The notes below the pieces were generated by a model. The model ran no database searches. It was not told the origin of the DNA and saw nothing but the letters and a program-made list of their open reading frames with translations. Positions 1 through 64,000 of a stretch of DNA of 64,000 bases are shown piece by piece (positions within the stretch are counted from its first letter, which is position 1; every line of letters starts with the position of its first letter). The position numbers were made by a program, and so were the translations under genes. Location of the stretch: positions 1-64,000 of the forward strand of contig QJNS01000134.1 of assembly GCA_004154925.1 (NCBI GenBank), read 5' to 3'. This stretch comes from Monosporascus cannonballus. Its lineage: Eukaryota; Ascomycota; Sordariomycetes; Xylariales.

Positions 1-113
1 TTACTTGTGTAATAAATCTTTCTAGGAAACCCTAAGTATTAAGCTTTTATGACGTGTGAATTTACGTCGTGGGTAGTGATGGGTACCCATTTGGGTACCC
101 ATTGCAAACCCTA
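1..113 (+). mobile_element. Right end of a hAT-type transposon or MITE, cut by the window edge
   Basis: The terminus TGCAAACCCTA (103-113) and the preceding doubled GGGTACCCAT motif are nearly the same as the right end of the complete element at 23595-24012. The next 8 bases (114-121, GAAGCTGG) would be the right copy of the target duplication; the left copy lies outside the window. P450 coding sequence starts immediately after it, so the element probably interrupts that gene. The assignment rests on the sister copy, which has an 8-bp duplication as expected of hAT elements. Confidence 0.7.
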
Positions 114-607
114 GAAGCTGGAGGCTACAACGCAGACTTCGTAGGCAAGTTAGACTTCATGGACTCTTTCTACCGCGAGAGTCTCCGTGCAAACCCCGTC
201 GGAGATGTAGGTCTCGAGCGGACGATCGTCGCGGAAGGCGGATTTACCTTCTCCAACGGTCCGCACGTGCCTAAAGGCGCAACCCCTCGCGGCACCAATA
301 AGGGGTATCCAGACCAACACAAAGTACTACCCCGGCGGCTTTAACCCAAGGCGTGCTCTTGAGGATCCCGGCTCGCCCAAAAGTCACAACACTGTCTCCC
401 GATTTCCTTATCTTCGGGCTGGGCAGACCCGCTTGTCCAGGGCGATGGTTTGCGATCACCCTCCAGAAGCTCGCCATGTCCCACATCATGATAGACTACG
501 GCATTGAATGCCTCGGGGAGCGACCACCTGGGGTACACAAGGTGACTCTGATAGAGCCACGGGATGGAGCCCGACGAATTGTTTTGAGGAAGCGGAGTTT
601 GGACTGA
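114..607 (+). pseudogene. Cytochrome P450, C-terminal fragment, frameshifted
   Basis: The fragment carries the two C-terminal hallmarks of a P450 monooxygenase: the K-helix ExxR in FYRESLRANPVGDVGLERT (about 170-235) and the haem-binding loop FGLGRPACPGR (about 410-450). Between them the expected PGGFNPRRALEDP stretch is readable, but in a third frame (about 307-380). At least two frameshifts therefore separate the K-helix, this stretch and the haem loop. The frame ends at a TGA at 605-607 after a plausible C-terminus. The N-terminal part is missing: a hAT-type transposon end lies directly upstream at 1-113. The original enzyme would have been a membrane-anchored haem-thiolate oxygenase; its substrate cannot be inferred. 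It is very unlikely to be functional. Confidence 0.8.
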
Positions 608-3600
608 TACGACCTTGCCAACAGGCTCATGCATACATGCCGTATACTGGAAGCCCCAATAGGTAGCGAAGAAGCCCGTTAAAGGATAACAAAGATATCC
701 AGTAGGAAACCGAGCCAAAAGGCTTACAGGCATTCACATGCTATACCACGTAGGCACTGCAGGAGTGATGTCGCATTGCTTGCACCATGGCAAATGAGAG
801 ATTGGAACTAGCCCAACGTGCAGACTCGGGGGCTTTCGGCACCGTACGCGCATGGGGCTCCTCTAAGGCAATATTTGCACAGTTATATAATCTTAACGAA
901 GCCTATCCTTCCGTCGACTCTATAGTTCGTGATATAGAGGGGAAAGAACCGTCATGGATTCTTATGTATCTCCCCATCCTTCAACATGATCCTATAAAGG
1001 TGGGAGCATCACAAGGGAGCAAAGCCGCCCATGAGTATGCTAACGTGAAAATTTTCAAGGTGTTTAAGTAGCTGATCAAGACCCATTTGGCGAAACTCTC
1101 TGTGAAGGAATCGTTAGAGCACGAATCCTACAGCAAGCATATACCGATAAAGAGGGGTGCAGGACTTGGCGCATGTTACGCGGTATGTTTCATACTTACC
1201 TACTCGGACGGGTATAAAGGATTACACACTTACTGTCAACATTCCACTTTAATGCCCAATGCCTCCTCACGTTTAGTACCCCTAACTTTATAAGCATTGT
1301 ATTAATTCAAATTGGTGTTTCGGTATTCCCCCTTTTACTGCGTGGTAATTGAATATTGAAAGTCATTATATTTTTGCGATTTACTTTAGTAAGAGACGCA
1401 CAAATGAAGGTTAGGAATATAAAGGGGTAAAAGCATTTCTAATAAGCTGTTGCATTCATGTCCACAAAACTAACTACATTCCTAAGTGGGAAAATATTCC
1501 CAAATTTAAAAAAAATTAAACAATTAAAGCTGGAACTAAGTCTTTAAAGATACATGCACAAAGATACAAAGCGTAAGCCATCACCAACTAGAGCAACCGT
1601 TAGGTGCTGTAACAATCGCTCAAAGCGTTCCTATAGGAATAATATTAGCGGACCGTTAGCTATTTGTCAGGCCGCCTGTAGCTACATAGAAAAGTGAGGT
1701 GTACGTAGCACAACTCTTTGGGATATGGGCGTCAATACGTTGCCGTACTGGCGAGTTTATGCCGATTGCCGTTAGGGCATCGGCCTGTGGTGCAGTGCCT
1801 TTCCCATACAATTAAGTTCTTCGGGTCGGATGCCTTTGGTAGACGTGAGAAGGTTGCCATGGTTGTGTCACAGTTACGCTGATCGGTAGATAAGGTAACA
1901 TAGAGTGTGAGAAGTGATAATTGTCTGACTAGAATTGAGCTCTAGGGAGCGGTGGCTAGGAAGCTCTCTATATACTGTGGGCGCGCCGGAATAAGGTTCT
2001 TCCGGGGTGCTGGGAGCTTGATGACTAACATAGATACCCCTATTCCACGACAGGTTGCCATTGCTTGCAGTGAGGAACTGGTTTGAAAAGGGAACGACCC
2101 TCACCCGAACTCTCAAGATGCCGAAGAAAGACGATACTTCATCCGACGTGACCGTGACCGGCTGCTGAGAGCTGTGTTGAAGGCAGAAGTCAATCTGATT
2201 AAGCTTGTAAATTACAAACGCTCAAGTGATAGAGGGAAATATTATAGCAACAACTTTCTCAGGGACTATGAAATGCTGTATAACGTACCTGGTTCAAAGG
2301 AGACCCATGGTCTGGCCCGATTGCATGAAGGGGGAATGGAATTGAGATGCAATAAGAAGCATATTCGTTTTTATTAAGCGTTCCTATTGGAATAATTAGG
2401 GGACGGAGTGAGAGGCAGAAGAAGCAGCCCAGCAGGTGGTTCATAGTATGGGTAGTGAATAGATGACCATTAATGCCTGCCCTTTTCTAACTACTCGGGG
2501 GCGAAGCCCCCCTATATATACACAAACTGGAGCCACACTGGTGGGTCGCTGGGCCCCGGAAAGGGGGCCGCACCTTGGCACCTGACAGTATGGGACACTA
2601 AGCGAATGTCTTTAAGCAAACAAAGGGGATGGAAATGGCACATATTATCCTGGAAGAGACTCAAAGCCCGTTCGTTATTGTCACGAGTGTTTTAACCAGC
2701 TAATTACAGGCACAGAGCTTCCAGGGTCCCTGAACTCCAGCATTATGAGAATCTTGGTCAAGGAAACTCTAGCCTCTCATCCACTAGGTGTTCTAGTGGG
2801 TTACACAAGGCCCGATGCCTTATCTGGGTCGGCTGCGGTCTTTTACCAGCAGAACCTTTTACGTGCCAGCCGAGCATTTGGGTCGTGGGATAAGCATCGT
2901 GAAGGCTGTGGCGGTGGATTGGATTGCCTTTTAGGATAGGGGGAAGACGACCCACAACTTCTGCGTACATATCCTTGTGCAGTCCCGAAGCCCCTAATCC
3001 TGATCACTCGGTATGAGTTCTGGCGGGTATGCAGCCTATCTTTGACATTGACTGGTTGGAAATTATTTACTCTGGTTAGACGAGGACACTCCCATTTCAC
3101 TCTGCCTCTTTCTCTTATTTCAGGTAGCTGAATACTGATAATCGTTGTGGGCGGTGGTAACGGCTTTTTTTAGGATCAGTACACCTGTTTGTGGTTGTAG
3201 GCGTGCCATATTATGACAAGCGATGAAGTCGAGTCTGAAGCTCGCTTTTCAAACACACGAGTCCAGGTTCCCCAAGCAAAGGTGCTCACCATTTATAGCT
3301 ACTGCGTGTCTCCCCACAAGTCTAGGAAAAGCAACTTAATTATAGTACCTAATGTCCAAAGAAAAGAACCTATGCTAACAGCAAAGCTGTGAATATGGCA
3401 TGATAGCCTGGTCTCTTACGCGGACTGGTACCATGCCCTAAGCTACAAACGGGCTTTGTGATTCATTTCGTAGGTGACACGCTATTAAACTCAATATTGA
3501 CTTAAGCGGTAACACTTAGTTTAGGTCTTTTCCGATGTATATATTAGTATATGATCAAAGTCAACTGGTAAACTTCGAAAACAACCGAGGAAAACCTCTT

Positions 3601-6600
3601 GAGGCTCTGTGAATCAACTGAAGTGTCTTTCCCAGTCGGTTAAACATTGGTTTGACAGGTGGTGGGACTAGGAATTCATAGCCAGCACGATACGCAGGCA
3701 TAGAGGACCCAATTACTGGCGAAGTCAGGCATATATTATGGGTTACGCAACATCCTCAACAACGTAGTGCTATGGCATCATAAATTCATAATACGGATGT
3801 TAGGGTACCATACCACGGAACCATAAAACGTGAGATCTTCCATGCCGCCAGATGCTCTTGTAGTTTGGATCGCGACTAATAATCTTGGACATGGTGAGTC
3901 TTGAATGTCCCATGAGCCGGCTTTGCTCATTACTAGTAAGCTTTGGTACGATACCCTTATACTAACCTAGCAAGGTAGCTGCAGTATTCCCTCATTAGAC
4001 CGACATTCCCGTGTATAGAGGGCACGGTGGTCTAGAAACACGTGTTGCTGCCCAACCCGACATGTTGGACGACATTATCCCCTTAGGAAAGCAGGTATAG
4101 CAAATGACAATGTCGCAAGTTCTCAGACTGCGTTACACAACTAACGCAAGGTGGCCGACGGGACACGACATCGAGTCTCCTAACGCCTCCTCCACTTCCG
4201 CCGTGGAGGTACAGCATGACGGTAACGGCAAGTGTCTCCAACATTAGCAGAAAGGACTTGGAAGTCGCAATGCAAGCAAGAGCAGAAGCAGTAGCGGGAG
4301 CCCAATTGGACTGATCGCATACCGCGGGTGCCAAATCCCCGTGCCCCTCTCCTCCGGGATTTGTCCTGGCCCTAATTAGCTGAAGCCGAGATCAACGTTG
4401 TCGCGGAAGCCGCCTGTGTCGCCAATCCCGCTGCAGCCTCCCGGCAAACCGGGGAATTCTGACGGGTGATCACAACCTCAGCGGCCCGCGGGAGACAGGG
4501 ACTATCGCACTGCATCGCGCTGGGCCGAACTGGGGCTGTGTCACCGGCGGATGAGGCACTCTGGGGCGCGTCACAGACGGCGTCGACCCCTGCTCAGGTA
4601 CGAGTTTAATACGTAGATACGCACGTATCTAGCGCATAGACCCATCCCATCATGAATGGAATCCAGCGGCAGCTCCCCGAAGGGGACTCCCAGAAACGGA
4701 TATACCGAACGTGATGGAGTGGGTACATACTTTCCTGTTTCTTGTCCCGCAACGGGCTCCGGCGGCGGGAGCTGTCCATCGCCGTACAAGCAAGCGTACA
4801 GACAAGTACCGAGGAAGCCGAAGAAGCCGGCAATCGTTGTGCAACGGGAGACACCCGAAGCGTTAATTGAACGACAGTTTCGGCGACCGGGACCTGGCTT
4901 CGCGCCTCGAGCCCTTTCGGGAGATTTTCCCGCTGATATATTGATGCGTCTGTGCTACATTTTCGCCAGGAAGGGCCGGGATGTCTAAGGCATGACAGAG
5001 CTATAGCAATCAGTCGTCGCCTGCACTGAATGGGAAACCCTATTACCTTCGGAGGTAGACCTAGCATTCAAAGTAGGCTCGAACACTAAACACCGAGAGT
5101 CGGCCAACAGTGGCATAATCGAAAAGTTGCACATACACGATATCACCCAACGAACAGAATGGCTGGTGAGCACCGCTTCAATGGTGTAATTTGGTCTACG
5201 CAAATAATAACGTCCGTAGGTCGTGTCATTGCCAAGCGTTGAGCTTGAACTTCGACTTGACTGGACTGCAGTTGGCATGGCAGGCTTACCTTGTCTTGGC
5301 TGTTTCAGCTAGGAGTTAGGAACGCATACCCATTCAATAACCCGGCGAGTATTGGAAGGGACTCCCCAGCATGGCAGAAACGTGCTAAAAGAAACCCCAT
5401 CTCAGCCCTTCAGCTCTTCAGCGCGGGCCAGCGTGACAAACTCCTTCGTGACCATCCAACTTACGTAGAACGAGCAGTGATTTGGCGGCTAACTGGCAAG
5501 GCAGGCAATTAAAATGCTTGGCCTCAGTATTGACGACGAGCTCACAGACACGAGTGCTCGTATCCCAGCTGGGGCTGAGAATATGCTGCGTGCGGTGCTG
5601 ATTCGTCACAGTTCGATAGTGAGTTGAAATATGAGGGTTACCGCGTATTACACCATCAACAACAGCCTAATGCTGTTACACGGAAAGACTGTCCATCGCC
5701 GATTACGAAAGTGGCATACGTAGAAAGAGGGACGAAACTCCTAATTCGTCCTCATAGCAGAAATAGCCGCAACACTTCATTAGGCTTACTGCGCAGCATC
5801 CTTTGATTAGTTCATGATTTGTCAGTACCAGGAATCAAATGTCCTTATCTGCGCTGTAGATAAGCAAGCAAATAAATGCACGGTGCAGGGAGTTCTGACG
5901 ATTTGACTTCGCGCTAAGTGTACTACCATCCATATATGTAGACGATCGTAAAGGGGAAGGAGTTCCATAGTTCATATCATGTGACTCACAAAGGTGACGA
6001 CTATCTTCACCAGCCCATTGGAAGCGCGTCGCATGACAAGTTTTTGCCCTATGATAGCAACTGTTAAAGAGTATCATGAGAACCGAAAGCCGAGAAATCA
6101 TCAGATGAGAAAGACAACAAGGCGAACTAGGCCTGGCAGCCTGGCTTACTGGTGATACGGAGGTCCCATGCGCGATAATTCAGCAGTTGATTCGTAGATA
6201 TGTAAGGCATTACATGATTACCTCTTCCAGTCCAATTATCCCACCCCTCGAATACAAACAGGCCCCATAGAGTCGGCCTACATACGAATATTTCAGCTCC
6301 ATAGTCACAGCTCTGGAAATCGGTGGGGTACCAGGGGGCGATGGGATAAACCAACCCCGGTCACGCATGGCTTCAGCCCAGATGCGAGGTGGCAAGTCAA
6401 GCCCGGTAGGTACCCTGGACCTCAAACCGAAGAGGAAGGGGGGTGGCGCGCGATTTCCGCCTCAGAGCGACCATGCCCATGCACGCGCGCAAAGTTCGAC
6501 CTGTCGTCGACCTCCTTGAGGACTCTGAGCTCTGGAATTGGGCTGAACTTTGGAGACATTAGGTGCGGCGTCGTTGTGGCGGCCACCTGCCAGCGTAGCA

Positions 6601-8772
6601 GCGGCTACTTGGAGTTGAAAGGAGATATGTGCCTTTTCTCACCCCCTACTCCTCACCCCCCCTCCATCTAGGATTAAACTCACGACTTGGAATCGGTCAC
6701 ATTGCTTGACTCCGGCCTCTAGGGTACCTAAGCAGGCTAGTTGCCTCTTAGACGCCGCCAGCAGCCCCTCCCGCCCTTCTCCGTCTGTGAGCTTCTGCTT
6801 ATTAGTCAGAGCCCAGGCGGCCGGGAGCCAATCCTAGAACCGCGATCTGCGTGGAGTCCTACAACCTCCGGATCCAAGAAGGCCCACGAGTCGCACGGCC
6901 TCCATTGGCTAAACTAAGGAAAAAGAGAAGGAAAAATGTTGAGGTATGGTCGATGTTGGCGAAGTGAGAGCTTCCAACCTCTAGCCGTGGGCCACCAATG
7001 GTCACCGTCACCTCGACGCGGTCCCGATAGTCATGGTGTGTCCGTAATAAGCAGGCATTGCTCATTCGCACTTGTACCAGGAGGTCAAGACTGCCCACCC
7101 ATGTCAGGCTCTGGGATTGAGCGGCCCGCGTGTCGGGGCCGAACTGGGCTTACAGGGTGGCAGACAAACAGGCAGACAAACAGGCAGGCAGGCAGCGCTG
7201 GCCGGGGGGAGGGCAGGCAAATAGGGGGGCCAGGATTTTAAGGTTAGCTGCAGCTGATCATCCTACTAGTGCCATTAACATCTGAGAGCATTGAAAAGGA
7301 GAGAAATAAAGAAGAATGCCAAGCCGCTTGCGATTACCTGATTAAACACAAGGAGAGTTGCTGCTACTAAGCCAAAGTATTGGGAGGTCCCTATCGACAG
7401 TAACCCCTGTTGCTTCTCCCTCTTGCCCCCCTGGCACCCAATGCAGGTAAGATATGGGTAGGAGTGGTACCTACGCGGAATCCGGTTGATCAGAAGGCCC
7501 AACAAGATGGCCCAGTGACGACGGCTCCTGCCGCTGGCTCATGGCACATCCCGTGCATTCTATATATGTAAGCCGGACAGCGGTCCTCCCACGTCATTGG
7601 CCACCGTCTGCTGCTGATCCTATCACCCCGGACGCCCTTTAGGGCATGATCTGCGGGTTCCCAAGTTGTCAGCAATGCCAGGCCAAGTTCCGAGACGTTC
7701 CTAGAGTACGATGAATGGAGCTTCAAATGATTCAGTAACGAGACCATATCAGTGCCGCCCCTTCTCTGAAATGAGCAAGACCATAGAAACGTTGTTTAGT
7801 GCGTAATATTTATTGGGTCTCTAAACTGTTATTAAACGACGCGGCACATTCGTGGAATACGAAAACGAGCGAACAAAATCTTCCACGATGCCAACTTTGA
7901 TCGATGGGGCCCTGCGAGTTGCCGGCAAGTCTCTAGCACCCTTTAAAAATATAGCGCTCTTTTTGGCGTACTTGCGGAGAAATCCACATAATATGTACGG
8001 TAACTTGGGGCTACATTTGAATAAGACTGGTAGCTAGATTATCATCACAGAGGTTATGGAATGCAATGAGGTCTACTTTTGCAACTAGCAACCACCAGCA
8101 AGCATACGTACTTCCATCAATAAATGACCTGTGCTCCAGACTGCTGATACAAGGCTTTTTTTTTCACGGAAAGGTGTCTAAGCACGCTCCCATTGACCCG
8201 GGGAGTTTGATGATAGCAAATATTTCATAATCGAAACACCTTCAGCTCTGTGAAATAAATATATCCGGTTGGGATTCCTTTATCTCAGCAAGAGACACCT
8301 CCGTTCCGCATTTCCCAGTCGCTAAAAGTACAAACCAGCCTGTATAAGTGCGGATATCATCTAATGACCCATGCAAGGAGGTAAGAAGAGCTAATGTCCA
8401 GAACAATCTGATGTCAAAAGCAATGAATAGGCGGTTAACCATTAGTCCCCCCATAATTTGAATCTTCCCTGCAACGCCATCCCGAGCTTCCACACCACCA
8501 CCATGCCTGCCTGATCGAAATATTCCCTAATGGTCGCGGTTTTGGCATCCTTGCATAATCCTGAAGAACTCCGGACGCCCATTAATCCGCTAGCCCAAGA
8601 AGAAGGATCCGCTTTTCCCCATTGGCTATCGGAAGGTGTCGTTGCTGCAATAACTTGCGCAAACGTATCCACACATGCCCTCTAAGTCCTCATGTATTTC
8701 GTCAAGCCCACTCTCAAAGTGAGAACGCTTCCGATTAACGGGAACACTGGAGCTTCGGAAGGATCGGTGTCC
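608..8772. other. Gene-poor stretch, no supportable gene
   Basis: About 8.2 kb of roughly balanced base composition. Open frames are short (mostly under 110 codons), overlap on both strands and show no recognisable domain or consistent splice model. It is not AT-rich like the RIP-affected blocks further right. A few simple repeats occur. I see no tRNA or rRNA. An intron-rich or fast-evolving gene could be missed. Confidence 0.5.
7159..7195. repeat. Short tandem repeat (GGCAGACAAACA / GGCA units)
   Basis: Two copies of the 12-mer GGCAGACAAACA are followed by GGCA tetramers. This is an ordinary microsatellite in non-coding sequence. Confidence 0.8.
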
Positions 8773-10256
8773 TTATGTCGTTTCCTCCTTCACGGCTTGC
8801 ACTGTAGATGTCATCCCGTCCACCTCGATCTTGGCGTCTCCGTGCTCATTGCTCCCATTTGATGAATTTTGTCCGTTTCCACACCCCTTGACGAGCCGAT
8901 GACGCTTTAGTCTGTTAGCTAAACAATGCTACTCAAAACGTGACAGAGACCCTTTTGAGGGAATAGTTTTGCTTGGCAGATCAAAACCTTTGAACAAAAC
9001 GAGAACATTTTCATGCAAAGGAAAATCCATAGGACATACCTTGAGTGCATCTTTCCTGGAGAAGCTCTTGTCGCAATGACCACAAGGAAAGGGCTTGACT
9101 GAGAGATGTATCCTCTTGTGCCTTTTCAAGTCGTGATTCCTGTTAAATGATTGGGGGCACTCGTCACACTTGAAAGGTCGGTCCTGTTGCGGAGCTGTTA
9201 TACCATGATGCAACATTCCGTGATGCGGGCCGAGATGGTGGGCGTAACCTGGTGGCATCGAGTTCAAGCCACCGCCCACGATAGTCATCTGCCCCCCTGG
9301 GTTTGCCATGTTTGATAATACCGCTCCTCCCATAACCGACGGTAGTCCAGGATAACCATACTGCCGACTGTGATAGTGGGGCGGCGGTTGCATCGACGAA
9401 TGGTGTGAGCTAAGTGCCGGGATACCTCTCGACATAGACCCTGTTGTTGTTGGGGATGGCTGCGGTGGAGAAGCATGGGCAGGGGCAAAGGACGGATACG
9501 ACGGTTGCTGAGGTGTTGAAGACGCGTTGATGTAATTCGGAGTCGCAGGTCCGCGCGAATAACTCTCTGATGGCGCTGTGGTGGAGGGCGTAGGAGGGTG
9601 AGAGACCGAAGCTTGTGAATTCAGAATATGATTTTGTAAGGGCTGATGGTGCGATGGCGAAGAGATCATATTCGAATGATTAGAACCCCCCTGCGGCATT
9701 GGTAAAGAATAGGAGGATGAGATGCCATCGTAGTGAGATTGTAGCCCGTCTGCTGTCGCTGGTGACTGAGAGGTCCTGGCTTGATACCCGGTACTGGTAG
9801 GCGAAAAGACCGGCCGGTTGTAATTTGGCTGCATTAGATTAGAATGCCCGTGGTTATTCATCGAAGTATACGTGTATGATGAGCCGCCCGGCATAGGCCA
9901 ACCGCCTTGGGGGTTGTAGGGGGCGACGCTAGTCTGTGAACTCTGTGAACTGCCGCTGTTGACACCGGTTGATAAGGGGCTTAAGCTGTCAGTTCCAGCT
10001 ACTCCTGGAGCGAGAAGTTAGTTCCAGATTTGCTCAAAGCCGGTGGTACGAAGCATTAATTAAGTGACCGGTCAGGGCCCCTCGACAGGAGCAAGATGGG
10101 GACGTGTGAGAGGGGATATCGTAAGTATGATGCTATCTTACTTGGAACTTGATGGATATCCAAAGGTAAATTTGGTGGAGGGAGTTGGAAGTGTGGAAGA
10201 CTGCCAGCTGCCGCCCTGCGTGAGGAGAAGCTATGCGTCGCGGTCTCCATACTCAT
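8773..10256 (-). CDS. C2H2/C2HC zinc-finger transcription factor
   Basis: A three-exon model of 403 aa. Exon 1 is 10256-10142, intron 10141-10005, exon 2 10004-9040, intron 9039-8905, exon 3 8904-8773. Both introns are GT-AG with CTAAC-type branch points, and all phases close exactly. Residues 1 to about 310 are a low-complexity Ser/Pro/Gln/His-rich region. Two fingers follow: finger 1 (C318, C321, H334, H338) and finger 2 (C346, C349, H362, C368). Finger 2 is a C2HC type and is interrupted by intron 2 just before its histidine. The tail is short and acidic. Fungal regulators with the FNRNHDLKRHKRIHL finger act in the nucleus as DNA-binding proteins; the target genes are unknown. I chose the ATG that begins MSMETATHSFSS; a second ATG lies two codons in. 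It is the only intact gene I can support in the first 24 kb. Confidence 0.85.
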
Positions 10257-13200
10257 CTCTTTTTTCTGAGGTCTCTGAAGGCCCAACAGTCTTTGCCTCC
10301 GGCAGCCAAAAAGACGACGAGTCTTTCCTTGTATGGAATGCCGCACCTCTATGCGGATTTAGAAGTAGACGATCTGGCTGCGGCCGTTTTTTCGTGTGAT
10401 CTTCCCGAAACAGGTCGACAGAAATCGGTTAGACGATCTTCAAGTTGAAGCTGGCCCCCCAGATAGCTCTTCCTTTCCGCCGTAAGACTTTCGTGGCAGT
10501 TGTATGCTTTAAAACCGACGACGATAGCGGAACCCGAAGTCGATGTCCTAAGGTGACAAGACGGTCCGCGTGGTGAACTTAGTTAGCCGTTATCGCAACC
10601 GCCACAACCGTGTCGGCGGACGAGGAGGACGGATTCTTAAGAGCCACGGCGTGTTGGAGTTCCCTTGAGAGGCGGACCCAAGAGAATTATGGTAGGTAAA
10701 GTGCGTGGTGGATACGGTGTCGATCTCCGATGGCTGCCGGGAGGCGGCGCCTATGGGGTTATATGTGAATAGACGCACTATTGGGTGGTGACTGTAGGAC
10801 CCTGGCAATGGGAAATGGCGGGTCCGTGTGGTACCAAGTACCCTTTTTTGTTTTCCCTTCCTGGGGCTAATGGGCTGATCGCCAGACCCTTGGGGAGAAG
10901 ACTTAGGATCTCTAGCTGAGAAGGCTCTGACCGTCCGAGGCGAAACGGCAACCTCATCAAGTGAGAGGTGACCTATATCAGGAACGAGGGCCAGTTCAAG
11001 TCAACCCTCGGTTAGCTTCCTTGGGCTGAAGGGAGCTACTGGCAGTCCTGTGTAGTTCGAGACTTTTTTAACCTGTCCAGGGAGGGGGTACGCGTGGAGG
11101 CGTGGGTTTGTGCTTCGTGCGAAGCGGGTTGACAAGCTAAGTACTGGAGGCAGACCTGGAGCTAGGAGGTGCAGCTACCTGAATACCAAGTAGATATTGA
11201 AATACAATTGGCGCCCAAGGCCACCATCGGAGAAATTCTTTGAATCTGAGTTAACCTCGCTTGTCTTTTCTTTTCTCACGCTCCTAAGCCGTCTCTATGA
11301 GACGAGCGAGTAACGGGCACGGTACTGGATAGGAGCCGCAATAGCGGGTTCTCAATGACATCTATAACGCGGGCTATCTCCTTGGTCAGTCATGGTGAGG
11401 AGCAGCTGCAGGAAAGGCCCAGTTTGGGGAATGGTGTATTTCGTGGAAGCCCGGTGGTGGGGATCTAGATAAGCGCGAGATGTCTGGGATACGTACATAA
11501 TAAATTTAGAGACGACGAAGCCGGCCTACATCAGGGGTCCGTATAATAGGAGGAAGGCGAGTACGATGCGGTCACCAATAGAGGAGGGAGGGGACACCGG
11601 CTGGTTGGATCCTAAAAACCGATGAGAATAGGGTGTGAAGTTGATGAAGTGTTTGAAGATGTGTGCCCGGGATGCCCATGAAGGTTGCAACATTACCATC
11701 AAATAAGGAATGGGGGAAATTGTCAGAGAAAGACACCCAGGTAAGTCAGATCGTGGGTAGCAGAGAGGCTAGAACCCTGCTCCTTCCTTGGCAACCCTCC
11801 AATTCGTACATGTACCCAAGATTCCGGGATCTGAAGTCCTAAAGTGCCTATATTGGCCCGCATTATTGCACTACCGCTTGATATCCTGTTTATCATGCTT
11901 TCCAGCAATTTTGTATATATGAAGTTGCACAATGTCTATGATGACTCCGGCCTGTTCGAAGAGAGCCCCGGAAACTAATTTTGCTGGCATCATTCGAAGC
12001 TCCTTGTGATTCCCAATTGACCGGATGCCAGCGACAAAGCTACTTAGAGAAGTAAGTCCCTAATTAATTATGTAACGATTCAATACTTGTCTAGCTCTGC
12101 AAATTCCGCTATTCATCTTAGTACTCCTCCAACCAACTGCGTTCAGCTAGCCGATGTGACCGCCTACCTATTAGGTACGCTAGTAGCGGAAAGTCACTCC
12201 TCCCATCTCCTAATCACATAAATAAATACACACATAACTCAGCTAACCGCGGGGAGGAATGGCGATGTAAAAGGAAGCATTAGGATGGGGATCTTTTCAT
12301 TTCATTCGAACAGATACTGAACAGAGTGCTTTGCATATGTGTATGTATGCGTGCTGGAAGCCACCCGGTCCCATCATTCCTCCACAGCTTACACTAATTA
12401 CATTGTAGCAGGAAGGCAACCACGACGTAGCAAGCTGTCGAGATTGGCAGACTGGGCGTCCTAGCTACAAGGGTGTGAATAGTAACCGTCCCTTGCTGAC
12501 GTCCCATCGACCAGGGGGAGGCTCTGATCGGCCGTGAATCCACATCTGACCCATGACATGATACGGATTGCGGGTCAGAGGTTAGAATATGTAGTCAGAT
12601 CCATCACGACCGACCGGTTTCCCGGGTTTGAAATATCCAAATATTGGTGGCCTTAATGAACCGCTCTATTTCAGGCCGTGGATGGAGGGCTCCCCGAACT
12701 ATGGAAAGCAATTCATCGGACAGTTCAACTGCCAGCCTGGGAGAGAGGCAGACGTTCAAAAATTGGAGATGAGATTGAGTGCGGATCTTGCATCCAGGCA
12801 AGTGATTAGATTCCGCGTCCCGCCCGCCAGAAAGACCCTTGTTGTTTCCCCCTGATCTTGGCATGCGATTCAGCTCTGCATTCCGATACGGTTTAGTCTC
12901 TCCACCAGCTGAAGTTTAGGGTTTTTGCCTACTGGAGTAGAGCTATACGTCTTCTTAGGTACTCCACGTCGAATGCGACCTCGACTGTTCCGTATAGTTA
13001 TGTACACAGAATCTATTAATACGCTCAGTATTCAACGTGCCTGTGACGTACGTCGGCCGGCCTCGTAATCAGTAACAGATATCGATTGCGGCTGTTGTTT
13101 TGGACTCTTGGAATCTTCCACAGGGACTCATATGCCTTATTCGTAGATACAACTCAACACCCCAGTTACCCGCGCCTCGCCGAATCGTTAATGGATCAGC

Positions 13201-13404
13201 ATTAAACCCTTTTTGACAACCCTACTGACGACTTTCCTCGCCCCCATATTGACTAAGCGCATTGACGGAGCAGGGCTGGTACACCTGCTATAACACCACC
13301 ACCAACACACAACATGACAACCAATACCACCACTAACACTACTGCGAATATCAAGGCTATATACACAAGTGGGTGGCCTCGCGCCGGCCTCGTGAGCCCC
13401 CGGG

Positions 13405-13459
13405 GCCTAATCCTAACAATAACCACCTAACCCTGACCGTAACTTACCCTAACCCTAAC
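13405..13459. repeat. Degenerate interstitial telomere-like repeat
   Basis: CCTAA/CCCTAA units recur irregularly (CCTAATCCTAAC, ACCTAACCCTGACC, TACCCTAACCCTAACG). Fungal telomeres are (TTAGGG)n, so this reads as a decayed CCCTAA-strand patch inside the contig. It is short and degenerate, so chance or microsatellite origin is possible. Confidence 0.5.
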
Positions 13460-16400
13460 GGCTGCAGTTGCTAGTTACCAAAGCACCTATATAGGTAGTC
13501 AGATGTTTAAGGCTGAAGTACTACCCTTGTTGGTGATTCTCCAGGGCCAAGGATGATCGCCTGTGGAGCGGTTCAAAAGGGCTTAACACTTACAGATTAA
13601 CGGATTTGATGAGGCGCGAGTAACTAGGGTGCAACAGAAGAGCAGTGTGACCCACGCCTAGCAAAATAGTCACTTTTTTAACCGGGAGATCATACAATAG
13701 TGCCAAGGGAACCACGCGCCAAGACACATGTGACATGCAAGCGCGGGCAGGTTTTTGGCACCGCGCATTGGCGTGAGGTTCCGAGAAGCACCCCAATCAC
13801 CATCTAAGATAGAAGTACTTTATGTAAGTATGCATATATGGGCTATATTGGCATGCTCGGCTGGGTGCATGTTTTACTTGTACGGGGAGCAATTGCATGC
13901 TATGGAGCATTAGCAACCTTATATTGACATCTCCGAGGTGCTTATCGGCACGTTAATCCTCCAGTGAACGCGCTGTTGACAAATTGCCATGTTGTCCAAC
14001 TTGTTGAACGTCTGTGCAGATACGCCTGGGATGGATTTTGACCTTCTCAAATTTCATGATTTGATGAGGCCTCCCTTCGTTTCCAGATGCATAAGAGCTG
14101 AACTGGCGCAATGGTCACGTAGCGGAATCCTCTCGTACCTAATGATGCAGGGTGAGTGTTAGCGCATCTGCTGCTTCCGCATGGGCATGGTATCAGAATT
14201 GATTTCTAAAGTGCAAGTCCTTCTGTGATGTGGTGTGAAGCAAACGAAAGATGCTCTCTCACTTGATGCTTGAAACAGGCTATGTATTCCAATCGCTTAC
14301 TGCTTGTGAATGGACGGGGCCCACCCACGAGTCAGACTAGATGCCACCAGAGCTGGAGACCTCGGACAAAGCCGACACTCAACTGCTATGTCCGCTCAGC
14401 TGCGCTCAATCTTCCCATGTCTTTACGATTCCCATGTGGAATGCAACTGTATGCGTATCGCTAAGGAACAAGGCATAGGCAAAATCCCCGCCGGCGTCCA
14501 AATCCCACCGTGCTGACAGCTGAGATACGGTTCGATGTTCGAGTCACATTACTCCCTTCTGCAGTGAGGGGGGCAGGGGTAGCCAAGGGGGCCAGTCTAC
14601 GGCGAGGTAATACTGCGCTACGGTATGTACATACCTCACTACGATTTTAGAGAGTGCTCCCCGCATCGAAAAGTCCACTAACCTGACATCGCGATTGCCA
14701 TGGCACCGTGTTTGTAACGCTGCATCTACAACAACAACCCTTTTTTACCCAAACCGAAGATCCAAACCAGAAACTCTAAATAATTTTCAGAACGAATGGG
14801 AGTCCTGCCAAGCACTTGAATAGAGATGGAAGGGCTATGCTGAGCTTATTTCTAGGATAGTAATCGCTATTTCAAGAAATACTAACCGTCGCATATATAC
14901 GGGTATATATGTCTAATTTTAGCACCTACCTACATAAGCAGGCATGTATGTACTCAAACGGATTATTTCACGTCTCACCTCATAGGACTATCTGTAATGC
15001 GAGCCTTGTTGCTTCAAGTTACACCTTCTCTAATTCAGTAGGTACTTACAATGTTCGTACAGCTTACGATGTACAAAGATTCAGCGTGGCCCCTATTTAA
15101 CCCCCCAGGAAATTGACATCTTATGTTGTAAGCGCGGATTTCCAGAGCCGTTGACTCGGCGACCGGTCACCCCAATGAGAATCTACTACAATATGCTTCG
15201 GAGCCTGAAGTCTGTAGCTAGGTAGCTCTGGGAAGTACTGGTTACAGTGGCTGGGCCCGTGCGTTGAAGCCCGCAGATCCTACAGATCCAGGAACGGAGG
15301 GTCCCCGTTTCTTACAGAAGCCCTTCTGCCCTCTTCACGACACAATAACTCTCCATTAGAACGGCACCTAGACTGCAATCGGTTTGGTAGCGTTCGGTTG
15401 GGGCCAGTGGCGCGAAATCCGGCACCTCAAGCATCCCAGTGGCGCAAACAAGGTTATTTGGCGACCTGCCATTCAATTTATTTCGTCTGTACCTTGTTCC
15501 AGGGTTTGGCCTGATCCAATAACCCGTGTGGATCATGCTAATCCCCCATGGCTACTGAGCAAGCAGGGGCAGCCCGAGAACCCAACACCCAGGGTTCGGG
15601 GCTTAGCGCCTCTGCGGGAGAGCCGGCGTCCACAACACCAAAGAGAGAATTGTCCAGGGGAATACCTAAGTATGTAGGTAAATTTGGTTGTCGGTGCTCC
15701 CGTTCAATACGAAAAGCACAGGATAGCCTAGCAGAGAGAGGTTGGACTGTCAGTTCGTTTCGTGGCAGCAGAGGGCGTCGTGTAATCCCATGCAGCCTTA
15801 CAAAATGGCCACTAAGCAACCTGGTTTAGGACATCAATGGTATTCCTCGGGATGCTAGCCACTCCTAAGCTAAACTCACCCTTACTTTTGTAGGTATTCT
15901 TTGGCGGCCCTGAGAGGCTACTCGTCGACTGTATGCTAGCGGACGAATTGTCCTCTGGGTTTGATGCGGTGAAACCAGAAGGTTCAATTGACGAACCGAA
16001 GAGGGGCTTATTAGAGCCTGCGGAGGGCCGTGGTAGACAATATATTGTGTTGAGAGGTTGACATTACACAAGCCGGGATCGCAGGCCCCGTCCTAAGCTG
16101 CGTAGTCACGTTAAGGCCGTCACGAAGCACAAGCGCTTGAGCTAGATTCATGATGCAAGCACTTCACTATTCAACCAAATGAGAGCTATCTGGAATAAGT
16201 TTGTTAAAGTAATTGCAGCTCATTTATTAGTTGGATGTCCGATATCCGGCCTCCATTCCCTGTCCCGTCTGCTCGTCTGCTCGCCTGTGATCCGTGATCT
16301 CTCTTGTTTAGGACTCGATGGTGCTGGCTCCGACCACGGACACGAGAGGATACCCAGAAAATCGCAACTCAAGAGTCTTGGCCTCCAACCCACGAGCTTG

Positions 16401-17900
16401 GCACGCACTAACATCGAATCGTTCCTTCAGGGCGGTCTAGACTTTGCCTAACTGTAGGTGTGCATATCTCGCTCATGGCTCTCATGAATCACCTTTTATG
16501 CATATTTCGTCTACCCGATCGAGAGCCTCGAGATCTCAGTATTAACAATTTGTAACAGGTGGGTTTAAATTTACACAGATTATCGCAAAATAGGCCAGTC
16601 AACAGGAATGGGAATTACTTAGATTTACCATTTCAGACAACGCCCCGGTTAGCAGTTGTTAAATATCCTTGGTGCTGGCGTATTGCGACCATCCTCGAGA
16701 TAGCATACTAAGCATACTTTATTCACACAGGTTGCCAGCCTATTGTTGACAGCATCACATCAACGGATAAGCTTGAGAGCCTGGCCCCTGGCGCGGGTTT
16801 GTGACAAGCCCTTGCACCACCGCACCACAAGCAGAAATCCCAATCCAGATCCGGATTTCAGAATCAACCCGCATAAACATTTCCTCGGTCGATGATCGAA
16901 GATGATGCAGACAGTTCCCCACGGAGTTCCACGACCGCATCCCGGCTGCGCTGGCGCTGACCATGATACAGGCACTCCACCGATGACGACCAGTCAGATC
17001 CCAAGCCACTTGGCGTGCAGCAGCAAGCATGGGAGAGCAGAGTTCGGGGCATTCATTTGCCGCCAAGCAAAGCAACCTCATGCGCATTGAGTATGGGCCT
17101 GTCTGCAGGTATACGCTCAGCATCGGTTACACACAGAACTGCGTCCACGACGCGATGATTTCCTTTTAGGGGAATGCCCAGTTCTCGGTGCCGACCACCG
17201 ACCGTGGAGAGGATATGATCAAGGAATACGATCTCGCTCCCGCCCATGGATGATTACAATTGTCTAACTTGGGGAGTAGATTTTCTTCATTACATACACG
17301 CATTCACAAGGAATCTTCCCTCGCGGAATAGATCATATTGATATCTGGCAAATATGGGTAGAGTCAACTATCTCGTCCCAAATGTTCCTTTTCACCGTGA
17401 TCGACCTAAGTTGATGCCAAGTATCTGGAGATCGCACTAACAGTCGCAGGTGCAGCGGGGTCGACTGAAGAAAAAGCAATGATACATGCGGGATACCCCG
17501 GTCTCTATGAACGCGGGACGGTTGTGATAGGGCACACCGCACCGATATTCGACTCCACCAAGTGTGATATCTCGGAATTCGGTTATCCACTCCTTTTCCT
17601 TTTTCCTGCGAGTCCTTTCAGCTCTTACCGATCCCCTCGGCTTTGCCTTGTTAGTCCGGAAAAGATAAGGAAGCCGACGGGTCGATTTGTTATTCGACCC
17701 GTTCGATCATACATGCATGGGTGCGTGCGGTTATTGCTTTGCTGAACGTGAGAGTAGCGAAAAGCATTAGCGCCGCATTACAGCACCTGAGTTCTGGCTT
17801 GTTTTAAACAGGCAAGGAAATGCCATCCGGGATGGGAGAAGGAAGCATTCGATGGGTTATCATCATTTAGCTACTCTTCACAGCTGAAGGTGTGATGCGA

Positions 17901-17925
17901 TTTTTTTTCTTCTTCTTCTTCTTCT
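17901..17925. repeat. T-tract and TTC microsatellite
   Basis: A run of T followed by about five TTC units in non-coding sequence. Confidence 0.85.
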
Positions 17926-20900
17926 GGTCGCCAGGGTCATCAAGGACACTAAGGAATGGCATTCAATCATTTTTGGGGAACCGTTTTTATGGACGTCTCA
18001 CTTTTGTATTATGTGAGATGCTTAATTAGCTTGGATCCGAAACTCTGGATCCCCATCGGATGGCGTCCGCAGGACCATCGTGGAGGCTTGCAGGTGGCGT
18101 CGACCCAAAGACACCTGTCAGCCTTAATGGATCCACCTCATCTCCATTCTTTTTAACGTTAGTTCTTAAATGGACTGAGCCCTAATAAAGTTAAGCCCCA
18201 TCCGTATCTTTGGTACCTTTCTAAAACAAGGCATTAAGCTGCACTTTGAAAATTCGGTATCATCAGTTCCCAAGCCGCGTGAGAGAGGTCGGAAAGCGGT
18301 CGGATGGCACCTTCTTGGCAGTGTTTTAGGAGGTTATCCCCTATAAGGAGTGGTCACGCTCCCGTAAGGACGAGTTATGCATAGTAGTTTCTTGCGCATA
18401 CAGTCAGCAGCCTTCCTACAGCAGGTCAGCGAGTCATTTAGTTTGGCCTAGATCTCGTTGGGCGAGGAGGCTTTAAAGATTATCTATAAAGACAACATAT
18501 ACATACACTCACCGTCTCCTAAAGACCGGCTCCTAGTCGTGCCGTATTACCAGGGGTCCACACCTCTAAATGTCCCGAGTTAGCATGACATCGTAATTGT
18601 AAACTACTCTGCACGTAAACTAAGCCATCATCCTTGGCAGAAGAATTATAACTCTAGTAAGAGTCTCGAGCTCACGCCGCCGTGCTCAGAAAAGGGGTTC
18701 CTCGATTAAATCAGGGAGCCATCATATTATTTTTCTCCAAACTACTGCATGTCAACTGCATCTCTCGCTTCGAGCGGCTCCCCGTATTAACTTACCCCTT
18801 AGTGAATACGTAATAAATACTGATTTGATATGTTAAACAGCATTCCTGGATCGACCGATCGGCGCCAAGTTCCCCGGCCTTACCCACAATATTAGGTCGG
18901 TACCCTTGTGTCGATCTTGTGGCGCGACGGAGACTTGGGCCTTCTGGGACCACAAGCCCTACGTATGTATTGCGGTGAGACCGAACGGCTCATCGCCGAG
19001 CCTGGGCCATATTTGGCGTTCACTAGCACACAAACGAACGATGCCCCTATTCCATCGAACGATGAGTGCATATTAAGCCTTATTTTATCCGCTTTGAAAA
19101 CGGGGTTGGGCCAGCACGGAGCCTTGTCCTGCAAACCGGCGGCGTAGTTTACTTCTTGCTCGTGCAGAAATCCGTGCGGACGCAAGGCTCGTGTCGCGCC
19201 TCTCCTGAAGCTGTCCAGAGACTCTACAAATGGAATAGGACTTTGAAATACTAATTTCGGCTGTCTGTGATTTACTCTCTTCAGACCTCGTTTGCGGGTG
19301 CAGATATGGTCCTGCCCCTCTTCAACGCTCTGACTTGACAAAAGTGATATCAGGGTCTGGATTCCGGTAAGGAGACATTACGAACTAGTCTAAGCTATTA
19401 ATGACTCTATAGTTAAACCATGGAGGATCACTAAAAGAAATAAGAGGTTCACACATCAAGATAGGGTAAAACGTGGATACTGGGAATCTAGCCGTATCAT
19501 TCCGGGCACAACGTCCGGCTATATCGAAACCCCTTGAAGGTGTTCAGACCAAAGAAAGTCGTACCTTGACCGTAGCGATTGTATTTTGGTTTGATCCAGT
19601 GTCCCCTGTCTCTGGCGAATACCCGCCCAGCTGTGGCCGATTTTACCAAGTCCGATATCAGAGAATGCCCGCACTCAGCCCCTTGGTGCGAAAGACCTGA
19701 ACCGGTGCTTCCTTAAGGCACGTCCTCCGTAGGCACAGACAAAATGATATATTCACATGCGGATTTGTCGGTGAGACCCGACGCACCGAGGCTAAATGTC
19801 TCCCGGGACGTCGACGTATGTACATGATCGACGGCTTCTGCGAGGTCTCGCCTGCCTAGTCTGCTACCTGCCGTACCACCCCTGTATAAGGGAGTGGTGT
19901 CCGTAGAACGATGAAATATGCTGTCTCTCTGCCCTTAGTAGAATTAAATCCCAACTTGGTTGAGGTTGGTTGAGGACTGTACCCCCCTGTTACTTCGCCG
20001 CTCGTTGGGCACTAGAGCTTCTAATTCCATGAGCTTCTATGTAGGTGTACGAATGTCACGTGCCCTTTACATCTGACTCTTTCGTATCAACCTGTCACAT
20101 AAGGAGCACACATTCTTAGACGCATTGTCAGGGGCATTCACCTATAAATTTTCAACTGGTAGGTATACGGGCGACATAGGTGAAAACCTATTAACGAGTA
20201 ACATGGCATGACTTCATGTGCTATTATGAGAGAACATGACCTCGCATGGTAATGCAGCCACATAGCAGCATATAATGTACGGCCCCAACCCCTCGCATAA
20301 CCATCAATAAGGGGCAAGCTCCTCTATTCCTAGTCTTGTGAAATGTGCCGTAGCACCTACCCTATTTAAGAATTATTATTCAGCGGCCGAATGTATCATG
20401 ATGCAGCGATGCTCCGATCCTCAATTGAGATAGGGTCGACATACGAGACCCGCTCTCGACTACAACTCGATATCGGAATGGTAGCTCGCCCCTGAGATCC
20501 TCTCTGAGCGTTTGTGGCGAGCCCAGACCCGTAAATAACCTCGCCAGGGTTGGGGTCCCACCTTGTAAGGCAGGTCTAGCCCCTTAGTACATGTGCTCAG
20601 GCCTCGAATACTTAAGAGGGCGAATGTCTACATGCCTACGGTTTTATTGCACTCATACGTAAGAGCGAATCGCGAGATCTCCAGGTCAACCTCTCAGAAT
20701 CGGCATTCTTATTAGTTGGAACACTGTCCCAGTAGGATGCCTTTCCAGTCAATAGGCTGCTAACCGTGCAGCAATGGCGACATACAACACAAATATAAAT
20801 TACGTATTAATATAGATCGCCACTCTTTTGGCTTGAATTGGATCTCTGAACAATATTGTTTACCAAAATGGCTTAGCATACATGCTTAGGGCCACTTCCG

Positions 20901-21799
20901 GCGCGCGAGATGTGTCGTTCTCAAGAACACTTTATTTTGCTGTTATTGGACGGACGGGGGGTGCTTCCACAGCACAGGAAAAGAATATGAGGCTGGAAAC
21001 TGGCTTCATAGAGATCGTCCGGTGGTAGCAGCGGAGGTCAATGGCCTAGGTCCCCGGCAGCCATGAGCGGCAAGGTTATTACGTCGCTTAAGGCCGTAAT
21101 ATCCATATCAGTCCTACGTAATGTTCGAAATCTCAGATTTAGAGAGGGCGGTAACATTAAGCATCGCAACTAAGGTGAGCTGCCGTATAAGCACATCTGC
21201 AGTAGCCGCACGATACTCAAAGCCGAGTATGCGTAACAAAGCCTCACGCAGTGCTTAGTGTTCTGCATTAACAATGCCATTGCACGGCCTGTGAGGAGAC
21301 AGACTATTAAACCAGCCATAAGCTGGTATGCGCCGTGAACTAGCCTCCATACTACTTGGTTGTAGTTGTATCCTGGTCCATTTATTACAATGGTATCATT
21401 TGTATCTTACAGTATGTGGTTCTCTCAAGTTATGACGGCAGTCGCAAACTTGAGACCGACGCTGCCAACCGGGAGACGTCTTCCAGGCTACTTATACACC
21501 AGTAGCCAAATTGTTCACCCACCATGGCGCATCGGAGCGACTCTCAATTCCACAAAGAGATTCCATGATCTTAAATGTTACCCGTTGGGCCCGAAACTGG
21601 TGAAAAGCACATTATGCAATACTTGCCCATGATTCCCACTCGTAGGAGGCCAGCATAAAGGGGCCTGTGCCGTAATTACCATTCGAAATAATCCTCCGGC
21701 CAATGTGATACTATGATAGGTCGACGTTAGCACCTTATCTTCACACAAGTTCGACTCTCGAGTGGAGAAGGCCCGCAAAGAATACTTAATTACATCGCA

Positions 21800-22890
21800 G
21801 TTTATGTTTTGTCGAGCAGGTTACATTCGGCGAGAGTAGAATTATAAATCGGCGTGCCCTCCTTGCCGAAGTTGAGAAAGTTCGTGACTAGCCTAAGATG
21901 TGAATCCCTTGCTGTCTCCAGGAATTCGTCTCTCTTAAGGAGCCCAAGGCTTACTCCTTCAGCAAGGCTCACGTAAACATGACGGAGCTGCTGCTCTGGA
22001 GGAAGTTCCCCTTAGAACCAGCATACTGGGGCTCCACAACCTGCCACCGGCTACCAGAAGCAGGGTCCCGGGCGTTCTTGAGTACGCGGGTGAGGTTCCG
22101 TGTAATATCCTAATAATTTGCCATAGCCGGATGGGACTCGCGGAAGAATTCCAGTGTTTCGACAAGAGACACGAAATACCAGCCAAGAGCGCGGTCCCAA
22201 ACGTCGGGCGCCCGTCCCGTCCCGGAATCAGCCCAGCATGCAGTTCCATCAACCCGGCGGTGGAGAAGGAGGCTGGAGGAGAGCTTCGCATTCTGAATAA
22301 ACTTATATTGCAGAAGTATGTTGTTCCAAGCCGTCTGGTTGTTCTTGTCGTATAAGGCAGCCCATTTCGCGTAGAAAGAGTCGGCCATGCAGATTCCCTC
22401 GACCCACATCTGATTTTGAAGAACTATTGATGCCTTTGGCTTCGTGTGAGCAAGCGAGAGGCCAAGGAGCATGCACGTATTCATAGCCCCGTACCAGAAT
22501 CCCTCTCGTAGTGACCTAGGGTATGAGTGAGGCATCCACTAGACAGGGTCGGCTGAGGGCTTGTACTTTTCCTCCCCAGTCTTCTCCTACGAGTAAGTGT
22601 AGTTGTGTCCCATGCGGTATTCGTCGAGTATGCGTTTCGGATACTCCCATTTCTTGATCGTGCCGTCCTCCTGGACGACAGGACCTGGAATTTGGCCGAT
22701 GTATCAATCTGGATACTTTTCACTTCTGGATATCTCGTACGCTTCCTCGATTCCCCAGGTAAAGGACTGCACACTGATATCCTTTACTTGGTGAAACGCC
22801 ATTCATGATCAAGGTGTCGACCATCGATAGCAAAAGAGATTGACATGCAGTGGCGACTGCGCCGAAAGTTAAGAACAAGATGGACCTCAT
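21800..22890 (-). pseudogene. GH105-type unsaturated rhamnogalacturonyl hydrolase, decayed
   Basis: Reading leftwards from an ATG at 22890, a secretion-signal-like start (MRSILFLTFGAVATA) is followed by WGIEEAYEI, GHNYTYS, QMWVEGICMADSFYAKW, WDRALGWYFVSLVETLEF and SSSSVMFT. These match the order of the family fold, an (alpha/alpha)6 barrel that cleaves unsaturated glucuronyl/galacturonyl ends of pectin fragments. The reading is broken by in-frame stops at about 22706, 22589, 22541, 22112, 21971 and 21953, and by frame changes after the signal peptide and near 21950. At least one stop (22112) is compatible with a CAG-to-TAG change. The C-terminal end is indistinct. The start at 22890 is the likely ancestral one. 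I am sure of the family, less sure of the exact ends. Confidence 0.75.
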
Positions 22891-23586
22891 TTTGACGATT
22901 GAAAATAACGGGCTACCTGGGTGAACCCGCACTGGGAGTCTGTGTAAGCCTGACTGATGACCTCCGATGTCCCGTATATTTATACGTATGCACCATCTGT
23001 GATCGTTAAGGAAGCTGGATGCCATTGAAGCTAACGGCTGCAACCTGCTTGGTCCACTGGCTCAAGCAGCTGATAGTTTCTCTGGGCAGCAGTCCAAGCA
23101 TCCGGTTTCACCGTAAACTACTGGTGTCCTATGCAACATTACACTGATAGCTTGCGGGTTAGACTAGGTAGTAGCGCGTTTTCTGCAACCCAGTGGTGCG
23201 GTGCAGTCACCGACCAGGGAGCATGTCCGTATTGTAGGAATTATAGGGGTCACGTTTGTAAGTAAGGTGCATCGGGGACACGGAGACGTGGCGACGCGAG
23301 GACACGGGGACATGGGGCCCCGGGACCCTCCCAGGGCCGAAGCAATCGATGTATTGCCGGGACCACTGTAGGTCATCTAAATGCCTGAAATTGGATCTGG
23401 CCATCCGGCCATTTGAAGGATCAAGTAGAAACGAACTTGGTCGGATTGGACATCTCTCGGAAAAGCGACGCGGCTATTGCGAGATCTGCAGTAGGGTTAT
23501 ATATACCGCAACAGCAACAATGTACTGAGTGAAGTAGGATGATTAGGCGTTTAGAGAGAGTATCAACCTGCCTCGCATGGATCGGA
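22891..23586. other. Intergenic, no gene seen
   Basis: About 700 bp between the GH105 pseudogene and the MITE. It would contain the old GH105 promoter. There is no supportable coding sequence. Confidence 0.5.
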
Positions 23587-23594
23587 GCATGGCT

Positions 23595-24012
23595 TAGGGT
23601 TTGCACTACCCACCCACCCACGCTAAATTTTCTACCCACGAGCCACCCATGCCGAGAAAATGCTACCCACGAATGGGTAGTTCTAGGGATTCCGTGGGTA
23701 GTACTTATTAACTAACATTTATTTTTACCCATTAAGCTTATTTAATAATTTTTACACGGTCGCATATAATAATTATTAAATATTATAATATATAAGTTTT
23801 CTCTTTACGATAAATGTAAATTATAAAGCTATTCGCCAATTAGTACGTGGATTAGTACGTTATCGAAAACTAATTATTTGCGTGCATGTGTTGGTAGAGA
23901 AGTACTAAAAAAATACCCACGTTACCCACGACAGTGGTTAACCACCCGTGGATGGTTAACCACGGTCGTGGGTACTCCGTGGGTACCCATTGGGTACCCA
24001 TTGCAAACCCTA
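23595..24012. mobile_element. Complete 418-bp hAT-type MITE
   Basis: Perfect 11-bp terminal inverted repeats TAGGGTTTGCA (23595-23605) and TGCAAACCCTA (24002-24012) are flanked by a perfect 8-bp duplication GCATGGCT (23587-23594 and 24013-24020). An 8-bp duplication is the hallmark of the hAT superfamily. The element has no coding capacity. Its outer parts are crowded with TACCCAC/GTGGGTA motifs in both orientations, likely subterminal transposase-binding sites, and the middle is AT-rich. The right end matches the element end at 1-113. Confidence 0.92.
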
Positions 24013-24020
24013 GCATGGCT

Positions 24021-24906
24021 CGACCCGTTGAATATCGACGGCGGAGCTTCCGCTGCCTTGGCCGGCACGAATTCGTGAGAGGACTTCAGCTATGCAAAAA
24101 CGCTGCTGATGTCATTCAATCCGTCTTGGCCGCCCGCAGCTTCTCCACATTCTCCGGATTCTCCTCTCCCGGCGGCTGGGGTAATTCGCTCGGATCGAGT
24201 GACGCCTGCAATTAAAGGGTGCCATTGTGAGGCGAAGCCCAACTGAACTCTTCATAAATGAAGGAAACCGCAAAGGACTGTCACGGTACGATGCGGGAAA
24301 CAGTTGGTTAGTCGCCTGCGACATATTCACGCGAGAGGGGTCGCGATGTAACGTCAAGGCAGTCCGGGCTTCTGTACCATGCACCGCGCGATTGACCTCG
24401 AATACGAGATTATTCCCAACAGTCGTGATAGTCGTTAGCGAGTTGATTGCCGAGGTAAATCGACGTAGCGGTCTGGATTCATGTATTACCGCTGTCAATG
24501 ACTGGCACAGCTTATCGAACCGGAGACAGATTCCTAAAAGATCTTAAACTAAAGAAGATTCTGGCTTGGCGTGACTTCTTTAGAGCAGGCGATCTGCGGA
24601 TCTATTTATCTTCTCCTCTGTTTGGGGGAACCAAGGAAGGTTCCACAGTCCTCAGGACTCTAAACGCCGATGGCTAGAGTGAGGAGAATGCGGAGCATCT
24701 CGAACTTATCCTAGTCATCTGTTTTTAGAGCCCTGATGAGGAGATGTGATGGCACCCTAAGACATGATCCGTACTCACACGTCGGCTAGGTTCGTCTCGA
24801 GGGTCTAATCATATAAACCCCTCATTTCCCATATCGATCGATGAAAAGGAAAGTGGCTGGGAGGAGCTTGCAAGCCGCTTGCTGATGAAAGATTTTTCTT
24901 GTGGAA
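24021..24906. other. Upstream region of the secreted-protein gene
   Basis: About 890 bp between the MITE and the next gene. It holds a TATA-like box near 24812 and a short upstream ATG frame (24841 to a nearby TGA) that is in frame with, but closed before, the main start. No other gene is supportable. Confidence 0.5.
24812..24817 (+). promoter_or_regulatory. TATA-like box
   Basis: TATAAA lies about 90 bp upstream of the ATG at 24907, a reasonable position for a fungal core promoter. It was identified by sequence only. Confidence 0.4.
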
Positions 24907-26897
24907 ATGCGTCGCTCTTTAACGAATGCTCTAGGGCTCACTGCCCTCCTGGCTGGCACTGCCTCAGGAACTTCCTCCGCGGGATTGTCGCCAACTGCGC
25001 AAGAAATGTTCACTGAGTCGATGACATGGATGGATTGGCATTACGACCCGAAAGCTGGATACCTCTATGACTTCTCTGCTTCGGCAGCGCTCAGGCACGA
25101 GACTAGAAGCTCAGCATGGTACGCACTTGGTCTCCTGGCTCGCAACAGCGGTAATGACGTTGCCGAGGCGGAGAAGATCATCACAAGCATCATTTCAGGC
25201 CAATTCAAAGTACCATCGGAAGAATGGTAAAGTCATGACTATCTATTTTCTGTTGTTGATGTTGTTGTGTTGAGGTGTGCTAAAGAAAGCGCACTCTAAT
25301 AGGTACGGAGATTACCAGAAATATCCTCAAGAGCCTTACGTCGGCTCGGCTAAGTACCCTGCAGAGATATACTCATCTTGGGATCCTAACTGGCGTGGAT
25401 TTATCGGCACAACGTTGATTCTGGCCATCGAGGAGTACTCTGATCTCCTCAGCGACAATACGCAGGGCCTGATGTTGGAGTCGCTTTACAACTGCAGCGT
25501 GGGTGACTCCTATCGCTTTGGCAGCCTTGCGCCTGGGAGGGACAACCTTTGGCCAAGTTATAGCAATCCTGTAAGTCTATTTGTTGTGGCCCTGTTAAAC
25601 TTGATAGGAAAAGTTAGAGCCTCTCCGAACGGTGCGACAGGAACTGACTGAGGAATGTTACAGGCAATCATGCGTGCCTTTGTTAGTGGCTGGACGGGTC
25701 GTAGAATGCAGGATTCGAACATGACGAAGGCAGGTGAAAAGTATGCTAAAGAGATCCTCGACCTCTTTAACGAGTTTGACACCCTCTCAGAGTTCAACTC
25801 GGGCACTTATACTGGTGTTTCGCTGTTCGGCCTGCATCTGTGGAGCAAGTACCTACCCAAAGACTCTATCATGGCCAAGAATGGCCCGCGCATGATCGAG
25901 GAAACGTGGAAAGTCATCGCGGAGCTTTGGCACCCGGGCCTTAGGAACATGGCAGGGCCGTGGGACCGTTCGTACGGGTACGATATGAACCGATATCTGA
26001 GTCTGATGGCCTTGTGGCTCTGGCCCTTGATCGGAAAGGAGAACTCCGGATTGATTGCAAGCGTGAGTTATGCCATTCAGAAATCCATTTACACATGCAA
26101 CACCATTAGACCATTAGGACACTAAAGTACTAACATGCTATGCCGAAAGCCCCAAGTCATGTCCCACAAAGCCGACTACGCATGGGCACCTGTTCTCGCC
26201 ATCGTCGTGGATGAGCACAAGAAGTTTATCCCTAAGAACATTCTCGATAACCTGGGGAAGTTCACGGGAGAGCACAAATTTGACACGTCTGCGAGATATC
26301 CTCCCTACGACAATGTCCCTCGTAACTTTACATTCTGGGTCATGGAGAAGATGACAATTGGTGCTGAGTCATACGATCAAATCCGTGTTGGTGGTGCTAC
26401 CGGACCGGATTCATTCAACCCGGCCGTGGTTCAGTGGGATACTGGAGACGAAATCTCATGGATCTCTGTAAGTTCCTCAAGCTCGGGGGCAGCCACGAGT
26501 CGGAAACTGAAGCCCCTTCTCACCCATATGTTAAAAAGTCAGCCAGTCTTGAAACTAACACGTTATTCAGCTTTACCCGACAGAGAAGGCCATGAGAGCC
26601 AAGGTATATCATAACAAGCTCGTCATGACATACCCCAAGGGCAATGAGACGTCGGAATTCCAGTTGGTTGTCGGTACCTTCGACAAGAAGCCGAATGTCT
26701 CCGGCTGGGATGACCTGCAGGGGCTCAGAGTGAAGGTGTCCGGCAATGTCGACAAGAAATATGACCTCGTCTTTGGCGGAGCTAATGGAGGCGGCGCTGG
26801 AACAATTAATGATTTCGAGAACTGGAGATTCATTTACAAGATGCCTAGTGGCTTCAAAGGTGTCCCTAAGCTTGTCCTTGAGTTTGAACTCATCTAG
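24907..26897 (+). CDS. Secreted protein of unknown function, 543 aa
   Basis: A five-exon model: 24907-25226, 25303-25570, 25664-26062, 26150-26467 and 26571-26897. Every junction is GT-AG with matching phase, and intron 3 has a clear TACTAAC branch point. The product begins with a typical signal peptide (about residues 1-25). The body is rich in aromatic residues and conserved-looking blocks such as TRSSAWYALGLLARN, SWDPNWRGFIGTTLI, LSEFNSGTYTGVSLFGLHLW and GPWDRSYGYDMNRYLSLMAL. The pattern recalls conserved ascomycete hypothetical proteins and perhaps an all-helical barrel core followed by a beta-rich C-terminal domain, but I cannot name the family or a reaction. The gene is intact although it sits between a MITE and a dead retrotransposon. 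I chose the ATG because it starts the signal peptide directly; the GTG two codons earlier is not a fungal start. Confidence 0.85.
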
Positions 26898-26967
26898 TGT
26901 CAGATTTGTCTAGCATACACTATTACACAAATATGAAGGACGTAGATGTGAGATAGATTAGCATTAG

Positions 26968-27345
26968 TGTTACGACCTGACAAGCCACGGCCTCCAGAAA
27001 CGGTCGCAACAGGAAGGCCAAGAAAACTATGTGGATCAGGTCACGTGATGGATCACCAACTCACTGGTGGTGAGCCAGTGAGCCGGATCGCCAACTTACT
27101 GGTGGTGATCCAGCTAACGGAATAAGGATATATATGCTTATTAATTCTATAATTTAAATAATTTTAGTTTGTAATACTTACTAATACCAAATATTTATAA
27201 TATAATATCGTTACTTAAGATACCTTTGGTATTACGAAACGTAATATGTTATTATATTTATTATTTAAATTTTTACGATATTCCTATTAATATAAACCCG
27301 TCGACTTAAGGTTTAATAATTAGTTAAATTTTATAATTCGTTATA
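26968..27345 (+). repeat. 5' LTR of the Gypsy element
   Basis: Starts TGTTACGACC. Its end is set by alignment to the right LTR, whose TGTTACGACC start has become TATTATAACT. It contains two copies of a ~35-bp unit including GCCGGATCGCCAACTTACTGG. Confidence 0.9.
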
Positions 27346-30059
27346 CGTTATAAGCTTTTATTTAGTAGTACTGTTAAACTTTAAGCAATATTTAATATTG
27401 TTAAGATGTCGACCAGCATTTAAAAAACCTTTATTCAGTAGCTTTAAGTTCGAATTCGGGAACTGAAGAAAAAAGTCCGATAACTTAGGGTTACGCCATT
27501 TATCCAACTTTTTTTCGCCCGCATAAAGCCTAAAAAGTTAGAACTTTATAATAGAAAAGGTAATCTTTAAACCTTTTTAACTTAGGCACGAGTTTACTTT
27601 CGCTTTTTAAATCTTAATAATTTAGCGGATATAATCTTAATAGTAAAAGTATACTTAATAGGAAATGCGGCTAATTGGTTTAAGCTTATTATAAGAAATT
27701 TTTTGGAAATAAAAAAAATAAATAGGGAAAACTTTATTAATAAAATTTTTTAATTTATATTAATTTCGAAAACAAAGTGCGTAATAATTTCGGCAATCCG
27801 GATAAAAAACGATTAACGGTTTAATAACTTTTATAATTTTGATAAAAAAGATTTGCGTTTAAATATGCCGTAATTTTCAAATGTTTTGCAGTTAAGGCCG
27901 GATAAGAAGATGACGAAGTTAATGCCTTTATCGACATATTTTATAAAAGGTTGAAAAATAATATAAAAGATAAGATTATTTAAATCGAACGATTAGTTGC
28001 TTTAAACCGGTATATTATAAAGATAATTAAGATTGATAATCGACAGTTTGAAAAATGAAAGAAGAAAAAAGAATAATATGTCCCGCGTTCGGGATATAAG
28101 TTTAATTATGGGAAGAAAAGAGATGCATTTTTTACTTTTTACGAAACGGCGCTAGGATTTATGGAATTCGGCGTTATTTATTAATAAGATTAGAGCCAGA
28201 TTAAATGCTTTAATTATAGCAAAATGGGATATAAAGTTTATAAATATAAAAAACCTAAAAAGCTATAATAAGATAATTAAACCTTTATACCGAAAAGATA
28301 GTTTAGAAATAATTAAGGAAATAATAATAAAGTTATTAACATAATCCAAGCCAAATATATAGCAAACTTATAGCCAAAGGTTTAATAAAGACCATTACGA
28401 TAAAAAGTTCGATAAAAGATGCGAAAAGCCAGAAAGCTGGTTTAATAAGTATTACGAATATAGCAAAAAGCGTTATAAGGATGATTATACAAATACCGAG
28501 ATTAAATAAAAGAATTTTGCCCCGGAATACTTAATCGATACGGTAAAATGTACGTTATATATTGTTAACGACAAGAATATCCCGATTACGAAAAATAGAA
28601 ATAATATATTTACGTACGAATTATCTGTATATATTACGAAGGATTTAATTTTTTAAACCGTACCGGGTATAACAAGAATAATAAGTAATGGTATCGACAG
28701 TTTCGAACCATAATTTTAGGAAATGTTTAATAGCTGGCCGAAATAGAAAGTTAGCTTAAAAGAAAATAATACCTATAGAAAAACCTTTTTTGTTATTATA
28801 AATAATATAATTATTAAACGGAAAAAGGTTAATCTAGCATACGGTAGAAAAATATTATTAGAAAGTTATTATAGATCTTTATTTTTAATTGGCATTTATT
28901 ATAAATCCTTACGAAAAAAAAGTTATTAAGGAAAAAATACGTTAGTTTATAGAAAATTTTTGGAACGATAGCCAAAACGACGCATAATGGGATATAGTCG
29001 TAAATATAAGAAAACAATTTATTTGATAGGAAGAGGAATTATAAAAGAATTAGGAATAATTAATACGGCTTAAAGGAACAGTACGTCGGTAATAATAATA
29101 AATATAGCAGCTTAACGCGTTAAACGAAAAAAATATAAATAAGGTTCGATAAATTTGAATAAAAATTAAAAAAAGAAGGTTATTTGTAAAAAAATTACAA
29201 AATAACAAAACCTAAAAAAGTTAAAAGAAATTCCCAAAAAAGGCTTTAAACGTAATGATAAAAAATATTAACGATTTTATTATTTTAGATATACGAATTA
29301 GAACGTATTAATATATTATAATAGTAAATTGCAGAACTTTGGGCGGAAATTATATTATATTAAACGTGGTTAATAAACTTAAATTGCTATAAAGATATAA
29401 GTTAAAACTTTATATAACGACAAATACTAAAAATTAGAAATTTGCTTACGATAACGGAAAAGTCATACGCGAAATTAATTACCTTAAGATTTTTATTAAA
29501 GAACGATATTAAACGGTTAATTTTGATATCGTTTTATTTGGGAATTACGATATAATCTTAGAATTATTATAGATACGCTAATACGGAGTTTTGATTAACG
29601 GCGGAACTGGCTAAATAAAGTTTATTTTATTTTTTGTTCATAAATAAAAGGAAAAAAATTAAGATATTAATATTTAATCGATAATAACGATAAATGCAGG
29701 TATAAAAATATAACAGATATCTTATTACATAAAGAAATAAAATATAAAAAAATGAGTATTAAAGAAAAATATAACGTATCGTTGTTATTATTAAAGCGAA
29801 ATTAAGATAATTAAATAACGATTTAAAATAATAAAAATAATAGCCCTAGGAATTAAAAACACTAATTAATATGTAACTATAATATTATAAATATAAACAG
29901 CTTTTCAAAAAGGAGCTCGATACGAAGTTATCGGAATATAATAAATAGGATTATGAAATAATTTTTAAAGAAAGATTTTCGACAAAATTTTACCTTATTT
30001 ACAATTTTAATAAAAACGAATTACGTACTCTTAAAAAATACCTGGAAAATCGGTTATAA

Positions 30060-33000
30060 AAAGGATAAATTTAATTTTCGAAATTATTAATAAAATATCT
30101 GATTTTTTCGTATTTAAGAAAAATAGGAAATTACGACTTATAATTAATTATCGATAATTGAACGATATTATTATTAAAAATTAAATATTATTATTTTTAA
30201 TTACGGAAATAAAAAACCGACTTTATAAAACTAAATAATTTATAACATTCGATTTTAAAAATGAATATAACCTTATTAGAATTAAAAAAATACGAATAAA
30301 AAATAACTTTTAAAACGAAATACGGATTATTTAAATATTTGATTATATTAATAGAACTTACGAACGTATTAATAACTTTTTAACGGATAATAAATTATAT
30401 ATTACGAAAATATTTCGATATTTTCGTCGTTTGTTATTTTAAAGATATTTTTTTTTTCGGAAACAAAAGAAATATATATAAGATATGTTCATAAAATTTT
30501 TTAAGCTTTATAGGACGTAAAGTTATTTATTAACGTAGAAAAAAATTAGTTCTATATTGTTACGTTCAGAAGGGACTCCACTAGGCCCAAAGGAGGCCCA
30601 GGAAGTTGGAGACGCTCGGGATCTCCACCTTCCATCGGATAAACCTCGGGTCTTTATTAATCTCTAGAGATACCAGGAAACTCGTGGACGACAGATACCA
30701 TAGTCTCTCGAGATCCCCAGAAACCATAAAAAACATAAAGGATAAGAAAGATATATAAGGTTTGGGTTTCCTATGTAAATAGCTACCTACTTAATTTTTC
30801 GCTCCTTAATTATTAATTTAAGTTCTTAGCCAAAAACAATTATACCGTTCTCTGATTAAAAGAGGAATACCTTGAAATCTCCTTAACGAACATACTAAAT
30901 CATTCTTCGCCTTATTATTACCTACAAATCAAGATTCTTTTCGGATACTGCTCATACCTCCAGGTGGATATATGACAGGTTCGTTACATATATATAGGAA
31001 ATAAAATATCTGGAATATATTATTATTTTAAAATATATTAAGATAAACTTTAAGAAAATTACTGCAATTACAAAATGGCAAACGCTAATAATAATTAAGG
31101 AGGTACAGGTATTTCTTGGATTTGTCAATTATTACAGGAAGTTTATTCGAAATTTTAGCAAAATAATTATATCTTTAATAAGTCTTATAAAAAAATTTTT
31201 AAATAAACGCTAGATACGAAAAAAACATTTTAAGATATTAAAGATGTAATTATTAGCGAACCAATACTAATTATATATAATTTAAACCGCCTCGTTAAAT
31301 TAAAAACCGATATTTTAAATTACGCATTAAGCGCAATAATTGGATAACGAAATAATTAAGGCAAAATGCACCTTATTACATTTTTTTTCGTATAAGTTAA
31401 AAGGAACCGAACTTAATTACGGTATTCTAAATAAGGAATTTATAGCTATTATTATGGCATTTTGGGAATTTAGGTATTCCTTAAAGGAAAGCTTGTACCA
31501 GGTTAAAGTTTATACGGATTATTAAAATTTTACCCGATTTACTACAACTAAGGAGCTTATAGAATAATAACTTTATTACGCGGAAAAATTGGCGAACTTC
31601 GACTTTGTTATTATTTATAAAAAAAAATTTAGAAAACGGTAAAACAGATATTTTAAGCAAATAACTAAACCTTGAAAAAGAATTGGTTAAAATTAGCTAT
31701 ATAATTTTTAATATTACCATAAAAAGATATTTACGTTTACGAAAAATTACGACAATTCGGGTAATACCTAATAACATATATCAAAAAATCTAATAGTATA
31801 ACGACAGTCTTTTAGAAAATCAAAAAACAAATAAGATATAAGTATTAAAAAAATACCAGAAAAATCTAGTACGAAAGATATACGAATATTAGTTATACGG
31901 ATATCCAGAAATTTACAAAACCTTAAAACGACTTTAACGTATATATTCATTTTTTAAAATAAAATTAACGGTATAAAAAATCATACGGCAATATAATATT
32001 TGCGCCAAAATAAAGACTTGACGACATAAGTTATACGAAAAATTATAGCCATTATTAATCACAAAGTAATTATGGTTTTTAGTTATATTTAACTTTATTA
32101 TTAAGCCTTTTATATCAAAAAATTTAATTACAGAAATACATTATAATAGCATTTTCGTAATCGTCGACCGATTTACAAAATTTTCCTATTTTTTACTATA
32201 TTATAATGATATAAACGCCAAACAATTAATATATATATATTCTTTAGAAATATTTTTAACATATACGGATTATTACTAAAAATTATATAAAACAAAAAAT
32301 TAATATTTGCATTTAAATTTTAACAAAGCTTAATAATATAAATCGGCCTAAATTACAAATTATTTAACGTATTTAAACCCCAAACAAATAAATAAACAAA
32401 ATAAACAAATTAAATCTTAAAAACTTACTTACGATATTATATTAATTACGAATAAAATAACTAAGTTAAGAAATTGTTAATTACATAATTAACTTATAAC
32501 ACCAGTTATTATAAAAATATCAAGATAATACTTACAAACGCAAATTTTGGTTTCATGTTAAAAATTTATAAAAAAGTACGTAACGACGGTTTAATTAATA
32601 TTAAAATAATCTTTACGTTAAAATAATTACAATAATTATATTAAGAAATAAAAACAGAACTAAAATTCGTACGAAATCAAATAAGCAAATACTATAACTA
32701 GAAAAGGTTAAAAAGATTAATTTTTAAAAAGGGGAAAATGGTTTTCCTCGTTACAAAAAATATTCAAACAAAACGACCCAGCAAAAAATTCGATTTCAAA
32801 TATATCGGTTCATATAAAATCGTCAAGAAAATTTCAGAAAATAATTACCAATTGAAACTTTTATCAAAAATCAAATTTTATCCAATTTTTTACGTTTTTT
32901 TATTTAAGTTAACAATAAATATAATTAAAGTATATACGATATAAGACGATATGGAAATGGAAAATAAATAAATATACGAAATAAAAAAAATTTTCGACAT

Positions 33001-33110
33001 ACGAAAATAAAATAAATTTACTTAATACCTAATTAAATAAAAAAAACACCTAAATTTCGAAAATACTTAGGAACCCGCTAAAAATCTTATTGGCGCTTAA
33101 TACCTATTAA
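30060..33110 (+). pseudogene. Gypsy pol remnant: RT, RNase H, integrase C-terminus, chromodomain
   Basis: The reverse-transcriptase core FDFKNEYNLIRIK is at about 30248-30290. The catalytic YxDD site is decayed to YFKD near 30435. The RT frame resumes after the solo LTR with VQVFLGFVNYYRKFIRNF near 31105. RNase H (ELNYGILNKEFIAIIMAFW) is at about 31405-31470. An integrase C-terminal stretch (TKRPSKKFDFKYIGSYKI) is near 32768-32825. A chromodomain-like segment (IYEIKKIFDIRK ... EPAKNLIGA) is at about 32972-33100. Stops are frequent throughout. The chromodomain marks the chromovirus clade, whose integrases are known to target heterochromatin. Confidence 0.85.
30558..30988. mobile_element. 431-bp solo LTR nested in the Gypsy reverse transcriptase
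   Basis: Starts TGTTACGTTC and ends GTTCGTTACA, an imperfect inverted TG...CA terminus typical of LTRs. It is flanked by the 5-bp duplication TATAT (30553-30557 and 30989-30993). The RT reading continues on both sides. It is much less AT-rich than the host element, so it arrived after most of the RIP or escaped it. It codes for nothing. Confidence 0.85.
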
Positions 33111-33730
33111 AGAATTTTTATCAGTAACGGCGAAACCACCCGAAATAATAATATTTTAATCCATAAGATCCCAAAAAAAAGCCTTTAATCCACCATATTC
33201 CAATTAATAACGTTTATTCTTTTTAAAGCTTAAACCTCGACTACGGATTCCGATTCTAACTGCGTAAAATTATTAAAATCATTTAAAGATTAAAAAGTAT
33301 AATTAATAAATTTCGTACCTTAAAATTAATAATATTGGCGTTAACGACATATACGAAAAAAACGCGTTAAAATTTTAAATAAAAAATTTTCGGCCGTTAG
33401 CTTTTTTTTTTAATTTTTTCGATTTTGCGATATAGCGATTAATTATAGAAATAAGGATTTTTATTCCGTTATACAAACGACCTCGACGGATATATTCCTT
33501 ATAACGAAAAACTTTATTTATTATTTAGTAATTAAACTGCCGAGAAAAATAGAAAAAATAAGGTATTACGTTAAAACTTTCGAGTTTAATTAAATTAGCT
33601 AAAGCAAGTTATTATTCGGATTTGCGAAAATAACGTTTGGATATACCGGAAAATATATTAAAGGTATGCAGAAAAAACTTACCAGAAAAAAGGAAATCTT
33701 AGGGATAAGATTTTGGGAAAAGAGAGATCG

Positions 33731-34143
33731 TATTATAACTTAATAAATTACGGCTTCCAAAAACGGTCGTAATAGGAAGGCCAAGAAAATTATGTAAATT
33801 AGGTTACGTAATAGATTACCAACTTATTGGTAATAAGCCAGTAAGCCGGATCGCCAACTTACTGGTAGTAAACTAATAAGCCGGATTACCAACTTACTGG
33901 TGGTAATCCAGTTAACGGAATAAGGATATATACGTTTATTAATTCCATAATTTAAATAATTTTAACTTGTAATACTTATTAATACTAAATGCTTGCAATA
34001 TAATATCGTTACCCAAGGCACTTTTGGTATTACGAGACGTAATACGTTACTATATTTATTGCTCAGATTTCCACGATACTTCTGCTAACATAAACCCGTC
34101 GACTTAAGGTTTAATAGTTGGTTAAACCTCATAGCTCGTCACA
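33731..34143 (+). repeat. 3' LTR of the Gypsy element
   Basis: Ends CTCGTCACA before the ATTAG duplication. It is 35 bp longer than the left LTR because it has three instead of two copies of the ~35-bp internal unit. Confidence 0.9.
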
Positions 34144-34148
34144 ATTAG

Positions 34149-36276
34149 ACCCAGAGGAGTTGTTGCCAACTTCGCAGCTGCTTATGAATAATCATCCACA
34201 AATGGACTACAATCTAATACAAAATCTTTATATTAACCTATACGGGTGGACTGAAGCACAGACACGATAAGTCGGTAGACACAACCGTCCTTATGTTTGA
34301 TATTGCTATTACTCATTTTTACGGTATTAATAAGCTAACCTGCATTTCATTTAGGAATATATGAGGCACCAGCCGCGAAATTGTCGGTTTAACCACTATT
34401 CATTTACTGTCACTCCTTGTCTATGATGCCTACAATTCCCATGCAACCGTTCTCGAACAATTGGTCTCTTCGTTGCGTTCCAAGAAGCCACAGCCCTCCA
34501 CAAACCACTTACCAACACTAACTAAGTACCCGTTTGTTTTCATACTAAGTATCGAGCCGTGGTGTTTGGGGGGACTGCGCATCTATTTATACTTAACTGT
34601 CGTGGGGCGCATTTGCCCCCTATTCTAGGATATTACCACAATAATCGCCGCCAGCAATTCTTCTTCCACAGACTTCACTGCAATTGGGGCGCCTTACTTG
34701 ACTGAGGAAGTCTCCAGGCGCATCGCATTGCCCGAGGAATTGCTTGGTGCATATTCTCTCTCTATTGAATAACGGATCACTATGGCGTTGCTTACTTATA
34801 TCAAGCGGAGTGTAAACTCTACGTAACTCGCATTTCGAACCTCGTTCTAATTCGCAGGCGCATCTCGACCTGCACATAACCAAATTTGAGTCCACCCTTC
34901 GTCTGTCTTCCCGCTGGTTAGTAGAAATAATCATCCCCAAACTGAACCTCTTTCATACGTTCCGTCTCATTGTTATACAGCCTGCTGGTGATATAGGTAT
35001 TAAGCCGCTTACCAACCTTACAAAAGCACCTTATAAAGCGTTTACATTGTATTTCCCATCTCCCACATCTGACGCTGGTTCACCTCGGTCTTCAGACATC
35101 TTAACCGATTTGGGGAATTTACGAGTTGATAAACCGAAGGCCACGCCAACATTCTATGTTTCAGACTTATTACAACTTATACATTATTTTTCGTCTTACG
35201 CTCCTAGATGGACACAGGCAAGCTCCGTTTCCCCGGGAACCTCCGCAATAACGAGGCCAACTGAGTTCATCGAGACTGGAGAGGTGATCATGGAATTACC
35301 CGTACTGAGCCCGCCATCGAGTTCCCGCTATCTTATGTCCAGCAACGTCCTTCTAACGTCTGCAGGATGGGAGGAACGGGAACAGCGGTTCAGCAGCTAC
35401 CTTGCCAGACTGAGGTGGCGAAGCTGATGCTTGGGATGGAGGAACGGAAACAGGCAACGGAGAACAAAATGAGTCTATCGTTTCAGCTCCGAGTCAGATT
35501 TGCAGCAGATCTTTGCGATTGTAAGGGAACGGGTCCTATGAGCGAGTGATGGAGGCGTCTAAGATATTTTAACGAATCAGACAAACATCTACCTTGGCGT
35601 ATCACAAAAGATAGTCTACTAGTAGAATCGAGGCAGGCAGCGGCCTAATTTTCTAGCCAGTGCAGAATGTAGGTTTCATCATTCTTCCTGGTCATACATC
35701 CACCACACTAGGAGGTGTGACCACGGACATTAGACACCCCAGGAGCACTCCAATTCCAATGATACTCAATATCTATAAATGTTCGCATCGTTTGTGAGTA
35801 GGAGCACTGTGACGCGTTATAATGCCTCTCTGTTGAATAATGGGGACTGAAAACGGGTGACACAATTGTGTGTGTGTGTATATGCTGTTTGTTCGCGAGT
35901 TGGCTTCACTGAAGTTGAACTTGGAGGGGTCCACTGACTAAGCACATCTCTCGAAGATCCCAGCCCCACTATATGGAGGCTCACTAGTGCGCTTGGACCA
36001 GCCAACAAACGTGTTGTGGGATGGCAAGGCGACGAAGCTATCGGGTTGCCTGCAGCTGTATGTACTTTTCATACAATACTGTATTGAAGTGCGGCTGCTG
36101 CTTCCTATCATCATCATTTTTGTTGGCCTTGCCTCATATCCATCTCTCCGTCCCCTCCATCCTTTCACCGTCCGTCCGACATCCTTTACCATACGGCTGC
36201 CCCTTAGCGAGCTGCCGTTTCAGCTATTTGAATCTGCCAATTTCCCAAACGCTGACCATAATCATCATATTACATC
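34149..36276. other. Intergenic transition zone, no gene seen
   Basis: About 2.1 kb from the retrotransposon end to the RPN5 start. Short frames exist (for example 35047-35427, plus) but none is recognisable. The last 250 bp are CT-rich, as in many fungal promoters, and probably drive RPN5. Confidence 0.5.
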
Positions 36277-37942
36277 ATGTCGGAGGGACTTCTGAAGCCC
36301 GAGAAGGACTTCAGCAAGGAGGCTGACAAACTGATCCCAGAGGCTGAGAACCTCGCCAAAGCACGTTCATTTCTAGAGATGTATATGCGTACTCTGTTCG
36401 CAGTCACTAACTATTATGCCTCCCCGACAGACCGATATTCAAGCCGCCATCGAGAAGCTTACCGTCTTCGAGAAGCAGGCCCGACAGGTACAGCTGATCT
36501 CGTTCGTGCCTCTCTGTACGGCTGTAGATATTGACTTCCCCGCAGGCATCCGATCTCTATTCCACATCAATTACCCTAGTGGCGATATGCCAACTCTGCA
36601 AAGATGCCGGAAATTGGGGCTTGCTTAACGACCAAGTCTTGGTCCTGTCCAAAAAGCATGGCCAGCTCAAGCAGGCCATCACGAAGATGGTCCAGACAGT
36701 CATGAAGTTCCTCGACGACACCCCGAACCTAGAGACCAAGCTTTCCGTCATCGAGACCCTGCGGACCGTCACCGAAGGCAAGATCTTCGTCGAGGTTGAG
36801 CGGGCGCGCGTGACCAGGGTTCTATCCGATATCAAGAAGCAGCAGGGCGATCTCAAGGCGGCTATGGATATTCTCTGCGAGTTGCAGGTTGAGACGTTCG
36901 GCTCAATGGAGAGGCGGGAGAAGACCGAGTTCATCCTCGCACAAGTCGCTCTCTGTATCGAGAACGGCGACTGGACGCAAGCAGGTATCCTCAGCCGCAA
37001 GATCAGCACCAGATACCTTTCGCGTAAGCCGAAGAAGACTCCGGAACAGCTGGAGAAAGAGAAGAAGGACCGGGAAGAGAAGTTGAAGAAGGGAGAAGAG
37101 GTGCCCGAGGAGAAGGAGGACGACACGACCGATCTGAAGCTACGATACTACGAACAGCAGATTGTCCTGGCCAAGCATGACGACAAGTACCTGGATGTTT
37201 GCAAGCACTACAGGCAAGTGATAGATACGGAGGCTGTCGAGGAAGACCCCTCTAAGCTACAACCTGTTAGTAACCCTCCGCTCTCACATCTTGGCACCTC
37301 CGGGCTGACGGTAGCCAGGTACTTCAGCGCATCATCTACTTCGTCATCCTTGCTCCTCACGATAACGAACAACACGATCTCCTCCACCGCGTCTACCGAG
37401 ACTCTCGAAACTCGCAAGTTCCCACGGACGCGCAACTTCTCAAGCTGTTTACGGTGCACGAGCTCATGCGGTGGCCCGAGGTGGCCAAGCTCTTCGGGCC
37501 TCACCTCTGCAGCACAGACGTCTTCGACAGCCAACCGAACCAGTCCGGCGACGAGAAGGCCCACCAGCGATGGCAGGACCTGCGCAAGCGCGTCATCGAG
37601 CACAACGTCAGGGTCGTGGCCAAGTACTACACGCGCATCGGCATGAAGCGCCTGACGCAGCTCCTCGACCTGACAGAAGACGAGACGGAGAAGTACATCA
37701 GCGAGCTCGTGTGCTCCAAGACGGTGTACGCGCGCATCGACCGGCCCGCGCGCATCGTGAGCTTCGCCAAGCCGAGGGACGTCGATGACGTCCTGAACGA
37801 GTGGAGTTCTAACATGAAGAGCCTGCTGGGTCTCCTGGAGCGCGTGGACCATCTCATTACTAAGGAGGAGATGATGGCGCGGATCCAGCCCGGGGCCAAG
37901 GGCGGAAAGGAGAAGAAGGGGAAGAAGAAGGCGGCCGCCTAA
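36277..37942 (+). CDS. RPN5: 26S proteasome regulatory subunit Rpn5 (PSMD12 family)
   Basis: A four-exon model of 494 aa: 36277-36360, 36431-36487, 36546-37265 and 37319-37942, with phases closing exactly. Rpn5 is a lid subunit of the 19S particle that positions the deubiquitinase Rpn11 in cytosolic and nuclear proteasomes; in yeast it also occurs in the COP9 signalosome. Family blocks are clear: LKPEKDFSKEADKLIPEAE at the N-terminus, SKKHGQLKQAITKMVQ, TEGKIFVEVERARVTR, DLKLRYYEQQIVLAKHDDKY, and a C-terminal PCI region with IYAR-type RPARIVSFAKP and LLERVDHLITKEEMMARIQP. A Lys/Glu-rich linker (about residues 200-225) precedes the PCI half, and the protein ends in a Lys-rich tail. The length matches fungal relatives. 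The first intron uses a GC donor. Confidence 0.96.
36361..36430 (+). other. GC-AG intron in RPN5
   Basis: The conserved junction ...ENLAK|TDIQAAIEK requires splicing between GCCAAA|GCACGT and CCGACAG|ACC. No GT donor restores the frame. A CTAAC branch point sits near 36405. The length of 70 nt is not a multiple of three, so retention breaks the protein. Confidence 0.8.
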
Positions 37943-38257
37943 ACTCAAACCCGATAGTTGGCCTAAGCTAATTTATTGCCGGGTGACGCCTATCGGTTGC
38001 GGGAGACCGGCAGGTAGTCTCTACGGGATGGATTGTATCGCAGTGGAGTCGCACATACGCGATTGTATAACACTACCGCATAGAGCAACGCCATGGGGCA
38101 ATTAATGCCTTGTAGAACTGGAACGTCCCGCTAAAACTTGACATGTCTATGATCATCTATAGTCCTCTATCTGTTGGTAGCGTGACGTAAATATTCCCCT
38201 CTTAAGACCCCTCGCCCTCCTTCCATACCCAGAGAACCCCTCCCATCCGCCCCCCTT

Positions 38258-39396
38258 TCACAGCTTCCCCTGACCACCGACGACCTGGCGCAGAAACCCG
38301 ACGAGCGGCATGACCCTATCTCGCGCCACGGGGACGTGGTGGCCGCCCGGGTGCTCGACTACGACGGGGTCGCGGCACCGGTCGATGAGCGCGCGGCTGC
38401 GGCCCTCCTCGACGACGCTGTCGAGGCTGCCGAGGAAGTGAAGCGTCGGCGTCGCAATCATCCTGCTCTTCTCCTCCGGCGGGTTCCCCGCCCCGTCCCC
38501 GGGGGATCCGCCGTACAGCCACTGCAAGCCCGGCACCGGCGCCCAGAACCCGCTGTACACGACGCAGAACTTCAAGGGACGGCCGCCGTTCGCGGCCCGC
38601 AGGTCGTCGAGCCAGGTCCAGTCCGCCGCCGCCTCGGAAGCGGAAGCGGGGGAGGACGGAGACGGACACCCGGCCGGCGGGCTCCGGCCCTCGAGCGCCG
38701 CGGCCACCAGCGCCGCGAGGCATCCGCCCTGGCTGAACCCGCACACGCCGTCGACGCCGCCGGCGCCGCGCACGGCCTCGGCCACGCGCCGCATCCCCGC
38801 CTCGAACCCCGCGTACGCCCCGCTCGCCTCGTCCTTGCGCCACCAGGCCCAGCTGTCCGAGTCCTCGTCGCCTTCCTCCTCCGCGGCGCCGTCGTGGGAG
38901 GCGGGAGGGGAGGAGGAGGAGGAGGAAGCGAACCCCGGGACGTCCCGCGCCCGCAGCCGGTGCGGGCCCGTCGGGAATACGAGGCGCGGCGCCGTGCTGA
39001 GGGGCGCCGGCGAGAGCGCCTTCGTGAGTAGCTTTGCGAGGGCCCGCGTCTTCGTGTCGAAGAGCGGCCCGGATTGCGTGTACCCTAGAGGAAGGTTAGT
39101 CCGGGCTGTGCGGTTGCCGGAGGAGAGTGGTGGGATATGCAGGTGGAAGGGAAGGGCGGGAGGGGCGAAGTGCGGGTCGGGATGAGTCGGGCGGAGGAAG
39201 TAAAATAGGTGGCTTAAGAATCTGCGCCTTCGAGAGCACGAGGCATGTAGCTTTCATCTCGTACGAATAATGGGCGACCCATACCGTGCAACATGAGGAT
39301 CTTCAGCTCCTTCTTGCCGTTGGGGGCGGCCTTCTCGGCGGCCTTGCCGTTGGTCGCCGGTTCCTGCGAGCCGGGCCGCGTCTCGTTCGATGCCAT
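38258..39396 (-). CDS. FSH1-family serine hydrolase (alpha/beta hydrolase fold)
   Basis: A two-exon model of 312 aa: exon 1 39396-39285, intron 39284-39085 (200 bp, GT-AG), exon 2 39084-38258. The opening strand KILMLHGYTQSG, the nucleophile elbow GFSQGG (Ser155), the acid in FLGSLDSVV (Asp259) and the histidine in GGHHVP (about 286) fit the fungal FSH1/DUF341 hydrolases, related to human OVCA2. Substrates are mostly unknown, probably esters. A Ser-rich and acidic insertion (about residues 90-115) and a variable Pro/Ser stretch are added to the family core. The start was chosen because ATGGCATCG has good context and follows a plausible 5' end; an ATG 96 bp upstream in frame is possible. It is convergent with RPN5, with 315 bp between the stop codons. 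Confidence 0.88.
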
Positions 39397-40357
39397 CCGT
39401 GAGCCTACGTCGAGGCGACAGAACTGGTGTGATACGAAACAACGCTTGACAGAAATCGCAACAGGTCGATATAGCGTGGTTACGGATCTCATATGTCGGT
39501 TCTGTGGGTTTCTGTCTTATCGCAGATGGACGGTGGAATTGCCCACCGTTGGGTCGATATTTGTCAGATGGTTTTGCATTTTCGACAATTATGAGCCGGA
39601 ACTCTCGGCTCTAAGCGCTATGAGTCGCCACCGAACGGATGAGACAGATGGGTCCCCCTATCACCAGATACAAACCAAAGACATAATCGAATTATTCCGC
39701 AAATAGTTTCACCTCGCTGCATTGGAATTCTGGGTCGCAATTATGAGCATAATGGTTCTGTTTTTGGCGGCGGGTGACGTGCACCTGCAGCAATATGCCG
39801 GAAGGGGCAGACAAAATGGCATGACAGGCTCCATTTCGACACAGAGCAAGGAGACGCAAATACGATACTTGACTTCCTAAACCAGGATACCGACAGAGAC
39901 ATGACAGACAAGAGCACCGTGTCGGGATATAATCAGCAGACTCATGTTGAATAACTAGAGAGAGACACATGACATTTGTGTCTGGGCGGGACGTCTCATG
40001 CGGACGCCCCTATCCGGGACCAACACGTATTTTCGTATACAAGTATTACAGCAGCCCCAGGTGGACGTGAATGGACTTTCTATGAGACCAGAATCCAATT
40101 GTCCCAATGGGATTCCGTGAGGCTTAACGGGAGAAATTGCCATATTTCAAGTAAGCCGAGTCATCCGTATGAACAACATAGGGGACGAAGCGAAGCAGCT
40201 TGCTAGTAGGGATCAGCTCTCAATTGGCCCCGAACTGCAACGTCTATGGTACAATGCCGCCTTGCCCGTCACTCGAAAATGCCGCGGTCGTCTATAATGA
40301 TTCCCCGAACATCGTCGCTAATGCCCTCCTGTCCGTCGGCGTCGCTCGGATCAGAAC
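39397..40357. other. Intergenic, no gene seen
   Basis: About 960 bp between the hydrolase start and the ATP18 end, both on the minus strand. It holds the hydrolase promoter and the ATP18 3' end. There is no supportable coding sequence. Confidence 0.5.
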
Positions 40358-40736
40358 TTAGTGGCCGGCGGCCCTGGCGTTAGGGTTGCGCGGGTCGTTC
40401 TTCCACTCGTCGGCTGTAGTCAATGTGTCAATGCACGCTTTCCCCGGCATTGTCCCCCATCCTCAAATACGTACACTTCATCATGGCGTTCTGCGCCGAG
40501 TTAAGACCGTATAGGATGACAGCACCTGTGGAAAGTCAGATACCAAGCCTAACCTCGATCCCATATCCGCGACAATGGGGAGCACGGCATACCGGCAACC
40601 CAGAAATGACGCAGCGGCTTCACTGTGGCACACGTCAGTAACTGCACGTAAGGGAGAGCAGGTTTGTCGAGGAGGCAATTGACGTACGGACCGGCGTCGG
40701 GAACTTCTTGAGGGGTTGGATTCCGAACCACATCAT
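40358..40736 (-). CDS. ATP18: Mitochondrial ATP synthase subunit J (Atp18)
   Basis: A four-exon model of 61 aa: 40736-40688, 40622-40593, 40525-40475 and 40413-40358. The three introns (65, 67 and 61 bp) are all GT-AG, and the phases close. The protein reads MMWFGIQPLKKFPTPVLKP, then FWVAGAVILYGLNSAQNAMM, then KSDEWKNDPRNPNARAAGH. This matches the small Fo subunit Atp18 (i/j), a single-span inner-membrane protein of the ATP synthase dimer interface. The hydrophobic segment VAGAVILYGL is the membrane span, and the conserved EWKNDPRNPN tail is the family signature. The first of two consecutive ATGs was taken as the start. No exon is longer than 56 bp, so the gene is invisible to simple open-frame scans. 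Confidence 0.9.
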
Positions 40737-41617
40737 CGTGACGGTTGTAGTGGGAGGATATGCGAGGGTATAGAGAGCGTTGATGTTGGGGTTGGTTGAA
40801 ACGGAAGATGTTCGCGATGTTCCGGAGACAAGCACTTTTCGATTCGGTCAATGTCAATCAGAGCTTCTTCCGAGCCGGATGGCCCTTTGAGCATTTGGTG
40901 CCTCATATCTTAGGCTAGCAAGCCGGTCATCAAGATGGCTCGAGCGCTTGGCTCCAGTTTCCCTCCCCCCCGCTCTGGATCGAGTGGCCGGGTCGGGTTC
41001 AGCAATGGGCAGCCTCCACAACCGGCGCCAAGTTTCGCCGATATTCCGGCGGGTCTGTGGGAAGCCATTACAATGTGACATCATATTTGGCACTGCACTC
41101 TACCTACCTCATGTATGTAGGTGCCTTGGGGCCAGATGCACACGCACCTGGAGGAAAGAGGGGATCACTGGGCGAGGCAGGAACGGTCACAACGTCAGTA
41201 TGGAGAGCCCCCCCTCTTTATAATGCGGGGGAATTAAAAACAGCCAATTACCTGATATTGGAGATATCTTCACTGTTTCCCTCCAGGGCAAAGTTTCATG
41301 CAGGACCGGCCGATACCGAGACACCTATCTACTTGGCAAACTCCTGGCTCTATAGAGCTGGTACCGCTTCGAACTTCACGTCTTTCACACCACTCTCAAT
41401 TCCATTCCTCCGTTCCACCCCATTTCTTCTTTCTATTCTCTCAAGAATTTCCATTCCGCTTAAGGAAGCTGACGAGAGCAACAGAAATAATATCACTCAC
41501 TGCATTGTCACTCCCTTGATTCCGCAGGTCGATCGGGTTCATTTGTGCGATATCGTCCGCCGCTATATTTCTTCGTCCAGCCCTAACACCAAATACGACC
41601 ACCTCATCTCACCCGCC
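40737..41617. promoter_or_regulatory. Divergent promoter region, ATP18 / NIPSNAP
   Basis: About 880 bp between the starts of two divergently transcribed mitochondrial genes. A CT-rich tract at 41380-41470 precedes the NIPSNAP start. No specific factor sites are claimed. Confidence 0.5.
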
Positions 41618-42776
41618 ATGTTGACTCGTCAGGTGGCGCGAACAGCCGCGAGGGCGACGTCGCGATCCATGCGACCCTTCAGCTCTACAGCCGCGCAATA
41701 CCGAACACCTTCTCTGGCCGATGTTACTGCCGATTACGTCGAAACGTTCAATGCGAAGCAGAAGCAGTTCCGTGAGCAGTTAGCAGAGGCCCAGAAGCAA
41801 AAAGAAGAGCGTAAGTCCGCACCTCGCTTCACACCTCGCAGCTTCTCTAGGGATGCTTCGTATATATATTCAGTTCAATGGGCATCGCGACTTGGGACTT
41901 GCACTGACTCTGGGCGCTGCTACAGAACAGCGAGCCGAAGCGGCAAAGAAAGCGAGACAAACTGACAGGCCTGACTCGCTGCTCAACAGGGTCGTCTATG
42001 GCACCAAAGAGGGGCGAGAACTGGACGCCCAGCTCGAGGCCAGTTTCTCCGCGGTGTTAGCTCGTGGTAAATACGTACACTCCATTGTCTTTCACGAGGT
42101 GCAACCGGACAAGGTGGACGAGTATATTCAGCTAGTGGGCAGCTGGTACCCTCGCATGGCTTCTGTAGAGGAGAATAAGGTTCACCTCGTGGGGAGCTGG
42201 CGGACCGAGGTGGGCGATTGCGACACATTCGGTACGTGAAGGACTATTCCGTGTCAAGCCTCTTATGCGTGTATGCACTAACGAGCCTCAGTCCACATCT
42301 GGGAATACCAGCGGTACCAAGGCTACCACCAGTCCCTCCACTCCATCTCCCGACACCCGGACTTCCCCGAATTCGATAGGAAGCTTAAGACGCTTATCAG
42401 GTCGAAGAGCACCTCCATCATGCAAGAGTTCTCCTTCTGGCCCACGACAGCCCCGCGCCAGCTTGGCGGTGTCTTCGAGCTGCGTTCCTACACTCTGCAC
42501 CCTGGCAACCTGCTCGAGTGGGAGACTCATTGGCGACGGGGACTGAAGGCGCGAAGGGAGGTGATGGAAGGCGTGGGCGCCTGGTTCGTACAGATTGGCG
42601 ACCTGAACACCGTTCATCACCTTTGGCAATTCGCCAACTTGGAGGAGCGCAAGGTACGCCGCGAGCAGAGCTGGGAGCAGGAAGGCTGGGCCGAGACGGT
42701 CCACAAGACCGTCCCGCTGATCCAGTCAATGAAGTCGAGGATCATGATTCCGATGCCGTGGTCGCCTGTCGGATAA
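41618..42776 (+). CDS. NIPSNAP-family mitochondrial protein
   Basis: A three-exon model of 327 aa: 41618-41810, 41926-42231 and 42292-42776, GT-AG with closing phases. The N-terminus (MLTRQVARTAARATSRSMR) is Arg/Ser-rich without acidic residues, a typical mitochondrial targeting peptide. Two ferredoxin-like NIPSNAP modules follow: the first around YVHSIVFHEVQPDKVDEYI and VGSWRTEVGDCDTFGVHIWEY, the second around GGVFELRSYTLHPGNLLEW and LNTVHHLWQFANLEERKVRR. Family members are mitochondrial proteins implicated in animals in mitophagy signalling; the fungal role is poorly defined. The length fits. It is divergent from ATP18 and convergent with the RAV2-like gene. Confidence 0.92.
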
Positions 42777-43407
42777 GACAATGAGAAGCGGACGTGACTA
42801 GATTACAACCACTGGTTGACCCGGGGCCTTGACCCGGCCGCTATGCTGATATTTATGGCATCTTTCACCGAGTCTGCTATTTCCTAGGCTTTGCTGAATT
42901 GGAGTTTGAGAGATGTTCCGTGTAAGGGTGCGATGGTCCTGATCATACGGTTATTTTACGAATCAAAGGTGTTGATGTTTTTCCCCAAGAGTTCGCGGAG
43001 CAGGCACGCGTATTTGATTGAGATTAGTTTCCCGGTAGTCAGTGACTAGGACAATATCTCAGGCTGCGCTAAATATGAACTGCATTTGGATTTTGGTCGC
43101 TTTATGAGCTGGGACGCAGCCTTCGTCCTTATCACTATGCCAGTAGCCTCCAGACGGCGACATAGTGCCGTATGTGCTAGTTAGGATGTTCTAAAAGCTT
43201 AATGGTAGCTCCGACGCGGGAAACAATATTGAGTACCCCTTGGTTCAGCCTCCGACGAAAAGAACGCCTAGGGATACGGGTAAAATCTGGTATCGGGGAA
43301 AGACTAGCATCCACCAACTCCCCAACTCCAGCACCCAGCCAGACACATTAATCAGACCTCTAACTGGACAGAGTTCCCTCGAACCCCGTCTTCCTTCCCT
43401 TCTCAGA
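42777..43407. other. Convergent 3' intergenic region
   Basis: About 630 bp between the stop codons of the NIPSNAP and RAV2-like genes. It should hold both poly(A) sites. There is no gene. Confidence 0.5.
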
Positions 43408-44891
43408 CTAGTCCCCGAACTCCTCGCCCATGGCGGCGGCCAGGTTCCGCCTCGCCAGCGCGAGCGTGTTGGACAGGGCGCCCAGCTTAGCCGACAGCGA
43501 GAGGAGGCTGGGGTCGGGGCTCTCGACGCGCACCTTCTCGCGCACGTAGACGTCCACGAGGTGCCGCCTCCTCCTCGTCTCCTCCTCCCCGTCATCCCGC
43601 GCCGAGCCCCGGTCGCCGTTGCCGTCGCCACCAACACCACTCCCGTGTCCCTTCCCGCTGCCCGCCGCGCCGGTGCCGATACCGGCGGTAGCAGGGGTCG
43701 CCGTAGAGGAAGGAGCAGCGGCGCCGTCGACCCCACCTCCCGGCCGCGACTCGTCGTCGCACGCGTACCGGAACACGCGCTCGGCCTCGTCGTGCTCGAT
43801 GCGCCGCGCCGTGCCGATGGCAAAGGCGAGCTTGGCGCCGAAGTTCATGGGCGCGTCGGCCGGCTCCAGCGCCCGCACGTACAGCACCAGGCTCGCGTCC
43901 TCGACCGTCAGGTACAGCGACAGGTTGTTGCTGCGGCGTGTCGTCGTCGTCGTCACGTGAGCGTGGGGCGGTGCGGGGTCGGAGAAGTGCCACAGCGACG
44001 CCGAGTGCATCGTCCAGCTTCCGCCCGCCCCGAGCTCCAGCGCGCGGGCGCCCGTCCACCCTGATGCCGACGCTGACGCCGACGCCGAGCTGCCGGGACG
44101 GTGAGTGGAGGAGAGGGAGGACTCGGAGGAGGCGGATGAGGGCGGGGGCGCGCCCTTCAGGATGGCCGACGACTCCGCGAGGTTCTGCGCTAGCACGCGG
44201 AGCTGGGCCACGAGGAAGGGCGCCTCCTCCGGCGGAGATCCCCGCTCGTCCCCGTAGCTCAGACACAGCGCGAGCAGGTCGACGGAGCGCGTGAGCAGGG
44301 CGTGCAGGGCGGCGAGGGGCGCGAGGCGGATGGGGCGCGCGGGGGACAGGGCCAGCGTCTGCGGCGGCAGGGTGCGCAGGCGCAGGCTCACGGCGCCGCG
44401 CACCAGCCGCGTGCCCACCCGCGTCACGTGGCCCTTGACCGTCTCGTGCCGCGGCGTCGTCAGCGCCAGCGTGCTCCCCGGCCCGTCCACCGGCGCCAGC
44501 AGCGCGTAGCACTCCTCCAGCCCGTGCTTCAGCTGCCCCAGCGTCGACCGCAGCGAGCCGATCAGCCAGGCGAGCTCGCGCGCCTGCGGTGGTCGTGGTG
44601 AGCGGGAAGGTTCTTTGCTACGGGTTTCAAACGGGGAAGCGGATATCGCAGGGGGGCAAGGGGCGGGTATGATGACGAAGTCGTCTTCCACTATGTACAT
44701 TGCGGGTTCTTTTCTTGGGGGATTTCGCGGGTATGAGAAGAAAAGGGGCATCACAGAGTAGACCCGCGACGGCTTCGCTGGGGAGGGAAGGGAACGGTCG
44801 TTAACATGCTGAGAAGGCGTCATACCTGAGTTGCATCCTCTTCGATTTTAAGTTGCTCTGGACCTATGGGAGGCCAGATCTCAACAGACAT
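43408..44891 (-). CDS. RAV2: Rogdi/RAV2-family protein (RAVE complex subunit)
   Basis: A two-exon model of 413 aa: exon 1 44891-44826 (MSVEIWPPIGPEQLKIEEDA...), intron 44825-44584 (242 bp, GT-AG), exon 2 44583-43408. Family blocks include ELAWLIGSLRSTLGQLKHGL, EECYALLAP, GSTLALTTPRHETVKGHVTR, the beta-strand NNLSLYLTVEDASLVLYVRA and the C-terminal LGALSNTLALARRNLAAAMG. In yeast Rav2 acts with Rav1 and Skp1 to reassemble the V-ATPase; Rogdi is the animal relative. Disordered Ser/Ala-rich (about 205-230) and Gly/Ala/Thr-rich (about 310-350) insertions enlarge the fungal protein. The unspliced reading from 44823 gives a different, unconserved N-terminus, so the spliced start is preferred. Confidence 0.87.
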
Positions 44892-45399
44892 ATTGCTCTA
44901 GAATTCTCTGACTCCTCGTTGATTGTATGGTTGAGAGGCTGTTACAGGCAGCCATATTTGATTAAGCCATTCGATGGGAGACGAGTGGTATGATGATAGC
45001 AACGAGGGCAGGTATCTTGCTGTTGTAGGTGCTGAATTGTGGGGAGCTTCAGTGATGGACGCGAGGCAGCTGTAGCCCTCCACCAGAGAGGCGGCAATTT
45101 AACGTTAGGTACTCATGTACAAAGCAAGGTTCATGGGGCTTAGTCTTGCTTTCTGCCCCACGTTAAGACAGTAGCTGTGTAATCAGTAAATGAACGATTT
45201 GGAACTAGCAGTGACGGCTTCAAAGCAGCAGCAAAATGCTGTGAATATCCTTGTACACTGCTAAAAGCCCCGAAGTTATCTCACTTCACTGACATGTTAG
45301 CGAAGACTTTTTTTTACATCTGCATATCACAACTGTCTACCTGGTGGATGAGAGACAGCAAGATCTGGAAACTACGAAGTATTGCCGGACATCGTCAAT
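44892..45399. promoter_or_regulatory. Divergent promoter region, RAV2-like / POP7
   Basis: About 510 bp between two divergent starts. No specific sites are claimed. Confidence 0.5.
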
Positions 45400-46046
45400 A
45401 TGTCGACTGGCCGAGATGTCGAGATGGGAACCCTTGGCCAGCTGCCTGAAAAGACTGCGGCTTCGGTCAATAAGCTACCACCTATACCTAGAGGTACTTT
45501 AATACATATGTAAATTGTCCTCGGAAAAACCACTCACCATCATCACTAGGATCCAAGGTGGTGAAGCGTCGAATATCTGAGCGGGCGCCATCAACCCACT
45601 CGGCTCATCGCATCTACATCAACACCAAGTCACCATTCTGGTCCGTCACCGCGCGCGTGCGCAAGCAGCTGGACAAGAACCTGCGGCAGGCGTCGTACGC
45701 CAACAAGGCCTTCACGAACAAGTTGGCGGGCCGGAAGAACGCGTCGCTGGACGAGCGGGTCCGCGCCATACGGCGGTACCAGCAGGGTGGCAGCGCCAGC
45801 GCCAGCGGCATCGGCCTCGAGGACGCGGGCGAGGTCCTCGTGCTGGCCACCGGGCGCGCCATCGAAAAGGCGGTCAACGTCGCCTCGTTCTTCCGGAAGC
45901 AGGGGGACTGCGTCGTCCAGCTGCGGACCACCAGCGTGGGTGCCGTCGATGATATTATCGCCGAGGGAGACGAGGAGTTCCCCGCGGGCGATGAGACGAG
46001 GAAGAGGATGGTTAGCTGCCTGGAAGTGTCTATCAAACTCCGATAG
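45400..46046 (+). CDS. POP7: RNase P/MRP subunit Pop7 (Rpp20), Alba fold
   Basis: A two-exon model of 196 aa: 45400-45493, a 56-bp GT-AG intron, then 45550-46046. The start is the ATG of MSTGRDVEMGTLGQLPEK. The junction ...LPPIPRG|SKVVKRR is smooth and in phase. The Alba-like core is evident: HRIYINTKSPFWSVTARVRK (about residues 51-70), VLATGRAIEKAVNVASFF (about 129-146) and the closing strand CLEVSIKLR at the very C-terminus. Pop7 pairs with Pop6 to bind the P3 domain of RNase P and RNase MRP RNA in the nucleus. A small Gly/Ser/Ala loop (about 109-120) is extra. It is divergent from the RAV2-like gene. Confidence 0.9.
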
Positions 46047-47236
46047 ACCCGAGTATACGGCGACTTGAAATCGGTTCTCCGAAAGTTGACGGGAAAATCC
46101 GCTCGCAGTATCTACGGATACGCTCTGACTACGGCTACCGTTAATGACCTTACTTTGATGTCTTCAGCATCCAAACAGGTTGCGCCCAAGCCAGTGCTCA
46201 GATCCTTGAGAGGTGTCTCTACAAGTCCCTGGTAGCGAGTCTGGAGTAAGATGCCCCAAATGGCTCAGTCAAGTTCGATCTTCTTTCGCCTACCCATTGA
46301 CTCTAAGACACGGCATGTAGACTCGCATCGGCCTAGCCGCACAGCATTATATTGTGTAAGCATTCTCGACAACGGTTCTTGGGGCAAGTTCCGCCTTTCG
46401 CAACAAGGGAAATCGAAATTGTCAGGCTGTGGCAGGTACCCTAACGAAAATACGACCTTGTATTGACACTTCCATGTTTTGGGCTTTCGAAGCTCGTCTA
46501 CTTTGATGAACATCTCTTAATCTGTCACAGACCCCCCCTGAGTGACAGTCACTGTAGACCTGGCGGCCGTTGTCACATCTACAACAATAAATAAGGCCGT
46601 TGATCAGGAGTGACCAAGTTGCCTCTTGTATCTTTAGCCTCATACGGTAACCGCAAGCAGTGTCGTAAGAAGAATTCTACCTGTCGTGCAACTCGTCCTA
46701 GTCAAACATATCGTCCGGTGAAATACGGCTGACAGCTTGAGTCGCGTTGGAGGGTAACTTTCTATTCACGTATACATATGTCAAGTGTTAGACAATATCG
46801 TATGCTCCCTACGGGTCTCATATCATTTACCCAGCTACTTCCAAACTAAGCGGAGTATGTTCTCGTGTAACGTTTCGCTTCACCGCGCAACCAAACCTTC
46901 GGTCCAATAGCGGATCTCCAACCCAAGTAGATATTGGATTGCGTAGCTTCATTAAGCGGAATGTAGAAAACTCAAATCCGTCGTCGGAATGCGACGATCC
47001 CCGCCCCGCTACCCCGCGATCACGACGGCCCATCGATCGGCCGGCCCCTCCTTCGTCCGTCCTCGGACCGAGACCTCTGAGCTAGGTACATACCTCGACT
47101 CCTTAGGTGACTCCTCAGGTAACACCGGATTTAAGCAGCGGCATACATTCCCACTGGACCAGATTCGAGCACAGATACGGAGCGACGTGGACCGAACCGT
47201 ACCGGAGACTCAGGCTCGTATCTATACCTAAGTACC
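46047..47236. other. Intergenic, no gene seen
   Basis: About 1.2 kb between POP7 and the flavoenzyme gene. Short frames only. It includes the promoter of the downstream gene. Confidence 0.5.
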
Positions 47237-48905
47237 ATGACCGACGCCACCACGCGGCAAGCCGCGGACCCCTCATATCTCATCGTCGGGGCCGGCGTCT
47301 TCGGCGTCTCCACGGCGCTGCACCTTGCCGCCAGGCAGGAAAAGGATGGTAAGGCCGTGGCGGTGACGCTCGTGGACCGCGACGCGCCCGACGCCCCCAC
47401 CCGCGTCGCCGCCTCTTGGGACTGGAACAAAGTCGTGCGCGCCGACTACGAGGACCCGACGTACTGCGCGCTGGCGCTCGAGGCGCGGGACGCTTGGCGC
47501 GGCGGCAACGGCGGCAACAACAACAACAACAACAACAGCAGCAGCAGCAACAACGGCGATACAGTCGAAGAAGAAGAAGGACAAGAGGCGCTCTTCGCAC
47601 CCTTCTACAGGGAGTCCGGCGTCTACTGGATCAGCCGCACGGGACTCGCGGACGCCGTCGTGGACAACTACCGGCGGTTGGGGCGCGGCCGGGAGGTGGA
47701 CGAGGGCCTCATCGCCGCGGTGCCCGTGGACGAGGCGCGGGGGCTGTACGGCGGCGTGTTCGCCGAGGCCGACTACTCGGGCGTCGCGCGCGTGCTGGTC
47801 AACCGGACGAGCGGGTGGGCGGACGCGGCGGGGGCGCTGCGGAGGGGCATCGGGAGGGCCGTCGAGCTCGGCGTCCGGTTCGTGGAGGCCCAGGTCGCGG
47901 CGCTGGAGTTCGGCGGTGCCGACGGGACGACGCGCGGTGTCATCGGCGTCAAGACCGAGGACGGGCGACTGCTGCGCGCGGACCGCACCGTGCTGTGTAC
48001 CGGGTCCTATACCCCGAAGCTGCTGGACGAGAGCGCGCGGCGGAGCGGGATAGACGCTCTCCGGGCAGGGGGCCGGATCATCGCGGCTGGTGTCACGACC
48101 GGGTTGACGGTGCTTGATGACGAGGCGATGGACAGGTTCGGGGGGATGCCTGTTGGGATCCAGGAGAACCCTCCCGAGAGAGGTAGGTATATATATTCCC
48201 TTGGCTTCTTCGAAGTATATCTTGCACGCGACATCCGTTTTGTGGGGTGCCCCCCGACCGAACCCCTTGTCTTGCACACCAACCAGCGTGCATCGCTAGC
48301 TGACCCGCACGGCGCAGGCGCGAGCAACGGGAGCCTGCCCCCGGACAAAGATAGGCAGCTGAAATGGTGGGGCCAACACATATTCAAGAACACGCAGAAG
48401 ATGCCGTCGGGGACCGAGCTATCGGCGCCGCCCCCGGCGCGCGACTACGCGCAGTGGGACGTGCCCGGGTCGCTGAAGGAAGACGTCAGCTTCGCGAACA
48501 AAGCCACGTTCGGGAGGCAGGGGGAGTCGTGGAAGATTGAGCAGCACCGCATCTGCTGGTAAGACGGGCATCTATCCGTCTATCCCTCGTCCTCTCCTAC
48601 CCTCTCCTCTTCCTATCGTTCCGTAGTGCGTCCGTGCTGACTCGGCCGACCAACCCAGGGAGGCACTCACGCCGAGCGCGGACTTCATAGTCTCGCCGCA
48701 CCCCGCGGCCGGGGGCCTGTACGTGGCGACCTGCGGCTCGTTCCACGGCTGGAAGTTCCTCCCCGTCATCGGCAAGTACGTCGCGCAGATGCTCGAGGGC
48801 TCCCTGGCGCCGGAGCTCCGGGAGAAGTGGGCCTGGGATAGGGAGTTGCCCGACCCGTCTAAGAATAAGGTCTGGCCGAGACACGAGTTGAGGGACCTGT
48901 GGTGA
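47237..48905 (+). CDS. FAD-dependent fructosyl amino acid oxidase (amadoriase-like)
   Basis: A three-exon model of 477 aa: 47237-48182, 48318-48558 and 48659-48905, GT-AG with closing phases. The Rossmann motif YLIVGAGVFG (Gly18, Gly20, Gly23) and DRDAPDAPTRVAASWDWNKV bind FAD. The C-terminal blocks RICWEALTPSADFIVSPHP and GSFHGWKFLPVIGKYV are characteristic of amadoriases; C395 lies where the family and sarcosine oxidase attach FAD covalently. Such enzymes oxidise fructosyl amino acids to glucosone, amino acid and hydrogen peroxide. A low-complexity insertion of Asn, Ser and Glu (about residues 91-116) sits in the N-terminal domain and is encoded by AAC and AGC runs. The C-terminus ends LRDLW and lacks the SKL-type peroxisomal signal found on many relatives. 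Substrate preference is not predictable. Confidence 0.88.
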
Positions 48906-50242
48906 CGAGCTCAGCGGTTGTTGTTGGGTTGGTATGAAAAGCCCGTTGGCATAGACCGCTTGGGCCGAGACGAGCTCGGCTACTCGAGGAACGATGGGTT
49001 GAGGCAGTGGCTCGGGGCTCGAGATATTCTCGGCTTAGTACCTAATACGATCAATACGCTACAGTCCACTCACTCGTAGTTCTAAATGGCCATTGTGGTT
49101 GCTTGTCCCCTCGGCGGATATCATGATGTCTATTTGCGGTTAAAGTAAATTCGAAGGAACTAAGCAGGCTGAATTCTCACTTCGCGCTCAATTTACTGCT
49201 ATGGATGGTCCCACTTAGACAAGAAGTCGGTCCATTTCCATTATTGCTGCCAACAGCAACTACCACTTACGGGTTGTATCACTCTTTCAACGCCTAGCAG
49301 CTGTCCGTCTTGCGCCTGCTTGGCTCTGTGGCACTCACTCAGCCCCGCACCATTACGGTGGTATCGTGGGCTGATTGATGACATGCGTCTGACGATGGAC
49401 GTCCGGACCCGCCGACCTAGCCCGCAATTGGTGATCGAAGTGTACAATTGCACGGAGAGCTTGGACGCGGACTGGCATTGGCCTTCGGCTCCGAGCGACT
49501 TCCGGGAGTCGCCTCGGTTATTTAAGGGGAATGCGCGTGGACAGGCAGCATCGTGGGTTATGAGAGGCGAGGCTACAATCAGCATGGGAAGAAATATGCA
49601 ACCCAGATCTCGACAGTCCCAATAGTAGACAACTTGCTAGACATAGGAGAAACCTTGCAATCGAATCAGTCCCAGGGCGATCTCACCATATTGGTGCTAA
49701 TCACAGACATCACCGGCATGTGCGGCCAACCCTGGCCCATGCCGCTCTTGGGTGATGTTGCTATTTTGTAAAGTATGAGGAAAAATAAAGGGCTCAACTC
49801 TTCTGTCATGTTACATCGGGTAGTAGACGGGGAAAGCATTACTTTAGTATTCGCAAGGGGGCATCAGGTGCGCGGTCTGGGGCGGAACCCAGGCAAGCTC
49901 AGCAAGGACCTCTCCGCGGCGCCGAGCGCGCCGGCGCGAAGGCAAGCGACCCCGAAGCATATCTGGGGATAGGACGGGCGATTTGGGTTATTGACAGTTA
50001 GGGGTGGGTACCAAGCCTTTCACGCGGCATCGTGGAACTGCGACGGGACGCAGAACCGCCCGGGGGAACACGAGACGTATGGCCGCCAAATTTCCTTCTG
50101 CAACCGTAAGTCTGCTCCAGTACCTACCTAAACTCTCTCTCCGAGAGTGGTAGCTCTCTTCGACGAGTCACTACTCTCCCATTCTCCGTTCTCCCTTGAT
50201 GCGAGAGACTGATTGCCCATTGACACGAAAACCCGAAAAAAG
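48906..50242. other. Intergenic, no confident gene
   Basis: About 1.3 kb with short frames (49320-49625, plus is the longest) that I do not recognise. Near its end, an ATG at 50079 is followed by eight codons and a GT donor (GTAAGT near 50106), and could be a first exon of the broken gene that follows; this is not proven. Confidence 0.4.
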
Positions 50243-50837
50243 ATGCGAGCATCAGCTCGACCATCAAGCCCATTTGCGGCTTCACGGACACCATCCTCGA
50301 GTGGGAGCTGGTCCACTTAGACCGTCCCAAGATGCTCGACGGCGTGGAGGCGGTCGCGCGGTACCTCGGAGGCAAAGCAAGACGCTCATGTGGACGAGCG
50401 TGGACGACCCGGCGGCGTACACCATCGAGGCGGTGTTGGGGCCTGGCGCGGCCGACGGCGGCTTCTACCGCGTGCAGAGTTTCCGGGCGTCGCCGCTGGA
50501 GATGGTGGAGGCGTACGAGCGGGCTCGCAGCGTGCGGCTAGAGAGGCAAAGCCTTGGCATGCTCTCAGAGATAGAAGACATGCTCGCGCGGGTGCGCGCG
50601 TCGACGCCGCCTAGCGGATACCACGAGTACATCAGGCTCGCGTACACCAAGTACATCATGAACGGGACCTGGGACGATGAGACGCCGGATTGTGAGCGGC
50701 CTTTTAGTTCTCTTATTCTCAAAAAGGGCTCCAATCACGACGTCCGGCGGACAATGGCGGATGTTTCACAGCATTTTTACGCCCACACTGCCCTTCAGTT
50801 TCCCCGCCCGTCCCGCCTAAAAAAGGGCGGCGGGTAG
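50243..50837 (+). pseudogene. NmrA/isoflavone-reductase-like C-terminal fragment, frameshifted
   Basis: The reading ISSTIKPICGFTDTILEWEL...GVEAVARYLGGK (50250-50375) shifts frame by one base near 50378. It then continues LMWTSVDDPAAYTIEAVLGP, GGFYRVQSFRASPLEMVEAY and YHEYIRLAYTKYIMNGTWDD to about 50690. The style resembles the substrate-domain half of NmrA-type NAD(P)-binding proteins, but the dinucleotide-binding N-terminus is absent. The frame then runs on without conserved sequence until 8 bp before the inverted repeat at 50845. Family assignment is tentative; the frame break is directly visible. It may be an old gene decayed at the edge of the large element. Confidence 0.4.
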
Positions 50838-50844
50838 GGTGCAG

Positions 50845-50872
50845 CACAGGGATCACTGCGACAAAACTCAAA
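50845..50872 (+). repeat. Left terminal inverted repeat, 28 bp
   Basis: Begins CACAGGGATCACTGCG and ends AACTCAAA. It is the exact reverse complement of 63073-63100. Confidence 0.9.
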
Positions 50873-50941
50873 TTTTTAATAGGGCCACCCCACTGTATGT
50901 ATACTGTAGCTACTGAATGCAATTAAGCTAGGTACTTGGCA

Positions 50942-51124
50942 TGCATATATACAAATTCTGCTAACGTATATCTCAATAAACCTTCTTCCCCATATAACTT
51001 CAAGCAGGTAAGTTCATTAATATCTTTGCATATATACGTATTATCATCAAATTAATGAGATATTGATTTTCGTCTCATGAAACCGGTCGAAATGCATATC
51101 TAATTAATTATGATTGATGCATAT
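50942..51124 (+). repeat. Four TGCATAT motifs near the left end of the element
   Basis: TGCATAT occurs at 50942, 51027, 51093 and 51118, all in the same orientation, within 183 bp of AT-rich DNA just inside the inverted repeat. They could be subterminal transposase-binding sites or chance in AT-rich sequence. Confidence 0.35.
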
Positions 51125-51139
51125 TCACAGAAAAAAAAG

Positions 51140-51309
51140 AAACACAGGCTCATCCAGGCTTGTAGAGGGTCATACAGGGCTAATCAAAGGCGCTACAGCG
51201 TGAACAACACCGAATCAAGCTAGACCGTCCCTGATCAAGCGCGCACGGACGCCACCGAACATAAACAAACATCTTCGGGCTCCTGCAGGCTCGCACAGGT
51301 TCTATCAAG
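51140..51309 (+). repeat. Degenerate 10-bp repeat in the 5' leader
   Basis: From about 51141 successive 10-bp blocks read CACAGGCT, TCCAGGCT, TAGAGGGT, TACAGGGC in register. Shortly before the ATG, blocks GCAGGCTC and CACAGGTTC recur at the same spacing. This is the same decamer family as in the gene's introns. Confidence 0.7.
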
Positions 51310-52118
51310 ATGGCGAAGCAGCTATCGTACTGGAAATTCAAGAAAACGCCTCTTATCGAGTTGAACGAGCCTGGCAAGCCCGAAGTCAACAAGGACGACC
51401 TTGATGAGACTAAGAAAGCCCTTAATGTGCTGCGCTTCGCCAAGGAGGTGCAGGTACGAGACTGGCTCGAGGATCATCAGGTAAGTACAGGGCTGTACAG
51501 GGCCATACAGGGACTAACAAGAACGTACAGGAGCTGAAGGCCCTGATCAACCCTCTGAAGCACCGTGACCAGACGGGCAGCCTTGTTGCAGCCACGATCA
51601 AGCTTGAGCGAACCCAGCAGAGACATGCCGTGGCTGCTCATATGGCACTTGAGTCGATCAATAATCGTACATGCAAGAACTGCAAAAGTAAGCCTCATAC
51701 AGACTCCTACAGGGTTGTACAGACCTATGCTAACCGATACAGACCCGCGTAACGAGGGACCGTTCCGTATCTGCCGTTCATTCGGCCCGGACGTGTTCAA
51801 AGGAGCCTGCCAATGCTGCCAGTACTCCTCGCAAGCCCATAACTGCGAGTTTCATGTCAGTAAGAAGGGTTCCGCCTTCGCTCAGCTCGGTAAGTGCATG
51901 ATTAACTCTGTACGAGCTTGTACGGGCTTGTACTAACCAGTGCAGACGAGGACGAAAGCGATGGTGATGATGCATGGCCGGTCATTACTCAGGAGATGCT
52001 CAAGAAGGCTACTACGCGCCAGCTCGAGCAAACAGTTATCTGGTGCAAGGCTGAACTGGCTAACAGAGAGGGTCTCGCGATCTCTCCGCCTTCTGCTAAG
52101 AAGCGCCGCCGCAACTAA
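51310..52118 (+). CDS. Small cysteine-rich DUF3716-like protein carried by the element
   Basis: A four-exon model of 215 aa: 51310-51480, 51531-51687, 51743-51889 and 51946-52118. All introns are GT-AG and all phases close. A central Cys cluster, C105-x2-C108-x11-C120-x11-C132-x2-C135 with C144, includes RTCKNCK, GPFRICRSFGP and GACQCCQYSSQAHNC. It resembles the fungal DUF3716 domain, a small presumably zinc-binding module of unknown function. The N-terminal half is charged and helical-looking (KKALNVLRFAKEVQVRDWLE). The C-terminus is acidic (DEDESDGDD) and then ends in a basic KKRRRN, a possible nuclear signal. The gene is intact although the rest of the element is RIP-mutated. Its introns and flanks are built of a 10-bp repeat. 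A role in the element's mobility or control is a guess from position only. Confidence 0.8.
51481..51530 (+). repeat. Intron 1 made of 10-bp units
   Basis: After GTAAG the 50-bp intron consists of TACAGGGCTG, TACAGGGCCA, TACAGGGACT, AACAAGAACG and a final TACAG, all in 10-bp register. The last unit is the splice acceptor, and CTAAC straddles two units. Confidence 0.9.
51688..51742 (+). repeat. Intron 2 made of 10-bp units
   Basis: After GTAAGCCT the blocks CATACAGACT, CCTACAGGGT, TGTACAGACC, TATGCTAACC and GATACAG are in register. The GCTAAC branch point and TACAG acceptor fall on the same phase. Confidence 0.88.
51890..51945 (+). repeat. Intron 3, partly 10-bp units
   Basis: The 3' half reads TGTACGAGCT, TGTACGGGCT, TGTACTAACC and AGTGCAG in 10-bp register, again ending in branch point and acceptor. 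The 5' half is diverged. Confidence 0.82.
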
Positions 52119-52120
52119 GG

Positions 52121-52192
52121 GACAAATAGGCTAGTACGGGGTTGTACAGGCTTCTCAAGGGTCATACAGGGTCGTATATGGTTTAATCAGGC
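52121..52192 (+). repeat. Degenerate 10-bp repeat after the stop codon
   Basis: Starting 3 bp after the TAA: blocks CTAGTACGGG, GTTGTACAGG, CTTCTCAAGG, GTCATACAGG, GTCGTATATG and GTTTAATCAG in exact 10-bp register. Beyond about 52200 the DNA becomes AT-rich and only loose TACA motifs are seen. Confidence 0.85.
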
Positions 52193-52903
52193 ATTATAAA
52201 GATTAATACCCCAAGGAAGCATATTTCAAGGGCCGTCGCGCCCTTATTAGAGGTTCTATAGGCCGCAAAGGCCCAGATTAAGAATGATAGGCTATGTACA
52301 AGGCAGTACAGCTTAGAGCAAACGAATACAAACTCGTACAATTCCAAAAATATTTTTATAAGTTTTATTCATAATTATTAATATTTTTATTTTATATTAA
52401 CGTATTATACAAATAAGCTGGACATATAAATAAGCTGAACACTTTTTGGCATTTTGCAATAATAAATTCAAATAAAACAACTATAACGTAATAAATTAAT
52501 TTAAATTAATCGGATTTTATTTCGCTAAACGTATTTATAATTTTCTTATAAATACGCATATTATATCCGAGTTTGCTACAAATGTTACATTTCCGTTCTT
52601 TCGCTTAAACCTTTTTGCGACGATTATTTTTAACTGTTACTAATTGCGATTATTTATTATTTTTTTTCTTTCGTAGCTATAAAAATTTATATTTCTCTTA
52701 CAATAAATATTTCTTTTTTTTTAAAAAAAACCTATATTTTTAATTTTCCGGCGTTTATTAAGGATATAATTCGTTTCGCAAAAGTAATTATTTTTTTTTC
52801 AAAAAAATGTAATTTTATATAAAAACAGTAAGTTAATTTGTATTAAAAAATTAACTGATTTAATTATTTTTTATTAGCAAATTGTCTTAGTACTTTTTGA
52901 TTT

Positions 52904-52936
<33 letters not shown>

Positions 52937-53165
52937 GCAAATAATGTCTATCGAATTACTTTAATAATATTTTTAAAGATTTTCGCAAATAAGAAATTAA
53001 CAGAATTAGTAAAAATAAGCGGCGAAACGGTTAATATAGATATAATTAAAACTTTTAATTAGGAAAAAACGTAATTAAGATCGAATAAAATAAATTCCAC
53101 TTTTACGAATCCGGATTTAATAATATCGGTCGTTATAACAGTTTTAAACGCGTTATGAAAGCCGG

Positions 53166-53376
53166 CGATAAAATCTTCCTTAGTAATATAAATAACGTAC
53201 CGCCGTATAAAACTTTCGATATAAAGCGAATACGTACGTTTTAATACGAAAAAACAAAATACGTTAAAAGGTTAAAACCGGTAAAAGAAATAGATAGACA
53301 TATAAAATATGATAATATCGTTAATTTAGCAATATTTTTCGAATTCGATCGAATAATAATTTTCGTGACCGTCAAG
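53166..53376 (-). pseudogene. pogo/Fot1-type DDE transposase remnant
   Basis: The minus-strand reading LDGHENYYSIEFEKYC (from 53376), then INDIIIFYMS, then FNVFCFFVLKRTYSLYIESF and KEDFI, matches the catalytic block of Fot1 transposases around the second Asp (LDGH). It contains stops at RIP-like positions. Only this core is readable by eye. Confidence 0.7.
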
Positions 53377-53906
53377 AATAAAAAGACGTTTCGAACTTTT
53401 AATATGCGTTTTAATATATTTATCGAAATGCTTAATTTATTTTAAATCTAGTTTATTTGTTATCCAACTGTTTTCGCTTATAACAAATTTCCAGTCGGAT
53501 AAATGTAAGTTATCGGCGAACTAACGAAAAAGGTGGTTTTTTCCGACAAAAATAATAAATAAGAGTAAAGCTTAGCTTTAAAAGTTAACGGCTTGTATTA
53601 CTGTAAATTATTCCCGATTTTCTTACTGGGTCTATCGAGGTTTTCTATACTTTTAGCATAAGTAATAATTATACTTATTGTTATAAAAAACTCTATTAAA
53701 AATCTCGTTTCGTCGAAATTATAAATATCTTTTTTTGCGATATCGTATTTTGTAATTATAACCCGGATAAGCTTAAACCATTTCCGAAATATTTCTGGAT
53801 TTTTACATAAAATCTTTAAGTAATTTATTTTTTGATTTAAACGCGTTTCGAGTTTTTTTTTTGCCGTTTAACAAAATTGGATATCTAATTACTCTCGACG
53901 TATCTC

Positions 53907-54084
53907 TGTCAGGTGCTAAGGGGTGTACGCGTTAGGGCTACGTCACCTTTACGAGCTCGATGCGGAGGTCGGCTATATATATGGGTGGTTTCTTCCCAGA
54001 AATGGAGAGAAAGGTTAGGTTTTAGACTGTTCTTAATAAATGGGTTACCTTGCCACTTTGACCTTCTAACAACAACATCTGACA
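53907..54084. mobile_element. 178-bp solo LTR nested in the Fot1-like element
   Basis: Starts TGTCAGGTGC and ends CATCTGACA (inverted TGTCAG/CTGACA), flanked by the 5-bp duplication ATCTC (53902-53906 and 54085-54089). It has a TATATATA box and normal GC content, so it postdates the RIP of its host. The small size suggests a TRIM-like or small LTR family. Confidence 0.82.
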
Positions 54085-54786
54085 ATCTCGTAACGTATTA
54101 CGTAAACAGCAAATTCGCCATATCTTTAACGTACTGACGCCGGATAAGAAACGTTCGCGCATTTAGGTTAAGGATTCGTTCGACGATCGATTTCTTTTCA
54201 ATCGGCGTTAGTTTTTATAAAAAAGAAATAATATCGGTTCGGACGCGTATATCGTTATATCGCGTTTTTAGAGTAAAATATGGGATATTATAAATAAAAT
54301 CAAGCTTTTTATAACTAATTTTCGAGTTATTTTTTTTAATCTAAACGGCTAAGTTTATTTTCGAATTCTTTGTAAGCTGTTCTATATGGTAGTTATTAAG
54401 AAATAAATAATTGAAGTCGGATGATAAAATTATCAAAAGAAAGTGTTGAGCTTATTTGCATGTTCAGCTTACTTATATAGTACGTTATTAATAATTTATT
54501 AATTTAATATAACTTAAATACATTTTCTATAATAATTGAAATTAATATTTTAAATATATTGAATATCATTTTAATAAAATAATTATATTTTGATTTAATT
54601 TTAAAACATTTGAAGTTTTATTAATATAAAATTGTTTATATATATTTATTAATATTTTTATTTTAAAAATAAAATTCAACAATAACAATATAATTATTAA
54701 TAATATTAAAAATATTTTATAAATAATAATAATTATAAAAAGAAATTACTAAATTTAAAATAAATTTAATAGTTTAATATATATAT

Positions 54787-55265
54787 ATTATTACGGCTTT
54801 ATATAATAGCTAAGCGGTTTAACCAACGATTAAATCTATATCGTACAAGTTTATATTAGCAGAAGTATTGTAAGAATTTAAGCAATAAATATAATATATT
54901 ATTATAAAAATACAGCTTCTACGAAGCTACGGCTAGTGTCCGACCAGTTACAGATCCACGCATCAATATAAATAACCATCTAGTAGCTCATAAGAAACGC
55001 CAGATAAAAGTAACCTAATATACTCATTTTTTGAAATCTGCTTTACGACTGGTCGAAAATTACCTTGCTTTAGTTCACAATTATTTATTATCTTATAATT
55101 ATTATATTTTATAATATTAAAAACGCTTTAAATAATAATAATTTATTAAAAATTAATATTATTTAAATTATAGAAATAACGAACGTATTCTATTTACTAA
55201 ATATATTTTTATTATTTTACTAAAGTATTATAATTTCGTGAAATTTTTATAATTTTATTATATAT
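54787..55265 (-). repeat. Left LTR of the reverse Gypsy, carrying an insertion
   Basis: Aligns with 60501-60770 except for the ~190-bp repeat inserted at about 54906-55095. The right boundary is approximate. Confidence 0.6.
54906..55095 (+). repeat. ~190-bp dispersed repeat, copy A
   Basis: Starts around AAAAATACAGCTTCT and contains GTGTCCGACCAG and, near the other end, CTTTACGACTGGTCGAA, so it has imperfect inverted ends. It matches copy B over its length. It is inserted in an LTR, with AT-rich sequence repeated on both sides (possible duplication of about 8-10 bp, blurred by RIP). Confidence 0.7.
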
Positions 55266-56144
55266 ATCGTTTAATTCTCTATTTATTTTAATATTTCTAG
55301 ATATATTTAAAACGTTAAATTTAATACCAATTTGTCATTTTCAGAATTTGGATTTCGAAAATTTATTCGACAAATATTTAATTTGTTATAACGAATTATA
55401 TTAAGAAGTATATTAAAATGTTTTCTAGAACAGATATTACTTAATGTAAACTTTTAATTATTATAATACTTTTTATTAATTTTATCGAAATAGTGTTTTA
55501 TTTGTATTATAAGCGAAAAAAGTAAAATACAAGTTATCGAAAAACGATTTTTTTTCGTTATATATTTTATATTTAAAATAATTAGTCTAATTATAACGTA
55601 TTACTTTGTAATATTGATAATGTAGAAAAATTAAATACATTTAAACGTAATAGATAAGTAAAAGCTACAAAGACCGAATTTATAACGTTCGTTATTTCTT
55701 TCGATTAGTTCAGTGTTAAGCTTATCGCTTAATCGATTACTAATTAAAGAATTCTCGATTTTGTAGTTTTTAACATTATAAATAAAAATTCTTTAATGAA
55801 CATTAGATATTTATAAGGGTTTTGTTAATTTTTTAAATATTTTCGGAATTTGGATACTTTTTTTAATTATTTAAGCACTAAGTAAATTTTTTTCGTATAG
55901 TAAATATTTTTTAATTTATATATGGTATTATTCTTTATTTTTATACTATTTTATATCGTTTATACGTTAATAATATTTATTATTAATTCGGATAAGAATC
56001 AGAAAAAATTAAATAAAGTTTGATTTTAATAGATATTTTAGTTAATAATTATTTTCTAAAGTTTTTTTAACGATTTTATATAAATTAATATATTTCAAAT
56101 GGATCTTGTACTGGGTTTTTTATCTAAATATTTATAAGATAATA

Positions 56145-56335
56145 AGCCACTAAATGCTAAAGTAAAATAACTTTCGACTAATTTCAAACCATATTTTAAT
56201 AAATAAATATATTGCGTTACTTTTATTTAACGTTTCTTATTAGTTATTAGATAGTTATTTATATTAGCGTGTAAATTTGTAATTAGTTAAATACCACCGG
56301 TAGCTCTATAAAAGGTATAATTTTATAATATTTTT
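56145..56335 (-). repeat. ~190-bp dispersed repeat, copy C, inverted and RIP-mutated
   Basis: The run TTACTTTTATTTAACGTTTC followed by TTATATTAGCGTG and GCTCTATAAAAG is the mutated reverse complement of copy B. It lies about 60 bp from copy B in opposite orientation. Confidence 0.65.
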
Positions 56336-56396
56336 AGTAACAAAAAAAATATTTCCATTTTTTCGAAATATATCTTTTTAACCGTTTTTTATTATT

Positions 56397-56590
56397 GTAA
56401 AAATACAGCTCCTATAGGGCTGCGACTGGTATTCGACCAGCTATAGATCTACGCGCTAATATAAATAACTATCTAGCAGCTAATAAGAAACGCTAGATAA
56501 AAGTAATTTAATACACTTACTTCTTGGAATCTGCTTTACGACTGGTCGAAGATCATCTTACTCCAGCTTATAGCTGTCCATTATCGTATA
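56397..56590 (+). repeat. ~190-bp dispersed repeat, copy B
   Basis: The best preserved copy: AAATACAGCTCCTATAGGG, then GACTGGTATTCGACCAG, and near the end GCTTTACGACTGGTCGAA. TTCGACCAG recurs in inverted form at both sides with equal spacing to ACAGCT motifs, suggesting a MITE with poor terminal repeats. It interrupts Gypsy integrase sequence. Confidence 0.7.
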
Positions 56591-59500
56591 GTTATAATAT
56601 TTGCTTATCTGGTTTCGTACAAATTCTAAATTTGTTTTTATTTCTTAATGTAATTATTTTATTTATTTTAATATAAAATTTATTTTAACGTTAATAAGTT
56701 CATTATATACCTCTTTGTAAATATCTGGTATAAACTCAAAATTGAAATATATTAAGGTTATTTTAATATTTGCGTAATAATTAATATTATAAATTTACTA
56801 GGTAATAAGTCATTTTTTAATCTAGTTAATTTGTTTATATTTAACATAATACCGCAAATATATTTTCAGTATTTAGTTTCACTGTTTTATTTGTTCGTTT
56901 ATTTAAAGTTTAAATATGCTGGGTAACTTATAATTTAAATTAATTTAAAATTTAAAACTTTGCTAAAATTTCGAAGTAAACGTAAAATCTTTATTTAAAA
57001 TAATTTTGTATAGTAATTCGTATTTACTAAAAACGGGTTTAAAAAATATATGCCATTTATTCCGTATTTATATTCTTTTAATACGGTAAGAAACATAAAA
57101 AAACGTCGTAAATTATTTACCGATTACGAAAATATTATAGTAATATGATTTTATCGTTAGATTTTTAAACAAAAAAACTTTAATAAAAAAATTTATAATA
57201 ATCGATTTCTATGATTTTTTTAATACTGATAATGGTTGTAAATTTTTGTATAGCTTATGTTGTTATATTTTAGATTTAATATATACGTTGCATTATTTGT
57301 TTTGGAATTACTGTTTTCATTTCTAGAAAAAAATATATGCGTTAAAGCCGTTTTAAAGATTTGTAAATCTCTGGATATCTATATAACTGATATTTATATA
57401 TTTTTCGTATTAGAAGTTTTTAGTATATATTTTGAGTTTTCTAAAAGACCGTTATTATACTATTAGATTTTCTAATATATATTAAAAAGTAATATCCGAA
57501 TTGTTGTAATATATTATAAACGTAAAAATGTTTTATAGTAATATTAAAAACAATATAGCTAACTTTAACTAATTTTTTCGAGATTTAGTCGTTTATTTAC
57601 AATATCGGTTTTGTTATTTTCTAACCTCTTTTATAAATAATAACAAAATGGAAGTTTAATAATTTTTTGCGTATTTTAATCATCATTTTATAAGTCTTTT
57701 AGTCGTAGCAAAACGAGTAAAATCTTGATATTTCCGTTAAGGTTGTAAATAAAGTAAAATTTCGTCGAAAACCCTTTTTTAAAAATTATTTCATAATTTT
57801 ATTTGCTATATTCTGGTAATTTTATATCGAGTTGTTTCCGAAAATGTTACTGATATTAATAATATTATAGTAATATATTCGTTAAAGTTTCTAATTTTTG
57901 AAGTTATTATTTTAAATCGTTATTTAGTTATCTTAGTATCGCTTTAATAATAGCAATTATGCGTCGTATTTTTCTTTAATGTCTATTTTTTTTATTTTTT
58001 TTGTTTTTGAGTAGTAAAATATTTATCGTATTTTTATGCCTATATTTGTCGCTGTCTTCAACTAAATACTCAAATTTCGTTTTTTCTTATTTTTATATAT
58101 TAATAAACTCTAAAGAAAACCTTATCTGGCTAGTTTTTTTTATTAATTAAAACCTTGTACTGGTATATTTATATTTTGTCTAAGATTATACTGTAATTTC
58201 TAAATAGAACGATATCGAAATTAATTATCCGATATCGTTTTTAAATAAGAATTTCGAAATAATTAATTTCGCGTATAATGTTTCTGATATTGTAACTAAA
58301 TTTCTAACTATCGATATTTGTTATTATATAGAGTTTTAATTTATATTTAGTTTAATATAATTTCTATCCAAAATCTCGTAATTTATTATTACGGTAAACT
58401 AATACGTTTCGATTCGAATTTTTAAAGTAACAAGGTTATTAACGACTTTTATTATCGTATTTAAAACCTTGTTTAAATGCTTTTTCTAATCTTTCGAGAT
58501 TTCGTTATTTTTTTAATTTTCTTATAAGTAAATTTCGTTTGTTAATTTCTTTTCGAATTTGTCAAATTTTGCTTATATTTCTTTATATAGCATATTAAGT
58601 TGTTATCTTTATCGTGATTATCATCGTACTGTTTTTTTAAACTATATTAATCTTTTTTAATTTTACTGTAATTTCTTCTATTAAGTAAACTGTTTTTATG
58701 TAGCATATATCATTTTATTAAGCTTTTTAGGATTCGCTATTTTCTTAATAAAATCCTTAAGTAAACCGTCGAATTTCTTCTTTAAAAGATATTTTTCGTT
58801 AAAGTTTATAATAAATATGAACTAAAAATAGAAATTTATAATAGCTTTTTAGTAATACTTTTTTACCATATATTAAATTAATTCTTCTTTTATTTAATAG
58901 TCGCATTGCTTATAATAATAGAAAGAATTTTTTATAGATATTATTTTTTAGATCAACTTTTTAATACGGTTAACTAGTAAATATTATTTTCTAGAGTTAT
59001 AGATCGAAAATGCCGATATTATTATTTATTATTTTTGTTATTTTCCATTCGATTTAAATAATCGAATTGTTTATAATATATATGAGTAATGTTTTATAGA
59101 TATACCGTTTTTATTTTTTATAATTAAGATATTTCTGTTATTAATAATATATAACGTATATTTTGTCGTATCGATCAAGAGTTTTGTAACAAACGTTTTT
59201 TATTTATTTTTAATATTTTTAACCGTTTTTTGAAAATATCTTGTTATTTTTTAAACGCTTTCTAGGCTAGGTTTTTTGCTTTTTATATCTTTTATCGAAT
59301 TTCTTATCGAGAGAGCTCGTTTTTGTACTGGGCTCGAATTATATTAACAACTTTATTATCGTTTTTTGCTTATTTCTAAATTATCTTTTCGGTATAGATA
59401 TCTAATTATTGTATTATAAGTTTTTGAATAAAAAATATTTAAAAGTTTTATATATCTTTTTCTTATAATAATAATATTTAATTTGGTTCTAATCTTCTTT

Positions 59501-60500
59501 ATAAGTAATTTCGAATTTTATAGATCTCGGTTTTATGCTGTAAAAAGTGTTATTAGGTCGAAAAATATTGATATTAACCGTATATCGAAACTTGTTATTA
59601 TTTTTTAATATCTTTAATATATTAGATATATTGTTAATCGTTAAATGTAATTGCTATAACAATGTAATCTAGTAAATAATTGAATTAAATAAACTTAAAA
59701 AGCTTTTTCTGTGCTTTCTTTTTTAAATTAGTAAAAAACTTAGTTATTAACGTTTTTTGTTTCTAATTCAGCTTAGATACCAGCTAAATAAGCGTACTGC
59801 TATAGCTGGATATTAATCTCTTTTATTATAATTGTTGGATTTATATTTCAGCCTTTGTTTTTTCGTTTACTATTTGAAAAACTTTCGTTAATATTTTCTC
59901 GAATTATTTATAATCGTTATAAATTTGCATTACTTTTAGATTTTCTTTTTCCACCGGTAAAATAATATATTTCTTTATGATCGGCTTAAATTAAATAACC
60001 GTATTTTAAGTACGTCGTTTAATTGTAAATTTAATTTACGTATTGGACGTAATAAATCGAATAAGAAAATACTTACAATATATTTAGCATTAAGTTAAAA
60101 ATAATTATAATTTAATTAAAATTTCGTTAAAAAGTTCCGACTTAAAAGGCTTAATAACTTTTTCTAGTTTCTTAGTAACATTTGGCTAAATAACTTAGTT
60201 CGCTCGAAAAAGCTTTCGGTTTCGAAAATCTTCTCTTTTTTCTTAAATTTCTCCTAAGCGGCTTAAAAGAACGTCGTAAGATTATTCTTGTCCTTTTTAA
60301 GCTAAATATTATGTTTATATATAGTATCTAGATATCGAAAAACATTTTTTCAAAAAAGGCGAAACTGTTTTTTTTCTTTAAATTTTATTCTAATATCTGG
60401 ATTATTAAGGACATAGCAAATAAGCTGTTCGAGTTGTTTGTTAGTAAATATAATATCGGCGATATTGCTTAAAATCTAACGATATTACTGAACAAAAACT

Positions 60501-60770
60501 TGTAACGTATAACGACTAGACGGTTTAACTAGCGATTAAACCTAAGTTATACGATACGAATTTATATTAATAAAAGTATTGTAAAAATCTAAGTAATAAA
60601 TATAATAACTTATTACGTTTCGTAATATTAAGGGCGTTATAAATAACGATATTTTATTATAAACTGGAATTATTTAAATTAGAAAAATAACGAACATATT
60701 ATGCATATTAATTATAGTTTATTTTTCTGCTAGTTTATTATAATCTCGCAAAATCTCAATAATTCTAACT
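60501..60770 (-). repeat. Right LTR of the reverse Gypsy
   Basis: Begins TGTAACGTATAACG. Alignable to the left LTR through GGTTTAACTAGCGATTAAACC and AATAACGAACATATT. The end is approximate. Confidence 0.6.
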
Positions 60771-61880
60771 TTTCTAAACTTTACAAGATGTCAATAATTC
60801 TATTATACAACTCTTTTTTAAAACTACACTTTTGTTAATCATTTCTGAATATATTAAAAACGTTAAGTTATAACACTTGATTTTTTTATAATAATTTAAT
60901 ATAAAAGAATAATTAAAATTCTTTTTTAAATTATTTATTTTAATAATATAATAGTATAAAATAAAGATATATAATATATATAAATATAATTTAAAAAACA
61001 ACTTTATTATTATTAATTCTAAAAATTATTATATAATGAAATTTTCAAAAATATTAAATAATAATGATAATTATGTTATATCTTATAATAAAAGTTTTTA
61101 CTTTTTAATATATTTAATTTTTAATTTACTTAGGTATTTTATTTACTGTAAAATATAAATATAATATATTTTTATTAATTTTATATTTTAGTATATTAGT
61201 AAGTTATATATTATAAGTGAAATTAAATTATTTTTCATTAACTTTAATAAAATCTATATAAATTAGTTTTTTATAATTATAATTATCTTTTAATAAGCAA
61301 TTATTAATAATTTAAAATATTAGTAAAAAGCAATTTACTATTAAACAACAATTTTTAACAAATATAAAATATAATTAATAATAAATAAATATAATTATTT
61401 CAAAAGATATTATTATCTTAATTAATATTAATATATATTTAATTATTAAAGTTTTATAAATTGTATTATTTAATAATGTTTAAAAACTTATAAGTAAAAC
61501 CTAATTATATATAGAATAAATTTTTAATTCTTATATAAAACTTTTAATTTATATTAATTAAAATTTATTATGTTTTAAAATATTTGTTAACAAAATTTAA
61601 AATTAGGTGTATAAAATTGAAATAAAATTTAATTTAATAATAAAATTTATAAATTCATTATAACTTATAAATTTATCAGTATAATAAATAATAAAGAAAT
61701 TGAAATACTTAATTTTTACTTATATTTTTAATTTATTCTTAAAATGAAGCTTAAATTTAAACATATTTTATTTTCTTTAAAATTAAAGTTATGAAAATAA
61801 AAGATTTATCTTAATTTTAAATTTATATATTATATAATAATAAAAATAGAAAATATTAATATATAAACCTTAATAAAGTT

Positions 61881-61940
61881 TATATCGCCTGTATAACTAT
61901 ATACATCTTTATACGAATCTGTAATAGCTTTATATTTCTT
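61881..61940 (-). repeat. RIP-mutated decamer array, inverted orientation
   Basis: Blocks TATATCGCCT, GTATAACTAT, ATACATCTTT, ATACGAATCT and GTAATAGCTT are in 10-bp register and read, on the minus strand, like decayed TACAGG-type units. Confidence 0.45.
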
Positions 61941-62910
61941 ATAATAAGTTCTTTTTAGTTTTACTTATATTTATCTTTTAATTTTTTGTTTTTCGTATTT
62001 TTTACAATATGCTGCGTTTTCGTTTAAATCTTAAACCTTGTCGCAAACAAATTAGTTAACGTAATTAATTTTGTACATATTTAGATAAAATTATATAATG
62101 TTTATTTAACTAATACAAAGTTAATACTCTTTGTAAAACTTTTAAACAGCGCTTTTTAAAATAAGGCGTATTTAAATATAAGATTTATATAAACACGTTT
62201 AAAATATTACGCATTCGTATCAGCCATTTTTACTATAAATATAAATATAATAATAATAAAATTTATTTATATTTAAATCGAAAAAAGTTTATTATTTTTA
62301 TTATTAAAATTAAACTTATTTATTATAAACTTAATATTTTTGTTGTTATAATTTTATTACTTTTATCGTTAAAATTCATCGGTTTTTAAAACATTTTATA
62401 AATAAGTTATTTACGACGTTTTATACTGTTTTAGTATCCGACTTATATATGTATAATTTCAAAAAAAATTAAAACTTTTCATATATTATTTGCATTATTT
62501 ACAAAAAGCTGCATCTAGTAAAAGTATATAAACGTTGAAATAGTTTATATCGGTGACGTATTAATTAAATTTCTTTGAAGCCGAATTATATAAGATTTAT
62601 AAATATATTTTTTAAATTTACGTAATATGGATTAACGTTTATATAAGCATAAATACTTATTTACAGTATATTATATAATTTTATATCGGTTTTAACGGTT
62701 TAATTTTCCGTCTTTTATTTAATATTTATATTTTATTAATATTATTAATTACATTCTTTAACGGTATTTACAGTAAAGCGACATATAATTAATTAGATAA
62801 ATTATTATGAATACAGAAAAAGTTAGATAAAGCAAAGGCTTAGATAAAAATATTTGTACGTAAATAATAGGATTGATTTAAATAAGATAAACTTGTTACG
62901 AAGCTTTAAA

Positions 62911-62952
62911 AGATTGTATAAATCTATACAAACTTGTGCAGATTTGTATATA
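62911..62952 (+). repeat. RIP-mutated decamer array near the right end
   Basis: Blocks AGATTGTATA, AATCTATACA, AACTTGTGCA and GATTTGTATA are in exact 10-bp register. Reversing C-to-T/G-to-A changes would give TTGTACAGG-like units as in the left part. Confidence 0.5.
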
Positions 62953-63072
62953 ATTATTCTACGCTTTTTAAATATTTATTTAAGTAATATTTCGTTTAGG
63001 GTGACAAGGGAATTCTGCTTAATTTATTAAATATTTTTTTAAATTTACCCGGGTGTATATATATTTACAATC

Positions 63073-63100
63073 TTTGAGTTTTGTCGCAGTGATCCCTGTG
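63073..63100 (-). repeat. Right terminal inverted repeat, 28 bp
   Basis: Exact reverse complement of 50845-50872, ending GTGATCCCTGTG. It is unmutated although the adjoining interior is RIP-like. Confidence 0.9.
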
Positions 63101-63797
63101 ACACTCCGTAGGCGGGGGCTGCAGCAGTAGTGGCATCCCCGCCGTCCCCGCATTTATCTCTACCCTCGAAGGCCACGATAACGTTAAAGGATCAGATCGG
63201 CTTGCCATCTACGTAATCTCCTTTTTCCAGAAGAAGCATGCTGGACGTAGCAGCGAATGGTCTATTGCCCAATCCAAGGCCGAGAAGTCTGTGAAGGCGA
63301 CTCTTTGCTACCTTTGTGATGTTGATTCTAGTCGGTCTGAAGGTATTTTCACCAATTCTCTAGATGACACGGGAGGTTATTTTTATTAAATATGGCGAGA
63401 AGCTCTACAGAAGGACTTCACTGAAGAATCGATCGTAATCGTGCTGGTCAATGCCTACGAGGTACTTATATCGTTAAACCTGTGGTTTCATGTCTAGGTA
63501 GTGCAGTCGTGAATGGATGATCCGAGTCGCGAGAACATGTTCTTACCATGCCCACGCAAGGCTCTTAAATGGATCCACGAAGCCTGTCAGATCGGGAGTA
63601 GCGTCTGGCACGAATAAGCTCTAGATTTCCGGGCAGAGAGCTCAGCTACACCTGATGTGAAGTTCTCAGATACAGATCGTTGGGTGCGCTGGGTCCTAAT
63701 AATCCTTCGAAAGGGACTTCTGATATACACCTCTCATTCTAACACACAACACTCTTTCCATGTAGCTTGCAACCCCACTTGATTATCCTAAATACAG
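63101..63797. other. Right flank of the element, no confident gene
   Basis: Composition returns to normal at once. A plus-strand frame of about 80 codons (about 63140-63388, containing DRLAIYVISFFQKKHAG) and a following piece (REALQKDFTEESIVIVLVNAYE) look coding-like, but I do not recognise them and a stop separates them. They may be a gene fragment. Confidence 0.35.
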
Positions 63798-63961
63798 TTA
63801 AAAGACCAATTTCACTTTCAGCTTATCGCCTCTCACTATCTCGTCCTTCTTCGTCTCCAGCTCGGGGAGATCCCATGTGACATTGACATACCGCCCGGCG
63901 AGCCAATCGCGTCTCTCGGATGTCAGGTACACGACAGAATCGCCAGTTAGCTCGGCAGTCT
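63798..63961 (-). CDS. Short-chain dehydrogenase/reductase, C-terminal exon (partial)
   Basis: The minus-strand exon begins after a plausible acceptor (TTCACAG at 63968-63962) and ends at the TAA at 63800-63798. It reads TAELTGDSVVYLTSERRDWL, AGRYVNVTWDLPELETKKDE and IVRGDKLKVKLVF. This is the typical C-terminus of fungal SDR oxidoreductases, downstream of the catalytic YxxxK. The NAD(P)-binding and active-site parts lie beyond the window edge or beyond an intron. The substrate is unknown. Confidence 0.65.
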
Positions 63962-64000
63962 CTGTGAACGCTTTTCGTTGGAGATCAAAAAGTCAGCATC

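Follow-up and report, generated by a model that had tools for sequence, protein, structure and literature searches.

A single degenerate decamer, approximately RTACAGGCTT, forms in-register arrays in the 5' leader, the three predicted introns and the 3' flank of a DUF3716-like gene of Monosporascus cannonballus, and none in the exons of this gene. The gene lies inside a DNA transposon with terminal inverted repeats (TIRs), at positions 50835-63110 of the window, that is, of the whole stretch of 64,000 nucleotides that was analysed. Our tentative explanation, drawn from sequence, is that the decamer arrays may be family-specific binding sites for a factor encoded by this IS3EU-like element.

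A decamer unit shared by leader, introns and flanks

The gene (51310-52118, forward strand) was modelled with four exons, at 51310-51480, 51531-51687, 51743-51889 and 51946-52118, which would encode a protein of 215 amino acids; the model draws on gene prediction, a Pfam match and a homologue. The three predicted introns, on the same strand, are 50, 55 and 56 nt long (51481-51530, 51688-51742 and 51890-51945). Intron 1 is made of decamer units, and introns 2 and 3 are decamer arrays. Scoring with a model of the unit delimited two blocks in the leader, at 51143-51202 and 51262-51309, the second of which was also found by the array scan described below. Two further arrays, also in forward orientation, lie in the 3' flank (52123-52210 and 52286-52345), and another near the right end of the element (62888-62975).

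Periodicity was measured as the identity of a segment with itself at a lag of 10 nt, and tested against 500 dinucleotide shuffles per segment. This identity was 0.463 in the leader, compared to 0.258 in shuffled sequence (z = 5.8), 0.675 in intron 1 (z = 5.8), 0.556 in intron 2 (z = 5.0), 0.478 in intron 3 (z = 3.7, lags 20 and 30 being even higher) and 0.419 in the 3' flank (52119-52345, z = 5.5). In none of these segments did any of the 500 shuffles reach the observed value. The four exons were at chance (z = 0.1, 1.1, -1.1 and 0.0), and the 280 bp upstream of the leader (50860-51139) gave no lag-10 signal (z = -0.5). An earlier, sequence-only reading of this DNA had claimed a decamer register in introns, leader and 3' flank but not in exons, and the z-values bear this out (3.7 to 5.8 compared to -1.1 to 1.1). 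Its description of leader and flank as made of such units has to be narrowed: arrays are present in both, but the middle of the leader (51203-51261) is non-array and a gap (52211-52285) separates the two 3' arrays. It had also seen the array of intron 3 in the 3' half only; the first 20 nt are indeed weaker, while the z-value of 3.7 applies to the intron as a whole.

The decamer model derived from the arrays of the window holds 0.24 to 0.82 bits per position. In a leave-one-out procedure, each of the seven gene segments and the right-end segment was scored with a model trained on the other segments only. All eight scored 20.9 to 34.3 bits, a level that no segment attained in any of 1,000 shuffles; the highest-scoring exon window had 4.8 bits. 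We conclude that the same unit is present in all eight segments, including the right-end array, which is approximately 10.5 kb from the nearest other array and yet has the same decamer.

The surrounding transposon

The element is bounded by TIRs of approximately 38 bp at 50835-50872 (forward strand) and 63073-63110 (reverse strand), which differ by 5 mismatches, the right one ending in CTCCGTA. Outside them lie the two matching copies of a target-site duplication, GGCGGG (50829-50834 and 63111-63116). Among the stretches of the host genome that were fetched, a perfect 6-bp target-site duplication was found in 10 of the 10 copies with both ends; in all of these, one end reads TACGG and the opposite end TAGGG, TAGAG or TAGTG. 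The TA..TA termini and the 6-bp duplication both agree with IS3EU. Compared with the TAYGG..CCRTA pattern and TIRs above 30 bp of the rust families of this group, the right end (TACGG) fits and the left end (TAG[GAT]G) does not. Because of this misfit, and because the putative transposase frame is broken by RIP-like stops and gave no convincing profile or database match, the element is called IS3EU-like here, and proven IS3EU membership is not claimed.

The putative transposase gene is represented in the window by a RIP-like remnant of its 5' part (61916-62761, forward strand), with relatives on four other contigs (C476, C2, C92 and C189). It had no protein-database match, and its Pfam and PDB matches were at chance level only; it may resemble the integrase-type transposases. 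A candidate decamer intron in this gene was dropped, since its score in the L039 copy was at chance level and the stretch reads as coding in three copies.

The RIP substrate index of the stretch with gene and arrays is 1.15, that is, not RIP-mutated, and that of the right part of the element is 0.61, that is, RIP-mutated. A single copy thus combines a RIP-free gene and arrays (51140-52345) with a heavily mutated other end (61916-63108), for which selective retention and later exchange are both possible. Between the two parts lie approximately 9.5 kb of AT-rich, RIP-like DNA (52409-61915) that are absent from L039 and probably consist mostly of insertions; they are partly common to L055 and L040, and because of the part common to L055 they need not all be a recent insertion. 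This DNA includes an open stretch of 89 amino acids (53598-53867, reverse strand), to which Pfam gave no support and which presumably resembles pogo/Fot-type transposases. Elsewhere in the window, a 35-bp repeat of 2.8 copies (33814-33912) lies at the border of a different AT-rich region (27-34 kb).

Arrays in other copies and in control loci

The host genome yielded six copies that carry the gene: the window copy, L039 (contig C333), L040 (C476), L041 (C2), L042 (C46) and L055 (C92). Five of the six are mutated. As RIP turns C into T and G into A, it leaves purine/pyrimidine letters untouched, and the array scan was therefore run in these letters, using a 60-bp test with a threshold of 22 bits; the maximum among 60 simulated sequences (522 kb) was 17.0 bits. 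Arrays of 22 to 34 bits were found in L039, L040, L041, L042 and L055 and within the window element, L055 having a single array above the threshold. No array of at least 22 bits was present in 12 control loci (L043 to L054, highest score 15.1), which were chosen by terminal-repeat match and consist of a short relative or an element end with flanks rather than random host DNA. The same held for L056 (highest score 18.0) and for the remainder of the window. In the window copy, intron 1 and the first block of the leader fall below the 22-bit cut of the 60-bp test; in a 50-bp template test they scored 45/50 and 43/50, where the simulated maximum for the window copy was 40.

The sequence-only reading had proposed looking for the decamer in paralogues, and these do share the array: the 10-bp period occurs at matching places in all six copies, although it is weak in parts of L055. 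RIP-blind lag-10 z-values, averaged over the six, were 5.5 for the leader, 3.8, 3.2 and 3.3 for the three introns and 3.5 for the 3' flank up to 52210, compared to -0.1 to 1.0 for the exons; the weakest single values were those of L055 intron 2 (1.9) and of the L055 3' flank (1.8). Exact-pattern searches of the genome were of little use. Two units with at most 3 mismatches gave 12 sites, compared to 4 for the reversed control, and three TACAG cores spaced by 10 bp, with at most 1 mismatch, gave 15, compared to 8. Four sites were exact for three TACAG cores, two of them in the DUF3716-like gene; the C2 copy has the third, and the fourth, of different make-up, lies on C13.

At element positions 3738-3808 of L039, and also in L040 and L041, an array overlaps the frame of a third gene on the minus strand, near its likely start codon. 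Inspected by eye, the frame is open at the overlap in L039 and has one RIP-type stop each in L040 and L041. Because of this overlap with an open frame, the arrays cannot be called strictly noncoding.

The decamer is absent from short sibling elements that have the same termini. Tandem units were examined in four of the seven short sibling copies with both ends. Three of these (L045, L047 and L049) carry other units, a 9-bp CTAACTGAC-like and a 17-bp ACCTGATCTTATCGTCG-like one, and the fourth (L050) has only a weak 9-bp array. The arrays of 9-bp and 17-bp units, at L047:6606-6769, L045:3737-3923 and L049:6398-6500, vary in copy number.

The DUF3716-like gene and its product

The predicted protein matches Pfam PF12511 (DUF3716) with E = 1.3e-7. 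A database search returned a protein of Monosporascus sp. mg162, also of 215 amino acids and 79% identical over its full length, which supports the exon model. All three database homologues come from Monosporascus (Xylariales), namely from sp. mg162, M. ibericus and sp. MG133. The protein is Cys-rich and has a basic C-terminus. A structure obtained via a homologue (P0001) was set aside as an unusable model (pLDDT 37.5); the PDB held no convincing solved relative (best E = 0.16), and a literature search for DUF3716 found no paper mentioning the domain.

A divergent DUF3716-like stretch outside the element (L057, C300:283500-286500) gave a weak match (E = 8e-4) and contains one in-frame TGA. No decamer array was found in it (top score 12.1 bits). 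The stretch forms one uninterrupted piece across the position of intron 2, where gain and loss are indistinguishable from one relative. The proposal that the introns arose from the array found no support in this comparison: the intron sites are the same in all six copies, and the weak C300 relative only hints that intron 2 is not universal.

Unit gain and loss, and constraint on the arrays

Comparison of paralogous introns, another check attached to the sequence-only reading, revealed gain and loss of units. Intron 1 is 50 nt long in the window copy, L042 and L055, and 60 nt long in L039, L040 and L041. The first 3' array differs from that of the window copy by +10, +19, +20, +10 and -30 bp across the other five copies. 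Two other array indels reached at least 4 nt: L040 has -15 in the second 3' array, and L042 has -4 in intron 3; indels of -5 (L042) and -6 (L055) lie just upstream of the leader array, and indels of 1 to 2 nt occur at several places. Whole-unit change is thus the rule for the larger indels, with exceptions. Concerning unit copying between segments, the longest shared run was 14 nt (P = 0.03 with independent columns, 0.11 with neighbour dependence).

Transversions per site in the exons were 0.036, 0.058 and 0.091 at first, second and third codon positions; from this order, the copies diverged partly under coding selection. The corresponding values were 0.036 for the introns, 0.046 for the leader arrays, 0.052 for the first 3' array and 0.109 for the second, and 0.052 (5' end and upstream), 0.095 and 0.096 for non-array stretches. 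Intron cores, taken without the splice signals, had a transversion at 11 of 103 sites, compared to 43 of 208 third positions (nominal P = 0.04, six copies); when L055 was left out, the counts were 4 of 103 and 28 of 213 (nominal P = 0.009), and over three alignment settings the nominal P ranged from 0.009 to 0.04. All array cores except the second 3' array (30/258) were also less variable than third positions (nominal P = 0.01) and than two chosen noncoding stretches (26/128, nominal P = 0.03). When the second 3' array was added (45/307), the difference from third positions faded (nominal P = 0.06 to 0.30 over settings), and no difference was found from noncoding DNA that included the upstream stretch (54/362, P = 0.46 to 1). 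Since this recount removes the array-wide difference, the evidence for sequence constraint on the arrays is mixed, and constraint is suggested for the introns only. Introns and exons had similar rates of RIP-type transitions (0.260 and 0.253 per site), and the arrays thus gave no visible protection against RIP.

The recount therefore led us to hold the binding-site explanation less firmly, and to give more room to the arrays being neutral minisatellites, in which slippage makes and turns over 10-bp repeats wherever coding permits and no binding factor takes part. We consider this a serious possibility, if on balance a doubtful one. The unit-size indels are as expected from slippage, as are the exons of the DUF3716-like gene without arrays, and arrays taken as a whole are not clearly more conserved than other noncoding DNA. 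However, slippage alone does not account for the same unit in eight segments that lie apart, with one close to the far end of the element, and intron cores change less than third codon positions.

A role in splicing or at the RNA level appears improbable. Here the unit would supply a donor-like GTA and the acceptor TACAG, and introns would have arisen, or would grow, from array that is spliced out. The sequence-only reading had placed the splice signals in phase with the units. This holds for the acceptor in all three introns; the phase of CTAAC is equal in introns 2 and 3 but different in intron 1. The one-unit variation of intron 1 between copies also suits such a role, as does the preference of the leave-one-out model for the sense orientation in six of seven gene arrays, but intron 3 scores better in reverse. 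Arrays are found, moreover, in the leader, in the 3' flank and near the right end, where splicing is not known. Five array pieces had no significant RNA fold (z between -1.4 and +1.2), and Rfam contained no match to the arrays at E = 0.1.

Finally, nucleosome affinity is linked to TA and CA steps every 10 bp that alternate with G+C, so that the period and the TA ... GC alternation of the unit could favour nucleosome placement through such flexible steps, with no element protein involved; but nucleosome preference needs no fixed sequence, whereas the segments tested have one unit in common that goes beyond period and composition (arrays permuted by column, with the period kept, reached the segment score in 0 to 5 of 1,000 trials), which leaves such a chromatin role highly improbable.

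A possible family-specific recognition motif

Under the binding-site explanation, the decamer would be the recognition motif of one family of IS3EU-like DNA transposons. Its head-to-tail copies, roughly one for each helical turn, would occupy many noncoding parts of the element (leader, introns, 3' and intergenic stretches, subterminal DNA). It could multiply in these noncoding parts without harm to coding sequence. We infer that the element encodes a DNA-binding protein which would coat the arrays; the coating would mark the element to be expressed, freed from silencing or transposed. The Cys-rich DUF3716-like protein is the first candidate for this role, with the transposase as the alternative. 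Family specificity is proposed because the short siblings with the same termini are without the decamer, three of them carrying other units. The sequence-only reading had likewise suggested protein-binding tracks of a mobile element; in its favour, a TIR element does surround the gene and the unit recurs near the far end, while the mixed evidence for constraint weighs on the other side. Against the binding-site explanation also count the RIP-type transitions, which did not spare the arrays, and the array that runs into an open frame.

Comparison with known systems

In introner elements, a repeated sequence supplies both intron sequence and splice signals. Introners occur as copies that were inserted as introns into many host genes, and no such spread of the decamer was seen in the sample scanned: neither the 12 control loci nor the window outside this transposon had an array. 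Elements of the CACTA (Spm/En) and Ac types have short repeated motifs near both ends that are bound by element proteins. Here, by contrast, arrays also fill introns, and short siblings with the same ends are without them.

IS3EU elements have TA..TA ends and usually 6-bp target duplications (PMC10045372, in the parts of the text available), and families of rust fungi have TAYGG..CCRTA ends with TIRs above 30 bp (PMC12730594, likewise in part). As far as these excerpts go, fungal IS3EU elements resemble the present one in TA..TA ends, 6-bp target duplications and accessory genes beside the transposase (PMC10045372; PMC12730594). They differ in that one end here is TAGGG, not TAYGG, and in that the accessory gene is DUF3716-like, not TET/JBP or alpha-kinase. 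The term 'tandem repeat' has no occurrence in PMC12730594. Among the papers listed by literature searches on tandem-repeat introns in fungi, on minisatellites as a source of introns, on anti-silencing in fungi and on introns of IS3EU, there was no fungal precedent.

The sequence-only reading knew of no described fungal element with this layout. For fungi this agrees with the papers listed by these searches, but VANDAL21 of Arabidopsis has nearly this layout. According to the available portions of two reports, the ChIP signal of VANC21 lies in introns and in intergenic and terminal noncoding regions of VANDAL21, on tandem repeats of a nine-base motif; other motifs are present in a related family (PMC5735166; PMC10398659). 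As far as those portions allow, VANDAL21 and VANDAL6, with their VANC anti-silencing proteins, share with the present element a short tandem motif in introns, intergenic and terminal noncoding DNA. A further likeness, within the same limits, is that related short elements carry different tandem units, as VANDAL families do. VANDALs are, however, plant elements with other proteins, whereas the present element has IS3EU-like termini and duplications and a DUF3716-like accessory gene. Because its termini and target duplications fit IS3EU, the likeness would be a convergence. By analogy, a fungal IS3EU-like element may independently have evolved VANC-like self-recognition, in which the DUF3716-like protein would bind arrays that colonised noncoding DNA, including its own introns, and would protect or activate its own family only; we regard this as unlikely, yet worth stating. 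If true, self-recognition through tandem motifs hidden in introns and spacers would have at least two origins, one in plants and one in fungi, among transposon groups that are not related. A protein domain that now lacks a known function would also gain one, and there would be a simple way to test whether family-specific counter-defence is carried by the transposons of fungi whose genome defence is strong.
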